Below, piece after piece: positions 1 through 56,842 of a DNA stretch of 56,842 nucleotides. The translations under genes were made by a program, and so were the position numbers. The DNA lies in NCBI GenBank assembly GCA_026418625.1, contig JAOABA010000027.1, forward strand, positions 1 to 56,842. The letters are read 5' to 3'. The number at the start of each line of letters is the position of its first letter. The first letter of the stretch is position 1. The stretch comes from Candidatus Kapaibacterium sp. (GTDB lineage Bacteria > Bacteroidota > Ignavibacteria > Kapaibacteriales > UBA2268). The notes below the pieces were generated by a model. It did not search any database. It was not told where the DNA came from and saw nothing but the letters and a program-made list of their open reading frames with translations.

Positions 1-2162
1 GAATTAAATAAACCATAAAGTTTTATTTTTGCGGTATTTTTTACTGGATGTGGTGTGATTTTTATATAAAAATAAGGGCTTTCACTTTTCTCTACCTTAT
101 ATTGCTCCACGTTAGTTTCTTCATCAATCCAAATTCCTTGGACTATGTTTCCATAACCGCTCATCATTATATTTTTACCCTCCGTGATAATAGATTCGCT
201 TGTAACATCAAACATATAGCTTAATTGCTTATTATATTCAAGGGTTATTGTTTCCCAATCTTTTCCACCGTTATATGTAATAAAAACTGTATCGTTACTT
301 GTACTTCCAATAAAAAAATTATCATCAACCTGAATTGGTTTACCCAATCGTCTTCTGACTCCGTCAATATTATATTCAATCCACGATTTACCACCGTCTG
401 TGGTTCGTAAATAAACATCCGAACTACCATATAGCCAACCGTTGTTCTTATCTGTAAAAACAAAATTATCCCAGTATCTGTTGTTTGGGTGTTCCTCTTT
501 ATAAATAAGTTGCAGCTCATTACTGTCAATAATTATTTTATATAGCATAGTAAATCTGCGAATACCTGTTTTATTACCAAGCGAATCATATAATGGGACA
601 TATCGATAAGACAATAGGTAGCCATTATTTTCATCAAAAAATTTAATTTGTCTGTTATCTATCCCCGAATCCTGAGATAATTGAATTTTGCTCCATGAAT
701 ACCCTCCGTCAGTTGTTTTAGCCAGGAATTTATTTTCTACATAAGATATTGTTTCAATAATAAGGGCATATCCAATCTTCTCATCAAGGAAAGATAATGA
801 GGCACCTCTTATAGAATTAGGTATTCGTTTCCAGGTTCTGCCACCGTCATTTGTCCTTATAACTAGTGTTTGGTCTCGTTGCAATTTAGATTGACCAACA
901 ATAATACCCTCCTTTTCGTTGAAAAAATGAGCATCGTATAAGTATGAGTCTGTTGTTTCAAATACTACTCTATCTATCGTATCTATAGGAAAAACCCATT
1001 TCCATAAAACCCCTTTGTCTGTTGATAAAAGCACCATACCTCTTTGACCATAAGCAATATAGTCAGTAGGGTTGACTTTTTTTATTCCTCTTATTTCAAC
1101 GCCGGCTCTTCCGGCTTCAGGAATATATGGTTGAAATTTTGCATAATTTAAAAGTTTAAATGTTTTACCAGTATCATCCGACCTTAATATCGAATTTTCA
1201 GTACCCACAATCCAGATTTTATTATTCTTTGACCTACTAATTTGAAAAGCATGAATTCTTTTATACAACCAAGCCCGATAAAACTTTAAAATTTGTTTTG
1301 GATTTAAAGTATCGACTTCCCATGTCAATCCAAAATCAGTTGTTTTATATAATAATCCACGGCCATGAAATATAAAATTATTTATTTTTGGTATGATACA
1401 TCCTAAAAATGGATCTAACAAGTGATTTCTTATCGAATCAATGCTTTTCCAACTCTTCCCTGTATCATTTGTTAGAAGAACTATACACTTTTTATTACCT
1501 GCTTGGAGATAATGGTTATATCCTGTAATAACCCCCTCACTCCCCAAAAAATCCATACTTCGCAATATAAATATTGAATCAAATTCTGCATTAACAAACC
1601 ACGAATCACCTCCATCTGTTGTTTGAATAATCAATCCCTTAGAGCCGCAAGCAAATCCGTCTTTATTATTAATAAACTTAATTGCGTAATAATCAACAGA
1701 AGGTACATTGGGGATTAAATGCCAGCTATCACCACCATTTGTCGTTTTTAGTATTTTTCCAGATGTACCTGCAACAATAGCTGTTTTATCGTCCAGCACT
1801 TCAATTGATTTGAACATTGAGTCTTTATTTTGGTATCTGCTCCAATTGTTGCCTCCGTCTGTTGTCCTGTAAATAACTCCGCTGTCACCAACCACATAAC
1901 CAAAATCTTTGTTTAGAAATTCAATTTCGTAAAATGAACCTCTGAAGCCGGTTTCAAGCCATCTAAAATGATTGCCTCCGTCATCTGAACGGATTAATCT
2001 TCCATTCTGCCCTCCAACTATTATTGTATAATCATCTATTTCTTGAATGCAAAGCAATTCAGCAGAACAATCTCTGAAAATATAATTGGCAGTTGCATTA
2101 ATTATAGTTGAAAAAAATATTACAACCATTAATAAAATAATTGAATAACTTATGTTTTTCAT
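1..2162 (-). CDS. T9SS-sorted YCF48/Asp-box beta-propeller protein (3' end cut by window edge)
   Basis: The frame starts at ATG 2162 and stays open to the left edge, giving at least 720 residues. Residues 1-24 are a signal peptide (MKNISYSIILLMVVIFF). The body has many repeats of the form TTDGGNNW or DGG with an aromatic residue, typical of YCF48/BNR Asp-box beta-propellers (for example at 1851-1865 and 390-398, both in the same frame, so no frameshift is seen between them). The last visible residues read ITPHPVKNTAKIKLYGLF, the opening strand of a type-A T9SS sorting domain, so only the last ~60-70 residues are missing. It is most likely a secreted or surface-anchored repeat protein with no catalytic motif seen. 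It is the last gene of the second leader/Cys-rich/T9SS module, 91 bp after the Cys-rich gene. The function is unknown; propellers of this kind also occur as gliding or adhesion proteins. Confidence 0.85.
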   Translation of the reverse strand, partial: MKNISYSIILLMVVIFFSTIINATANYIFRDCSAELLCIQEIDDYTIIVGGQNGRLIRSDDGGNHFRWLETGFRGSFYEIEFLNKDFGYVVGDSGVIYRTTDGGNNWSRYQNKDSMFKSIEVLDDKTAIVAGTSGKILKTTNGGDSWHLIPNVPSVDYYAIKFINNKDGFACGSKGLIIQTTDGGDSWFVNAEFDSIFILRSMDFLGSEGVITGYNHYLQAGNKKCIVLLTNDTGKSWKSIDSIRNHLLDPFLGCIIPKINNFIFHGRGLLYKTTDFGLTWEVDTLNPKQILKFYRAWLYKRIHAFQISRSKNNKIWIVGTENSILRSDDTGKTFKLLNYAKFQPYIPEAGRAGVEIRGIKKVNPTDYIAYGQRGMVLLSTDKGVLWKWVFPIDTIDRVVFETTDSYLYDAHFFNEKEGIIVGQSKLQRDQTLVIRTNDGGRTWKRIPNSIRGASLSFLDEKIGYALIIETISYVENKFLAKTTDGGYSWSKIQLSQDSGIDNRQIKFFDENNGYLLSYRYVPLYDSLGNKTGIRRFTMLYKIIIDSNELQLIYKEEHPNNRYWDNFVFTDKNNGWLYGSSDVYLRTTDGGKSWIEYNIDGVRRRLGKPIQVDDNFFIGSTSNDTVFITYNGGKDWETITLEYNKQLSYMFDVTSESIITEGKNIMMSGYGNIVQGIWIDEETNVEQYKVEKSESPYFYIKITPHPVKNTAKIKLYGLFN

Positions 2163-2190
2163 CACTGTTTTAATTTTTTTTAATATTTCA

Positions 2191-2221
2191 CTGCCATTTT
2201 ACTAAATTAATAAAATGGCAG
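2191..2221 (-). promoter_or_regulatory. Intercistronic hairpin between the Cys-rich and beta-propeller genes
   Basis: A perfect 11-bp inverted repeat (CTGCCATTTTA at 2191-2201 and TAAAATGGCAG at 2211-2221) with a 9-base loop lies between the stop of the Cys-rich gene and the start of the T9SS gene. There is no U-run directly after it on the minus strand, so it is not a standard intrinsic terminator. It may be an mRNA-stability or partial-termination hairpin. Confidence 0.5.
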
Positions 2222-2253
2222 CAAGTTGTAATTAGTGCATTTTTTAGTTCTTA

Positions 2254-2835
2254 TTAAGGGCAATATTCAATACATCCTTGTTGACAAGTCCCGCCAATTG
2301 CACCTTTGTCAATTTCTCTTGCAGATCTAACACTACCGTTGCAACATACAGCATAAGTAACTCTGCAATATGCTGTTCCGGAACATTGCTGAGGTACTGA
2401 AAAATCCCAACAACTTCCGAAGTAAATGGCATAATTTGTTACTTCTTCCGGGCATGGCGGACAATACCAGTTAAAATTATCCGGATTTTGCTTAATTATT
2501 GCCTCGCCAGTGTATTTCCAAATCTCTGGTAAAGAGTAAGGTGACGTATCACATGTTGAATCAATTTTGGTTAACTTGGTTATTACTATTTCTATAAATG
2601 GAGCAACAACACCAACATCTCTCCAGCAATAACAAACACAAATCATACATTTCTTTCCATTAGGAAATTCAACTTCAATTTCTTCACAACCACCATTCAT
2701 CCATTGAACTGCAGGATATCCAAAAGCAACTGCAGGTGGACAAGGTGGTGTTGAATCACAGGATGCATAAGTATTAAATTTTGATAACAAAGTAAAACAA
2801 AATATTATAAAAGTTAGAATTAACATTTTTTTCAT
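2254..2835 (-). CDS. Cys-rich small secreted protein (module copy 2)
   Basis: 193 residues from ATG 2835; a GGAG ribosome-binding site ends 8 bases upstream and argues against an in-frame TTG at 2847. A signal peptide (MKKMLILTFIIFC...) is followed by a mature part with about 18 cysteines, including the cluster KKCMICVCYCW and a C-terminal CQQGCIEYC. No known family is recognised. The number of Cys suggests a disulfide-stabilised or metal-binding extracytoplasmic protein. It shares its N-terminus and a central Cys cluster, though little else, with the protein at 4409-4885. It sits behind a structured leader and before a T9SS-sorted protein, exactly like that second copy, so the two products may act together; this is inference. 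Confidence 0.7.
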   Translation of the reverse strand: MKKMLILTFIIFCFTLLSKFNTYASCDSTPPCPPAVAFGYPAVQWMNGGCEEIEVEFPNGKKCMICVCYCWRDVGVVAPFIEIVITKLTKIDSTCDTSPYSLPEIWKYTGEAIIKQNPDNFNWYCPPCPEEVTNYAIYFGSCWDFSVPQQCSGTAYCRVTYAVCCNGSVRSAREIDKGAIGGTCQQGCIEYCP

Positions 2836-3047
2836 TTTCTTCTCCAATTTTTAAATTTAACAAATTAATTTTAAAAATGTTACATTTTTTTATTAATTTG
2901 CCCATTGAAATAGGGCAAAAGCCTACGAACAGCAATAATTGCTCGCTTTTCCTTGCCGGATTCGTAATTCGCTGTTACGAATTCGGCTTTTTTAATGCAG
3001 GCATAGGCTATGTACACCTTTCGAATAAGTTAGAAAAGACAAATAAC
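2836..3047 (-). promoter_or_regulatory. Conserved structured leader, copy 2
   Basis: This non-coding block is shared with 4886-5097. In minus-strand order: box GTTATTTGTC (3047-3038), an AAAGG site (3021-3017), TAGCCTATG (3010-3002), GCATTAAAAAAGCCGAA, a hairpin at 2987-2955, a smaller hairpin near 2930-2945, GGCTTTTGCCC, a TTTGCCC/GGGCAAA hairpin at 2898-2920, then the GGAG site and start codon. The 2955-2987 stem differs in sequence from that of the other copy but pairs just as well, which supports structure. AAAAGCC can alternatively pair with the later GGCTTTT, which would exclude the base of that hairpin. No known riboswitch class was recognised. Read on the plus strand, the same hairpin ends in TTTTTT and looks like an intrinsic terminator, so the sense of the active RNA is not settled. 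Confidence 0.6.
2975..3004 (-). CDS. Putative 9-codon leader peptide, copy 2
   Basis: ATG at 3004 follows AAAGGTG by 10 bases and reads MPALKKPNS then TAA at 2977-2975. The leader at 4886-5097 has the equivalent MIALKKPNR with a stop at the same codon. The 3' end of this reading frame lies in the main hairpin, as in attenuation-type leader peptides. The shared middle is identical in nucleotides, so no synonymous substitutions are available to prove coding. Confidence 0.35.
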   Translation of the reverse strand: MPALKKPNS

Positions 3048-3085
3048 GACCAAAGGTAAAGGTAAAATCAACTAAGGAATACCTT

Positions 3086-4396
3086 TCAATTTTTATTTAT
3101 CTTAATACGTGATAAATTATCACTCCCGGAATTGATTGTTATGAAGAAAACACCTCTGGTGAGAGAGTGATTTCGAATTTCGATTATATTTTGACCGGAA
3201 AGTAATTTGCCTGACCAAATTCTATTTAGTTTTCTGCCCTGAATATCAAATAAATTAATTTCAATATCAAAAAAATCAATTTTTGAATTGAGTATCAATG
3301 TTATATCATCTTCAGTTGGTTGAGGAGAAACCGATATTACTTTAATTAAGTCTTTTTTCTGATGATTCCTTGTAATTAGCTCATCAGTAGTTATACGTGC
3401 GGCATATTCAATAGAGTCTTTTTCAACCATTATTGTGTCTCCCTGCCAAAATACTTTCTTAAAAAAGGTATTTAAAAATATTGAATCCTGAATTGCAGTG
3501 AACACTTTCCCATACGGTAAATAACCGGGCAACCATCCTGTTGATCTTTTAACACTATCGCAATATTGCATAGTGTTGTAAAAATATTCATTTATTATTG
3601 TATCGAAATCCTCAAAAGAGATTATTTTAACTGATTTAATACTATCATACTCAATAAATGAAGATTGTGAAACCCAGTATGGAATTTTAGCCAAAGTGCA
3701 ACCATAAGGGGTAGAGCCATCTCTTTTTACTTTAACCCGGAAAAAAACATTCATCCCGAATAATGAACTATCAATTGGTTTTAAATGATTTACTTTATTG
3801 GGATTTGTTCCGTAAACCGGTGCTATTACCGTATTGGGATTCTTCAGAACCCCAACACTGTCAATTATACCTACAACACTGCTATCGGATGACTTAACAA
3901 CTTCTAAAATAAATTCTGTATCATCATGAATCCTGTTTTTTCCTGCTACCCATAAATAATCCTGCCATTTTGAAGCTTCACCACCATATCCGTTACGATC
4001 AGTGTCCATAGGTTTATCAAAGAGACATGATAAAGATACTCCAAGTTGTCTGAAATAACTTAAACTTGCGTTTTCAGGAATTGTTATTGTATCTGTGATA
4101 GTATGATCTAACAATTTATAGTCAATACCTATTGTTGAGTCTCCTTGTATGACATCTTTTTCATCAAAAGTTCTCTTAAATATTAATTTTTTCTCAATAG
4201 TATTATTAAACAATCTTAATTCACCCAATTGGTAAGAAACATCAGCAGAATCGAATTTGTTATGGATATATAAATATCTGAGATATCTTGCATTATCTAA
4301 ACCAATATCATAAATAATGTTGCTGTATAATATTGAGCTCACTGATACAAATAAAAAGTAGAAGCAAACGAGTTTATAAAAAATTTTCTTGTTCAT
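3086..4396 (-). CDS. T9SS-sorted secreted protein of unknown function (module copy 1)
   Basis: 436 residues; start ATG 4396 has AAAGGAG 7-8 bases upstream. Residues 1-25 form a signal peptide (MNKKIFYKLVCFYFLFVSVS). The final ~75 residues are a type-A T9SS sorting domain: ISVSPQPTEDDITLIL, then INLFDIQGRKL, then LTRGVFFITI. The middle 330 residues match no family I can name. They contain repeated references to 'DSIxxx' beta-strand segments but no clear catalytic motif. The gene begins 12 bp after the Cys-rich gene 4409-4885, so the two are surely co-transcribed and possibly translationally coupled. The product is presumably exported across the outer membrane by T9SS and then anchored or released. 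Confidence 0.75.
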   Translation of the reverse strand: MNKKIFYKLVCFYFLFVSVSSILYSNIIYDIGLDNARYLRYLYIHNKFDSADVSYQLGELRLFNNTIEKKLIFKRTFDEKDVIQGDSTIGIDYKLLDHTITDTITIPENASLSYFRQLGVSLSCLFDKPMDTDRNGYGGEASKWQDYLWVAGKNRIHDDTEFILEVVKSSDSSVVGIIDSVGVLKNPNTVIAPVYGTNPNKVNHLKPIDSSLFGMNVFFRVKVKRDGSTPYGCTLAKIPYWVSQSSFIEYDSIKSVKIISFEDFDTIINEYFYNTMQYCDSVKRSTGWLPGYLPYGKVFTAIQDSIFLNTFFKKVFWQGDTIMVEKDSIEYAARITTDELITRNHQKKDLIKVISVSPQPTEDDITLILNSKIDFFDIEINLFDIQGRKLNRIWSGKLLSGQNIIEIRNHSLTRGVFFITINSGSDNLSRIKINKN

Positions 4397-4408
4397 ACTT
4401 TTCTCCTT

Positions 4409-4885
4409 TCAAAAACAGCCAACTGCTGTCCAATGATCATTTATTTCTATAATTTCCTCACAATCGCAATTTGGATAACGTTGTCTATATGCACAATTGG
4501 CAAAATTCCAGCTACAATCATAATTACAAATTTCCAAACAATTTAAGTCATCAAAAGGTATTCCTACGCACCCTGAAACACCTTTATTCCCGCCAATATA
4601 AAAGCATTTTTCGATATTAGAGGGACACATATACCAACCACAATCCTTCACCTCCTTATTAATACCAAGTTCAGGATGTTCACACTCGCAGCATAATGCA
4701 CATCTTATACGACATCTGACATTTTTGATAATACAGTGATATTCATAATATGGTTCGTCACCCTTCTGAGCAAACTTTGTACAGCACGGCGGGACGCATG
4801 GATCTTCACCCTTTCGATATTGTTTGTCAACATGGGCGTAAGAAATATAACTGAAAATAAAAAGCATGAAGATTATCTTTTTCAT
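4409..4885 (-). CDS. Cys-rich small secreted protein (module copy 1)
   Basis: 158 residues from ATG 4885, chosen over an in-frame TTG at 4897 because GGAG sits directly before it. A short signal peptide (MKKIIFMLFIFSYISYA) is followed by a mature part with 20 cysteines, including CVPPCC near the N-terminus and VRCRIRCALCCECE in the middle. The latter resembles the KKCMICVCYC cluster of the protein at 2254-2835. No family was recognised. The high Cys density in a secreted protein suggests several disulfides. It lies between a structured leader and a T9SS-sorted gene 12 bp downstream. Whether it is a chaperone, an anchor partner or an independent effector cannot be read from the sequence. Confidence 0.7.
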   Translation of the reverse strand: MKKIIFMLFIFSYISYAHVDKQYRKGEDPCVPPCCTKFAQKGDEPYYEYHCIIKNVRCRIRCALCCECEHPELGINKEVKDCGWYMCPSNIEKCFYIGGNKGVSGCVGIPFDDLNCLEICNYDCSWNFANCAYRQRYPNCDCEEIIEINDHWTAVGCF

Positions 4886-5097
4886 TTTCTTCTCCAATTT
4901 TTAATTTAACAAATTAATTTTAATTTTTGTAAATTTTTATTAATTTGCCCATTGAATAGGGCAAAAGCCGGTGGGAAACTGCGAAAGCAGTCAGCTTCAA
5001 CCCTTGCCGGACCGATATTGCTTTTATCGGTTCGGCTTTTTTAATGCAATCATAGGCTAACCCTCCTTTCTGTTTTTTTTAACCGAAGACAAATAAC
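4886..5097 (-). promoter_or_regulatory. Conserved structured leader, copy 1
   Basis: This is the sister of the block at 2836-3047, with the same order of parts: GTTATTTGTC (5097-5088), AAAGGAGG (5069-5062), TTAGCCTATG, GCATTAAAAAAGCCGAA, a hairpin at 5036-5006 (stem ACCGATA/TATCGGT instead of ATTCGTAA/TTACGAAT), a second hairpin (ACTGC-TTTC-GCAGT), GGCTTTTGCCC, a TTTGCCC/GGGCAAA hairpin, then GGAGAAG and ATG. Stems differ by compensated changes while the flanks are identical. The heptamer repeat at 5110-5158 starts 13 bp upstream of the GTTATTTGTC box. Confidence 0.6.
5024..5053 (-). CDS. Putative 9-codon leader peptide, copy 1
   Basis: ATG at 5053 lies 8 bases after AAAGGAGG, a near-perfect ribosome-binding site in a place where no other start codon needs one. 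It reads MIALKKPNR and stops with TAA at 5026-5024, inside the main hairpin. Seven of nine residues equal those of the other copy, and the length is identical. Confidence 0.4.
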   Translation of the reverse strand: MIALKKPNR

Positions 5098-5109
5098 AAT
5101 AATCAAACC

Positions 5110-5158
5110 GGTGTTCGGTGTTCGGTGTTCGGTGTTCGGTGTTCGGTGTTCGGTGTTC
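5110..5158. repeat. Heptamer tandem repeat, 7 perfect copies of GGTGTTC
   Basis: Seven uninterrupted copies of GGTGTTC (GAACACC on the minus strand) end 13 bp upstream of the conserved box of leader copy 1. A perfect short tandem array in a promoter region is prone to slipped-strand length change, and could alter spacing of promoter parts for the Cys-rich/T9SS operon. Confidence 0.9.
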
Positions 5159-5256
5159 CGAAAACTTTTACACCAAACAATTGCAATCAAAATAAAAAAA
5201 ATTCTAATATCCAAATTAATTTTTTATTAATATTTTTTTAGATTCCTTGATAAGAA

Positions 5257-5530
5257 AGGATGATGTGAGTGACGAGAGCTTCACTTCAGAGAAGGTATGA
5301 GTCTCCCAACGATATGTCACTTCTGCGGAGGCAGGAGTCTCCGTGGCTTGACGAGATTCCTGTATGCACAGGAATGACAGTTTAGGACGATATTCTTACC
5401 TTTGAAGTTGTTAAAAAATAAGACAAATGGACTCTTCACTTCGTTCAGAGTGACAATGAAAATATTTTCAGATGTCCTACACCTGAGAGGTGTAGGACAT
5501 CATTTGTTGCACAGACAGGAATGTCTGTTC
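5257..5530. repeat. Cluster of palindromic intergenic repeats (geneless stretch)
   Basis: No gene is seen between 5159 and 5582. The stretch holds at least four unrelated hairpins or dispersed units: ATTCCTGT-ATGC-ACAGGAAT (5356-5375); a unit GGACTCTTCACTTCGTTCAG (5429-5448), of which a variant recurs at about 29067; a 14-bp perfect stem with 3-base loop (5471-5501); and ACAGACA-GGAA-TGTCTGT (5511-5528). It looks like a landing zone for small palindromic elements. No transposase is present. Confidence 0.65.
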
Positions 5531-5582
5531 CACCTGAAGGCACTATTAGAAATGATTTTTTTTCACTACTTGAAAGTAGCTG

Positions 5583-7160
5583 CTATTCAATTTTGACAAA
5601 GCGTCCCACCAAATCACCAAGACGGACAAAATAAAGCCCTGATGGCAAATTTGAAATATCAATCCTTTGTAGAGACACAGCATGCTGTGTCTCTACGGAT
5701 AAAACGCACTCTCCAAGTATGTTGTAGATATTTATTTTGTCAGTAGAGGCAGGTCTGAGACCTGTCTCTACATTATAAATTATTTCAATATAATCTAAAG
5801 CGGGATTTGGGTAAATTGTAACTAAAATATCGGAAATGATATAATCATCAACTGTTGATTCGATGAAATATTCATAGGCTCCAATATCATAAGATTTTCC
5901 CATTGGTCTTCGATTTCCTGATAAATCAAAGCGTGGAGCCTGATTTGAACTTCCTTTATCAATTGCAGGTGAATTTTGTCTCAAGCGGTAATCATCTGAT
6001 GAAGGGTCAGCAAACAATGGATCTGACTCAACAAATTGCTCTCCCCGTATTTCATCAGGATAACTCATAAAAGGATAAACCAAATTATAGTCAAAAGTTA
6101 ATCCTTTTGAACTTCTACCTTCATGGCTAATCTGGAATGATTGGTTAAAACTACAAATATTGTTTCTAATAATTATATTATCAGCATCGGGATTTCCAAT
6201 TGCAATACCACCACCCCAAGATTGACCATTATAACAAGCAGTATTATTAATTATGTATATATTCTTGATTGGTTTTACTTTTATATTAGTGTCATCACCA
6301 TTTGAAGAAACATTTATTCCAAGAAACTTGTTTTTGTAAGTCAAATTATTAAAAATCCATACATTTTCGAGAATGCCACCCATTTCAGAGGCTAAAACAA
6401 TACCTTCAGTGCAATTATACACAATGTTGTTATAAACTTGAATATTTCCAGTGTATTTATCCCAAGCATCCACATAAATACCAAGTCGTGCAAGATTAAA
6501 AACAGTATTATTGTGTATTATGCCATTTTGGGAACCATCTTTTGCATCAATTCCCTCACCCCCGATAGCTCCATTGATACCGTTATGAACTTTATTATAC
6601 CTTACAAGAAAATTCTCGCAATTGGCAATTGATATACATTCTTGAGGTCCTCCATTGCAAGCTAATTCTACTTCATTTGAATCAACGAGTATGCTTGTGC
6701 ACCCCCAGAAGCCAATGCCGGAAGAAAAAGTATTCAATGTTTTATTATTCTTTAACGTTATGTCAGATGAATTATCAACATAAAAGCCTTGATCGGAAGA
6801 ATTTTTCAGAAAAAAATTATAAAACTCAATCCAACTCAGTCCCTCGATATGAACTAAACCATTATATTTTTGAGTTATATTTTGCCCATCAATTATACTT
6901 TTATTATTGTCTCCATAGAATACAATCGGTTTTTCAATTGTCCCGGATTTTACCAATCTGACAATTTCATTATAAGTTCCTGCCAAGACAAATACAGTAT
7001 CTCCCGGAGCTACAAAGTTGGTTGATTTTTGTATAGTTCGGAAGGGGGATTGTTTTGTTCCGGGATTATTATCATTTCCTTGTGGAGAAACATAATAATT
7101 AGCTGAAAATATTGATCCAGCCGAGAGAATCACTAAAAAAATGTATAATAAAGATTTCAT
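5583..7160 (-). CDS. T9SS-sorted right-handed parallel beta-helix protein
   Basis: 525 residues with a signal peptide (residues 1-19). Residues 20-70 read NYYVSPQGNDNNPGTKQSPF followed by RTIQKS, the usual start of DUF1565/pectate-lyase-like beta-helix proteins. Residues ~75-400 carry coil repeats such as IYIINNTACYNG and IIIRNNICSFN. Then comes the common tail motif DPSSDDYRLRQNSPAIDKGS, the block LSGNRRPMGKSYDIGAYEY, and a type-A T9SS sorting domain (residues ~445-525). No catalytic residues could be assigned, so it may be a polysaccharide-binding or -cleaving surface protein. The sorting domain carries two in-frame palindromic repeats (5669-5696, 5743-5771) that encode the odd segments VETQHAVSLQR and VETGLRPASTD in places where family members have short loops. 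Confidence 0.8.
   Translation of the reverse strand: MKSLLYIFLVILSAGSIFSANYYVSPQGNDNNPGTKQSPFRTIQKSTNFVAPGDTVFVLAGTYNEIVRLVKSGTIEKPIVFYGDNNKSIIDGQNITQKYNGLVHIEGLSWIEFYNFFLKNSSDQGFYVDNSSDITLKNNKTLNTFSSGIGFWGCTSILVDSNEVELACNGGPQECISIANCENFLVRYNKVHNGINGAIGGEGIDAKDGSQNGIIHNNTVFNLARLGIYVDAWDKYTGNIQVYNNIVYNCTEGIVLASEMGGILENVWIFNNLTYKNKFLGINVSSNGDDTNIKVKPIKNIYIINNTACYNGQSWGGGIAIGNPDADNIIIRNNICSFNQSFQISHEGRSSKGLTFDYNLVYPFMSYPDEIRGEQFVESDPLFADPSSDDYRLRQNSPAIDKGSSNQAPRFDLSGNRRPMGKSYDIGAYEYFIESTVDDYIISDILVTIYPNPALDYIEIIYNVETGLRPASTDKINIYNILGECVLSVETQHAVSLQRIDISNLPSGLYFVRLGDLVGRFVKIE
5669..5696. repeat. 28-bp perfect palindrome inside a coding sequence
   Basis: Fully self-complementary 28 bp beginning GTAGAGACACAGCA. 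It lies in frame within the T9SS sorting domain of the beta-helix protein and is translated as part of VETQHAVSLQR. It shares the GTAGAGxCA outer arm with the element at 5743-5771. Confidence 0.85.
5743..5771. repeat. 29-bp near-perfect palindrome inside a coding sequence
   Basis: Arms GTAGAGGCAGGTCT and AGACCTGTCTCTAC around one central G, with a single G:T position. It is in frame in the same sorting domain, 46 bp from the first palindrome, and is translated as part of VETGLRPASTD. The same family of element (GTAGAGACA arms) is therefore present twice in one gene. Confidence 0.85.
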
Positions 7161-7235
7161 AAAATGAACCTTATAGATAATATATAATATTAAATTTAAT
7201 ACAAAATTAACTATTATTTCGGATGGTTTTAAAGA

Positions 7236-8165
7236 TTATTTATCAATGCGGTCAATTATTTCTAATATTCTTTCAAAATCATCTCGATTGAAATATTCGA
7301 GAGTAATAGAACCTGACTCATTATTTTTTGGATGGATTTTAACTTTGGTCCCAAATATTTGCCTTAATCGAGTTTCTGTGTTTTCAAGAAAAGCTTGAAC
7401 GTCTTTGTCAATTTTTTGCTCTTTTGTGGCTTTATTATCTTTTGTTTTATTATCAGATTTTTGAATTTCTTTCACTAAATTTTCGACGGCTCTGACTGAA
7501 AGGTCTTTTTCGATAATTAATTTCCACAAATGGATCATCTTTATGGTATCATTCAGACCTAACAAAGCACGAGCGTGTCCCATTGAAATCTCACGGTTGC
7601 GAAGACTATCCTGAATAGCTATTGGAAGCTTAAGCAGTCTTAAGAAATTAGTAACAGTGGTTCTGTCTTTGCTAACTTTTTGGGCTACTTCTTCTTGAGT
7701 GAGCTTGCATTCTTCAATCAGTCTGCTATAACCGTTCGCGACTTCGATAGGGTTGAGGTTGTCTCGTTGCAAATTCTCAATTAGGGCTAACTGAAGCATT
7801 TGAACATCAGTTATATCCTGCAGAACGTAAGCCGGAACTTTCGTAAGGCCAGCTAATTTTGCAGCTCGAACCCTTCTTTCACCCGAGATAATTTCAAATC
7901 CGTAGAGAGATTTTCTAACTGTAATAGGTTGGATGACACCGTGTTCTTTGATTGAGTTTTTAAGTTCTTCGAGCGAGGATTCATCAAAATCAACTCTTGG
8001 TTGGTAAGGATTATGCTCAATTTTCTCTAAGTCAATAAAATCAATTTGATTTGTAGTTTCATCTGTTGATTTAAATTTCAAGCCTTTATCAGTGATTTCA
8101 ACAGTAGTTGGAATCAACGCTTCCAATCCCTTTCCCAGACCTATTGATTTTTTTGATTTTGACAT
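7236..8165 (-). CDS. parB: ParB/Spo0J chromosome partition protein
   Basis: 309 residues. It opens with the typical GLGKGLEALIP (residues 9-19). The CTP-binding/ParB N-domain spans about 43-135 with GERRVRA at 95-101 and ENLQRDNLNPIE at 130-141. A helix-turn-helix follows at ~155-176 (LTQEEVAQKVSKDRTTVTNF) and a C-terminal dimerisation region ends the protein. In this family the protein loads onto parS sites as a CTP-dependent clamp and works with ParA to segregate origins. It starts 2 bp after the parA stop, in an operon Nudix-parA-parB. No parS-like 16-mer was noticed nearby. Confidence 0.95.
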   Translation of the reverse strand: MSKSKKSIGLGKGLEALIPTTVEITDKGLKFKSTDETTNQIDFIDLEKIEHNPYQPRVDFDESSLEELKNSIKEHGVIQPITVRKSLYGFEIISGERRVRAAKLAGLTKVPAYVLQDITDVQMLQLALIENLQRDNLNPIEVANGYSRLIEECKLTQEEVAQKVSKDRTTVTNFLRLLKLPIAIQDSLRNREISMGHARALLGLNDTIKMIHLWKLIIEKDLSVRAVENLVKEIQKSDNKTKDNKATKEQKIDKDVQAFLENTETRLRQIFGTKVKIHPKNNESGSITLEYFNRDDFERILEIIDRIDK

Positions 8166-8167
8166 AA

Positions 8168-8953
8168 TCAGGATTTCTTAATTTTTGAAATATTATTTGA
8201 GTTTATTATTTCCTGAGCTAATTCAAGGTAATTTTTTGCTCCAACACTCAAAGCATCATATAGGAGAACGGGTTTTCCGTAACTTGGAGATTCAGAAAGT
8301 CTGACATTTCGATTTATGACTGTTTTGAAAGCTTTTTTCTCGAAATGTTTTCTCACATCCTCAACCACCTGATTGGAAAGCCTCAAACGAGAGTCATACA
8401 TTGTTAACAAAACACCTTCGATGTCAAGTTTCGGATTTAACCTATACCTAACAATTGATATTGTATTAAGTAACTGACCAAGCCCTTCGAGAGCATAATA
8501 TTCACATTGGACAGGAATAAGGACAGAATCAGCAGCCGTTAGTGCATTTAAAGTTAAAAGTCCTAAAGATGGAGGACAGTCAATGATAATAAAATGGTAT
8601 TTATCTTTAATCTCGATAATAATTTTTGACAAGAATTTCTCTCTATCTTTTTGATTGACCATCTCAATTTCTGCACCAACCAAGTTGATATGAGAGGGTA
8701 AAAGGCTAAGATTTGGCATTTCTGTCGGTAAAATTGCAGAATTAATATCTGCATTATTAATTAATACCTCATAAATTGTTGTTTCAACTTCTTTTGAATT
8801 AATACCTAATCCATTTGTTGCATTTGCTTGAGGGTCTATATCGATTAGAAGAACTGAATAATCAGCTGCAGCGAGAGACGCTGCAAGATTGACAGATGTT
8901 GTTGTTTTTCCAACACCTCCTTTTTGATTTGCAACCGCTATAATTCTGCCCAT
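8168..8953 (-). CDS. parA: ParA/Soj chromosome partition ATPase
   Basis: 261 residues. The deviant Walker A motif KGGVGKTT is at residues 11-18 straight after the start. The body has [10 protein letters not shown] (switch I), [13 protein letters not shown] (Walker B) and the SYGKPVL segment near the C-terminus, all hallmarks of the ParA/MinD ATPase family of Soj type. The length is normal. It lies 6 bp after the Nudix gene and 2 bp before parB, so the three are one transcript. The expected role is ATP-dependent DNA binding and segregation of the chromosome origin. Confidence 0.95.
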
Positions 8954-8959
8954 TATAAG

Positions 8960-9505
8960 TTAAAAGCCAAATTTTAGTGAATAAAAGAAAAATGCTGTTA
9001 AAACTAAAGAATGTTTGATTTCTTTATTTAAAATCATTCTTGGGATTTCTTTCAATGACACAAGTGAAACATCAATGTCTTCGTTGCCATCGAGTTTTTG
9101 CTCACCTTTAAGCTCACAATCAAACCAAACATAAGAATAACACACATTATTTAAGAAAGCAGGATTCGGAAAGTTCTCCCCAAGTAATATAGCTCTGTCA
9201 AATGATTTGTATCCTGTTTCCTCAAAACATTCTCTTTCGGCTGCATCCAGTGGTTCTTCGTTTGGGTCAACAAGTCCACCGGGAACTTCCAGAGTTATTT
9301 CATCAATGCCGTGTCTATATTGGCTGACGAGGACTACTTCCTTGTTTTTTGTTATTGGAATAATATTTACCCATCGTGGTGAATCAAGAACGACAAAGTC
9401 TCCGGTCTTACCAATTTCTTGATTCTGTCGCTTGAACCAGTTAACCCGAAATATTTTTAAATCCGAGCCATCTTTTTTTTCTAATGTCTGCCATCTTTTT
9501 ACCAT
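8960..9505 (-). CDS. Nudix hydrolase, ADP-ribose pyrophosphatase type
   Basis: 181 residues. The Nudix box GLVDPNEEPLDAAERECFEE, followed by TGY, occupies ~77-99 with the required REcxEExG core. The preceding GIDEITLEVPGG is typical of ADP-ribose/nucleoside-diphosphate-sugar pyrophosphatases. It is the first gene of the Nudix-parA-parB operon, with 6 bp to parA. Substrate cannot be fixed from the box alone. Confidence 0.88.
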   Translation of the reverse strand: MVKRWQTLEKKDGSDLKIFRVNWFKRQNQEIGKTGDFVVLDSPRWVNIIPITKNKEVVLVSQYRHGIDEITLEVPGGLVDPNEEPLDAAERECFEETGYKSFDRAILLGENFPNPAFLNNVCYSYVWFDCELKGEQKLDGNEDIDVSLVSLKEIPRMILNKEIKHSLVLTAFFFYSLKFGF

Positions 9506-9579
9506 CTTTGGAAACTAAATCCTGTTTTAAATATTAACTTGCAAAAATAAAAAAATAATGTATTATCTTCTAAACAAAT

Positions 9580-9612
9580 AAAAAAAAGAGGTTAGATGTA
9601 TTTCTAACCTCT
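9580..9612 (-). terminator. Intrinsic terminator after the vWA gene
   Basis: On the minus strand AGAGGTTAG, an 8-base loop, and CTAACCTCT are followed by a run of U (complement of 9580-9586). It ends the OmpA-vWA transcript and separates it from the Nudix-parAB operon. Confidence 0.85.
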
Positions 9613-9631
9613 CGGACATATTATATCAATA

Positions 9632-12600
9632 TTATTTTATTACAGATAATTTCTTTACGAAATAATCAGTCGGGGTCTTCATCACCACAAAATACAATCC
9701 GTTGGGTAAATCATAAGCATTAAATATGCTCTTATAAGTCCCAATTTTTAAATTTTCATTAACTAATTTCATAATAACAGAGCCAGTATAACTAACTACC
9801 TGAATTTCTGTCATTCCTTCTTCTGTTGTGGCAAATTCTATCTCAGTTATACCATTTGTTGGGTTCGGATTGAAGCTAATAATACCAACAGCACTTCCAA
9901 ATGGGTCAAAAAGCCTAACAGAACCGCTCTTGCATACTTTAGAAAGAATAAATTTTCCAGCAATTTCCTCAAAAATCACTTTTCCAGTTTTAACTTCTGT
10001 GTTTCTGATTATTATATCACTTGTTTCCTGATTTCCAAGCATAGCTCTGAATTGCAAGTTAGCTATTCTTGAATTATTATCGGGTGTAATTGGAAGATTA
10101 GTCAGATTTATAATTCTTTTATCTGAATTAACAGTTCCTTTAGGCGTATTTCCAATTGGTTCAATCAAAGTGGCATTAAATTCAAGAGTAGTATTAATTG
10201 ATTCATTGAATTGTGTAATGTTTTTGATGTTTTCCAGATAAATAGGCATAACAAATTCTTCGCCGGCTTCTGCACTTATTATGGGAATTTTTATTGTTGC
10301 TGATGCAGCTTTTAATTTGAAATTGCCAGACCTTTCATTGAAAATCACTCTACTTTCAACAGAACGTGAGTTGGAAATTTGTAAAGGTGTTTGGTCATTT
10401 GTGCTGTTCAACGCTTCGAATCTTATGCTGAAAAGCTTATCACCTACCATAGCACTTAATGGAACATTAGTGAAATCAATATAACCAACACCTATGTTCG
10501 ATGAAATGTTAGCCGGTTCAGTCCCAAGAAACTTTAACATTGTTTGGTCGTAACTGATTCTTGTGCCAATGTTCTTAGTCCCTGATTCAGCAACTTTGAA
10601 TATATTTCTTAAAAATACAGGGACAGTAACAATTTCACCAACATAACCTTCGTGATTTTCAACAACTATATCAGCCGAAGCAAGTGAAGGATTACCGGTT
10701 ATAGCCGCAGAGTAAGATAAATTACAGGGTGTTCCGGTTATAAGGATTGCTGAATTAGTTATATTATCAATATTAGGTGAATATCTAACAGTTATATCAA
10801 TTGAGCCTCCTGCTGGGATGTTCCAATTTAGTGGTGGAGCAATAATAGTGAATTGTCCATCCTGTGGAACTGCAGAAGTAACAGTTATATTGTGTTGCGA
10901 AGTGTTCGTGATTTTAATTATTCCATCAATTGATGAGCCAACTGTGGCAGAAAGCGTTAATTTATCAGACTGTATCTTAGCTTCTTGAACCTTAGCAGTT
11001 AAATTAATAATCTTTTGGTTATTGCACTCATCGGTAATAATAAGTTGTCTATTGAAATCACCTTCTGTTGCTGAGACAAATGAAATCGTAATTTCTTTCG
11101 ATGCTGATGGTCCTAAAGTCCAATTTGTCTCGATTAATTCGTAAGGAGCAGCAAGTGCAGTAGCAACAAAATCACTTTGAATATTTCCTGTATTGGTTAA
11201 AGAAAGTTTTAGTTCTTTCTTCTCATTTGGACAAAGAAGTCCAAAATTCAATGATGACTGACTTAAAGAAAATCCAATACTATCACGATTTCCGGTTAGA
11301 TTAATATTAAATGTCGGGTTATTTCCTGCATCACTCAAAATTGTTAATGTTGCGGTTTTTAATCCTGAAGTTGCAGGTTCAAATCTGATTGAAATTGTCT
11401 TTTTGTCAGCTCTTGGAATGACCATTGCTCCGGGATTTGATGGAATGAATTTAAAATCAGCCGCATTTGGTCCTGTAATTGAAAAACTTGATATATTCAA
11501 ATCGAGAGCACCATCATTTGAGAGTTCAATGGTAGTATCTTTGAAAAAGGTGTTACATCTGATTGATGGAAAATTAATAATATTAACAGCACTCAATTCA
11601 GCTTTACCACTTGCTAAGCCCTTAATTTTGGATTTATAAATTTTTCCGCTTTCTTCCTCAACAATGAATTCAGAGGTTTTTTCACCGGGAGAATCAGCAA
11701 GGAATTCGAATGTCAATGTTATGCAAGTATCAGGTGGAATTTCAAAATTTGAAGGAGCATTAATTATTTTGAAATCATTTTTATTTCCACCATCAATTTT
11801 GAAGTTCTTGACTTTGAATGGTTTGCCAGTTCTGTTACAGAAAACACCACTAACGGTTTTTCTAGCTGCTTGTCCGACAAGCGTAGTCCCCATATCAATA
11901 TCTCGAACGAAAACCCATTCAGCGGAGGGCATCATAGTGAGACCGTCGCAGGCACTCCCAACGAATGTCAAAGATGCTGGATAATAAGAAGAATCATTTG
12001 GTGGAGCAATATATCTAATTTTAATTTTCCTAAACTCATCTTTCTTTAGAGTAAATGGAGGCATTGGTCCGCCCCAGTCAATAATTGAGAAACCGGGTTT
12101 TGAAGTATTATATCCCGGTGGAGTGAAATCGACAAAGTTATTTTTAGCGGTAATAGTTATTAAAGTATCATTGTTTCCCGGTTTTGGGTTGTTAAATACA
12201 ACAGTTCTTGGTTCAATTTCAAGGTAAGGTTTTATATCCAAAGGTATTACATAAGTTGTGTCCCTCGATAAATTTAGTTTTCTATAAGTAACTGTTAGGT
12301 TACCACCGTCGCAATCTGTGTCCCAGACCAAATCACAAGGAGCGGGTGTTCCTAAGTTTGCAGATTTTTCCAAGATGTCAAGATATATCATTCTCACTTC
12401 GTCTTCAGTGGTAAGGTTTTCATAGTAGGCACCACCAGTATTTTTTGATATAGATTTTAAAACATCAGGCATAGGCAAACCAAGTGTTAAGCAGAAAATT
12501 GTGGCGTTCAATTGGTTTGCAAGCTGCAGTATCTCAGCAGTTTTAACAGGACCATTGTTTGGGTCGTGTTCACCGTCTGTTAAGAAAATAATAATTGGTT

Positions 12601-13183
12601 TATATTTTGCAAATTTGGCTACTTCCAAAGCACCGGGATTGCCCCATCTATCTCTTAAAAAGCCAGAATTGTAATTTGTTCCACCAACGGGTTCAAGCTG
12701 CCTACTGCCGTTGATTGAATCAATTAATACGACTTTGCTATTTACGAACTTTTGATTGAGAAGCCATACGGCATCATTACTAAATGCAGTAATAGTAGCT
12801 TCAGCTCTGGTAGTGTCCAAAGCTCTAACCCAAGCTTTAGCAGCGGATTTTGCTATATCCATTAATGATGGACCGGGCGATTCTTTACCATCTTTATTCA
12901 ATCTCATCGAAGCAGACCTGTCAAAAGTAAGAATTGCGGAGAATCTGGAAAGGTTTGGTTCGCAATATATGCTTTTAGTGGTTCTGTCTTTTCCTCCATC
13001 TTTTACTGTAATTTCATCATTACTAAAAAGCCTTACATATTTTCCTGCAGCGTCCTTAATTGTAATTTCGGCCCTTATTGTAGGGTATTTAGAGGCATCT
13101 ACAGCATTAATAACCAAAGATTGCGAAAAAAGCAAACTTGGTAAAAACACTAAAAAAATTAAGTATAAAAATTTTGTTTTCAT
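9632..13183 (-). CDS. T9SS-sorted vWA-domain surface protein
   Basis: 1183 residues. After a signal peptide (1-20), a von Willebrand A domain spans ~80-290, with the MIDAS motif DRSAS at 88-92 and a downstream TDGEHD. Then come several immunoglobulin-like 'HYDIN/ASPM' or choice-of-anchor repeats (~320-860), recognisable from segments such as LNFGLLCPNEKKELKLSL. Two cohesin-like domains follow (~870-1090; SADIVVENHEGYVGEIVTVP, then a second AGEEFVMPIYLENI). A type-A T9SS sorting domain ends the protein (FNPNPTNGITEIEF, LPNGLYFVVMKT). It is likely a cell-surface adhesin or scaffold using metal-dependent vWA binding. It lies 69 bp behind the OmpA-type gene in the same direction. Confidence 0.85.
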   Translation of the reverse strand: MKTKFLYLIFLVFLPSLLFSQSLVINAVDASKYPTIRAEITIKDAAGKYVRLFSNDEITVKDGGKDRTTKSIYCEPNLSRFSAILTFDRSASMRLNKDGKESPGPSLMDIAKSAAKAWVRALDTTRAEATITAFSNDAVWLLNQKFVNSKVVLIDSINGSRQLEPVGGTNYNSGFLRDRWGNPGALEVAKFAKYKPIIIFLTDGEHDPNNGPVKTAEILQLANQLNATIFCLTLGLPMPDVLKSISKNTGGAYYENLTTEDEVRMIYLDILEKSANLGTPAPCDLVWDTDCDGGNLTVTYRKLNLSRDTTYVIPLDIKPYLEIEPRTVVFNNPKPGNNDTLITITAKNNFVDFTPPGYNTSKPGFSIIDWGGPMPPFTLKKDEFRKIKIRYIAPPNDSSYYPASLTFVGSACDGLTMMPSAEWVFVRDIDMGTTLVGQAARKTVSGVFCNRTGKPFKVKNFKIDGGNKNDFKIINAPSNFEIPPDTCITLTFEFLADSPGEKTSEFIVEEESGKIYKSKIKGLASGKAELSAVNIINFPSIRCNTFFKDTTIELSNDGALDLNISSFSITGPNAADFKFIPSNPGAMVIPRADKKTISIRFEPATSGLKTATLTILSDAGNNPTFNINLTGNRDSIGFSLSQSSLNFGLLCPNEKKELKLSLTNTGNIQSDFVATALAAPYELIETNWTLGPSASKEITISFVSATEGDFNRQLIITDECNNQKIINLTAKVQEAKIQSDKLTLSATVGSSIDGIIKITNTSQHNITVTSAVPQDGQFTIIAPPLNWNIPAGGSIDITVRYSPNIDNITNSAILITGTPCNLSYSAAITGNPSLASADIVVENHEGYVGEIVTVPVFLRNIFKVAESGTKNIGTRISYDQTMLKFLGTEPANISSNIGVGYIDFTNVPLSAMVGDKLFSIRFEALNSTNDQTPLQISNSRSVESRVIFNERSGNFKLKAASATIKIPIISAEAGEEFVMPIYLENIKNITQFNESINTTLEFNATLIEPIGNTPKGTVNSDKRIINLTNLPITPDNNSRIANLQFRAMLGNQETSDIIIRNTEVKTGKVIFEEIAGKFILSKVCKSGSVRLFDPFGSAVGIISFNPNPTNGITEIEFATTEEGMTEIQVVSYTGSVIMKLVNENLKIGTYKSIFNAYDLPNGLYFVVMKTPTDYFVKKLSVIK

Positions 13184-13252
13184 ATCTATATTCCCAACTT
13201 TATTTCAATTTTATAAACACTTGAATATACTAAATGTTACAAAAAATGTATT

Positions 13253-15304
13253 TTAAGGTATAATTTCTATTGGTGTAATAATTTCAATATTAACAGTTCT
13301 GCAATAGAAACGACCCTCAGGCAAATCGTTGTCATAAAGTAATTTTGATTCACCAAGCCCTTTTGCAAACTTAGGATCAACATTTAATGCTCTTGCAGTT
13401 GCAACTGCCCTTCGCTGTGATAGATCTAAATTGTGGTTGAAATCACCGACTCTATCCGAAAAGCCCTCAATTTTTACAGTTGAGTTGGGTCGAATTCTTT
13501 TTTTGGCTATTTCGGCAATTTTTAAGTTTTCCGGTCCAAGGTCTGCTTTGTCAAATCCGAACAGAATCAAGCTGAATCTGTCAATTTCTTTATCAGCTAT
13601 CATTTCAATCATCTTCTTTTCGATTGACAATTGCTCGACAGGCAATTGTTGCACGGGAGATTCCCAAACCTTGTTATCCTTATCGATTATTTCAAGTTTA
13701 TAATCGAGAGGTTCATCGAATCTTGGAACGATGGTAGCATCTTTTGATAAATCCCATTCAACCGATTGAGGAGGATTTCCTGTTCCTGAAAATGTTTTTA
13801 GGAACTTTCCACGCTGAGAAGTTAATATTTTCCAGTTGTCTATACCAATTGGAGTATTGACTTTTGGTTTAAATCTGAAAACAGGGGGATTAGCTTCACG
13901 CAAAGTATCCTGCACAACCAAAGGTTCAAAAACCTGTGGTATGTTTGCTTTAATTTCAACCCTTCTATTTTCCTGAATACCATCAGGGTCTTTTATATTA
14001 GAAGGATTCTCTGGTAAATTTCTTGTTTGTATCTTTATTCTTGACTCGTCGATATTCCAGACAGATGTTAGATAGTTTTTTACTGCATTTGCTCTGTTCA
14101 GTGATAATTGTTGATTGCCTTTTTCAAGTCCTTCATCAGAATTACAACCAATAATAGTAAGTTCAGCTTGAGGAAAAGCAGCCACTCTTCGACCGATGAT
14201 GTTTAAAATATTATGGTAGACTTCAATTGTTTGAAGGTTGTATAGCTGTTTCTCAGTGAATTGTCTAATTTGTGAACTATTTAGTAATCTATATCTATCT
14301 GGTATTTCAGAGGAATTTTCTTCGAAAAAGACAAAGTTCAAAAGAGGATGCATTCTTTGTGATAAAAATTCTTCAACTCTTAATATTGAAACACTTGACT
14401 CAGTCCCGTCAGGATTAACACCTACTGCCAAAATGGAGGCATCCAGCAATGGCACCATTGGTGGTGGAGGTGGAGGGGGTAATGGTGGTGGAGGTGGTGG
14501 TATTGCTGGGGGTTTGGGGGCTTTGATTTTTCTTGGAGCATATTTCAAAGCTAGACCACCAACCAGAGAACTGACACTCCAAGATTCACCACTCTCTATA
14601 TTTGTCAATCCATAACTATAATAGATTTCAGGAACTAAGAACAATGTATTCGCAGAGTTAAGAGGTAAATCATAGCTGATACCTAATGCTAAAGAAAGTT
14701 CAATGCTCGAAGCGTTTGGCAAATCACCTTCATGCGAATTTCTTATTCTTGAGCTTGTTCCAACGAAAGTCCCAAAAGATGGATTGACTATTTGCTCTTT
14801 TTGCTTGTAAGTTTTTTGTAATAAATAACCACCCTGTAACCCAGCGTTAATTCTAAATTCATCAGACAATTTGTAACTGCCGAATATACCTAAACCAGCT
14901 GAGCTAACTTTTGAATCAATAATATGCTCAAATTCTCCATTAGTTGATGATTGAGTAGAAGGATTATAAACCAGAATTAATTCGGTTTTAGATAATTTCC
15001 CGGAAAGGTCTTTATAACTTGCTCTGAAAAGTAAATCAATATCATCGCTTATTGGAAAGGAGAAAAATAATCCCGGAGTGTAACCTAATCCAAAACCTGT
15101 TTCAAAACCGGGGCAACAACTTGGTCTGTTTGGAAAATCAACACCAATTAGGTTTGAAGTTGGATTTAATAAATTTAAGTTTAAATCAAAAAACACACCA
15201 TAGGCAGGTCTTGGTGAATTTGGACTATCAATATAATTCTGAGCCTTTAATCCAAGACTAAGTAAAATAAATACTATAAAAATTCTAACCATTAAACGAA
15301 GCAT
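13253..15304 (-). CDS. Outer-membrane beta-barrel protein with two OmpA domains
   Basis: 683 residues from ATG 15304. An AAGGAG site sits 7-8 bases upstream of this ATG and rules against the in-frame ATG 33 bp earlier. Signal peptide 1-21 (MLRLMVRIFIVFILLSLGLK), then a ~230-residue outer-membrane barrel, then a Pro-rich linker of about 17 residues (PPAIPPPPPPLPPPPPP). Two OmpA-type peptidoglycan-binding domains follow: the first holds LTIIGCNSDEGLEKGNQQLS and NRANAVKNYL, and the C-terminal one holds VKIEGFSDRVGDFNHNLDLS and QRRAVATARAL. A ~120-residue insert separates them. It probably tethers the outer membrane to peptidoglycan. Two OmpA domains in one chain is less usual. Co-oriented with the vWA gene. 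Confidence 0.82.
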   Translation of the reverse strand: MLRLMVRIFIVFILLSLGLKAQNYIDSPNSPRPAYGVFFDLNLNLLNPTSNLIGVDFPNRPSCCPGFETGFGLGYTPGLFFSFPISDDIDLLFRASYKDLSGKLSKTELILVYNPSTQSSTNGEFEHIIDSKVSSAGLGIFGSYKLSDEFRINAGLQGGYLLQKTYKQKEQIVNPSFGTFVGTSSRIRNSHEGDLPNASSIELSLALGISYDLPLNSANTLFLVPEIYYSYGLTNIESGESWSVSSLVGGLALKYAPRKIKAPKPPAIPPPPPPLPPPPPPPMVPLLDASILAVGVNPDGTESSVSILRVEEFLSQRMHPLLNFVFFEENSSEIPDRYRLLNSSQIRQFTEKQLYNLQTIEVYHNILNIIGRRVAAFPQAELTIIGCNSDEGLEKGNQQLSLNRANAVKNYLTSVWNIDESRIKIQTRNLPENPSNIKDPDGIQENRRVEIKANIPQVFEPLVVQDTLREANPPVFRFKPKVNTPIGIDNWKILTSQRGKFLKTFSGTGNPPQSVEWDLSKDATIVPRFDEPLDYKLEIIDKDNKVWESPVQQLPVEQLSIEKKMIEMIADKEIDRFSLILFGFDKADLGPENLKIAEIAKKRIRPNSTVKIEGFSDRVGDFNHNLDLSQRRAVATARALNVDPKFAKGLGESKLLYDNDLPEGRFYCRTVNIEIITPIEIIP

Positions 15305-15445
15305 ATATAACTCCTTTTTTATTGTCTTTTTATCCATATACTATATACTTTTTTCAACATATCAAAATATCGTCAAAACAAAAAAAATCTGCTATTAATA
15401 AATCCTTTAATATTTTTTTAAAATACTAATATTTTTGAAAATTTA

Positions 15446-16066
15446 CTAAACTTCAGGCAAATATTTTTGAAAAAGTAACATTTCATTTTCTAAAAAGAAC
15501 CTTAAAGGTAAATGAGCAGATTTTGTTATTCCTTTTCGAGGGCTTATATTTATGTAGTTATTGATATTTTGTTCTGTTTCTATGGGTTGTATAAATAAGG
15601 ATGGTTCATAAATTTTTCTAAAATTATAACTTAAATCAAAACCATAGGCTTTTCCAAAATTCCCCGGACCTTTACATAAGTTTTTGAAATTATTATTTGT
15701 TCTACGGTTTTTCATTATATCAATGCCAAGTATCGGAATAGACCCTCTAATTAGAACAGCCGCACCAATATTTTCTGCTTCAGTAACAACATTAAAGCAG
15801 TAATGAATACCATATATAAGATAGACATAAGCTATGCCACCTTTCTCAAACATTGCTTTATTTCTTTCGGTTTTTCCAACTGCTGAATGGCTTGCAAAGT
15901 CATTTTCCGATAGGTAAGCTTCAGTTTCAGTTATGATTGAGGCTAAGAATAAGTTTTTTTCTTTTTTAACCAATACTTTTCCCAATAGTTCTCTTGCAAC
16001 AGTTACAGTATCCCGACAAAAGAAGCTTTGATTTAAACTTTTCGAAAAGTCTGGGGTGAAAATCAT
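15446..16066 (-). CDS. 3-methyladenine DNA glycosylase (AAG/MPG family)
   Basis: 206 residues, a normal length for bacterial AAG. Diagnostic segments are ARELLGKVLV, ITETEAYLSENDFASHS (with the catalytic Glu region), AYVYLIYGIHYCFNVV, AAVLIRGSIP and LCKGPGNFGKAYGFD. The enzyme excises alkylated purines in base-excision repair. It follows the HIT-protein gene by 28 bp on the same strand. Confidence 0.92.
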   Translation of the reverse strand: MIFTPDFSKSLNQSFFCRDTVTVARELLGKVLVKKEKNLFLASIITETEAYLSENDFASHSAVGKTERNKAMFEKGGIAYVYLIYGIHYCFNVVTEAENIGAAVLIRGSIPILGIDIMKNRRTNNNFKNLCKGPGNFGKAYGFDLSYNFRKIYEPSLFIQPIETEQNINNYINISPRKGITKSAHLPLRFFLENEMLLFQKYLPEV

Positions 16067-16094
16067 AATAAGATAGGCTTATTTTTACAATAAA

Positions 16095-16439
16095 TCAACC
16101 GGGAGGCCAACCGAAGACTCTTCCACCAAGTAAATGAAAATGAATATGAAAAACTGTTTGACCTGCATTTTTGTTGCAGTTGACCAAAAGACGATAACCA
16201 TCTTCAGCTATTCCTTTTTGGTTTGCAAGATTCTTTGCAACCAAAATGATTTTTCCAATCAAATTAGCGTCATTTTCATTTAAATCATTTAAAGTGGCAA
16301 TTTCTTTTTTAGGAATAATTAGTATATGAACTGGTGCTTGAGGATTTATGTCATTTATGGCAATAATATCATCATCCTCAAAGACTATATCAGCTGGAAT
16401 TTCACGTTTTATTATTTTTGTAAAAATTGACTCAGCCAT
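16095..16439 (-). CDS. HIT-family (HINT-like) nucleotide-binding protein
   Basis: 114 residues. FTKIIKREIPADIVFEDDD at the N-terminus and the histidine triad HIHFHLL at residues 98-104 identify a HINT-branch HIT protein, which hydrolyses nucleoside phosphoramidates or AMP-linked substrates. The physiological substrate cannot be deduced. Neighbours on the same strand are the DNA glycosylase and the PcfJ-like gene. Confidence 0.92.
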   Translation of the reverse strand: MAESIFTKIIKREIPADIVFEDDDIIAINDINPQAPVHILIIPKKEIATLNDLNENDANLIGKIILVAKNLANQKGIAEDGYRLLVNCNKNAGQTVFHIHFHLLGGRVFGWPPG

Positions 16440-16488
16440 AGATTTAACTCCTTACGAAAAAAACAAATTTAATAATTATCTCTTAATA

Positions 16489-17970
16489 TTAAAAGGGTTC
16501 AATATAATCAACATTGTAGGTATCCCGAGAATGTTTATTTAATGAGCTTAACTTTTTACTCCATTCTTTCAGGGCTAACATTCCATAGTCACAGGCACTA
16601 TTATGTTTATTTTCAACCCCTTTAATTTGTTTAATAAAACCAAATCTATCAATTTCAGCTGTTGCTTTTTCTCCGTTATAATCAATATGAAACAAATAAC
16701 ATTGACCTGAAACGGCCTGTTCAATATATGTAGCAACGCAATGTCTCATTACATTTCCCTCTTCGAAAATTTCTTCAGCTGTGGCTAAAAATTTTAGATT
16801 TTCATTTTTTGGAAGAGGAATTGGTGGTTTTGCCGTTTCTCTATCAAGATAGTCTATATAGCTATAATCTGAGAAATGCTCCAAATCTCTGTTATAGTAT
16901 TCTTCGTGCCATTTAATTGCTCTTTTTGTTAAGTCAATAATATTACCATGATAATCCTCTCGATAATCATCAAGAAACAAAAGAAAATCGTATAATTTTG
17001 TGGTTGAATATGTAACTTTTTGGTCTTTATGATTACAGTAAATTTTATAAGCAGCCTTAATCTGTTCTGAATTTGAATTTCTGTAAATTCTTTGATGATA
17101 AGGAAGATCAGAAAGAAAATAAAGGAGAAATTCAAGCCTTTCTGTCAGTGGTTTATGAATGTGTAATCTCTGAAGCATACATACAATTCCTTCAGGTATT
17201 TGTGGGGGTAGGTTCATCAATGTCTTGTTTAAAGCTCGATATGTTTTTCCATTATAAGAAAATAAATTCATCCAATTCTGAGCTTCCTCAAATACTTTGT
17301 TGATTTCATAAATATTTTGGAAATCAAAATTTGAAAACAAATTATCTTGTAATTGATTTTTTTCTATTTTTTTTATCTTATTGGTAGAATTCCCTAAATT
17401 TTTTCTCTCAATTTCTTTTAGCAAAATAGAATTAAAAAAGTTATGCGCAGAAGTTAAATCAGTTGCAAGATCATTTTTATAATACAACAAGTAGTCAATA
17501 TTATTAAATGCGATATTAGCAGCCCTATATTTTTTTGCATCTTCTACCAAAAATTTATAATCATAAAATTTAGGTAAGAAAATTAATTTTACATCTGGAA
17601 AATCAGGTAAATCTTCATATTTCTTAAATCCTGTGCTGTGAAAGTTCATTTTATGAACTGCAAGAACTTCTTTATCAACATTATTGATAAGAGATAACCA
17701 GTTTGAATGAAGATTATCTATTTTAAGGTTTTCCTTCGCTTCAGTTTTGTTTTTTAATAGATTTTTTTGGTTTTTCTTCTTATTTAAAGAAAAAAAAATG
17801 TAGTTTAAAACAGATTCATAATCATAAAAGTTAAAGAATCTATCAGGATGTCCCTCAATTTGAACTTTTAAGTAAAAATTGCAATTAATAATACTTGCAG
17901 AACTAAATAGACCAGAACAGATTTCTATTCTGTCATTATTTAAATATGATAAAAAAAAGTTTTTTTCCAT
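16489..17970 (-). CDS. PcfJ-like protein
   Basis: 493 residues from ATG 17970. GGAGG lies 8 bases upstream and overlaps an in-frame TTG at 17985, so the TTG is not the start. The C-terminal third carries the PcfJ-like pattern: GNVMRHCVATYIEQAVSGQC, then YLFHIDYNGEKATAEI, then a QIKGVENKHNSAC ending. Residues 1-330 are Lys/Asn-rich and match nothing recognised. PcfJ proteins are best known from conjugative plasmids and other mobile elements and have no established function. Here the gene sits alone between housekeeping genes, with no conjugation genes seen. Confidence 0.7.
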   Translation of the reverse strand: MEKNFFLSYLNNDRIEICSGLFSSASIINCNFYLKVQIEGHPDRFFNFYDYESVLNYIFFSLNKKKNQKNLLKNKTEAKENLKIDNLHSNWLSLINNVDKEVLAVHKMNFHSTGFKKYEDLPDFPDVKLIFLPKFYDYKFLVEDAKKYRAANIAFNNIDYLLYYKNDLATDLTSAHNFFNSILLKEIERKNLGNSTNKIKKIEKNQLQDNLFSNFDFQNIYEINKVFEEAQNWMNLFSYNGKTYRALNKTLMNLPPQIPEGIVCMLQRLHIHKPLTERLEFLLYFLSDLPYHQRIYRNSNSEQIKAAYKIYCNHKDQKVTYSTTKLYDFLLFLDDYREDYHGNIIDLTKRAIKWHEEYYNRDLEHFSDYSYIDYLDRETAKPPIPLPKNENLKFLATAEEIFEEGNVMRHCVATYIEQAVSGQCYLFHIDYNGEKATAEIDRFGFIKQIKGVENKHNSACDYGMLALKEWSKKLSSLNKHSRDTYNVDYIEPF

Positions 17971-18315
17971 AAATTTAACCTCCAAAGATGAACTTATTAT
18001 TGTGCTTTTAAAGTTTCTTAAAAAGTTTTCTACAGTTAATAATTTGTTAACTTCTTAGCATTGAAGAGGTGATTAATATTTCCATTAGAGAAAAAAATAC
18101 AATCGAATGTCAAGGAATTCCTTGCATACGAGTAAATTATCAAATAAAAGGTTTTTACTTAATCAAAAAAAGAAACCTAAAATTTTCCCCCCAACAACAC
18201 AAAGTTAATGGATTATAAATTTAATTAATTTTAGACTGAAAGCAATGAAAAAAATCTCTTAAATTTCTGTTAAATTGTATTTTTTTTGTGCAATTTTTAT
18301 AAATTTGAGGTAAAA
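17971..18315. other. Divergent promoter region with a 14-bp palindrome
   Basis: 345 bp between the PcfJ-like gene and the plus-strand dehydrogenase gene. It holds a perfect palindrome CAAGGAATTCCTTG at 18111-18124, a possible operator, and an imperfect AGGTTT/AAACCT hairpin near 18150-18180. No reading frame of note was seen. Confidence 0.4.
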
Positions 18316-19452
18316 ATGTCTGAAAATCAAAAAAAAGATAGTTACAAAATAGCTTGGTTGCCGGGTGATGGCATTGGTATAGAAGTTTTAGAAGCTGCCA
18401 AAATAGTTCTTGATAAAGTGAATTTAAACGCAGAATATATCCACGGTGATATTGGTTGGGAATTTTGGAGAACCGAGGGTGACGCTCTACCACAAAGAAC
18501 TATTGACTTGCTAAAAACTGTTGATGCAGCAATGTTTGGTGCTATTACATCCAAACCCGTAAAAGCTGCTGAAGAAGAATTGGTTCCTGAATTAAAAGGC
18601 AAAGGATTAGTTTATCGTTCTCCAATAGTTCGAATGAGACAAATGTTCGACTTATATACTTGCCTTAGGCCCTGTAAGTCATATCCCGGAAATCCTTTAA
18701 ATTACAAGGAAAATATAGATCTTGTAGTTTTTAGGGAAAATACTGAAGATTTATATGCTGGGGTTGAGTTCAATCCTGTTCCAGACGAACTCGTTGAAGT
18801 TTTAAAAAATATATCAAAACCATTTTCAGCATTCTCTACATTAAGTAAAGGTGAATTTGCTATTTCCTGTAAAATAAATACAAAAAAAGGTTCAGATAAA
18901 ATTATCAGAGCCGCTTTTCAGTATGCAAGAAAACATAATAGAAAAAAAGTTACAATAGTTCACAAAGCAAATGTCGTAAGAGCTACCGATGGTCTATTTC
19001 TCGATGTTGCCAAGGAAGTAGCTAAGGATTATCCTGAAATCATCTTTGACGAAGCTAATGTTGATGCCATCACTATGTGGCTACTAAAAAATCCCCACAA
19101 TTATGATGTTCTTGTAGCACCTAATTTATATGGTGATATCATATCTGATCTTTGTGCCCAAATGGTTGGAGGATTAGGTTTTGGCTGTTCTGGTAATATT
19201 GGAAATGAATTAGCGGTTTTTGAACCAACACACGGTTCAGCACCAAAATATGCTGGAATGTATAAAGTCAATCCAATTGCAACTATTCTTGCTGCTAAAA
19301 TGATGCTTGATTGGTTAGGTGAAACAGAAAAAGCTAATTTAATCGAAAATGCTACGGCAGCAGTTATTAAAGAAGGCAAAGTGAGAACTTATGATATGGG
19401 TGGTAACTCAACAACCTTAGAAATTGCGGAAGAAATAGCAAAAAAGATTTAA
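18316..19452 (+). CDS. Isocitrate/isopropylmalate dehydrogenase family enzyme, probably NAD-type isocitrate dehydrogenase
   Basis: 378 residues from ATG 18316, which has GAGG 6 bases upstream; an in-frame TTG at 18286 would add ten residues and is less likely. Key segments: AWLPGDGIGIEV at the N-terminus, SPIVRMRQMFDLYTCLRPCK (substrate arginines), VVFRENTEDLYAG, NVDAITMWLLKNP, PNLYGDIISDL and FEPTHGSAPKYAG. RENTEDLYAG favours isocitrate over isopropylmalate, and the HGSAPKYAG region is of NAD-using type. The enzyme would make 2-oxoglutarate, the substrate of the korAB enzyme in this window. Homoisocitrate dehydrogenase is an alternative. Confidence 0.85.
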   Translation: MSENQKKDSYKIAWLPGDGIGIEVLEAAKIVLDKVNLNAEYIHGDIGWEFWRTEGDALPQRTIDLLKTVDAAMFGAITSKPVKAAEEELVPELKGKGLVYRSPIVRMRQMFDLYTCLRPCKSYPGNPLNYKENIDLVVFRENTEDLYAGVEFNPVPDELVEVLKNISKPFSAFSTLSKGEFAISCKINTKKGSDKIIRAAFQYARKHNRKKVTIVHKANVVRATDGLFLDVAKEVAKDYPEIIFDEANVDAITMWLLKNPHNYDVLVAPNLYGDIISDLCAQMVGGLGFGCSGNIGNELAVFEPTHGSAPKYAGMYKVNPIATILAAKMMLDWLGETEKANLIENATAAVIKEGKVRTYDMGGNSTTLEIAEEIAKKI

Positions 19453-19560
19453 AAAAACTAAACTCTCTTGTTTTTTGTTAATTTTTTTTATAAATTTAAT
19501 AAATTTAAAAGTTTATAAAGAAATTTTAATTATTGTTGTTATGCAATAAGAAAGAGAGTT

Positions 19561-22500
19561 ATGAAAGATAGATTTTCTACACGTTTAATAGTTATTATTC
19601 TTTTTTGTTTTTTATCCGTTAGCACACTTAAAAGTGGTGATTTTGTTGAGTTTGATGTATCCGTTCTCGATAATCCAGCGCCGGGTTATATATTGACGGG
19701 TCCATTTAATGATCATTATCTAACTATATATGACAATTCTGGCAAGGTAGCTTATTATAGGGATCTGGCTGGAATAACTGAACAGGTAATGGCTCTTAGG
19801 TTACTTGAGAATGGATATATTGCTTTTTTTGCAGAGACAAGGTGGATTATATGCGACGAAAATCTTAATATTGTAAAATATGTTTCCTGTTCCCCACAAT
19901 ATATAACTAACTTTCATACTTTGTTTTTATCACCTCAGGGTAATTATCTACTTGTAGCTAATGATTTCCGAAAAATTGATATGAGTAGAATTGTTCAGGG
20001 TGGTAAAACTGATGCTACACTTGAAAATCATATAATTCAAGAATTTGATAGAAACGGAAATTTGGTTTTTGAATGGAATTGCCTTGAACATATTAACATA
20101 ACTGATGCAGCTGAGGGTATTCCATTGACTGAGTCAAATGTTGATCCATATCACGTTAATTGCGTTAGATATGACACTGATGGCAATATTTTAGCTAACT
20201 TCAGGAATTTAGATGCATTCTACAAAATAAACCGCCAAACCGGCGATATAATGTGGATAATGGGTGGCAAAGCTTCAAAAGTTAATCAGTTTACATTTGT
20301 AAATGACAATATTAATGGTTTTTGGGGATTTTCTCGTCAGCATGATCCAAAGAGGTTGAGCAATGGAAATATTTTGCTATTTGATAACGGAAATGCCCGA
20401 CCACAACATTTTGCGAGAGCTGTAGAATATTCAATTAATGAAACAACAAAAAGGGCTACAAAAGTTTGGGAATATATTCATTATCCCTATATTAATTCAG
20501 CTTTTATGGGTAGTGCTCAAAGATTACCAAATGGAAACACTCTTATTGGCTGGGGAATGAATTTGACTACTAATTTTGATTATGTGGCAACAGAAGTAAC
20601 ACCTGATGGAAAGAAAGTTTTTGAGATAAAACTTCCAAATCATAGAGCTGTTTATCAAGTTCTAAGAGAAGTGTTTAAAATGATTGCAGCAAGTAATGAT
20701 ATCAATTCTCCCGGAACTTACGTTTTTACTGATGGTATAAAGAGCACTGGTATATCACTTCAACTAAGCAGTGTTTCAGGGGGAGGATATACATCTGTTG
20801 AGAAGCATTATTACTCTCCACACAATATTACATATTCAGGTCAGCAAGCTTGTATTGTGTTACCATACAGATGGGTTATTAATAGTCATAACATCAGTTA
20901 TGCTAATGGTAAAATATCCTTTGATTTAACCCAATTAGAAAATCTTAGTGATTATAATAACATTAAAATATTTCATCGTCCAAAAGAAGGCAGTGGCAAC
21001 TTTAATATACTTGAAACGACTTACAACACTCAAAGAAACACACTTGAAGCTAATATTAGTCAATTTGGTGAATTTATGTTAGGTTTCACCATACTTAGTC
21101 CTCCTACTATTAAAAGTCCAGCCAATAACTCGCAAAATGTTTCACTTTCCCCAATAATTAAATGGCAGGCAGGTTCACAATTTGAAAAATACAGAATTCA
21201 AATAGCATTAGACCAAAATTTTAATGAGATTTTAATTGATTCCTCAAATATTTCTACTACAGAATATAGAGCGAGATCTTTAAAAAATTTTACAACATAT
21301 TACTATCGCTTACAGAAATATTCTTTTAATTGTCATAGTGAATGGACTGAAACCCAATCTTTTACTACAACCATTGCAACACCTGAGCAAATTTTTCCAA
21401 AGAATCTCTCTAAAAATGAACCTTTAGATGGTGTTATGGAATGGATAGCCGTTCCCGGCGCCGAAAAGTATAAAATACAAATATGTGAATTTCCCACCTT
21501 TAATATATTCGTCTTCGAAAGAATAGTTGACTCTGTAAATAAATTTGATTACTTCTTTTCCAAACCTTTAACCAAATATTACTGGAGGATTGCAGCTATA
21601 AGAGGGAATTACATAACTGATTGGTCTGAAGTATGGAGTTATACAACATCTAATGGTATTGTAAAATTGTCTGAGCCCTCGAAGTTTTTCAATAAAGCAA
21701 ATATAAAACAACGTTTTGATTGGTATGCTATAAACAGTGCTAATTATTATCAATTTCAATTAGCTAAAGATTTTAACTTTGAGGAGATAATTATTGACAC
21801 TAATAAACTGAAGTTAAGCGAAATTACAATTACAAAACTTGAAAATTCAACAACTTATTTCTGGCGTGTAAGAGCTTTTTTCAGAGATACTTCAACTGCT
21901 TGGTCAGAAAAATGGATGTTTTCTACTTTACCTGCAACCCCTCAGCTATTAGTTCCAGCAAATAATACACAGCATTTTCCAGTTAATGGAGTTTTACAAT
22001 GGTCTATTGTTCCGAAAGCTACAAATTATATAGTTCAGATTGCTTATGGGAACGATTTTAATCAGCTTGTGAAAGAGGAAAATACAACAACTAACTATTT
22101 TAGTCTTTTTAATTTAGATTTCAATACACAATATTTTTGGAGGGTTAAAGCTCTCTCTAAAGATATTGAAAGCCAATGGTCAGAAATTAGAAGTTTTGCA
22201 ACAATTGAAGAATTACTTTATCCAAAATTCGATGAATTCAAAGTTCCTCTCGATGTAAAGTTCAATTGGAATAAAACAGTTGGGTTTAATTTTTATGATT
22301 TAAAAATTTCTGAAGATTATGATTTTTCTAAAAACACTATATTCTATACTAACATAAAAGATACTACTTTTTTAGTCAATAATCTTAAACCAAACCAAAC
22401 ATATTATTGGACAGTTAGAGCTAATACAAATAATAAAAGCAAATGGGCTGATGTATTTCAATTTACTACACAATTAGCTAACCCAGAACTTATCGAGCCT

Positions 22501-23334
22501 TTTAATAACGAAATTCTTGTTCCCAATAAATTAATTTTCAAATGGAATAAAGTTGATGGAGCTACTTATTATAATTTAGTTGTTTCTCGAGATTATCTGC
22601 AAAAAGATATTTTACATAATCTTACTAATTTAAAGGAAAATCAGGTTTCTTTACAGCAGCTTTTTTCTAATGGTGACTTTTATTGGAGTGTAACTGCTTT
22701 TAATGAAAAGAATTCCAGTTTGAGTTCTAATGTGCAGAAATTTACAATTAATAGTTCTTATTTATCTTTAATTGTTCCGAATGGGGGAGAAGTTTGGATA
22801 AAGGACTCTGAGCCAAAAAGAATTCAATGGGATAAGAAGATTAATAGCAACGTTAAAATATCTTTATATAGAAATGGTGAATATTTCAGGACTATTGCAG
22901 ATACCGTCGGGGCTAATTTTGATGTTTTCAATTGGGTAATTCCATCTGATATTCCTGACGACTCAACTTATCAAGTGAAAGTTACGAGTTTAAATAATCC
23001 AGAAGTATTTTCATTAAGCAGAAAACCATTTTCTATCAGAAGTATAACCAGTGTTGATGATCACAAGGAAGAAATTAAATTTAGTATAATGAATTATCCA
23101 AATCCATTAAATAACACTACATATTTTGATATTCTATTGGATAAATCTACTCATTGCTCAATTGAGATTTACGATATTAATGGTTTGAAAATTTCAGAAT
23201 TGCTTAATGCGAGATTAAATAGCGGAAAACATACTTTTATGTGGGATGCATCTGATTTTCCAACTGGTGTTTATTATTATCTCATTAAAATCAACGGAGA
23301 TATTCAAAGAGGAACTCTAACAGTAATTAAATAA
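19561..23334 (+). CDS. Arylsulfotransferase-like protein with six FN3-like repeats and T9SS sorting domain
   Basis: 1257 residues; ATG 19561 has AAGAGAG just upstream. Signal peptide 1-25. Residues ~35-370 form an ASST-like six-bladed propeller, with GYILTGPFNDHYLTIYDNSG, DPYHVNCVRYDTDGNIL, SRQHDPKRLSNGNILLFDNG and SAQRLPNGNTLIGWG; the His in DPYHVN and SRQHD are conserved family positions. Six fibronectin-III-like repeats follow (~500-1060), each with a W near its start and a motif like TTYFWRVRA. Then come a PNGGEVW domain (Kre9-type) and a type-A T9SS sorting domain (NYPNPLNNTTYFDI, FPTGVYYYLIK). It is a secreted or surface protein. Sulfotransferase activity is not proven, since T9SS relatives may use the propeller only for binding. 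Confidence 0.8.
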   Translation: MKDRFSTRLIVIILFCFLSVSTLKSGDFVEFDVSVLDNPAPGYILTGPFNDHYLTIYDNSGKVAYYRDLAGITEQVMALRLLENGYIAFFAETRWIICDENLNIVKYVSCSPQYITNFHTLFLSPQGNYLLVANDFRKIDMSRIVQGGKTDATLENHIIQEFDRNGNLVFEWNCLEHINITDAAEGIPLTESNVDPYHVNCVRYDTDGNILANFRNLDAFYKINRQTGDIMWIMGGKASKVNQFTFVNDNINGFWGFSRQHDPKRLSNGNILLFDNGNARPQHFARAVEYSINETTKRATKVWEYIHYPYINSAFMGSAQRLPNGNTLIGWGMNLTTNFDYVATEVTPDGKKVFEIKLPNHRAVYQVLREVFKMIAASNDINSPGTYVFTDGIKSTGISLQLSSVSGGGYTSVEKHYYSPHNITYSGQQACIVLPYRWVINSHNISYANGKISFDLTQLENLSDYNNIKIFHRPKEGSGNFNILETTYNTQRNTLEANISQFGEFMLGFTILSPPTIKSPANNSQNVSLSPIIKWQAGSQFEKYRIQIALDQNFNEILIDSSNISTTEYRARSLKNFTTYYYRLQKYSFNCHSEWTETQSFTTTIATPEQIFPKNLSKNEPLDGVMEWIAVPGAEKYKIQICEFPTFNIFVFERIVDSVNKFDYFFSKPLTKYYWRIAAIRGNYITDWSEVWSYTTSNGIVKLSEPSKFFNKANIKQRFDWYAINSANYYQFQLAKDFNFEEIIIDTNKLKLSEITITKLENSTTYFWRVRAFFRDTSTAWSEKWMFSTLPATPQLLVPANNTQHFPVNGVLQWSIVPKATNYIVQIAYGNDFNQLVKEENTTTNYFSLFNLDFNTQYFWRVKALSKDIESQWSEIRSFATIEELLYPKFDEFKVPLDVKFNWNKTVGFNFYDLKISEDYDFSKNTIFYTNIKDTTFLVNNLKPNQTYYWTVRANTNNKSKWADVFQFTTQLANPELIEPFNNEILVPNKLIFKWNKVDGATYYNLVVSRDYLQKDILHNLTNLKENQVSLQQLFSNGDFYWSVTAFNEKNSSLSSNVQKFTINSSYLSLIVPNGGEVWIKDSEPKRIQWDKKINSNVKISLYRNGEYFRTIADTVGANFDVFNWVIPSDIPDDSTYQVKVTSLNNPEVFSLSRKPFSIRSITSVDDHKEEIKFSIMNYPNPLNNTTYFDILLDKSTHCSIEIYDINGLKISELLNARLNSGKHTFMWDASDFPTGVYYYLIKINGDIQRGTLTVIK

Positions 23335-23340
23335 TTAAGT

Positions 23341-24453
23341 TTATATAGTTTTGCGATAGTTAATTATTGCTAAAAAGTTAATAATTATCGCAAATAAAAA
23401 CACAGCGGTTGTTTGTGGGATAATATCCTCAAAGCCGCTTCCTTTTAGCATTACTAAACGAATAGCTTCAATTACATATTTTACAGGATTTAAATGAGCA
23501 AAATATTGTGCCCAAGTTGGCATACTATCTATAGGTGTGAAGAGACCTCCAAGTAATATGAATATAATCATAAAGAAAAACATTACAAACATTGCCTGCT
23601 GCTGAGTTTCACTTATAGTTGATATGAGTAATCCTAAGCCGAGAACCGCCAGAAGATAAATATCTATAAAACAATATAATATTAATAAGTTACCTTTCGG
23701 AACTATATCATATATTAAATAGCCAAGGATAAGACCATTAGTAAATACTAAGTTAGCTAAAATCCAAAAAGGAATTAGTTTGCTTAAAATAAACTGCCAT
23801 TTTTTTATAGGTGTTACATTTATTTGTTCAATTGTTCCAAGTTCTTTTTCTCGGACTATATTCAAAGCCGTAAGAAACCCCCCAACCATAGTAACAAGGA
23901 TGGCAAGTAGTCCGGGAATTAAAAATATTTTGTAATTTAGATTTGGATTGAACCAATCTAAAGTTCTAATATCAATGCCTCCAAAGTTTTGAGAAGTTGG
24001 CTTTAAATCCAATTGAATCTCATTATTGAACTCATTAATTATATTAATTAAATAAAATCCACCCAAATTTGCTTTAATACCATTGATTGAGTTGATTGAA
24101 ATAAGAACTTTTTGATTCGATTCTCTATATAAGCTTTTTTCGAAGTTTGCAGGGAACTCAAGAATTAAATCAGCTTTATCTAACTCAATCTTTTTCAATG
24201 CTTGTTTAAAGGAATTTTCGATAGATGATATTCTAAAATATCCTGAGGCAGTGATTTTATTTATCAATAGCCTGCTTGTTGTCGATTTATCATTATCAAT
24301 TAATGCAATATTTATGTTTTTTATTTCAAAATCTGCGGCAAGAGGTAGTATTAGAAATTGAATAATAGGAACAACAAAAATAATTGCAATCATTGGTTTG
24401 TTTCTGAAAACCTGTTTGAACTCTTTTTGCAGTATATAAAAAAGTATGTTCAC
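23341..24453 (-). CDS. ABC-2 type permease (YbhR-like)
   Basis: 370 residues. One N-terminal membrane segment (residues ~20-40), a large extracytoplasmic loop, then five membrane segments in the C-terminal half, the standard ABC-2/DrrB exporter layout. VREKELGTIEQINVTPIKKW is the typical coupling segment. It is the last gene of the efflux operon and overlaps the preceding permease by one base. It ends 6 bp from the convergent ASST-like gene. Confidence 0.88.
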   Translation of the reverse strand: MNILFYILQKEFKQVFRNKPMIAIIFVVPIIQFLILPLAADFEIKNINIALIDNDKSTTSRLLINKITASGYFRISSIENSFKQALKKIELDKADLILEFPANFEKSLYRESNQKVLISINSINGIKANLGGFYLINIINEFNNEIQLDLKPTSQNFGGIDIRTLDWFNPNLNYKIFLIPGLLAILVTMVGGFLTALNIVREKELGTIEQINVTPIKKWQFILSKLIPFWILANLVFTNGLILGYLIYDIVPKGNLLILYCFIDIYLLAVLGLGLLISTISETQQQAMFVMFFFMIIFILLGGLFTPIDSMPTWAQYFAHLNPVKYVIEAIRLVMLKGSGFEDIIPQTTAVFLFAIIINFLAIINYRKTI

Positions 24454-25562
24454 TAGTTTAATCTAACTTTAAAAGTTCTAAAACTAACTAAAAAGAAAAA
24501 AAACATCATTGAAGCTATTATTAATGTTTCTTTCCATACAATTTCAAAACCCGCACCCTTGAGCATTATATCTTTTACAATTATATAAAACCATTTGGAA
24601 GGCACAACATTCGAAATTAATTGTAAGACATAAGGCATATTTTCTATGGGAAACATAAAGCCACTTAAAAATACTGTCGGCATCATCATTCCTACTAAAG
24701 ACATAAGCATAGCAATTTGTTGTGAAGATGTTCTGATAGAAATCAGGATTCCTATGTTCAAACAGGTAAAAATAAACAAAAGACTTTCAGCTATTAGAAG
24801 AAATAAGCTTCCTTGAATAGGCAGATCAAGAACATAAACGCTTAATAATAAAATAAGTGTTAAATCAATTGTCGAAATAGCAAAATATGGAACAACTTTG
24901 GAAATAATTATAAAAATTGGACGAACTGGTGAAGTAAGGAGGACTTCCATCGAACCTATTTCTTTTTCTCTAACAATAGCAATTGCTGTCATCATAACAC
25001 AAACAAGTAGCATAACCATTGACATAACACCCGGTACAAAATTAGGTGCTCCTTTTAATTGGGGATTATAAAGCATTTTTATCTCGGGCACTATGATTAA
25101 TCTTTCCAATACCTTTCCTGCTAAAGACTCAGATTGATAATCATTAATAATAGCACGGATAAAGTTTTTAATACTATTAGCAAAATTAACATCAGTTGCG
25201 TCTGTTATTATTTGAATTTGACTGCTTCCTGAATGATTTAGATCCGATGACAGATTCGCTGGAATGATAATAGCAGCTTTGATTTTTCCTTCTCTAAAAT
25301 AGTCAAGAATAATATTTTTATTCTGCGATATTTCTATTATTTCAAAATATTTATTAGCTTCGATTTTATTAATCATTTTTTTTGATATTTCATCTCTTGC
25401 GAAGTCAATAACGATGATTTTTGAATTTTTAATTTCATTTGTTAAAGCAAAACCAAAAATTAAAACCTGAACAACGGGCATACCAAAAAGAATAAGCAGG
25501 ACTCTTGGATCTCTTATTATATGTTTAAACTCTTTGATAATAAAGTTAATCAGCCTTTTCAT
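24453..25562 (-). CDS. ABC-2 type permease (YbhS-like)
   Basis: 369 residues with the same layout as its neighbour: FIIKEFKHIIRDPRVLLILF at the N-terminus, a soluble loop, then five membrane helices with VREKEIGSMEVLLTSPVRP and a C-terminal GFMFPIENMP. The two permeases form the membrane part of a heterodimeric exporter. Starts 7 bp after the second ATPase. Confidence 0.88.
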   Translation of the reverse strand: MKRLINFIIKEFKHIIRDPRVLLILFGMPVVQVLIFGFALTNEIKNSKIIVIDFARDEISKKMINKIEANKYFEIIEISQNKNIILDYFREGKIKAAIIIPANLSSDLNHSGSSQIQIITDATDVNFANSIKNFIRAIINDYQSESLAGKVLERLIIVPEIKMLYNPQLKGAPNFVPGVMSMVMLLVCVMMTAIAIVREKEIGSMEVLLTSPVRPIFIIISKVVPYFAISTIDLTLILLLSVYVLDLPIQGSLFLLIAESLLFIFTCLNIGILISIRTSSQQIAMLMSLVGMMMPTVFLSGFMFPIENMPYVLQLISNVVPSKWFYIIVKDIMLKGAGFEIVWKETLIIASMMFFFFLVSFRTFKVRLN

Positions 25563-25569
25563 ATACTAT

Positions 25570-26301
25570 TTATATTTTTTTTCGAGCAATTAAATAAAAA
25601 AGGTCATTCATAGAATCAACATTAAAATTTTTTTTAAGTTCACTTGGATTACCTAAAGCTTTGATTGTCCCTTCATCCATAATTGAAATTCTATTGCAAT
25701 ATTCAGCCTCGTCTAAATAATGAGTAGTAACAAAAATTGTAATATAACTCTCGGAAGCTTCATATATCATATCCCAGAATTGCCTTCTAACGATGGGATC
25801 AACTCCTCCGGTGGGTTCGTCAAGAAATACAATAGCTGGATTATGAAAAACTGCCACAGAAAAAGCAACCTTTTGTCTCCAACCAATAGGTAGTTCTTTA
25901 ATTAATTTTTTGGCAATATTTTTCATACCAAGTTTTTCAACTAATTCAGCACTTTTTATTTTAATTGCCTCAGATTTTAATCCATAGATACCACCGAAAA
26001 ATTTTAAGTTTTCAAGGACTGTCAGATCTTCGTATAATGAGAATTTCTGACTCATATAACCAATGTTTTTCTTGATTTTTTCAGGTTCCTTATACACATC
26101 AAATCCCGCAACAGTTGCAAAACCTGAAGTTGGTCTAAGTAATCCGATAAGCATTCTGATAGCAGTTGTCTTTCCAGCGCCATTAGCTCCGAGAAAACCA
26201 AAAATTTCACCGCGATGAACTTCAAAAGATAAATCCTTAACAGCTGTAAAAGCTCCAAATCTTTTTGTTAAATTTTCGGTTTTTATTACAATTTTATCCA
26301 T
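25570..26301 (-). CDS. ABC transporter ATPase, second half of a split YbhF-type pair
   Basis: 243 residues. Walker A GANGAGKT, Q-loop in IGYMSQKFSLYEDL, Walker B IVFLDEPTGGVDP and switch His in TTHYLDEAEYC are all present. The signature is LPIGWRQK instead of LSGGQ, a deviation I recall from this exporter family. It overlaps the upstream ATPase gene by 8 bases. The two separate ATPases correspond to the two halves of the fused YbhF of enterics. Confidence 0.9.
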   Translation of the reverse strand: MDKIVIKTENLTKRFGAFTAVKDLSFEVHRGEIFGFLGANGAGKTTAIRMLIGLLRPTSGFATVAGFDVYKEPEKIKKNIGYMSQKFSLYEDLTVLENLKFFGGIYGLKSEAIKIKSAELVEKLGMKNIAKKLIKELPIGWRQKVAFSVAVFHNPAIVFLDEPTGGVDPIVRRQFWDMIYEASESYITIFVTTHYLDEAEYCNRISIMDEGTIKALGNPSELKKNFNVDSMNDLFYLIARKKI

Positions 26302-27217
26302 TTGTCAAATATTTAATGAAGCAATCCTCAATTGTAGGGGCTATCAAGCTAAATTCGAAAATTTTAATATTTTTTTCGTTTATCATTGAAATAATTTGCT
26401 CTTCATTAATTGCTAATTCTTTTGAAATCGCTAAATGAACGGAATCACCAAAATAATAGGCTGTAAATAATTTGTCAAAATCATTTAAAATTTTTTTTAA
26501 ATAACTATTGTTATCTGATTTAATTTTAAATATATTACTTTCGAAATTGCTGATTATATCATCCGGAGTAGAAATGTTTAATATTTTGCTGTTGAACATT
26601 AAAGCAATCCTATCGCATAGCTTTGCTTCGTCCATATATGGTGTTGAAACAATTATAGTTATACCATTTTCTTTCAGTTTTTTAATAGTTTCCCAAAATT
26701 CAATTCTGGAAACAGGATCAACACCTGTTGTAGGTTCGTCAAGAAAAAGAATTTTTGGTTTATTGATTAAAGCACAGCAAAGCGCTAATTTTTGTTTCAT
26801 TCCACCAGATAATTTCCCTGCTTTTCGATTTTTGAATGGTTCAAGATGTATAAAGATGTCCTTTATAACAGCATAATTTTCTTTAATTGTTGTTTTATAA
26901 ACAGATGCAAAAAAGTTCAAATTTTCATAAACAGTTAAATCCTGATAAAGAGAAAAACGTTCAGGAACATACCCAATAAATTGTCTGATTTGTTTATAAT
27001 CTTTTGTTGTTTTAAATCCGTAAATTTCAACACTTCCTTGAGTAGGAAGGATTAAGGTTGTCAAAATTCTAAAAAGAGTAGTTTTTCCGGCTCCATCCGG
27101 ACCAATTAGTCCAAAAATATCGTTTTCATTTATTTTAAATGAGATATTATCAAGGGCAATAACCTTTGACTTTTCATATTTCATAGAGACATTCTCAACT
27201 TTTATTGCCTCTTTCAT
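26294..27217 (-). CDS. ABC transporter ATPase, first half of a split YbhF-type pair
   Basis: 307 residues. Walker A GPDGAGKT, canonical signature LSGGMKQK, Walker B ILFLDEPTTGVDP and a C-terminal extension of ~70 residues. Together with the 243-residue ATPase it would power the two ABC-2 permeases. It starts 4 bp inside the end of the membrane-fusion gene, showing translational coupling along the operon. Confidence 0.9.
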   Translation of the reverse strand: MKEAIKVENVSMKYEKSKVIALDNISFKINENDIFGLIGPDGAGKTTLFRILTTLILPTQGSVEIYGFKTTKDYKQIRQFIGYVPERFSLYQDLTVYENLNFFASVYKTTIKENYAVIKDIFIHLEPFKNRKAGKLSGGMKQKLALCCALINKPKILFLDEPTTGVDPVSRIEFWETIKKLKENGITIIVSTPYMDEAKLCDRIALMFNSKILNISTPDDIISNFESNIFKIKSDNNSYLKKILNDFDKLFTAYYFGDSVHLAISKELAINEEQIISMINEKNIKIFEFSLIAPTIEDCFIKYLTNG

Positions 27218-28116
27218 TGAAAATTTACCTCTCCATACATACCAATTTTAATGAAACCATCATTTTTAACCCTTATTTTTATAGCATAAACAAGGTTGGC
27301 TCTTTCATCTTTTGTTTGAATTGTTTTTGGAGTAAATTCTGCTTTTCGGCTAATCCATTCAATTATCCCTTTATATTTACGATAATTATCTTTATCACTA
27401 TCTACAAAGACATTTACTGATTGATTGAGTTTAATTTTATCAAGTTGATCGCCCGTTATATATGCTCTCAGAATAAGAGATGATAAATTGGAAACTTTAT
27501 ATAATGGTTTTCCGACTGTGGCTAATTCATTTTCATAGGCAAATTTTGAAAGAACTGTCCCTTTGATTGGATTAACAATTACACTTTTTTTAATCTGATC
27601 ATTAAGCTGTTTTATCTGTAACATCAATGGAGCAGTTTCCATATCAATTGAAGAGCTTGTAATTTCAAGATTAGATTTATTTGCATCAATTTGCTTTTTC
27701 AAAACCTCGATATTTGAACTAATATCATCAATTTGTTTTTGAGTTGCAGCACCAGCATCAAATAAATTCATTAATCTTGATTTTTCTCTAATAAGAAAGC
27801 TCAACTGCTCCTCCATTGAAGCAAGCTGTTTAGTAATATCAGGTTTTTTTGAGTGAATTGCTTTTATCTGAGCTTCGATTTGCTTTATTTTTAAATGTAA
27901 TTGAGTTGTATCAATATAACCAACGTATATTCCTGAATCAAGTTCCATCCCTTCTTCGATTTTAAAATCACGCAAAATGCCAGTTGCCTCAGAAGATATA
28001 ATAATTTCGTCTGACTCGAAAACACCAGATGCATCATAAACTGTATTTTTCTTTGAACAAGAATTAATAAGATTAAAAATACAGAAAACCATCATTAAGT
28101 AAATTACTCTCTTCAT
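27214..28116 (-). CDS. HlyD/YbhG-like membrane-fusion lipoprotein
   Basis: 300 residues. The N-terminus MKRVIYLMMVFCIFNLINSC is a lipoprotein signal with Cys at about residue 20. A biotinyl-lipoyl-like half (VFESDEIIISSEATGILRDF), a long coiled coil (~75-175), the second lipoyl half and a beta-barrel domain follow. It would connect the inner-membrane ABC complex to an outer-membrane channel; no TolC gene is in the operon. Overlaps the TetR gene by 4 bases. Confidence 0.88.
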   Translation of the reverse strand: MKRVIYLMMVFCIFNLINSCSKKNTVYDASGVFESDEIIISSEATGILRDFKIEEGMELDSGIYVGYIDTTQLHLKIKQIEAQIKAIHSKKPDITKQLASMEEQLSFLIREKSRLMNLFDAGAATQKQIDDISSNIEVLKKQIDANKSNLEITSSSIDMETAPLMLQIKQLNDQIKKSVIVNPIKGTVLSKFAYENELATVGKPLYKVSNLSSLILRAYITGDQLDKIKLNQSVNVFVDSDKDNYRKYKGIIEWISRKAEFTPKTIQTKDERANLVYAIKIRVKNDGFIKIGMYGEVNFQ

Positions 28117-28754
28117 TTTGTTTTAGTAATTTGATTAAAAATATCAATTTCAGTTTTACTATTAAAGATGCTATTCATCCATAAAGGGATTAAATGCTTT
28201 CTTTCATTTATTATTTGATTGAAAATTTCATTCTCTAATAACTTTGATGATGAGATAACAGGTTTCATAATAAAAGGAAAAACAATCATTCCTAACAAGT
28301 TGAAAACAAAGTGCAATGGGTTTATTTCAGAATTTTTTGCCATAATTTGGTTTATAAGCGAGGATTTACTCACTTTCTTTTTAAGATTAATTTTAGTTTC
28401 GAGATGTTTTGGGTTATTTTTTAATTCGTTTAACACAAATAATGGTAATTCAGGGAATTCTAAAAGAAATTCCAAATAATTGTTTACTAATGACTCAATC
28501 TTTTCTTCGAGGGTTGTGTCTTTGTTGTTTAATATTGGAATTATTTGTTTAAAAAGTTGTTCAAATGATTCCTCCATAATTATTCTAAACAAATTTTCTT
28601 TGCTTCGGTAGTAATAATTTATTAATGCTATATTTACCTGTGATTCTTTTGCTATATCTCTGATTGTAGTAGCTGAATAGCCTTTTGTAGTAAAAAGCTT
28701 TTTAGCACTATCCTTAATTTTATCAGATGTAATTTCTTTTTTCGGAATAGACAC
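28113..28754 (-). CDS. TetR-family regulator of the efflux operon
   Basis: 213 residues. An N-terminal helix-turn-helix (residues ~12-55: IKDSAKKLFTTKGYSATTIR, NIALINYYYRSKENLF) is followed by an all-helical ligand domain. It is the first gene of the operon regulator / fusion protein / two ATPases / two permeases, matching the CecR-YbhGFSR arrangement of enterics. It probably represses its own operon, likely through the inverted repeat at 28807-28840. Confidence 0.9.
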   Translation of the reverse strand: MSIPKKEITSDKIKDSAKKLFTTKGYSATTIRDIAKESQVNIALINYYYRSKENLFRIIMEESFEQLFKQIIPILNNKDTTLEEKIESLVNNYLEFLLEFPELPLFVLNELKNNPKHLETKINLKKKVSKSSLINQIMAKNSEINPLHFVFNLLGMIVFPFIMKPVISSSKLLENEIFNQIINERKHLIPLWMNSIFNSKTEIDIFNQITKTK

Positions 28755-28806
28755 TTTAATTACAATGTATTTTAGTAAAATAACAATGCAAAATAATTAA
28801 AAAATA

Positions 28807-28840
28807 GTTTAAAACCAAAATTTTAAACAAAAGTTTAAAA
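28807..28840. promoter_or_regulatory. Candidate TetR operator
   Basis: Three 8-base half sites, 53-86 bp upstream of the regulator start: GTTTAAAA (28807-28814), six bases, TTTTAAAC (28821-28828), four bases, GTTTAAAA (28833-28840). The first two make a 22-bp palindrome of the size TetR dimers usually bind. Confidence 0.45.
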
Positions 28841-28902
28841 AAATTGAAAAGATTTAATGAATAAACCAAGATTAGCATTAGAGAAATTAATAACATTTTA
28901 AT

Positions 28903-29095
28903 ATCATACTGAACGAAGTGAAGCATCTATTTAAGATGTAATGGATTCTTACCCACTTCTTTCGTCAGAATGATAGCTTCAGAGGCTGTTTAAAAGGAGT
29001 AAAAAATGGCTTGGTCACTCTGAACTAGGTGAAGAGTCTATTATTTATCAATGACTTAAATGATATGGACTCTTCACCTTCGCCCCAGAATGAAT
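28903..29095. repeat. Two imperfect inverted-repeat elements in a geneless stretch
   Basis: The gap 28755-29237 has no gene. One unit (28903-28973) begins CTGAACGAAGTGAAG and ends CACTTCTTTCGTCAGAATGA, roughly its inverse. A second (29014-29095) has perfect 10-bp arms GTGAAGAGTC/GACTCTTCAC with ends resembling the first. The outer arm is a variant of the unit at 5429-5448, so this is a dispersed family. Confidence 0.6.
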
Positions 29096-29181
29096 GGTTT
29101 TTACACAGCTTCTACAGTCAGTATTGAGTATAATTAATAAACTCCATTTTCATTATATAAGATAAATGAGACTTAGCTTTT

Positions 29182-29215
29182 AAAAAAAAACGGCAGGTTC
29201 CATAGGAACTTGCCG
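29182..29215 (-). terminator. Intrinsic terminator of the four-subunit oxidoreductase operon
   Basis: An 11-base stem with one mismatch (CGGCAAGTTCC / GGAACCTGCCG on the minus strand), a 3-base loop, then nine U. It is 22 bp after the gamma-subunit stop codon. Confidence 0.88.
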
Positions 29216-29237
29216 GTTAATTAGGATTTATAACGAG

Positions 29238-29774
29238 TTATTTAATCAGGTTCATACCTGCTTCGAATGCTTGTTGGTTCAAAGGTATTAATTTATGATA
29301 CCTTTCTGGAAGAATTTCCTTCAAAGCTTTCCAAATTGTCTCAACTTGAACAACATTAGTAACTTTAACAAAAGCACCAAGCATAATCATATTAAGGACT
29401 TTTGTATTTTTTAGCTTGATAGCTTCATCACTGACAGGACAAGCATAAATATTGATATCAGTTCTCGTGGGTGGTCTTAATGTATTGGCACTATCATAAA
29501 AAATATTTCCACCCGGTCTAACAGCTTTTTCGAATTTATCGATAGAAGGTTGATTTAAAGCTACAACAGAGTCAAAAGTTGAGATAATAGGTGAACTTAT
29601 AGGTTCATCAGAAACTATTGTAATGCAGTTTGCGGTTCCACCTCTCATTTCAGGACCATAGGAAGGCATCCAAGTGACCTCTTTGTCTTCCATTATACCT
29701 GCATAACCCAAAATCATACCCATTGTCAGGACACCCTGACCGCCAAAACCAGAAAAAATTGCTTCTTGAGTCAT
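29238..29774 (-). CDS. 2-oxoacid:ferredoxin oxidoreductase, gamma subunit
   Basis: 178 residues. FSGFGGQGVLTMGMILGYAG at the N-terminus and MPSYGPEMRGGTANC are the standard gamma-domain motifs. It is the last gene of the ferredoxin-alpha-beta-gamma operon, starting 1 bp after the beta stop. It completes a CoA-dependent, ferredoxin-reducing 2-oxoacid oxidoreductase. Confidence 0.9.
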   Translation of the reverse strand: MTQEAIFSGFGGQGVLTMGMILGYAGIMEDKEVTWMPSYGPEMRGGTANCITIVSDEPISSPIISTFDSVVALNQPSIDKFEKAVRPGGNIFYDSANTLRPPTRTDINIYACPVSDEAIKLKNTKVLNMIMLGAFVKVTNVVQVETIWKALKEILPERYHKLIPLNQQAFEAGMNLIK

Positions 29775-29775
29775 A

Positions 29776-30582
29776 TTATTTCACCTCCGGAACCTTAATA
29801 TCGCCAAGTGGATAGAAAGGTATCATAGTATTTTCAACATATTTATTTGATTCAACTGGGGTCATCTTCCAATTTGAAGGACAATTGGAGACAATTTCAA
29901 CCATAGATAGACCAAGTTTGCGTTTTTGGTATTCAAAAGCATTTTTGAGTGCCTTTTTGCATTTTCGAACATTTGCAGCAGTATTGACAGCTTGTCTTGT
30001 TATGTAACATACCCCCGGAAGAAGTGCCATAAGTTCACCAATTTTTAATGGGTGCCCTTGAGTAACAACGTCTCGTCCATAAGGGGAGGTTGTAGTTACC
30101 ATACCCGGAATTGTTGTTGGCGCCATCTGGCCACTTGTCATTCCGTAGATACCATTATTAATAAATATTATAAGTATGTTCTCGCCACGATTTGCAGCGT
30201 GAATTGTCTCGGCTGTTCCTATAGCAGCAAGATCTCCATCCCCTTGATAAGTGAAAACATATTTATCTGGTAGAACTCTTTTTATGCCAGTTGCAACCGC
30301 ACAAGCACGTCCGTGAGCTGCTTGTTGCATATCAACATCAAGATAATGATAGGCAAATACTGAACAACCTACGGGAGCAACTCCAATTGTTTCATTTTGA
30401 ATTCCCAATTCCTGAACAACCTCCATTAAAATTTTGTGAACTGTGCTATGTCCACAACCCGGACAATAATGCATTTCGATATCAATCAAGGTTGAAGGTC
30501 TTTCATAAACTAAGTTCTCTCGAATGCAAATGTTTTCTTCGGTAGTATTTATATTTGTTTGTTCTAATACTTCTTGGCTCAT
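29776..30582 (-). CDS. 2-oxoacid:ferredoxin oxidoreductase, beta (TPP-binding) subunit
   Basis: 268 residues. CPGCGHSTVHKIL, GCSVFAY, the TPP motif GDGDLAAIGTAETIHAANRG ending in the NNGIYGMTSGQ segment, and conserved Cys are all seen. The subunit binds thiamine pyrophosphate and a 4Fe-4S cluster. It differs strongly from the beta subunit at 34101-35150, so the two complexes are not recent duplicates. Confidence 0.92.
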   Translation of the reverse strand: MSQEVLEQTNINTTEENICIRENLVYERPSTLIDIEMHYCPGCGHSTVHKILMEVVQELGIQNETIGVAPVGCSVFAYHYLDVDMQQAAHGRACAVATGIKRVLPDKYVFTYQGDGDLAAIGTAETIHAANRGENILIIFINNGIYGMTSGQMAPTTIPGMVTTTSPYGRDVVTQGHPLKIGELMALLPGVCYITRQAVNTAANVRKCKKALKNAFEYQKRKLGLSMVEIVSNCPSNWKMTPVESNKYVENTMIPFYPLGDIKVPEVK

Positions 30583-30591
30583 AATTTTCCT

Positions 30592-31653
30592 CTAAAGAAA
30601 TGTTTTTTCAAAATGTTCAAGAATTTCATCAGGAGTAGGAATAACTCCACCCATTCGACCATAAAATTCAACTCTTGTTTTTCCCTCAACTGCTAAACGA
30701 ACATCTTCGACCATCTGTCCAGAATTCATTTCAACATCAAGAATACCCTTGATTTTTGGTGCAATTTCAGCAAATTGCTTGGTAGGGAACGGGAAAAGAG
30801 TTTGAGGTCTAATCATTCCTAATTTTATGCCCTTTGCTCTTCCGAGCTGAACAGTTTTCATACAAATACGGGAAACAAGTCCAAAGGCAGTAAGGATATA
30901 TTCAGCATCATCAATTAATGTAGCTTGATATCTAACCTCTTCTTCTTGCATTTTTTTATATTTTGCCTGAAGGCGCCTGTTAATTTCTTCCATTTTTTCA
31001 GGCTGGATATGCAAAGAGGTTATGTATCTCCTTTCACCATTTATAGGCTTTCCTGTAGTTTGCCAGGGGTAGCCTCTATCAGCAACTCTCTCCATTTGAG
31101 GAAATAATTCAACTTTTTCCATCATCTGACCAATAGCACCGTCAGAAAGAATCATAACCGGAGTTCTGTATTTTTCGGCTAATTCAAAACCTAATTTGAC
31201 AAAATCCACTGTTTCCTGAACGCTGTTAGGTGCTAAAACAAGTAAATGGTAATCGCCATGACCTCCTCCTTTAACAGATTGGAAGTAATCACCTTGTGCG
31301 GGTTGTATTGTACCAAGTCCGGGACCACCTCGGTTAATATTTGCTAATAAACAAGGAAGTTCAGCACTGGCTATATAAGATAAACCTTCCTGCATTAAGC
31401 TGATACCGGGGCTTGAGGAAGTGGTCATTACTCTTTTGCCGCAGCCAGCAGCTCCATAAATCATATTAATAGCAGCAACTTCGCTTTCAGCTTGTATGAG
31501 AACCATTCCAGTTCTTTGAGTTGCTTCTCTTGATAAATATTCAAGAACTTCAGACTGAGGGGTAATTGGGTAGCCAAAATATGCATCACAACCAGCTCGA
31601 ATCATAGCTTCTGCAAGTGCCTCATTACCCTTCATTAATTTCTTTTCACCCAT
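30592..31653 (-). CDS. vorB: 2-oxoacid:ferredoxin oxidoreductase, alpha subunit (VorB-like)
   Basis: 353 residues. LMKGNEALAEAMIRAGCDAY then FGYPITPQSEVLEYLS are the alpha-subunit start typical of VorB/KorA of four-subunit enzymes; MTTSSSPGISLMQEG and QPAQGDYFQ follow. Naming it 3-methyl-2-oxobutanoate rather than 2-oxoglutarate oxidoreductase rests on resemblance to proteins commonly labelled VorB and is not certain. It lies 76 bp after the ferredoxin gene and 9 bp before beta. Confidence 0.85.
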   Translation of the reverse strand: MGEKKLMKGNEALAEAMIRAGCDAYFGYPITPQSEVLEYLSREATQRTGMVLIQAESEVAAINMIYGAAGCGKRVMTTSSSPGISLMQEGLSYIASAELPCLLANINRGGPGLGTIQPAQGDYFQSVKGGGHGDYHLLVLAPNSVQETVDFVKLGFELAEKYRTPVMILSDGAIGQMMEKVELFPQMERVADRGYPWQTTGKPINGERRYITSLHIQPEKMEEINRRLQAKYKKMQEEEVRYQATLIDDAEYILTAFGLVSRICMKTVQLGRAKGIKLGMIRPQTLFPFPTKQFAEIAPKIKGILDVEMNSGQMVEDVRLAVEGKTRVEFYGRMGGVIPTPDEILEHFEKTFL

Positions 31654-31729
31654 ATATTAGTCTCCTTTAATTCAATAACAAGAATTGAAGATTTAGATAC
31701 TTCATAAAAAAATCTTCAATTCTCAGATT

Positions 31730-31975
31730 TTATGCTACTTCTTTAGTTGTTTTCTTCTCAATTTTTCGATAAACCGTTATAACTGCATCGGGGCAGACAA
31801 TGGCACAAACAGCACAGCCTGTGCAATTGTTATTGACTTTAATAGCGTATCTATAACCTTTATGATTAATAGCATTAGCTAAGGCAAGTGTATCTTCAGG
31901 GCATTCCACGATGCATAACTCACAACCTTTGCATCGTTCAATATCTATAATAACATCACCTTTTGACTTTGCCAT
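31730..31975 (-). CDS. 2x[4Fe-4S] ferredoxin subunit of the four-subunit oxidoreductase
   Basis: 81 residues with two cluster motifs, CKGCELCIVECP and CTGCAVCAIVCP. It is the first gene of the operon and is the electron-transfer (delta) subunit that passes electrons to free ferredoxin. Confidence 0.92.
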   Translation of the reverse strand: MAKSKGDVIIDIERCKGCELCIVECPEDTLALANAINHKGYRYAIKVNNNCTGCAVCAIVCPDAVITVYRKIEKKTTKEVA

Positions 31976-32257
31976 TTTATCCTCTTTATTTTAAAAAACA
32001 TTATGTATTTTGATTATTTAAACATTACAAAATAACACTTAATTTGAAATATAAAAAATTAAACTAAAATTGGATGTAACTAAAGTGTTGTTTCTTGATG
32101 TCTTTTTTAGTGAATTAAATCAATAAATTTATTTATACAAAAATAATAGTAATAAAACTTTAGTGTTACAAAAAAAAGATATAATTTTGAAAGTTATAAG
32201 AAAATAAATTATTTATTTTTTTGAATCAATTATTTTTTAGTTTTTTAAAGTTAAACA
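31976..32257. promoter_or_regulatory. Divergent promoter region between two oxidoreductase operons
   Basis: 282 bp, very AT-rich, with no reading frame. One match to the TAnnTTTG -7 element (TAATTTTG, 32182-32189) points toward the plus-strand korA, but no good -33 TTG is at the right distance. No minus-strand match was seen. Confidence 0.3.
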
Positions 32258-34087
32258 ATGGAAAAACAAGTCAGATATCTCGATGAAGTTACGATTAGAT
32301 TTGCTGGAGATTCAGGCGATGGAATGCAATTGAGTGGTTCTCAATTTTCTGATACATCTGCAAGCACGGGAAATGATGTAAATACTTTTCCTGATTATCC
32401 CTCAGAAATCAGAGCGCCCGAAGGCACTTTATATGGTGTTAGTGCTTATCAGGTTCATTTTGGTTCTAAGTTAGTTAAAACTCCCGGCGACAAAATTGAT
32501 GTTCTCATTGCTATGAATGCAGCATCATTAAAGGTTAATTTACCTAATCTTAAGAAAAACGGAATAATTATTGCAAATACTTCAGGTTTCTCTGATAAGT
32601 ACTTAAAATTGGCTAAGTATGAGTCAAATCCTTTAGAAGATGGGTCATTAAAGGATTATGATTTACACGTAATTGACATTAATTCAATAGTCGAAAAAGA
32701 ATTGGCTGGGAGTGGTTTAACTCCGAAAAATATAGATAGGACAAAAAATATTTTTGCTTTAGGTATAGCATATTGGTTATTTAATATGCCATTGGACTAT
32801 ACCCAAAAATGGATTGAGAAAAAATTCAGCAAAAAACCTGAAGTTCGTGACGCTAATTTAAAAGTTTTAAAACTTGGGTGGGAGTATGCGGAAAATAGCC
32901 CTGATTTTAAATATCGTTATAGAATTTCTTCTGCAAAATTAGAACCGGGAACTTATAGAAATATTACCGGGAATGAGGCTGTTGCTTTGGGGATGGTAGT
33001 TGCAGCCCGTAAAGCTAAGTTGCCACTTTTTTTGGGCTCTTATCCGATAACTCCTGCAACAGAGATTTTGCATCATATCTCTGGCTACAAACAATATGGA
33101 ATTAAGCATTTACAAGCTGAAGATGAAATTGCCGGCATTTGCAGTGCCATCGGTGCTGCTTATGGTGGAGCTCTTGGTTTAACTACAACCAGTGGTCCGG
33201 GGTTATCTTTAAAAGTTGAAGCAATTGGTATGGCAGTAATGCTTGAGTTACCTTTAGTAATTGTTGATGTCCAAAGAGCTGGTCCAAGCACGGGTATGCC
33301 GACTAAAACTGAACAAGCAGATTTATTCATTGCTCTTTTTGGTAGGCACGGTGAAGCTCCCGTCCCTGTAATTGCTGCTATTACAGCTTCTGATTGTTTT
33401 CAAATGGCATTTGAAGCTGCAAGAATAGCTCTAAAATATATGACTCCAGTGATTTTACTTACTGACGGTTATCTTGGACAGAGTTCAGAACCTTGGAGAA
33501 TTCCTAAACTTTCGGAATTGCCAGACATATCTCCTACTTTTTATACCGAACCAGATTATCAGCCATATAAACGTGACCCTGAAACATTAGCAAGATTATG
33601 GGCATTGCCGGGAACTAAGGGACTTGAGCATAGAATCGGCGGTTTAGAGAAAGAGGATATTACAGGACTAGTTAGTCATGATCCACTTAATCATCAAAAA
33701 ATGGTTGAGCTAAGAGCTCAAAAAGTTGAAAGGGTTATTCAGGATGTCCCAGATGTTGAATTATGGGGTGACGAAGATGCTGAATTACTTCTTATTGGCT
33801 GGGGCAGCACTTATGGAGCCATTAAAACTGCTTTTGATAAATTGAGAAATGAAGGAGTGAAACTCGCTTATATACATTTGAAATACTTGAATCCTTTGCC
33901 AAAAAACTTAGGTGGTTTTATTCACAAATTTCCCAAAGTTTTGGTTCCTGAAAATAATTTAGGTCAATTGAAGTTTGTTCTTCAAGGAAAATATTTAAAA
34001 GAGTTGATGGGTTTACATAAAATCCAAGGTCAAACTTTCAGAGCCTATGAAATTGAGGCTAAAATTAAAGAAGTATTAAATATTTAG
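32258..34087 (+). CDS. korA: 2-oxoglutarate:ferredoxin oxidoreductase, fused gamma-alpha subunit
   Basis: 609 residues. Residues ~8-205 are the gamma domain (VTIRFAGDSGDGMQLSG; FPDYPSEIRAPEGTLYGV). Residues ~230-600 are the alpha domain (GNEAVALGMVVAARKA; FLGSYPITPATEILHH; STGMPTKTEQADLF). This fused KorA is characteristic of the two-subunit enzyme used in the TCA cycle by many Bacteroidota, Chlorobi and actinobacteria. Together with korB 13 bp downstream it oxidises 2-oxoglutarate to succinyl-CoA. It is divergent from the four-subunit enzyme. Confidence 0.92.
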   Translation: MEKQVRYLDEVTIRFAGDSGDGMQLSGSQFSDTSASTGNDVNTFPDYPSEIRAPEGTLYGVSAYQVHFGSKLVKTPGDKIDVLIAMNAASLKVNLPNLKKNGIIIANTSGFSDKYLKLAKYESNPLEDGSLKDYDLHVIDINSIVEKELAGSGLTPKNIDRTKNIFALGIAYWLFNMPLDYTQKWIEKKFSKKPEVRDANLKVLKLGWEYAENSPDFKYRYRISSAKLEPGTYRNITGNEAVALGMVVAARKAKLPLFLGSYPITPATEILHHISGYKQYGIKHLQAEDEIAGICSAIGAAYGGALGLTTTSGPGLSLKVEAIGMAVMLELPLVIVDVQRAGPSTGMPTKTEQADLFIALFGRHGEAPVPVIAAITASDCFQMAFEAARIALKYMTPVILLTDGYLGQSSEPWRIPKLSELPDISPTFYTEPDYQPYKRDPETLARLWALPGTKGLEHRIGGLEKEDITGLVSHDPLNHQKMVELRAQKVERVIQDVPDVELWGDEDAELLLIGWGSTYGAIKTAFDKLRNEGVKLAYIHLKYLNPLPKNLGGFIHKFPKVLVPENNLGQLKFVLQGKYLKELMGLHKIQGQTFRAYEIEAKIKEVLNI

Positions 34088-34100
34088 GAGATAATTAATT

Positions 34101-35150
34101 ATGGAAACTCTAATAGATAATATTATCAGTAAAAGTGATATTACATTTGAGAAATATACACCAAAAGATTTCAAATCGGGAATTGATGTCAGGTGGTGTG
34201 CTGGTTGTGGAGGATATTCCATACTTTCCCAAGTTCAAAGAATATTACCCGAATTAAATATACCTCGTGAAAAATTTGTTTTTATCTCGGGGATTGGATG
34301 TTCGAGTCGTTTCCCTTATTATATGAATGTCTATGGTTTTCACTCAATTCATGGAAGAGCATTAGCTGTAGCTTCAGGTTTGAAAATCGCCCGTCCTGAC
34401 CTCTCTGTTTGGATTGCTACTGGTGATGGTGATTGTATGAGCATTGGCGGAAACCACTTTATTCATATGCTAAGAAGAAATCTTGACATCAAAGTTTTAA
34501 TGTTCAATAATGAAGTTTATAGTTTGACCAAGGGGCAAGCTTCACCTACTTCGCACGAAGGTCAAATTACAAAATCATCACCACTTGGTGTTCTTGATAC
34601 TCCTTTTAATCCTGCGGCTCTTGCTTTAGGCTCAAGTGCTTCATTTGTTGCAAGAACATTTGACAGAGATACAAAGCATATGCAATTAATGTTCGAGAGA
34701 GCCGCAAAACATAGAGGGTCTGCTTTCGTTGAAATCTATACCAATTGCGTAATTTACAATGATAAAGCCTTTGACTTCTTTACTACCGTTGATACTCGAA
34801 AGGAAAAGACAGTCTTGCTCGAACACGGTAAGCCTTTAATCTTTGGCACCAATAATGACAAAGGCATTAGACTTGATGGATTTACACCTCAAGTAGTTTC
34901 CTTAACTGATAGCACTTGGTCTGTTAATGATTTATTAGTGCATAATGAAAAGGATTCTACTCTTGCATTTATTTTGGCTAATATGACTTATAATGAATCT
35001 TTGCCGAGACCAATGGGAGTGTTCCAAGACATTGAAAGACCAACTTATGAAGAAAAGGTTGAATATCAAATTCAAAGAGAAATTGAATTAAAGGGCGAAG
35101 GCGACATTGAAAAATTAATGCGTGGATTTGAATACTGGGAAATTAGTTAA
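34101..35150 (+). CDS. korB: 2-oxoglutarate:ferredoxin oxidoreductase, beta subunit
   Basis: 349 residues. WCAGCGGYSIL, GIGCSSRFPYYMNVYGFHSI, the TPP motif TGDGDCMSIGGNHFIHMLRR and FNNEVYSLTKGQASPTS are the signatures of KorB of the two-subunit type. It is 13 bp behind korA with AGGAG before the start, and a terminator follows. Confidence 0.92.
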   Translation: METLIDNIISKSDITFEKYTPKDFKSGIDVRWCAGCGGYSILSQVQRILPELNIPREKFVFISGIGCSSRFPYYMNVYGFHSIHGRALAVASGLKIARPDLSVWIATGDGDCMSIGGNHFIHMLRRNLDIKVLMFNNEVYSLTKGQASPTSHEGQITKSSPLGVLDTPFNPAALALGSSASFVARTFDRDTKHMQLMFERAAKHRGSAFVEIYTNCVIYNDKAFDFFTTVDTRKEKTVLLEHGKPLIFGTNNDKGIRLDGFTPQVVSLTDSTWSVNDLLVHNEKDSTLAFILANMTYNESLPRPMGVFQDIERPTYEEKVEYQIQREIELKGEGDIEKLMRGFEYWEIS

Positions 35151-35177
35151 TTTAATTCATAATATTTTTTTTTTAAT

Positions 35178-35215
35178 AATGTCTCAAATTTTTTTATTTG
35201 AGACATTTTATTTTT
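35178..35215 (+). terminator. Intrinsic terminator after korAB
   Basis: AATGTCTCAAAT and ATTTGAGACATT form a 12-bp stem with a 6-base loop, followed by a U-rich tail. It lies between korB and kdsD and ends only 7 bp before the kdsD start. Confidence 0.88.
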
Positions 35216-35222
35216 TCAAGAA

Positions 35223-36203
35223 ATGAATTCTATTTTTAGTTCAAAAATGTTAGATGAAGCTCGAAGGGTCCTATCTGAGGAGATTCAAGCTCTTACTCAT
35301 ACCAAAGATAACTTGGATGATAATTTTTCTTTAGCTGTTGAATTAATAATAAATGCAAAGAAAATAATAGTAACTGGTGTAGGTAAATCAGGTCTAATTG
35401 GAAGAAAGATTGCTGCTACTTTTTCAAGTATTGGCAAGCCTGCCGTTTTTCTAAACCCCGTCGAAGCACTTCACGGTGATATTGGTTTGGTTGAAAGCGG
35501 AGATTGCGTTATTATGCTATCCAAAAGTGGAAGCACTGAAGAAATCATAAGGCTTGTTCCATATTTAAAGGGTAGAAAGGCTAAGATAGTTTCTATAACA
35601 GGCAACAGACACTCTTTTCTTGCTACCAATGCTGATGCATCTATTGACGCTACCGTTGCTCGTGAAGCTTGTCCCTTGAATATTACTCCAACCTCCAGCA
35701 CAACTGTTGCTTTGGCAATAGGAGATGCTCTTGCTGCTTGTTATATGATTGAAAAAAATGTAACTCAAGTTGATTTTTCAAAGCAACACCCCTTAGGACA
35801 GCTCGGCAAAAATATCACGTTAAAAATCAAAGATGTTATGCATACTAATGACAATTTACCGAAAGTATATATTGGTTCATCATTCAAAGATTCTATTATA
35901 GAAAATACTAACAAAGGTCTTGGTTGTGTCTGTGTAATAGATAGAGATGGAAAGTTAAGCGGGTTAATAACAGACGGGGATATTCGAAGGGCTTTACAGA
36001 AATTTGATGATATAAGGAATTATACAGTTGAAGATATTATGACTAAAAGTCCTGTCTCAATATCACCAGAGGCATATATCGGCGAAGCTCTTACTCTAAT
36101 GGAAAACAGGCAAAGCCAAATCTCAGTTTTACCAGTAATTGATGATGAACAAAAATGTGTTGGTGTTGTGAGAATTCACGACATTATTAGAAGCGGTATA
36201 TAA
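35223..36203 (+). CDS. kdsD: Arabinose-5-phosphate isomerase (KdsD/KpsF)
   Basis: 326 residues. A SIS domain (GVGKSGLIGRKIAATFSSIG; EALHGDIGLVESGD; LSKSGSTEEI; PTSSTTVALAIGDALA) is followed by two CBS domains (~205-326; IKDVMHTNDNLPKV and VEDIMTKSPVSISPEA). It makes arabinose 5-phosphate for Kdo in lipopolysaccharide. Its TAA directly abuts the TGA of the convergent RodZ-like gene. The short distance to the korAB terminator leaves little room for its own promoter, so it may depend on read-through. Confidence 0.92.
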   Translation: MNSIFSSKMLDEARRVLSEEIQALTHTKDNLDDNFSLAVELIINAKKIIVTGVGKSGLIGRKIAATFSSIGKPAVFLNPVEALHGDIGLVESGDCVIMLSKSGSTEEIIRLVPYLKGRKAKIVSITGNRHSFLATNADASIDATVAREACPLNITPTSSTTVALAIGDALAACYMIEKNVTQVDFSKQHPLGQLGKNITLKIKDVMHTNDNLPKVYIGSSFKDSIIENTNKGLGCVCVIDRDGKLSGLITDGDIRRALQKFDDIRNYTVEDIMTKSPVSISPEAYIGEALTLMENRQSQISVLPVIDDEQKCVGVVRIHDIIRSGI

Positions 36204-37133
36204 TCAATTTGGTTTCTTCTTTTTTTGTTCTTCTTCAAGGCTCTTAAACGATGGAATCACAGGTGATGGTTCAAGTAGTGGAACCGGTTCAGGTTTTTCT
36301 TCGTTCTTTTTTAACCTTTTTTTCAAACTTGTATCTCCAAGCACAGACCAAGGAGATGAAGAAACATCAACTTTTTCTCTTGTAATTCGAACATTTCTGA
36401 TTACGCTTCCTTTAGTTCCAAATGGTGGGAGTTGCTGACCGTCTTTTGTAAAAATGACCCCACCTTCATTTCCTATTGTAAGAATAAAATATTCAGCAGC
36501 AGACCATCTTTTTGTCATTTCAGGCAGCATATCTAATTCCTCGCTTGATTTTCCATCAATTATTATTCTTAACCAAGTCTTTTCAATACATCTTGCTTCA
36601 AGAACTAAACTATCTCCTTCAAAAATTTTGGGAAGATTAATTCTATTGGTGTTTCCAATTACTGCTGTGTCTGGGGTTTTTAGCTTATCATTAACCAAAT
36701 TATCATTTGTTCCTGATGAAAAGAATGTGAAATAAATTAAAGCAATCAAAGCTAGACCAATGGCTGAATATATCAAATAGTTGACTAAAACTGACTGATT
36801 TTTATTTAATAATTTTATTGATTCAGTTAATTGTCCACTTTTCTTGGAATCATCAATATAAGTTGGATTTGAGGAGTAAACAGGTAGTTCTTCTTTCTTG
36901 CCGGTCTTTTTAATATATTCAATTGCATCATTAATCAAATTTTCAGGAATTTTTAGAAATTGTGCATAAGTTTTGAGGAAACCAATCATATAGACTGGTG
37001 GTAGAAAGCTAAAATCGTTATCTTCCAGTGCTAATAAGATATGTGAGCGAATTTTGGTTCTATCGCTAACATTTTCTATAGTCAAATTTAAATTTTGACG
37101 AAACTCTTTAAATGGAAGATAAGGTTTATCCAT
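36204..37133 (-). CDS. RodZ-like helix-turn-helix membrane protein
   Basis: 309 residues from ATG 37133 (MDKPYLPFKEFRQNLN); an in-frame ATG 63 bp upstream would add a hydrophobic stretch out of place for this family. Layout: N-terminal HTH_25-type domain (~5-75; LNLTIENVSDRTKIRSHILL), a linker, one transmembrane helix (~115-138, YSAIGLALIALIYFTFF), then a DUF4115-type C-terminal domain and a Lys/Glu/Pro-rich tail. RodZ proteins link MreB to the membrane in cell-shape control. Confidence 0.8.
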   Translation of the reverse strand: MDKPYLPFKEFRQNLNLTIENVSDRTKIRSHILLALEDNDFSFLPPVYMIGFLKTYAQFLKIPENLINDAIEYIKKTGKKEELPVYSSNPTYIDDSKKSGQLTESIKLLNKNQSVLVNYLIYSAIGLALIALIYFTFFSSGTNDNLVNDKLKTPDTAVIGNTNRINLPKIFEGDSLVLEARCIEKTWLRIIIDGKSSEELDMLPEMTKRWSAAEYFILTIGNEGGVIFTKDGQQLPPFGTKGSVIRNVRITREKVDVSSSPWSVLGDTSLKKRLKKNEEKPEPVPLLEPSPVIPSFKSLEEEQKKKKPN

Positions 37134-37295
37134 AATTTTTTTCTTTATATCATACAAATATAATAAAAATAAAGAACTTATCAATAAACAATTCAAAATT
37201 AAGCATTTAATTTATCATAATTGAATAATTAGTTGAAATAAAATTTATGAATTTGTTTAAATTTAATGTTTTTTAATTTTAAATTTTTTGTAAAA

Positions 37296-38429
37296 ATGTT
37301 TAAGTTAATTATTCCAATTTTTTTAGCTCCTCTTTTTTGTGTTTCTCTTGTTACTGCCCAAATTATAGACTTTAATAATAATGATTTAATATCAAAATTC
37401 TCAATGATTAATGACATAAGTTTTTTAAATTCAACGAACGATACGGTAATTAATTCCTCATCACAAAGCATTAATAATACTAATTTGACTAATGATAATA
37501 CACTTTATGTTAATTTTAATAATTTCACATACGCTGATAAACATAGATACACCATTGACGGTTCACAACCACTTGAGTTTACAAAAATCAAGCCAATACC
37601 AGCAATTTTATTTGGTGCAGGTTATACGGGCATCTTCGTCCTTCAACACATCGGTCAGATGAAAACAATCTGGAAAGAAACTGGTAAATTTCACTTTCAG
37701 GAGGATGGATATTACGCTTTATATTCGGATAAAGCAGGTCATTTTTTTGGAACTTACCTTTCTTCTTATGTTCTTTCAGAAACTATGATGACAATAGGAT
37801 TTAGTTGGGATGCCGCTTCAATATGGGGGGCTGTGCTTGGATTAGCTTATACAACATACGTCGAAATCAACGATGGTTTTGCAGTGAATTGGGGTTTTTC
37901 TATGTCAGACTTCTATGCTGATATAGCTGGGGCTGGATTTTTCTTGGCACAACACTATATTCCTTTTTTGCAAAACTTTACTCCAAAATTTATGTATATG
38001 CCTTCACCTTGGACTGGTAATAACTACAGAATACCCTCAGAAATGTTCATTGATGATTATAGCTCTCATACTTTGTGGTTATCTGTTAATGTTTATAATT
38101 TATTACCAGATAATTTAAAAAAATACTGGATTCCTTGGTTAGAAATTAGTTTTGGGTATGCAGTAAGAAATTTGTGTGACCCAATTAATTACAAATGCCC
38201 ACCGGAATCTGAAAAGTTTTCTGACCTTGTTTATGGCAATCCAAAATTTATTATTGCCCTTGATTACGACTTGGTTAAGATGCTACCCGATGGAGGAAAT
38301 TTCTGGAATTGGCTTAAACAATCTCTAAACCATTTCAAACTGCCTTCACCAGCAATTGAGTTTGGTTCTACGACAAAATTTTATCTAATTTATCCTATAC
38401 CAATTAAGATTGGAAATGTAAGATTTTGA
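37296..38429 (+). CDS. DUF2279-type membrane protein
   Basis: 377 residues from ATG 37296, which begins a good signal peptide (MFKLIIPIFLAPLFCVSLVT); an ATG ten codons earlier is possible. The core, residues ~85-225, matches the DUF2279/YfiM pattern: DKAGHFFGTYLSSYVLSE, AYTTYVEINDGFAVNWGFS and MSDFYADIAGAGFF. The remainder resembles an outer-membrane beta-barrel-like C-terminus. No function is established for this family. Confidence 0.72.
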   Translation: MFKLIIPIFLAPLFCVSLVTAQIIDFNNNDLISKFSMINDISFLNSTNDTVINSSSQSINNTNLTNDNTLYVNFNNFTYADKHRYTIDGSQPLEFTKIKPIPAILFGAGYTGIFVLQHIGQMKTIWKETGKFHFQEDGYYALYSDKAGHFFGTYLSSYVLSETMMTIGFSWDAASIWGAVLGLAYTTYVEINDGFAVNWGFSMSDFYADIAGAGFFLAQHYIPFLQNFTPKFMYMPSPWTGNNYRIPSEMFIDDYSSHTLWLSVNVYNLLPDNLKKYWIPWLEISFGYAVRNLCDPINYKCPPESEKFSDLVYGNPKFIIALDYDLVKMLPDGGNFWNWLKQSLNHFKLPSPAIEFGSTTKFYLIYPIPIKIGNVRF

Positions 38430-38500
38430 AAATTTAATTGTTAATTAAATAATAATAATTATTTTTATTTTTTATATTTTAGCAAAATCAGAGAGTTTTT

Positions 38501-39352
38501 TTGAATAGCGGTTACGAGAAAAAAAATACTATTGAAATTTTAAAGAATGGAAAAAACGGAGTAGGTAAACACTATTTTGAATTTAAAACCGAAAGTGAAA
38601 GGTTTGTTGATTCTCCAAAAATTAGTGTGATTATTCCTGTATTTCAAGAAGAAAAAATATTGGAAAAAACTTTACAGAAATACTCTGATATTCTCAGAAC
38701 AAAATATAATTTTGAATTAATAATAAGTGATGGTGGAAGCACCGACCGAACGATTGAAATTGCACAAAAATATGCTGATATAGTTGTCAGACATAATGAA
38801 CCAAGAAAACAAACAATTGCCGAAGGCAGAAACAAAGGTGCATCTGCTTCAAGAGGTGATTTGTTAGTATTTATTAATGCTGATACCGTTCCCGAAAATC
38901 CTGAATTGTTTTTTAATTTTATAAGCCAGTTAATTGATGGGAAAAATAAATTCAGCAAGTTCGATGCTTTGGCGACAAGAGTTTATGTAGCTAAGGATGA
39001 AAGACTTTTTAAAGATTTAATTTTTTATTTTTTTCATAATTTTTATGTCAGATTGTTAAATATGATTGGATTGGGAATGGGAAGGGGAGAATGTCAGATA
39101 ATTAAAAGGACGGTTTTTGAAAAAGTAGGTGGATATAATCCCAAGATAATAGCTGGTGAAGATTTTGATTTATATAAGAGAATTTCTTCAGTGGGAAGTA
39201 TAGGTTTTGTAAATGAATTAGTAGTTTTAGAATCTCCAAGAAGATTTAGGAAATATGGATATTTGAGAATTATTTTTTCTTGGGTTGTAAATTCTCTTTC
39301 AGTTATTTTTTATGGTAAATCTGTCTCCGATGAATGGGAGCCGGTAAGATAA
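38501..39352 (+). CDS. Family 2 glycosyltransferase
   Basis: 283 residues. The only upstream start is TTG 38501 (AGAG 10 bases before it); no ATG lies before the catalytic domain. GT-A fold motifs start at ~residue 40: ISVIIPVFQEE, ISDGGSTDRT, AEGRNKGASASRGDLLVFIN and ADTVPENP (the DxD position reads NAD). A C-terminal membrane-associated helix is likely (IIFSWVVNSLSVIFY). Probable role in glycan or lipid glycosylation; substrate unknown. The ~40-residue N-terminal extension is unusual. Confidence 0.82.
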   Translation: MNSGYEKKNTIEILKNGKNGVGKHYFEFKTESERFVDSPKISVIIPVFQEEKILEKTLQKYSDILRTKYNFELIISDGGSTDRTIEIAQKYADIVVRHNEPRKQTIAEGRNKGASASRGDLLVFINADTVPENPELFFNFISQLIDGKNKFSKFDALATRVYVAKDERLFKDLIFYFFHNFYVRLLNMIGLGMGRGECQIIKRTVFEKVGGYNPKIIAGEDFDLYKRISSVGSIGFVNELVVLESPRRFRKYGYLRIIFSWVVNSLSVIFYGKSVSDEWEPVR

Positions 39353-39398
39353 ATTTAAAGAAAACTAATGATTTTGTTAATTACTTCGGTTAATATAA

Positions 39399-42300
39399 AT
39401 GAAACAGGTTATTGGAGCTTGTCTTGGAGCATCCTCAATTTCACTTGTAAAAATTGCTTCTAACAATGGCAATATATCAATTCTTGAAGCAATAAATCTT
39501 CCTCATAACGGTGACCCAAAAGGAGTTTTCCACTCAAAATTACTTGAATTCAATCAGGAATACCTTCCAGTGGTTGTAACAGGTAGAAAATTCAGGAAAT
39601 TGGTTAATTTTACAAATATTTCAGAGCCTGAAGCAACCGAACTTGCTTTCAAACATTTCAATCAAAACAATGATAATTTTGTTGCTATTGCTTCGCTCGG
39701 TGGAGAAACCTTTATGATTTATCCGCTTGATGAGAGTGGAAAAATTACTGATGTTATCACGAGAAATCAATGTGCTTCTGGAACGGGTGAATTCTTCCTT
39801 CAACAATTAAAAAGGATGAATTTAAATATTGATGAAGTAATGGAAGTTTCAAAAGGTGCTAATCCATATAAAGTTTCAGGTCGCTGCTCAGTTTTTTGTA
39901 AATCTGATTGCACACATGCTTTGAATAAAGGAATACCCCAAGCTGAAGTTACCTCGGGCTTAGCATTGATGATGGCAGAAAAAGTTGAGGATTTACTTAA
40001 AAAGGTAAGGAATGGTAAAGTATTAATTGTCGGCGGTGTTACTCGCAACTCATCTGTAATGGAATTTCTTAGACAAAAGCTCGACGATATTGTTATTCCG
40101 GAGTATGCAACCTATTTTGAAGCTTTAGGTGCTGCTATTTATGGTCTTAATAACAAAGTAGAAGAATTTGATAATTACCATTCAATTTTTAAAAATGGCT
40201 CAAGCTCATTCGTGTTTCATCCACCATTAGAAAATTTTAAAGACTATGTCGAATTTCGTTCCTTTCAGAAAGGACAGGCAAAAGATGGTGATGTATGTAT
40301 TTTGGGGCTTGATGTTGGTTCAACTACTACCAAAGCTGTAATTATCAGAGTAAGTGATAATCAAATTTTAGGCTCAGTATATCTTTATACTCACGGCAAC
40401 CCAATAGAAGCTGCAAAAAAATGTTATTCAGAGTTATTAAGGCAGATTCCCGAAAAAATCAAAATAATCGGGCTTGGAACTACGGGATCAGGCCGCCAGA
40501 TAGCGGGTTTGCATGCTTTAACCGAAGGTGTTTTTAACGAAATTATTGCTCATGCAACAGCTGCAATATATTTTGATCCAGATGTTGATACCATTTTCGA
40601 AATTGGTGGACAGGATGCCAAATATACTTATATAGTTAATAAAGTTCCAGCTGATTATGCAATGAATGAGGCATGTTCTGCTGGAACCGGCTCTTTTATC
40701 GAAGAATCAGCCTATGAATCTCTTGGTGTGAAGGTGAATGAAATTGAACCTATTGCTATGAGAGCAAAACACCCCCCAAATTTCAGCGATCAATGCTCAG
40801 CATTCATTAGTTCTGATATCAAAACAGCTCAGCAGGAAAATATAAGCAAAGATGATATTATCGCAGGACTTGTATATTCAATTTGTTTAAACTATGTTAA
40901 TCGAGTTAAAGGAAATAGAACTGTCGGAAAGAAAATATTAATGCAGGGTGGAGTATGTTATAACAAAGCTATTCCGATAGCTATGGCTGCTTTAACTGGA
41001 AAGAAAATTATTGTTCCTCCAGAACCCGGCTTAATGGGTGCCTTCGGCGTTGCTTTAGAAGTAAAAGAAAAAATTGAACTTGGTTTAATGGAGCCAAAAG
41101 AATTTGATTTAGCAGAACTTGCTGAACGAAATGTTACATATAAAAAACCATTTATTTGTGTTGGTGGAAAAGAGAAGTGTGATCTCGCCTGTCCAATCAA
41201 TCTTATAGAAGTTCAAGGCAAAACTTATCCTTTTGGTGGAGCCTGTAACAAATATTATAATATTTTGAGCAAGAAAAAGGTTGATGTCAATAAATATGAT
41301 TACGTAAGTAAAAGACAATACTTAACTTTCGAAAAATATGCTCCAGCGATTGAATTGCCAGACACAGCCAAAACAGTCGGAATAAATCAGTCTTTCCATA
41401 CTCACACAATTTATCCTCTTTACTATAATTTTTTCACAAAATTAGGATTTAAGGTCATACTTTCTGATGAGGTTAATGATAAGGGGCTTGAACGAGAACT
41501 AACTTCATTCTGCTATCCAGCTCAAATTTCCCTTGGTCTATTTTATGATTTGTATGAAAAACAACCTGATTATTATTTTGTCCCTGAAATCTTTGAAATG
41601 TATGTCGAAGATTCAGAATATCAAAGGCTCGATTTCAATTGCACTTGTGTTTTTGTTAGTGGAGAGCCTTTCTACCTAAAACAGGCATTTAAAGATATTA
41701 TTGACACAAAAAAATTAATATCACCCTTTTTCAATTTTGCTAATGGTTTTGATAAAGAGGAAGAAAAATTTATCGAGGTAGCTAAACAAATTGGTATTTA
41801 TGATGAAGTTAAAATTAAGGAAGCTTTTAAATATGCACTTAAAATGCAGGAAAGCTACCAAAAAGAATTGTTCTCAATGGGCGAAGAATTCCTCGAATTT
41901 TTAAGAAATAATCCTGATGAATTTGCAATTGTTTTAGTTGGTCGTCCATATAATTCTTTTGCAGAACACGCAAACAAAGGTATTCCTAAGAAATTTGCAT
42001 CTCGAGGTGTATATGTGGTTCCTTTTGATATGTTTGATTATAGGAAGGAAGTGATTGACGATAATCAGTATTGGGAAGGAGGCAAGAAAATTCTAAAAGT
42101 CGCTAAAATAATCAAAAGTAATGACCAACTTTTTGCAACATATATCTCTAATTTTTCTTGTGGTCCTGATTCAATGCTTTTGACGACTTTTCGTTCAATT
42201 ATGGGAACCAAACCATCACTGACATTAGAACTCGATGGTCATACTGCCGATGCAGGCATTAACACAAGAATTGACGCAGCTCTTGACATAATTAAAAATT

Positions 42301-43787
42301 ATAGAAAAATATCACACAAGGTTTCTGATCCCGATTATTCAGATTTTCAGCCAGCTAAAATTGAATTTGATGCTTTTCAAGGTTACTTTATTTCATCGGA
42401 CGGGGAAAAAGTGCCTTTGAATGATCCAAGAGTGGATATACTTATTCCTTCAATGGGTGATCTTGCAGCTCCTATGTTTGCAGCCGGACTGCGAAGTCAG
42501 GGCTTTAATGCAATACCAATGCCCGAGGGGAATCCCGAAATTTTAAAATACGGTAGATCAGTATCTTCGGGTAAAGAATGTTTACCTTTGATTTTATGTG
42601 TTGGTTCTCTGCTTGATTATCTCGAAAATAAATGGGACAAGAAACAATTCGTTGCTTTTTTTATTGTTCAAGGTGCTGGAAACTGCCGTTTAGGTCAATA
42701 CCCCGTAATTATTCGCGATATAATCAAGCGAAAAAAAATAAGGAATGTTGCGACATTAACATTGATGAACGAAGATGGATTTGCCGGATTGGGACCGAAT
42801 TTCGCGACGAGAGGCATTCAAACATTATTTGTTAGTGATGTTCTTGATGATATCCGCTCAGCAATTATGGCTCACGCTGTAAATCCCGACGTAGGTTTGA
42901 AAATTTTCTACGAAGAATATGAAAAATTGAACGAAACTTTCGAAAAATCACCTGATGACATTTATAAAGCTTTAGAAAAATTTTCAAAAGTTATAAGGGA
43001 AAAAGTTCCAGCTAAAATACCTATTGAACACGCTAAATATATCGCTTTATGTGGTGAGATCTACGTAAGACGCGATCATTTTTCCCATAAATGGCTAAAT
43101 AGAAAATTTGCTGAGAAGGGTTTTGTCCTAAAAGATGCTTACATAACTGAGTGGATTTATTATGTTGATTATCTGCTCAAGCAAAAGCTTTTAGAGCCCG
43201 AAACCTCATTATCTAAAAAAATTGAAAGATGGATAAGGGTTTATTATATGAGACGCGCTGAACATAAAATTAAAAAGATTCTTGCTAAAACAGGTTATTA
43301 CAAATATTCAAGAACTGAAATAGAGCCTCTCTTGAATCATAGCAAACATATTATACCGATGGAATACAAAGGTGAACCGGGCTTAACTCTTGGTGTTGCA
43401 CTGCACGAAACTATCGAAAAATACTGTGGAGTCATTAATCTTGGTCCATTTGGATGTATGCCCACAAGATTTACTGAGGCTGTTTCCATACCTGAAATGA
43501 AAATTGAAAATAAGATTCAGGTCTCTCGCATTTATAAAAAAGATTATAAATTACCTTCAGTTTTCAATGGAAAAATGAATATACCTTTCTTAACTATTGA
43601 AACTGATGGAAATGTATTTCCACAAGTTATCGAAGCCCGGCTTGAAGCATTTACTCTTCAAGCAGAGCGAGTAGCAAAATTAATGCAAGCGGCTAAAATG
43701 AACGGTTGGTCAAAAGATCTACCACAAAGTCAGGTTAAAGACAATCAGTTTAAATTGATTGAAACAAAAGATATTCCAATTGAATAA
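39399..43787 (+). CDS. Acyl-CoA dehydratase activator-type protein, two BadF/HgdC ATPase domains plus DUF2229/HgdB-like part
   Basis: 1462 residues. Two activator ATPase domains are fused: domain 1 (1-~255) with CASGTGEFF (C125) and GRCSVFC (C163); domain 2 (~300-590) with LGLDVGSTTTK, IGGQDAKY, CSAGTGSF (C426) and DQCSAFISSDIK (C466). The cysteine pairs are spaced 38 and 40 apart, as in HgdC, where each subunit gives two ligands to one shared [4Fe-4S]. Residues ~660-900 look like DUF2229 (HTIYPLYYNFFTKLGFKVIL). The rest resembles the HgdB/dehydratase-like half with further cysteines. Proteins of this architecture are common in anaerobes but have no settled function; radical dehydration of a hydroxyacyl-CoA is one possibility. 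It stands alone, followed by a FabH-like gene. Confidence 0.82.
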   Translation: MKQVIGACLGASSISLVKIASNNGNISILEAINLPHNGDPKGVFHSKLLEFNQEYLPVVVTGRKFRKLVNFTNISEPEATELAFKHFNQNNDNFVAIASLGGETFMIYPLDESGKITDVITRNQCASGTGEFFLQQLKRMNLNIDEVMEVSKGANPYKVSGRCSVFCKSDCTHALNKGIPQAEVTSGLALMMAEKVEDLLKKVRNGKVLIVGGVTRNSSVMEFLRQKLDDIVIPEYATYFEALGAAIYGLNNKVEEFDNYHSIFKNGSSSFVFHPPLENFKDYVEFRSFQKGQAKDGDVCILGLDVGSTTTKAVIIRVSDNQILGSVYLYTHGNPIEAAKKCYSELLRQIPEKIKIIGLGTTGSGRQIAGLHALTEGVFNEIIAHATAAIYFDPDVDTIFEIGGQDAKYTYIVNKVPADYAMNEACSAGTGSFIEESAYESLGVKVNEIEPIAMRAKHPPNFSDQCSAFISSDIKTAQQENISKDDIIAGLVYSICLNYVNRVKGNRTVGKKILMQGGVCYNKAIPIAMAALTGKKIIVPPEPGLMGAFGVALEVKEKIELGLMEPKEFDLAELAERNVTYKKPFICVGGKEKCDLACPINLIEVQGKTYPFGGACNKYYNILSKKKVDVNKYDYVSKRQYLTFEKYAPAIELPDTAKTVGINQSFHTHTIYPLYYNFFTKLGFKVILSDEVNDKGLERELTSFCYPAQISLGLFYDLYEKQPDYYFVPEIFEMYVEDSEYQRLDFNCTCVFVSGEPFYLKQAFKDIIDTKKLISPFFNFANGFDKEEEKFIEVAKQIGIYDEVKIKEAFKYALKMQESYQKELFSMGEEFLEFLRNNPDEFAIVLVGRPYNSFAEHANKGIPKKFASRGVYVVPFDMFDYRKEVIDDNQYWEGGKKILKVAKIIKSNDQLFATYISNFSCGPDSMLLTTFRSIMGTKPSLTLELDGHTADAGINTRIDAALDIIKNYRKISHKVSDPDYSDFQPAKIEFDAFQGYFISSDGEKVPLNDPRVDILIPSMGDLAAPMFAAGLRSQGFNAIPMPEGNPEILKYGRSVSSGKECLPLILCVGSLLDYLENKWDKKQFVAFFIVQGAGNCRLGQYPVIIRDIIKRKKIRNVATLTLMNEDGFAGLGPNFATRGIQTLFVSDVLDDIRSAIMAHAVNPDVGLKIFYEEYEKLNETFEKSPDDIYKALEKFSKVIREKVPAKIPIEHAKYIALCGEIYVRRDHFSHKWLNRKFAEKGFVLKDAYITEWIYYVDYLLKQKLLEPETSLSKKIERWIRVYYMRRAEHKIKKILAKTGYYKYSRTEIEPLLNHSKHIIPMEYKGEPGLTLGVALHETIEKYCGVINLGPFGCMPTRFTEAVSIPEMKIENKIQVSRIYKKDYKLPSVFNGKMNIPFLTIETDGNVFPQVIEARLEAFTLQAERVAKLMQAAKMNGWSKDLPQSQVKDNQFKLIETKDIPIE

Positions 43788-43899
43788 CTTAATTTTTTCT
43801 TAACAAGTAACTTTTTTCTGTTCAAAGAAAAGAAATTATGAAACGTTTATAAAATATTAAAATTAACATTATCATTTAAAGTAGAAAGAAAGGATCTGA

Positions 43900-44994
43900 A
43901 TGTCCCAAAATATTTGGAGTGTTATAACAGCAACAGGCAGTTACATTCCTACAAAGATTGTCAAAAATGAAGATTTTTTAAATCACACTTTTTTTGATTC
44001 CGACGGTAAATTATTTGATAAAGCAAATAGCTATATAATTGAAAAATTTGAAGAAATAACAGGAATTAAGGAACGAAGATACGTTACAGATGATTTAGTT
44101 ACATCTGATATTGCTTATTATGCAGCTCTTGATTGTTTGGAATCATCAGATATAGATAAGGAAAGTCTTGATTATATTATAGTTGCTCATAATTTTGGAG
44201 ATGTTAGAGCAGATATTAGGCAATCCGATTTTGTCCCAACTCTTGCTTCGAGAGTAAAAAATAAACTTGAAATATCAAATCCTTATACAATTGCTTATGA
44301 TCTTCCATTTGGCTGTCCGGGTTGGCTTCAGGGCGTTATTCAAGGCGATTTTTACATTAAATCAGGAATGGCAAAAAAAGTAATGGTGATTGGTGCTGAA
44401 ACTCTCTCGAGGGTCTCTGATCCTCACGATAGGGATAGTATGATTTATTCCGATGGAGCAGGAGCCGTAATATTGGAAGCAAAAGAAAGCGAAGAACCTA
44501 TAGGTATTTTATCTCACTCATCACAATCCGCCACAAAAAATCACGCTTATCTACTATTGATGGGACCTTCTTATAACCCCGCTTTAAAAGGGAATCAACT
44601 TTACCTTAAAATGAGTGGGCATAATCTCTATAAATATGCTCTTCAAAATGTGCCAGAATTAGTAAAAGAGTGTATTGATAAAGCAAATGTTAGTTTAGAG
44701 CAAATAAAAAAGGTATTTATACATCAGGCTAACAACAAGATGGACGAGGAGATCTTGAAACGCTTCCATAAACTTTTTGGAATACAGAGTATGACCGCGA
44801 GAGAAATTTTTGATATTATGCCTATGACAATCTCCTGGCTTGGAAACAGTTCTGTTGCAACTCTTCCAACTCTTTTAGACCTTATGGTAAAAGGCAAATT
44901 ATCTGAACAGGAAGTCAGAAGCAAAGATGTAGTTGTTTTTGCTTCTGTTGGCGCTGGTATGAATATTAATTCTTTTACATATAAATTCGAATAA
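43900..44994 (+). CDS. 3-oxoacyl-ACP synthase III family protein (FabH-like)
   Basis: 364 residues; ATG 43900 has AAAGGA upstream. The thiolase-fold catalytic triad is complete: Cys139 in PFGCPGW, His275 in IHQANNKM and Asn316 in WLGNSSVATLPTLLD. It is longer than classical FabH (~317 residues), through an extra N-terminal stretch, so it may be a relative acting in special lipid or polyketide initiation. Its stop is 2 bp before purM. Confidence 0.85.
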   Translation: MSQNIWSVITATGSYIPTKIVKNEDFLNHTFFDSDGKLFDKANSYIIEKFEEITGIKERRYVTDDLVTSDIAYYAALDCLESSDIDKESLDYIIVAHNFGDVRADIRQSDFVPTLASRVKNKLEISNPYTIAYDLPFGCPGWLQGVIQGDFYIKSGMAKKVMVIGAETLSRVSDPHDRDSMIYSDGAGAVILEAKESEEPIGILSHSSQSATKNHAYLLLMGPSYNPALKGNQLYLKMSGHNLYKYALQNVPELVKECIDKANVSLEQIKKVFIHQANNKMDEEILKRFHKLFGIQSMTAREIFDIMPMTISWLGNSSVATLPTLLDLMVKGKLSEQEVRSKDVVVFASVGAGMNINSFTYKFE

Positions 44995-44996
44995 AT

Positions 44997-45986
44997 ATGA
45001 ATGAAACCTACAAAAATGCTGGTGTGGATATTGAAGCTGGCGATGAAGTTGTTAAACAAATCAAACCACTTGTTCGGTCAACTTTTAACTCAAGGGTTTT
45101 AACTGATATAGGTCTTTTTGGGGGGTTTTATGATGCCAAGTTTGATGAATATGCCCACCCTATATTAGTTTCAAGCACAGATGGAGTTGGAACTAAACTT
45201 AAAGTAGCATTTTTAACTAATAGACATAATACAGTTGGTCAGTGTCTTGTTAATCACTGTGTGAATGATATTCTTTGCTGCGGTGCAAAGCCATTATTTT
45301 TTTTAGATTACTTTGCTACTGGAAAACTTAATCCAAATATAGCTCTGGATGTTATAAGTGGTTTTGCTATTGCCTGTAAAGAGAACGAATGTGCTTTGAT
45401 TGGTGGTGAAACTGCCGAAATGCCCTCAATTTATGCTGAAGGGGAATATGATATTTCCGGGACTATCGTAGGAATTGTTGATAAAGAAAAAATTATTGAC
45501 GGAAAAAAAATAAAGTCTGGTGATATTTTAATTGGTTTGCCGTCGAGTGGGTTACATACAAATGGTTACTCCCTCGCACGAGCTGTTCTTTTAAAGAATT
45601 ATAATGTTGATACATACATTGAAGAGCTTGGAGAAACTCTTGGAGAATCTTTACTCAGAATACACAAGTCATATTATAAAATAATTTATAATCTTATAGA
45701 TAAAAATTTGATTAATGGTATTTCTCATATTACTGGTGGGGGTATACTTGGGAATACTAACAGAATAATACCTAATGGGTTGAATTTAAAAGTTGATTGG
45801 AATTCTTGGCAGATTCCACCAATTTTTAGATTAATACAAAGAACAGGCAATATCACCGATGAAGAAATGAGAAAAGTTTTTAATTTGGGGATAGGTATGA
45901 TTCTCGTTGTTGATAAATATAATGTTGACATTATAAGGAAAGAAATAGGCTCTAATAATACACTTATAATTGGTGAGGTGGTTTAG
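44997..45986 (+). CDS. purM: Phosphoribosylformylglycinamidine cyclo-ligase
   Basis: 329 residues. STDGVGTKLKVAF, HCVNDILCCGAKPLFFLDYF, IGGETAEMPSIY, GLPSSGLHTNGYSLAR and ITGGGILGN are the diagnostic PurM (AIR synthetase) segments. It catalyses the fifth step of de novo purine synthesis. The start is 2 bp after the FabH-like stop, suggesting co-transcription although the functions are unrelated. Confidence 0.95.
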   Translation: MNETYKNAGVDIEAGDEVVKQIKPLVRSTFNSRVLTDIGLFGGFYDAKFDEYAHPILVSSTDGVGTKLKVAFLTNRHNTVGQCLVNHCVNDILCCGAKPLFFLDYFATGKLNPNIALDVISGFAIACKENECALIGGETAEMPSIYAEGEYDISGTIVGIVDKEKIIDGKKIKSGDILIGLPSSGLHTNGYSLARAVLLKNYNVDTYIEELGETLGESLLRIHKSYYKIIYNLIDKNLINGISHITGGGILGNTNRIIPNGLNLKVDWNSWQIPPIFRLIQRTGNITDEEMRKVFNLGIGMILVVDKYNVDIIRKEIGSNNTLIIGEVV

Positions 45987-46086
45987 TAAACTATAAAAAT
46001 GAGCAAAATTCTTTTTTATGTATTGAGTGCGTAATAGAAATTTATATTTCAAACTAAAAAGGATAAGAGAGTAGAAAAATAAATTG

Positions 46087-46168
46087 CGGTGGGCGAGAGA
46101 CTCGAACTCCCACAGGGTTGCCCCCGGCGGTTTTCAAGACCGCTGCAATACCATTATGCGAGCCCACC
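46087..46168 (-). tRNA. tRNA-Ser (anticodon TGA)
   Basis: Acceptor stem GGTGGGC/GCCCACC, anticodon stem-loop GCGGT-CTTGAAA-ACCGC with anticodon TGA, variable arm GGGGGCAACCCT and T arm GGGAG-TTCGAGT-CTCTC. The discriminator base is G and no CCA is encoded. The ~82-nt length and extra arm fit a class II serine tRNA. Confidence 0.93.
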
Positions 46169-46249
46169 TTGGTATCTTTTAAGATTACAAAATTATGATT
46201 TTTTTAGTGAATTATAAAATTTTTTTAAAATTTCAATTATTTTTATGCT

Positions 46250-47038
46250 ATGAAATTCAATCTTCAAAATCTTAATGCTCTTGTCTGTGGCGGTTCCCAA
46301 GGGATTGGGGAAGCTATTTCAATTATTTTTGCCGAATCTGGAGCAAATGTTACTTTGCTCTCGAGAGATGAAGAAAAATTAAAAACAACTCTAAAAAAAC
46401 TCCCAATCGTTTCAAATCAAAGTCATTCCTATGTTGTTTCTGATCTATCAAATATTGAAAAGCTTAAAAATGAAATTATTCCTGCTATGAAAAGCAAGAA
46501 TTCTTTTGATATCATAATCAATAATTCTGGTGGACCAAAACCGGGGCTTTTATATCAGGCAGATCCGTCTGAATTAATGACAGCTTTTAATCAGCATATT
46601 TTAGCCAGTCATATTATTATTAAAGCATTTGTTCCTAAGATGATTGAAAATTCTTTTGGCAGAATTATAAATGTCATTTCCGTAGGTTTGAAGCAACCAA
46701 TAAAAAACCTTGGAGTCTCGAACACTATAAGGGGCGCTATGGGGAGTTGGGCTAAAACTTTATCCAAGGAATTAGGTCAATATGGTATTACTGTAAATAA
46801 TATTTTGCCCGGTCATACTTTAACACCAAGACTTAAATCTCTGATTGAAAACCGAGCAGAAACAATGAAAATAACAACCGAAGACATTATGTCAAAAATG
46901 ATTGAAGAAATCCCTGTTAAAAGGCTTGGGGAACCAAGAGATATTGCTATAGCAGCTGCTTTTCTTGCTTCAAAAGAGGCTGGATTTGTTAACGGAATAA
47001 ATTTTCCTGTTGATGGTGGTTGGCTAGATACACTATGA
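46250..47038 (+). CDS. Atypical short-chain dehydrogenase/reductase
   Basis: 262 residues. The Rossmann motif GGSQGIG is at 14-20, NNSGG at 91-95, and the NNILPGHTLTPRL and FPVDGGW segments are as in FabG-type enzymes. Counting 13 and 17 residues from the catalytic Ser144 (VISVG) gives Ser157 and Arg161 where the family has Tyr and Lys (SNTIR instead of YxxxK). A divergent SDR clade with 'LSNxxR' at this site exists as far as I recall, so this is probably a genuine subfamily rather than a broken gene. Substrate unknown. Confidence 0.82.
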   Translation: MKFNLQNLNALVCGGSQGIGEAISIIFAESGANVTLLSRDEEKLKTTLKKLPIVSNQSHSYVVSDLSNIEKLKNEIIPAMKSKNSFDIIINNSGGPKPGLLYQADPSELMTAFNQHILASHIIIKAFVPKMIENSFGRIINVISVGLKQPIKNLGVSNTIRGAMGSWAKTLSKELGQYGITVNNILPGHTLTPRLKSLIENRAETMKITTEDIMSKMIEEIPVKRLGEPRDIAIAAAFLASKEAGFVNGINFPVDGGWLDTL

Positions 47039-47074
47039 TTTTAAAAAAAATTTTTCAATGTGCAAAAATTTTTC

Positions 47075-47105
47075 TTGAAAAATACAAAAAAACGCATTAT
47101 CTTTG
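47075..47105 (+). promoter_or_regulatory. Bacteroidota-type promoter before ftsQAZ
   Basis: TTG (47075-47077), 20 bases, then TATCTTTG (47098-47105), an exact match to the TTG/TAnnTTTG consensus with normal spacing. Transcription would begin near 47112, giving a leader of about 175 bases before ftsQ. Confidence 0.6.
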
Positions 47106-47180
47106 AACTACGGGGAAAATTATAAATGCAGCAAGAGGAAGTAATTTCCCTTCAAATTTTATTTTGATGTATATATTTTG

Positions 47181-47203
47181 GCTCTAACTGGCTTCAGTAG
47201 AGC
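47181..47203 (+). promoter_or_regulatory. Leader hairpin upstream of ftsQ
   Basis: GCTCTA-A-CTG-GCTT-CAG-TAGAGC folds into a 9-bp stem with one bulged A, followed by a GGGGGG run rather than U. It lies in the presumed 5' leader of ftsQAZ, about 85 bases before the start. Role unknown. Confidence 0.45.
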
Positions 47204-47287
47204 ATTTGGGGGGTAAAAATAAATATATACATTTTATAATTACAAGCTGCATATCCCTGAATGTTTTTATAACATTTCACAGTGGAT

Positions 47288-48064
47288 ATGAATTTTAATG
47301 CTAAAATATTTAGTATAGAAGAAAATAAAAATCTAAGAAGAACAAAAATATCTTCATACATTTTTGTAGTTGTATCTGTATTCTTCATAGCCGCTATTGT
47401 CTTACTTGGTTACAAATGGAATGGTTCCAGAATTATAAAAGCAATTGACATCAAGGGAAATTATTACTTATCACAAGATGAAGTGAAATATCTCATTAGT
47501 CCTTTGGTCCTAAACAAAACTCAAGACCAAATTAGTCTTTCAAAATTACAGCAAAAACTGAATTCTTATCCTTATATTAAAAGTTCTACACTTATGTTCT
47601 CGAATCTTGAGACACTTTCAATTGAAATAACAGAAAATGTCCCAAAACTAATTTTAGAAATTGATACTAACTATTATTACGTAATGGATGATTTAACTAT
47701 TAATTCATTCAGAAAATTCGAAAAATCATTAAATATACCTTTGGTTGATAATTTTTTGATAAATAGTAAAAAAGATACGATTTTGTTAAGTAAAGTAATT
47801 TCGTTTGTAGATGAAGCTAACCAAGATAACCAACTGAAGAATTTTATCAATAGAGTTGTCCTTTTAAATGAAAATGATGAATGTGAAATTTATTTGAACA
47901 ATCTAAAGTTTGGTATTAAATCAAAAATTAAGGATAATCTGAATAAAGAATTAAAAAACCTTATTGTTTTTTTAGGAACTGACTATTATCAGAAATCAAA
48001 TGATAAAATTAGCTATGTAGATTTAAGATGGAATGAAAAACTTTATATTAAAGAAAAATATTAA
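47288..48064 (+). CDS. ftsQ: Cell-division protein FtsQ
   Basis: 258 residues from ATG 47288; a GTG two codons earlier is a less likely start. A short cytoplasmic part, one transmembrane helix (~21-44, SYIFVVVSVFFIAAIVLLGY), a POTRA domain (~50-120; IKAIDIKGNYYLSQDEVKYL) and a beta domain are recognisable, although sequence conservation is low as usual for FtsQ. Position directly before ftsA and ftsZ settles the call. Function: inner-membrane divisome assembly. Confidence 0.85.
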   Translation: MNFNAKIFSIEENKNLRRTKISSYIFVVVSVFFIAAIVLLGYKWNGSRIIKAIDIKGNYYLSQDEVKYLISPLVLNKTQDQISLSKLQQKLNSYPYIKSSTLMFSNLETLSIEITENVPKLILEIDTNYYYVMDDLTINSFRKFEKSLNIPLVDNFLINSKKDTILLSKVISFVDEANQDNQLKNFINRVVLLNENDECEIYLNNLKFGIKSKIKDNLNKELKNLIVFLGTDYYQKSNDKISYVDLRWNEKLYIKEKY

Positions 48065-48091
48065 AAAAATAAATTTTAAGGAATAAATGAT

Positions 48092-49381
48092 ATGTCATTA
48101 CTAAAACCCGGAAAAACAAATGGTTCAAACAAAACCAGAAAAATTGTTGCCGGACTGGATATCGGGACTTCTAAAGTATGTGCATTGGTTGCCTCTCCAG
48201 ATGCTGAACCCTACACTTTGAATATTCTTGGGATAGGCATAACAGAAAGTGAAGGACTAAACAGAGGAGTTGTTAGTAACATAGATAAAACCGTTAAGAC
48301 AATCAAAAAAGTAATTGATCAGGCAGAGCAGCAATCGGGGATTGAAATAAAAAATGTAGTCGTGGGAATTGCCGGTGACCATATTCAATCAAGAGAAGCA
48401 AGAGGTGTGGTTACTATTTCAAATCAGCAAAATGAAATATCCAAGGCTGATGTAATGCGTGTCATAGAGGATTCAAAAAATATGGCAATTCCTCAGGAAA
48501 GACAAATTCTGCACGTTATTCCTCAAGAATATATTATTGATGGTCAATATGGTATAACAGACCCTGTGGGAATGTATGGTCTTAGGATGGAAGCTATAGT
48601 TCATATTGTTACAGGTGCAGGAACTCCTATTAACAACATCATAAGATGTATCGAACGTGTAAATATCGAGGTTGATTCCATTGTTCTTGAGCCAATTGCA
48701 AGTAGTTATTCCGTTCTTGAAGACGATGAAAAGGAAGTTGGTGTAGCTATGATAGACATAGGCGGCGGAACCACCGATATTGCAATTTTTCAAGATAATA
48801 TAATTAGATTTACATCAATTTTCGGAATCGGAGGTAAACAAGTTACTGATGATATAAGAAAAGGTCTTGGGATAATTGCAACTCAAGCAGAGAAAATTAA
48901 ACGTGAATATGGGCATTGCTATTTACCGGGAATAATGAAAGATGATATTTTTATGATTCCGGGAATTGGTGGTAGAAAACCAATAGAAATAACAAAAAAA
49001 TTGCTTTGCCAGATAATTCAACCAAGAATGGAGGAAATATATGAATTCGCACTTGCAGAACTGAGAAGGTCAGGTTTAGCTGGTGATTTAGGTGCAGGAA
49101 TTGTTCTAACTGGCGGTTGTGCTTTATTGAGAGGTGCCGAAGAATTAGCTCAGGAAGTCTTTGGTATGCCGGTCAAAATTGGAGCTCCTTCCGGTATTTC
49201 TTATTCGGGCCTTGCACCGGAAGTAGAAAATCCCATTTATTCAACAGCTGTGGGGCTTGCACTATTCGGTCTCGAGAATAGTGACTCCATAGACTATGTT
49301 GATGGAAAAAAAGTTGACATTCTAAAAAAAGAAAAGAAGGTTTCAATTTTTGAGAAAGTGAAAAAAATATTTGATGATTAA
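48092..49381 (+). CDS. ftsA: Cell-division protein FtsA
   Basis: 429 residues. AGLDIGTSKVCALV (phosphate 1), VAMIDIGGGTTDIAIF (phosphate 2) and GIVLTGGCALLRGAEELA (adenosine motif) mark the actin-like ATPase. The C-terminus SIFEKVKKIFDD is the amphipathic membrane-targeting helix that anchors FtsZ filaments. It starts 27 bp after ftsQ with AAGGA before the ATG. Confidence 0.95.
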   Translation: MSLLKPGKTNGSNKTRKIVAGLDIGTSKVCALVASPDAEPYTLNILGIGITESEGLNRGVVSNIDKTVKTIKKVIDQAEQQSGIEIKNVVVGIAGDHIQSREARGVVTISNQQNEISKADVMRVIEDSKNMAIPQERQILHVIPQEYIIDGQYGITDPVGMYGLRMEAIVHIVTGAGTPINNIIRCIERVNIEVDSIVLEPIASSYSVLEDDEKEVGVAMIDIGGGTTDIAIFQDNIIRFTSIFGIGGKQVTDDIRKGLGIIATQAEKIKREYGHCYLPGIMKDDIFMIPGIGGRKPIEITKKLLCQIIQPRMEEIYEFALAELRRSGLAGDLGAGIVLTGGCALLRGAEELAQEVFGMPVKIGAPSGISYSGLAPEVENPIYSTAVGLALFGLENSDSIDYVDGKKVDILKKEKKVSIFEKVKKIFDD

Positions 49382-49407
49382 ATCTTAAACTTTTTCTGGG
49401 GGGAAAA

Positions 49408-50745
49408 ATGATTGGTTTAGACAAATCTAACCACAAAGATGCAAAAATAACTGTAATCGGAGTTGGTGGTGGCGGTGGAAATGCCATCCATACGATGATA
49501 AAAAATAATCTGCAGGGTGTTACTTTCGTTGCGGCAAATACAGACAACCAAGCTTTAACGAACAATCCCGCACCTATTAAAGTTCAGCTCGGTAAAAATG
49601 GACTTGGTGCTGGTGCAGATCCTAAAGTTGGTAAAGAAGCCGTGGAAGATAATATCGAGGAAATAAAAGAAGTAATTCGTGGTAGTGATATGGTTTTTAT
49701 CACCGCTGGTATGGGCGGTGGAACCGGCACAGGGGGAGCTCCTGTTATTGCTAAAATAGCCCAAGAAATGGGTGCTTTAGTTGTAGCTGTCGTAACAAAG
49801 CCTTTCGAATGGGAAGGAAAAAAGAGGGCAAAGATTGCTGAAGAAGGCATAAAAGATTTAAAACAATATGTGGACGCACTGATTACTATTCCAAATCAAA
49901 AATTGCTTGGAATTATCGAAAAGAAAACAACATTTGGCGAAGCTTTCGAAAAAGTTGATGAAGTTTTGCTGAACGCCGTCAGGGGGATTTCAGACATAAT
50001 ATCAAAACACGGAAAAGTAAATGTTGATTTCGCTGATGTTAAAACGGTAATGAAAGGTATGGGCGATGCATTAATGGGCATTGGTATTGCAAGAGGAGAG
50101 CATAGAGCAGTCGAAGCAACTCAAAACGCTCTTAATTCACCATTGCTTGACGGCATTTCAATAAAAGGCGCTGCTGGTGTTTTGGTAAATGTTACTGGTG
50201 GTTCAGATATGGGATTTTTGGAAGTTGTTGAGGCAGTCAAAATGGTCGAGGAATCTACCGGAAGCGATGTCAATCTTATTCACGGTGTGGTTTATGGAGA
50301 TGAACCCTCCGAAGAAATGATGGTTACTGTCGTTGCTACTGGTTTCAATAAAGACTTTAAAAATGGCTCTACTTTGACTATTGACCAAAATGGACTAAGG
50401 GGATTCTCTCCGATTTCATCTAATAAAAGTAATAAAACTGAAGTGAGTAATGGCATTGGTAATCCATTCAGACCTTCACATCATTTTGGATTGGAACCTG
50501 AAATCAGTGAAACCGAACAGAGAACAGAGCCAAAACAGAAACCCTCGACTCCTAAAGAGTTAAAAGAGCTTGAAATTCCTGCTTACGAGAGAAGAAATGG
50601 AATGAAGGACGGTCTTTTGAACCTCAGCACTAATTTTTCTTCGGTTGATACTGAGATAGCAGCTAATAATGATTTTAGCGAGCATAGCCGTAATGTTATC
50701 GAAGCAATTGAAAAACCAGCGTTCTTAAGAAAGATACTGGATTAG
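49408..50745 (+). CDS. ftsZ: Cell-division GTPase FtsZ
   Basis: 445 residues. The tubulin signature GGGTGTG is at 103-109; AANTDNQAL and the [11 protein letters not shown] catalytic segment follow. A variable linker (~325-430) leads to the conserved C-terminal peptide KPAFLRK, the docking site for FtsA. A GGGGG-rich ribosome-binding region precedes ATG 49408. Last gene of ftsQAZ, closed by a strong terminator. Confidence 0.97.
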
Positions 50746-50772
50746 ATTAAAAGGTCTTTTAATTTTTAATTG

Positions 50773-50801
50773 CCACGAGCTTAAGCTCGTGGTTTTTTTT
50801 T
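50773..50801 (+). terminator. Strong intrinsic terminator after ftsZ
   Basis: A perfect 8-bp GC-rich stem CCACGAGC/GCTCGTGG with TTAA loop, followed by nine T. It ends the ftsQAZ transcript 28 bp after the stop. Confidence 0.95.
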
Positions 50802-50912
50802 ATTCAGATTATAGAAAAAAATTATAAATTCAGTGTTTTAATACTAATGATATTCAAGCTTTTTATTTCACTAATTAACTTTTATAGAAATAATTATTGT
50901 TATTGATACGTA

Positions 50913-51794
50913 TCAAGGCTGATTTTTGACAACAAATGTAGTTGTTCTGATTTCAGAGTAAGAGCCAAAAATACCGATTGCTCCTTTGACACTTGTTAGC
51001 AAGGGGTCAATTTGCCCTTTTCTTTGATATTGTAAGAACCACCTTAGGAAATTGTAATCAGGGGCTAAAATTGATACTTCGTTTAAACCATACCATTTAA
51101 GAGCAGTCCAAACAACCGGTGATTCGGTATTGGGGATGAAGCCCCAACGAGTTATTTCATTATATTCTGCTGAGTTTCCTCTTTCCCAAGGTCTGACAAT
51201 CCTTCGATTTTTTTCGTCTGTTGGTGGCATTAAGTATTTTCCATATTCAAGTGTGTCAAGAGCTTTAACCCTAATGAAATAGACTATTGTTCCGGGAACC
51301 GGCTCCCAAGATAATTTTAGAGTGTCATTTGCAGGTAATTTCAAAGTATCAACTGGATAATAAATCAGGTTGGGAAGCTGTCGTTTCCATTTAATAACAC
51401 CGGGAGTAATCGTTTCACCAGTAATGATTTTACCATCTTTGAGCCTTACTTCAAGATTATATTTTGTATTGGGTTTAATCAAAAGATTTGTGTCAGGGTA
51501 ATAATAACCTTCTAAAACATTAGAATTTGGGACTAAATCAAGGGTTTGATTTTCGAATTTTATTCTAACTTCAGCATCAGTTATAAATGAGTTTTTGTAG
51601 TTAAACGAGTCCAAGAGAGGTTGTGTCCTCATAATTTTAATATTCTTGATAGGCTCTCCAACAATTAAATAAGCCTCTACGAAGTTTTGAGGGATATAAT
51701 CCAATGGAGCAGGGTCTTCGCAAGAAAAAGTAAAGAAAGCTATAATTACAGTAAATATCAAATATCTTATTCTATTTAAATTAAATGTTTTCAT
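50913..51794 (-). CDS. DUF4249-type lipoprotein partner of a TonB receptor
   Basis: 293 residues from ATG 51794; a TTG at 51803 overlaps the upstream stop and is a weaker choice. A lipoprotein signal ends at FFTFSC, and the following VEAYLIVGEPIKNIKIMRTQ, DAEVRI and YNLEVRLKDGKIITGET segments fit DUF4249. Such lipoproteins are regularly paired with TonB-dependent receptors and are thought to cap them, in analogy to SusD with SusC. Substrate unknown. Confidence 0.75.
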   Translation of the reverse strand: MKTFNLNRIRYLIFTVIIAFFTFSCEDPAPLDYIPQNFVEAYLIVGEPIKNIKIMRTQPLLDSFNYKNSFITDAEVRIKFENQTLDLVPNSNVLEGYYYPDTNLLIKPNTKYNLEVRLKDGKIITGETITPGVIKWKRQLPNLIYYPVDTLKLPANDTLKLSWEPVPGTIVYFIRVKALDTLEYGKYLMPPTDEKNRRIVRPWERGNSAEYNEITRWGFIPNTESPVVWTALKWYGLNEVSILAPDYNFLRWFLQYQRKGQIDPLLTSVKGAIGIFGSYSEIRTTTFVVKNQP

Positions 51795-51799
51795 AATTC

Positions 51800-54091
51800 T
51801 CAAAATTTTATTTCGAATGAAAAAGTTGGTAAAATCGGTAAAAGTTTAACATCAGTAACTTTGGTTTCTGGTGTTCTGGTATCATAATATCTGAACCAAA
51901 TATCTCTACGGTTATAAATATTATATATGTCAAGAATTATTCTGGAGCTTGCTCCAAACATTTTAAATGAATAGCTTCCACTCAAATTAAGCTGATGAGA
52001 AGGCGGTAAACGCAAACCATACCTTTCGGAAGGTATGATTTTTCCTCTGCCCGAATTTTGCTCGGGTAGCCTCGAGAGAAGTCTTGAAGTTGCTCCGGTA
52101 TATGACTGACCCGATTGAAATGTGAAGGTTGCGTTGATTTCCCAATTGTCATCAATCTGATATTGAGCAACTAACTTAAGGTCATGTCTTCTATCATATT
52201 TAGGCCTGAAACGATTGCCATTGTTAATGCTGTCAAATTGAGCATAGATAAAACCAAGTCCATAACCAAACCAACCTGTCAAACGACCAAATTTTTTCTG
52301 AAGAAAGAGTTCCACACCATAAGATTGACCGGTGCCATTATAGAAAATCGAGGCAACATTTTTTGGTTCAAGAACATTTGTATTAATCTCACTTATATTT
52401 TGCATAAATTTATGATAAATATCAAAGTTGAGATTAAAACCTTTGATGAATTCTGTTTCAAGACTTAAAATATAATGAAAGGCTCTTGTTGGCTTTACGG
52501 TTGAATCAGTTGGTAACCAAGTATCAAAGAAAGAAAAATCAGGTTGAGTGGCTAACCTCAAATTCTGATGGAAAATTCCCCAAGCAGCTTTAAGGACCAT
52601 TTCGTCACTCATTCTCCAACGAAACGCTAATCTGGGGTCGAATGTTAAATTGTTGTTCAAAGTCCAATAATTAGTTCTAAGACCAATTTGCATTGAAATC
52701 AAATCAGTGAAACTGTAATTAACCTGTGCAAAAACTGAATGATTCCAATCTAATACTGTTAGATTGGTGCTTCCTGTTGAAACTGTCCCAGATCCAGCGA
52801 CTGAGTCCCTCTCTCCAGTGAAATTTTGAATATATTTAAATTCTAATCTTGATGATTCAAAACCTATTTTTGTTGTAATTTTATCAGAGGTAAACCAGTT
52901 GATTGAGCCTTTTGCTGTAATGTCATCAATAGAATTCTCAACTAAGAAACCGAAACCTGATTGTTCTCCACTAAAGTTATTTTTGTAAATACTTGAACTG
53001 ACTAAAAGCTCAGAAAATAGATTCTCATTGATTATACGTGTCCATTTTGCGGAAAGTGTCCTATTTCCAATATCAAGACCGACATTAAAACCGAAACTAT
53101 CATAATCAAGGGCATCATTGCTAAGAAATCCACTAAGTGTAATTTTATCGTTATCGGAAATATTTTGGGTTATTTTCGCATTAATATCATAAAAACCAAA
53201 GTCAGGAAGCGGATTTTCAGGGTCAAGTGGCAGTAGTCCTTTAACCAGATCGAAGTAAGTCCTTCTTCCGCTGAGTAGGAAAGAACCCATTCCCAATGGA
53301 CCCTCTAAAGTCAGCTTAGATGAAATTACTCCAATAGAACCAATACCATTAATTTCTTTTGAATTTCCGTCTTTTTGAGTTAGATTTAATACTGCAGAAA
53401 GTCTTCCACCGAACTCAGCCGGAAAACCACCTTTGATAAGCTCCACATCTTTTATTGCATCAGAGTTGAATGTTGAAATAAAACCAAATAGATGTGATGG
53501 ATTATAGACTGTTGATCCATCAATTAAAATAAGGTTTTGATCCGGCGAACCACCACGAACGTAGAGACCGCTTGAAATCTGTGATGATGTTAATATTCCC
53601 GGTAAATATTGCAAAGAACGAAAAATATCGGATTCTCCACCAATTCTTATTTTGCTAATTTGTTGAATTGGAATATTAACTTTACTAATATTAATTTCTC
53701 GCTTTTCGACTTCACGCTCTGCTTCAACCTGAATTTCTTGGGTTTCAATTGAAGCGCTTTTCAATTCGAAATTTTTTCTCAAAGATTGTTTTAATTTCAA
53801 TTCTATTTTGCTTCTGAATTCAGAATAGCCAATATTGGTAATCAAAATTTCATATTGACCGGGTGGAACATCCAAAATAGAAAAATATCCATTCTTATTA
53901 GTGATAGCCCCATATTTCGTTCCAACAATTCTTATAGTTGCACCAATAAGAGGTTCTCCATTATCAGAATCTCTAACGAAACCGGAAATAGAAGCATTAT
54001 CTGAGTTTGGTTCCATCCCAATCAGATATAAATTGCTCAATAGAAATATAAATATAACTAATATATATTTTAATTTTATCAAATGATTCAT
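51800..54091 (-). CDS. TonB-dependent receptor with carboxypeptidase-regulatory-like N-domain
   Basis: 763 residues. Signal peptide 1-26; residues ~30-120 form a carboxypeptidase-regulatory-like (CarboxypepD) domain (ISGFVRDSDNGEPLIGATIR; NKNGYFSILDVPPGQYEILI). A plug domain follows (~150-260; LRSLQ-like LQYLPGILTSS, YVRGGSPDQNLILIDGSTVY), then a 22-strand outer-membrane barrel to the C-terminal aromatic residue (FSFEIKF). It imports an unknown ligand across the outer membrane with TonB energy. The DUF4249 gene follows immediately. Confidence 0.9.
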   Translation of the reverse strand: MNHLIKLKYILVIFIFLLSNLYLIGMEPNSDNASISGFVRDSDNGEPLIGATIRIVGTKYGAITNKNGYFSILDVPPGQYEILITNIGYSEFRSKIELKLKQSLRKNFELKSASIETQEIQVEAEREVEKREINISKVNIPIQQISKIRIGGESDIFRSLQYLPGILTSSQISSGLYVRGGSPDQNLILIDGSTVYNPSHLFGFISTFNSDAIKDVELIKGGFPAEFGGRLSAVLNLTQKDGNSKEINGIGSIGVISSKLTLEGPLGMGSFLLSGRRTYFDLVKGLLPLDPENPLPDFGFYDINAKITQNISDNDKITLSGFLSNDALDYDSFGFNVGLDIGNRTLSAKWTRIINENLFSELLVSSSIYKNNFSGEQSGFGFLVENSIDDITAKGSINWFTSDKITTKIGFESSRLEFKYIQNFTGERDSVAGSGTVSTGSTNLTVLDWNHSVFAQVNYSFTDLISMQIGLRTNYWTLNNNLTFDPRLAFRWRMSDEMVLKAAWGIFHQNLRLATQPDFSFFDTWLPTDSTVKPTRAFHYILSLETEFIKGFNLNFDIYHKFMQNISEINTNVLEPKNVASIFYNGTGQSYGVELFLQKKFGRLTGWFGYGLGFIYAQFDSINNGNRFRPKYDRRHDLKLVAQYQIDDNWEINATFTFQSGQSYTGATSRLLSRLPEQNSGRGKIIPSERYGLRLPPSHQLNLSGSYSFKMFGASSRIILDIYNIYNRRDIWFRYYDTRTPETKVTDVKLLPILPTFSFEIKF

Positions 54092-54179
54092 ATTAAATGT
54101 TTAACAGAATAGTGATAGTTAAAACGAATTTTGAAGGATTATGTTTCAAATTCGAAAAGAATTGTTTTTTGATTTATGA

Positions 54180-55334
54180 TTAATAAGGGTTATTAAAAAG
54201 TTTTGAGTAAAATTCCTTTTTTGAAGTTTTTACATAAACGAAATAAAGCCCTTTTTCCAGACTAATTTGATTAAATAACAGTTCTGAATTCGAAGTTAAT
54301 ATTTCTTTGGAGTAAGATAAATTTAAAATATTCTGTCCTAACAAATTAAATAATTTCAACTCTTGAATTAATTCTTCATTATCTAATCCAATAATTGATA
54401 ATGAATTTGTTCTATGATTGTAATTGACTGTTATTTCAGATTCTTTCTTATCTTCATAGATATTGCTACCACCAATTGGACCAATATAATTTGTAGATAA
54501 TACAATATCATCAACCCACATTGTATCCGTTTTGCCCGGACTTGCATTTTTAATATAATATAGAAACCAAAAATAGTTTATTTTCATATTATCATCAGCT
54601 CTCCATTGAAATCCTTCGAAAGCGGAATTATCCGTAGAAGGGAAGAAATTATGATTTTCCCAATAACCGTTTGGGAAACCTTGTCCAAGGTGCATTACTT
54701 TTCGACCGTCAATCCAGAGAGCTAATTCACCATTTGAAGAACTAACAGGATCATTAATTTTCAACATAAATTCAATGCAATACCATTTGTTTGTATTTGC
54801 TGCAATAGCAGGGTTTGATTTGAATTGATTTGATAATACTCCTGAGTCAGGATTAACTTTCATACCCATCCAATTAGCACTTAAATCCCAAGATGAAAAG
54901 TCTGAACGAACAATTGGACCCCCTGAAAATCTATCACTTCCATTAGGGAGAATATTGAAATCAAGTTGAGAATATTCAGAAAGTGGATTATAACAGCCCA
55001 ATTTAACAAATTGACTTATGGCAGAGTGATTATTGGAAAATTTACAATAGAAACGAGCAAAAAGTTGATTATAACCTTTATCAAAACTTTTGAAAAGATG
55101 GCTGACAATAGGACGATCTGCATTAAAAACCATCATCAAAGATTTGCTACCTAAGCTGGATGGTGGTTTTTCTGAAGACAAATTCATTCTCGCTAAATTT
55201 GATGTTTCCTTCCATTTTTTTGTTAGCTCTTGTTTGTTTGCAATTTCAAAATCTTCTGAGAAAATTATGTTATTTTGGCTGAATAAGTCAAATTGTATTA
55301 AAATTAAAATTACTATTAAATGTATTACTTTCAT
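54180..55334 (-). CDS. T9SS-sorted protein with a polysaccharide-lyase-like jelly-roll domain
   Basis: 384 residues from ATG 55334, where a proper signal peptide (MKVIHLIVILILIQFDLFSQ) begins; an ATG 20 codons upstream is in frame but adds a second hydrophobic run. The domain ~25-280 reads like a concanavalin-type fold of polysaccharide lyases or cargo-binding domains (IIFSEDFEIANKQELTKKWK; NKWYCIEFMLKINDP; GELALWIDGRKVM; KTDTMWVDDIVLST). Residues ~310-384 are a type-A T9SS sorting domain (LFNLLGQNILNLS; LEKGLYFVYVKT). No catalytic residues could be fixed. Confidence 0.72.
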   Translation of the reverse strand: MKVIHLIVILILIQFDLFSQNNIIFSEDFEIANKQELTKKWKETSNLARMNLSSEKPPSSLGSKSLMMVFNADRPIVSHLFKSFDKGYNQLFARFYCKFSNNHSAISQFVKLGCYNPLSEYSQLDFNILPNGSDRFSGGPIVRSDFSSWDLSANWMGMKVNPDSGVLSNQFKSNPAIAANTNKWYCIEFMLKINDPVSSSNGELALWIDGRKVMHLGQGFPNGYWENHNFFPSTDNSAFEGFQWRADDNMKINYFWFLYYIKNASPGKTDTMWVDDIVLSTNYIGPIGGSNIYEDKKESEITVNYNHRTNSLSIIGLDNEELIQELKLFNLLGQNILNLSYSKEILTSNSELLFNQISLEKGLYFVYVKTSKKEFYSKLFNNPY

Positions 55335-55522
55335 CCTAATAATAAAAAAGTTCAAAATCAACTGCAAATTAATTAATAATGCAGAATTTATCAAACTGCG
55401 TTGGTTTTAATATGTGTAAATACAAATAATAAGCAATCATTAAATATTCTTGTAACTTTTATTTTTCTTTCTCGTAAATGTAAAAGTATTTTTTTTTCAA
55501 TAATTCATTAAAAGGAAATTTT

Positions 55523-55858
55523 ATGAAAAACCTTATAGCAAAACTTGTATTATTGGCTGTGATGGTATCATTTGCCTCATTCTCAATCGCATCGGCTGAA
55601 AACTTAAAAGAATTGAAAATAAAGACTTCAGCGTCTAATAACTCATCTAAGGATAAAATTGAATCCGTTACAATTTTACTCAAAGGTGTGGAGGAATCTA
55701 CTTTGAACCTTGAGGATAAGATTCTTACAATCAAATATAATCCAGAACAAATAAGCTCTGAAATGTTAGTTTATACTATCAATAATTTGGGGTTCAAAGC
55801 AGAAATTCAGAAGAATGAAAAAGAAAAAGACAATAAAAAGAACCTCAAAACAAATTAA
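55523..55858 (+). CDS. Small secreted HMA-like protein without the metal-binding cysteines
   Basis: 111 residues; AAAGGA before ATG 55523. Signal peptide 1-25. Residues ~29-97 have the size and strand pattern of a heavy-metal-associated domain (ESVTILLKGVEESTLNLEDK; LVYTINNLGFKAEIQ), but the GMTCxxC loop is replaced by SASNNSSKDK and the protein has no Cys at all. A Lys/Asn-rich tail ends it. It probably keeps the fold for protein binding rather than metal transport. The terminator follows 24 bp later. Confidence 0.7.
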   Translation: MKNLIAKLVLLAVMVSFASFSIASAENLKELKIKTSASNNSSKDKIESVTILLKGVEESTLNLEDKILTIKYNPEQISSEMLVYTINNLGFKAEIQKNEKEKDNKKNLKTN

Positions 55859-55881
55859 AAGTTAAAAATTATAGTAACAAT

Positions 55882-55913
55882 AAAAAAATCCACCTCTTTG
55901 GTGGATTTTTTTT
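55882..55913 (+). terminator. Intrinsic terminator after the HMA-like gene
   Basis: ATCCACC/GGTGGAT stem with TCTTT loop, preceded by an A run and followed by eight T, so it can work in both directions. Confidence 0.88.
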
Positions 55914-55980
55914 AAAATAAATAATCTTTTCTTACATTCTATAACTTTCTATATTGAATATATTATTTGTTATATAATTT

Positions 55981-56842
55981 ATGAAATCATCAGAAATTAG
56001 AAAGTCTTTTCTTGATTTTTTTGAGAAGAAGGACCATAGAATAGTTCCGGGGAGTCCTGTAATTCCACACGGTGATCCGACATTACTTTTTACAAATGCA
56101 GGAATGAACCAATTCAAGGATGTATTTTTAGGAATTGGTAAAAGAGATTATTTAAGAGCAGCAAACACTCAAAAATGTATCAGAGTTAGTGGTAAGCACA
56201 ATGATTTAGAGGAAGTTGGTAAAGATACATATCACCACACTTTTTTCGAAATGTTGGGGAATTGGAGTTTTGGGGATTATTACAAATCAGAAGCTATAGA
56301 GTGGGCTTGGGAGCTTTTGACTGATGTCTGGGGGCTTGATAAAGACAGACTATATGCAACAGTATATAGAACTGATGACGAGGCTTTTGAACTATGGAAA
56401 AGGTTTTTACCTGTTGAAAAAATACTTAGATTTGATGAGAAAGATAATTTCTGGGAAATGGGTGAAACAGGTCCCTGTGGTCCTTGTAGTGAGATACATT
56501 ATGACAAAACTCCAGATAAAAGCGGTTTAAATCTTGTCAACAAAGGGACTCCAGATGTTATAGAAATTTGGAATCTCGTTTTTATTCAGTATAATCGCAA
56601 AATAGATGGTTCACTCGAGGAGCTTCAAGCAAAGCACGTTGATACAGGGATGGGTTTCGAAAGAATTTGTGCTGTAATTCAGGGTAAAGATTCGAATTAT
56701 GAGACCGACATCTTTATGCCTTTGATTAACGAATTGGAAAAACTAAGTTCCAGAAGCTATTCACAAAATTTGAAAGACCCAGACGGTATAGCAATGAGAG
56801 TCATTAGTGACCACATAAGAACTCTTAGCTTTGCTATAGCTG
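55981..56842 (+). CDS. alaS: Alanyl-tRNA synthetase (5' part; continues past the window)
   Basis: 287 residues visible from ATG 55981. The class II catalytic core is clear: [76 protein letters not shown] and [11 protein letters not shown]. The rest of the ~870-residue enzyme lies beyond the right edge. It charges tRNA-Ala. Confidence 0.96.

Follow-up and report, generated by a model that had tools for sequence, protein, structure and literature searches.

Palindromes of probable REP type recurrently occupy two loops of a T9SS sorting domain in Candidatus Kapaibacterium and its relatives

Two loops of the T9SS sorting domain are recurrent sites for many unrelated palindromes in Candidatus Kapaibacterium sp. 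and its relatives. We suggest that these palindromes are most plausibly REP-type elements, the non-autonomous hairpins that RAYT transposases process, lodged in two permissive loops of the domain, and the sorting tag would seem to offer mobile DNA a place where it does no harm. REPs lying in frame within genes have already been published; their recurrent occupation of T9SS sorting-domain loops looks new, in so far as no report of REPs in T9SS sorting domains appeared among the papers listed by our literature searches. The in-frame REPs reported so far are scattered cases, whereas here dozens are found at two fixed sites of one domain type, in one bacterial family, with orthologue pairs that differ. 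The system makes it possible to study the entry of a mobile hairpin into coding DNA, by insertion or by replacement, its wear into ordinary protein sequence and what a protein loop tolerates.

Results and discussion

Two palindromes in one sorting domain

The window, by which we mean the whole 56,842-nucleotide stretch of DNA that was analysed, carries a beta-helix gene whose C terminus matches PF18962 with 49.2 bits (E 6.8e-13, cut-off 27) and TIGR04183 with 42.5 bits (cut-off 23), which places it among T9SS type A sorting domains. A sequence-only reading of the window had described two palindromes in this domain, and they are real: both are in frame within the minus-strand gene, 46 bp apart, and the arms of the 29-bp one stand around a single central base (Table 1). 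The pattern GTAGAGN{6,36}CTCTAC matches twice in the window against 0.01 matches expected, none of 100 shuffles reaches two, and a chance origin is ruled out by these shuffles together with codon-shuffled nulls. As to the peptides encoded, VETQHAVSLQ and VETGLRPAST are confirmed, and the trailing R and D that the same reading had added to them belong to the flank. Judging from alignment, both palindromes would lie in loops of the domain.

Table 1. Features of the beta-helix gene and of the DNA that follows it, in window positions.
Feature	Position	Strand	Remarks
Secreted right-handed beta-helix protein, 525 aa, C-terminal T9SS sorting domain	5583..7160	-	ORF and PF18962
T9SS type A sorting domain (PF18962 / TIGR04183), holds both palindromes	5616..5816	-	profile matches
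Perfect 28-bp palindrome GTAGAGACACAGCATGCTGTGTCTCTAC, reads VETQHAVSLQ, putative loop 2 (GECVLS to RIDIS)	5669..5696	-	arms 14/14
29-bp palindrome GTAGAGGCAGGTCTGAGACCTGTCTCTAC, one mismatch, reads VETGLRPAST, putative loop 1 (IEIIYN to INIYN)	5743..5771	-	arms 13/14
Short palindrome CTACTTGAAAGTAG, just past the stop codon of the beta-helix gene	5566..5579	.	similar ones follow the stop in L003, L004 and L009 (sorting domains or fragments)
Intergenic palindrome GATGTCCTACACCT-gag-AGGTGTAGGACATC	5471..5501	.	by eye, resembles a loop-2 palindrome of G025 and a palindrome near a transposase gene of G005
Intergenic inverted repeat around ACAGACA-ggaa-TGTCTGT	5507..5531	.	by eye, like a loop-2 palindrome of same-genus G001
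ATTCCTGTATGCACAGGAAT, one of 57 copies of a different palindrome family (ATTCCTG) in the same genome	5356..5375	.

A dispersed palindrome family

The window palindromes share the arms GTAGAGACA...TGTCTCTAC and belong to a family whose members usually measure 26-30 bp. In the genome from which the window comes (3.30 Mb in 58 contigs), GTAGAGN{6,36}CTCTAC matches at 13 places, 11 of them true palindromes and two (L007 and L011) not, and the reversed control pattern matches at four. When both 9-bp arms are demanded, matches are found in 11 of 60 genomes (the window's own and 10 of 59 relatives; none for the reversed control), and at the scale of the phylum the family is present in 22 of 247 (its own and 21 of 246 others; the reversed control in one). 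The sequence-only reading had proposed a mobile repeat family whose palindrome should recur elsewhere in the genome; further copies are indeed present there, and the family is dispersed.

Comparison of coding with intergenic sites and of phase, as that reading had proposed, gives the following picture. Five of the 11 own copies lie in four intact sorting-domain genes, two of these copies in the window gene; five more are in broken or partial sorting domains, and one is elsewhere. The highest copy number among the 60 genomes is 19. In the relative G035, six of 19 copies are read in frame, in one and the same phase, within proteins with identified domains: a GH3 enzyme, a penicillin acylase, a GAF/GGDEF protein (twice), a DnaJ-like protein and one sorting domain. 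No gene is assigned to the remaining 13 copies, two of which fall in ORFs of 151 and 272 residues. The GH3 segment that contains the palindrome is missing in all seven homologues, three of them congeners, in an alignment that is loose around the junction, where the congeners come out 9-10 residues shorter, and that gives no exact target site. PDB matches of the GH3 and penicillin-acylase proteins left the insertion status of the segment undecided, and homologues decided it for GH3 only. That the window palindromes form a mobile-type repeat family is partly supported, and the idea of mobility holds with the corrections given below; transposition itself we infer. Elsewhere, in G015, window-family palindromes are repeated in tandem about every 118 bp (L215 and L222 on contig C67, and on contig C155).

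Many unrelated palindromes in the same two loops

By reading, the same two loops of other sorting domains in this genome carry other palindromes, among them ATTCATCCGATAACTCtGAGTTATCGGATGAAT (IHPITLSYRMN), TGTCATTCCTGCgaatGCAGGAATCTGACA (SFLRMQES) and AACCCTACGGTTAACCATAGGGTT (NPTVNHRV). Four of five named Ignavibacteria/Kapabacteria records have yet other palindromes in loop 1 or 2, and only weak AT-rich ones are present in the remaining record (L207) and in one of the Flavobacteriales (L199). Palindromes were sought in these six of 14 named loci, L195-L198 being taken as the same records as G029, G025, G001 and G016.

At least 150 T9SS sorting domains of the 3.3-Mb genome lie over the TIGR04183 cut-off, and the own-genome counts refer to the 150 so scored out of 242 candidates, 92 being outside. 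A profile, A1, built from 15 own domains, most of them palindrome-bearing, so that its searches favour such domains, has matches in 39 of 59 relatives. Palindromes with arms of at least 9 are present in 27 of 40 relative domains (11 relatives), which were hand-picked from high-ranking listed matches of 11 genomes with some skipped and are not a random draw; the domains read from G006 and G016, one each, have no palindrome with arms of at least 9. At arms of at least 11 and GC of at least 0.35, palindromes are found in 7 of 33 own A1-like domains (codon-shuffled mean 0.40, maximum 2), in 0 of the 117 other own domains (mean 0.35, maximum 2) and in 25 of the 40 relative domains (mean 1.04, maximum 4), the own count being low because the GC filter removes the AT-rich ATTCATCC family. 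With arms of at least 10 and no GC filter, 15 of 33 own A1-like domains have one against a null mean of 3.93, and 20 of the 117 others have weak AT-rich ones against 13.4 (maximum 19).

Among the 42 palindromes that were placed in the 33 own A1-like and 40 relative domains, 28 lie before KIYN (loop 1), 14 between GECV and IDIS (loop 2) and none after. One family using the fold, as the sequence-only reading had it, is not what is found, and a single repeat family in the loops is ruled out by the many unrelated palindromes that use the same two. L305 and L306 look like one gene with two palindromes, nine bases between the loci being unread.

Acquisition by exchange of the sorting domain

The same-genus orthologue of the window gene, in G001, is 85% identical over the beta-helix and ends in a palindrome-free sorting domain of a different type, and the G021 orthologue (51%) likewise has another type without a palindrome. 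Against 11 other sorting-domain genes, DNA identity upstream of PNP is at a background of 28-60%; from PNP onward the four closest (C45, C33:162169, C23 and C8) reach 84-89% and the others 51-79%. With C33:162169, C47:219133 and C10:148146, identity stays at 72-86% over 200 bp past the stop, and there is no such continuation with C45 and others. C23, C47:219133, C8 and C53 have another loop-2 palindrome, and with these four the identity is 21-25% over loop 2 and 81-89% on either side. By this comparison the domain moved as a unit, with the loop palindromes as exchangeable islands inside it.

These comparisons strongly indicate that the window gene got its palindromes along with a whole sorting domain, after the split from its same-genus orthologue. 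Two separate insertions, which the earlier reading implied for this gene, are rejected as its likeliest history by the palindrome-free domain of the orthologue and by the abrupt similarity from PNP. The comparison also shows T9SS tags travelling between unrelated genes as units. Outside intact genes, pieces of broken or partial sorting domains are scattered over the same genome (for example L003, L004, L006, L008, L009, L169 and L175), often beside several palindromes, in the manner of a dispersed repeat.

Loop length

Palindromes lengthen the loops little or not at all, and the proposal of insertion into them is not borne out as it stood. For loop 1 the median interval is 25 residues in palindrome-bearing domains (own A1-like, n=8; relatives, n=25), and palindrome-free ones measure 25 in own A1-like, 23 in relative and 21 in other own domains; for loop 2 the medians are 32 with a palindrome and 33, 35 and 35 without, measured in 29 of 33, 89 of 117 and 38 of 40 domains after those without detected anchor motifs were dropped. 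Orthologous esterases of G035 and G060, 79% identical, both have GTAGGGGTTCAAAAT(T/C)TTGAACCCCTAC as loop 1, and at loop 2 a window-family palindrome in G035 faces 30 non-palindromic nucleotides of equal length in G060, a change whose direction we infer. The loops of the A1-like subfamily are somewhat longer than those of two solved sorting domains. Simple insertion may partly account for loop 1, but not for loop 2.

Wear and hairpin symmetry

Twenty sorting-domain stretches read like the window family, and the pairing between their halves runs from 1.00 to 0.57, with seven at 0.57-0.79; examples are VETQHAESLQ in G025 (0.71) and IETLNAASLQ in same-genus G001 (0.64). The earlier reading had held that the same residues without palindromic DNA would speak against it, and such stretches do exist in part. 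However, because their DNA is still like the palindrome, we read the low-pairing stretches as worn copies, in which symmetry is not needed for the protein. On this reading the window family sat in a sorting domain of the genus already before its two species parted, or it entered both.

In intact copies, paired changes of the arms keep the symmetry. Across 23 distinct 28-bp copies, hand-picked among the matches listed, the 9-bp outer arms are invariant by the pattern, and only three inner pairs are informative; in these, 29 cells are changed on both sides against a shuffled mean of 7.8, none of 500 shuffles reaches 29, and slid versions give 8 at most. Two other measures stay at the level of the shuffles, namely pairs changed on both sides (3 against 2.9) and further pair types (8 against 7.7). 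Seven copies of the window family have an identity of 0.95 in the palindrome and 0.74-0.83 in the flanks, and 14 copies of a second family 0.99 and 0.65-0.80, a comparison biased by the copies having been found by their palindrome.

Relation to REPs and RAYT transposases

The REPs of TnpA_REP subclass 2.4 (RAYT group 4), which is reported from Cyanobacteria, Bacteroidetes and other phyla, are described as double-foot hairpins, GT[AG]G...C[TC]AC, found also in frame inside their own transposase genes (PMC6006769). The window family has this REP form (20-40 bp, with GT[AG]G as one foot and C[TC]AC as the opposite one). GTAG begins only some of the loop palindromes: the ATTCATCC, ATTCCTG and AACCCTACGG types of the same loops begin otherwise and lack the double-foot form. 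REP copy number is given as usually above 100 per genome (PMC2817692), and the window family, with its 11 own copies and at most 19 in 60 genomes, stays far from this; because of this low number we call it REP-type and not a typical REP. The case described here shares with subclass 2.4 the GT[AG]G / C[TC]AC feet of the hairpin and the presence of REPs in frame inside a transposase gene (PMC6006769), and differs in the place of the palindromes in sorting-domain loops of many secreted proteins, in the low copy number and in the RAYT fragment that, in place of an intact subclass 2.4 gene, was found beside the window family.

A RAYT-like gene of the same genome (L167, contig C14, about 43,600-44,250, a frame of 195 aa) has as its best NCBIfam match NF047646, the REP-associated tyrosine transposase, at 56.3 bits, below the cut-off of 80, and reaches 19.2 bits with PF01797 (cut-off 23); all six RAYT-like proteins tested are below the NF047646 cut-off. 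Its Y motif, YIHQNP, fits the published subclass 2.6, not 2.4. Palindromes of the ATCCGATGACT kind stand just upstream of this gene, inside it in frame (SNSSDDSKSSDEYQ) and, with one mismatch, just downstream, and they differ from the loop-2 palindrome that reads IHPITLSYRMN by one arm base pair and the centre. About 1 kb away is a second Y1-transposase stretch, with an internal stop. In G001, two shorter window-family copies are at the beginning of the reading frame of a RAYT fragment and the only full copy is about 60 bp further; an intact RAYT beside a GTAGAGACA palindrome was not found.

Other pairings, made by eye, link palindromes near transposases to those of loops. In G033 a transposase is flanked by ACTCCACCT palindromes like one in loop 1 of its congener G019, and in G005 AGATGTCCAACACCT... 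is about 345 bp from a transposase match and resembles one in loop 2 of G025; further pairs are GTAGGGAAC... (G033; loop 2 in G014) and AGGGGCAGGTT... (G035; loop 1 in G011). Of the 29 Y1-transposase loci compared in relatives, 12 have a palindrome no farther than 500 bp away and 17 have none, with densities of 17 in 37.0 kb (0.46/kb) near the transposase against 5 in 52.0 kb (0.10/kb) farther away; the 29 loci come from 34 matches, with the own match treated apart and four without a locus, and include overlaps such as L333/L338 and L336/L340.

Several known systems are similar. The intragenic GTAG/CGTC REPs of Di Nocera et al. (2013) are likewise read as protein, in some genes twice, and are described from scattered host genes, many of DNA synthesis or repair, whereas ours concern one domain type, two fixed sites and many families (PMC3733652). 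Rickettsia palindromic elements are also palindromic repeats in frame in probably functional proteins; by description only, they are set apart by the greater length given for RPE-1 and by the RAYT-like genes linked to palindromes here (PMC3733652). The coding palindromes of Nematomorpha mitochondria are again inverted repeats in coding sequence, but in animal mitochondrial genes, with repeats of up to 284 bp, and as described are not a dispersed family tied to one domain (PMC6649704).

A model for the loop palindromes and its alternatives

In our preferred model, different REP families would have entered or replaced the loops in many secreted-protein genes of this bacterial family, with frame and rough loop length kept; the occupation of the loops is seen directly, and transposition, presumably driven by RAYTs, would account for it. 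The loop-bearing sorting domain, sometimes with its 3' flank, would then be copied between unrelated genes, and the window beta-helix gene probably obtained its palindromes in this way. Once there, the palindromes would persist and then wear, presumably as neutral passengers, the domain being an address tag whose loops would lie outside the two motifs found necessary in published mutants. For secretion in P. gingivalis, the C terminus and the loop between strands 3 and 4 are reported to be important; other loops vary, and tags are exchangeable between cargoes (PMC11285876). Mapped by consensus, the palindromic loops would flank the conserved glycine turn and leave the C terminus intact. The observed covariation of the arms is as expected of an element that may be recognised as folded single-stranded DNA.

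Ten of the 11 window-family copies of this genome are in sorting domains or their fragments, as are 14 of 16 copies of the ATCCGATAAC family, so domain copying alone could explain the local spread. It could be, then, that one ancestral sorting domain was entered long ago and has spread since by duplication or gene conversion, with no present REP activity, and both the swap of the window gene's domain as a unit and the worn copies in sorting domains of G025 and G001, which have been there for some time, fit such a history. We nevertheless think it unlikely to be the whole explanation, since the in-frame copies of G035 occur in four kinds of gene besides those with a sorting domain, most copies there are outside identified genes and only one of 19 exact copies is in a sorting domain, and since the two loops are common to many unrelated palindromes. 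That copies are more alike in the palindrome than in the flanks points the same way, weakly, as they were found by their palindrome.

Less probable still is that the hairpins are kept for a function in mRNA or DNA near gene 3' ends, for instance in stabilising mRNA or as a recombination hot spot at which tags are exchanged, their tolerance by the protein being incidental. The palindromes are indeed no more than about 200 bp from the stop codon, the hairpin is preserved by paired changes and other palindromes follow the stop, but selfish hairpins recognised by RAYTs predict the same covariation, none of the 117 other own sorting domains has such a palindrome, 26 of 33 A1-like domains are without one at the same threshold, and seven of the 20 sorting-domain copies of the window family have lost much of their symmetry with the frame still open. 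Symmetry might also simply follow from the encoded peptide or the base composition, and weak AT-rich palindromes are frequent at the looser threshold, as the nulls of 3.93 and 13.4 against 15 and 20 attest. At the stricter one, however, codon-shuffled versions of these proteins yield 0.40 where 7 are observed and 1.04 where 25 are, which rejects a peptide or codon effect, and palindromes are also present outside identified genes; we regard this origin as scarcely credible.

Returning to REP-type hairpins in permissive loops, we raise tentatively, as a possibility that we hold to be somewhat short of an even chance, that the loops act as standing docking bays. Many REP families would converge on them and swap at nearly constant length, by copy-and-replace and not by simple insertion; secreted proteins would gain new peptide loops from the hairpins, and the tag would spread from gene to gene together with its REPs.

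Other repeats and frames in the window

On the 3' side of the beta-helix gene, between 5200 and 5560, several differing palindromes and repeats stand in a row, one of them of the ATTCCTG family; a variant of that 57-copy ATTCCTGTATGCACAGGAAT family reads SFLRMQES in loop 1 of another sorting domain. The palindrome just past the stop codon was dropped as a terminator, A's and not U's coming after it on the gene's strand. Farther along the window, at 50773-50792, is the palindrome CCACGAGCTTAAGCTCGTGG, like those on either side of a transposase match in G005 (L330). Two neighbouring small cysteine-rich ORFs on the minus strand, at 2254-2847 and 4409-4897, have the common start MEKKMKK.
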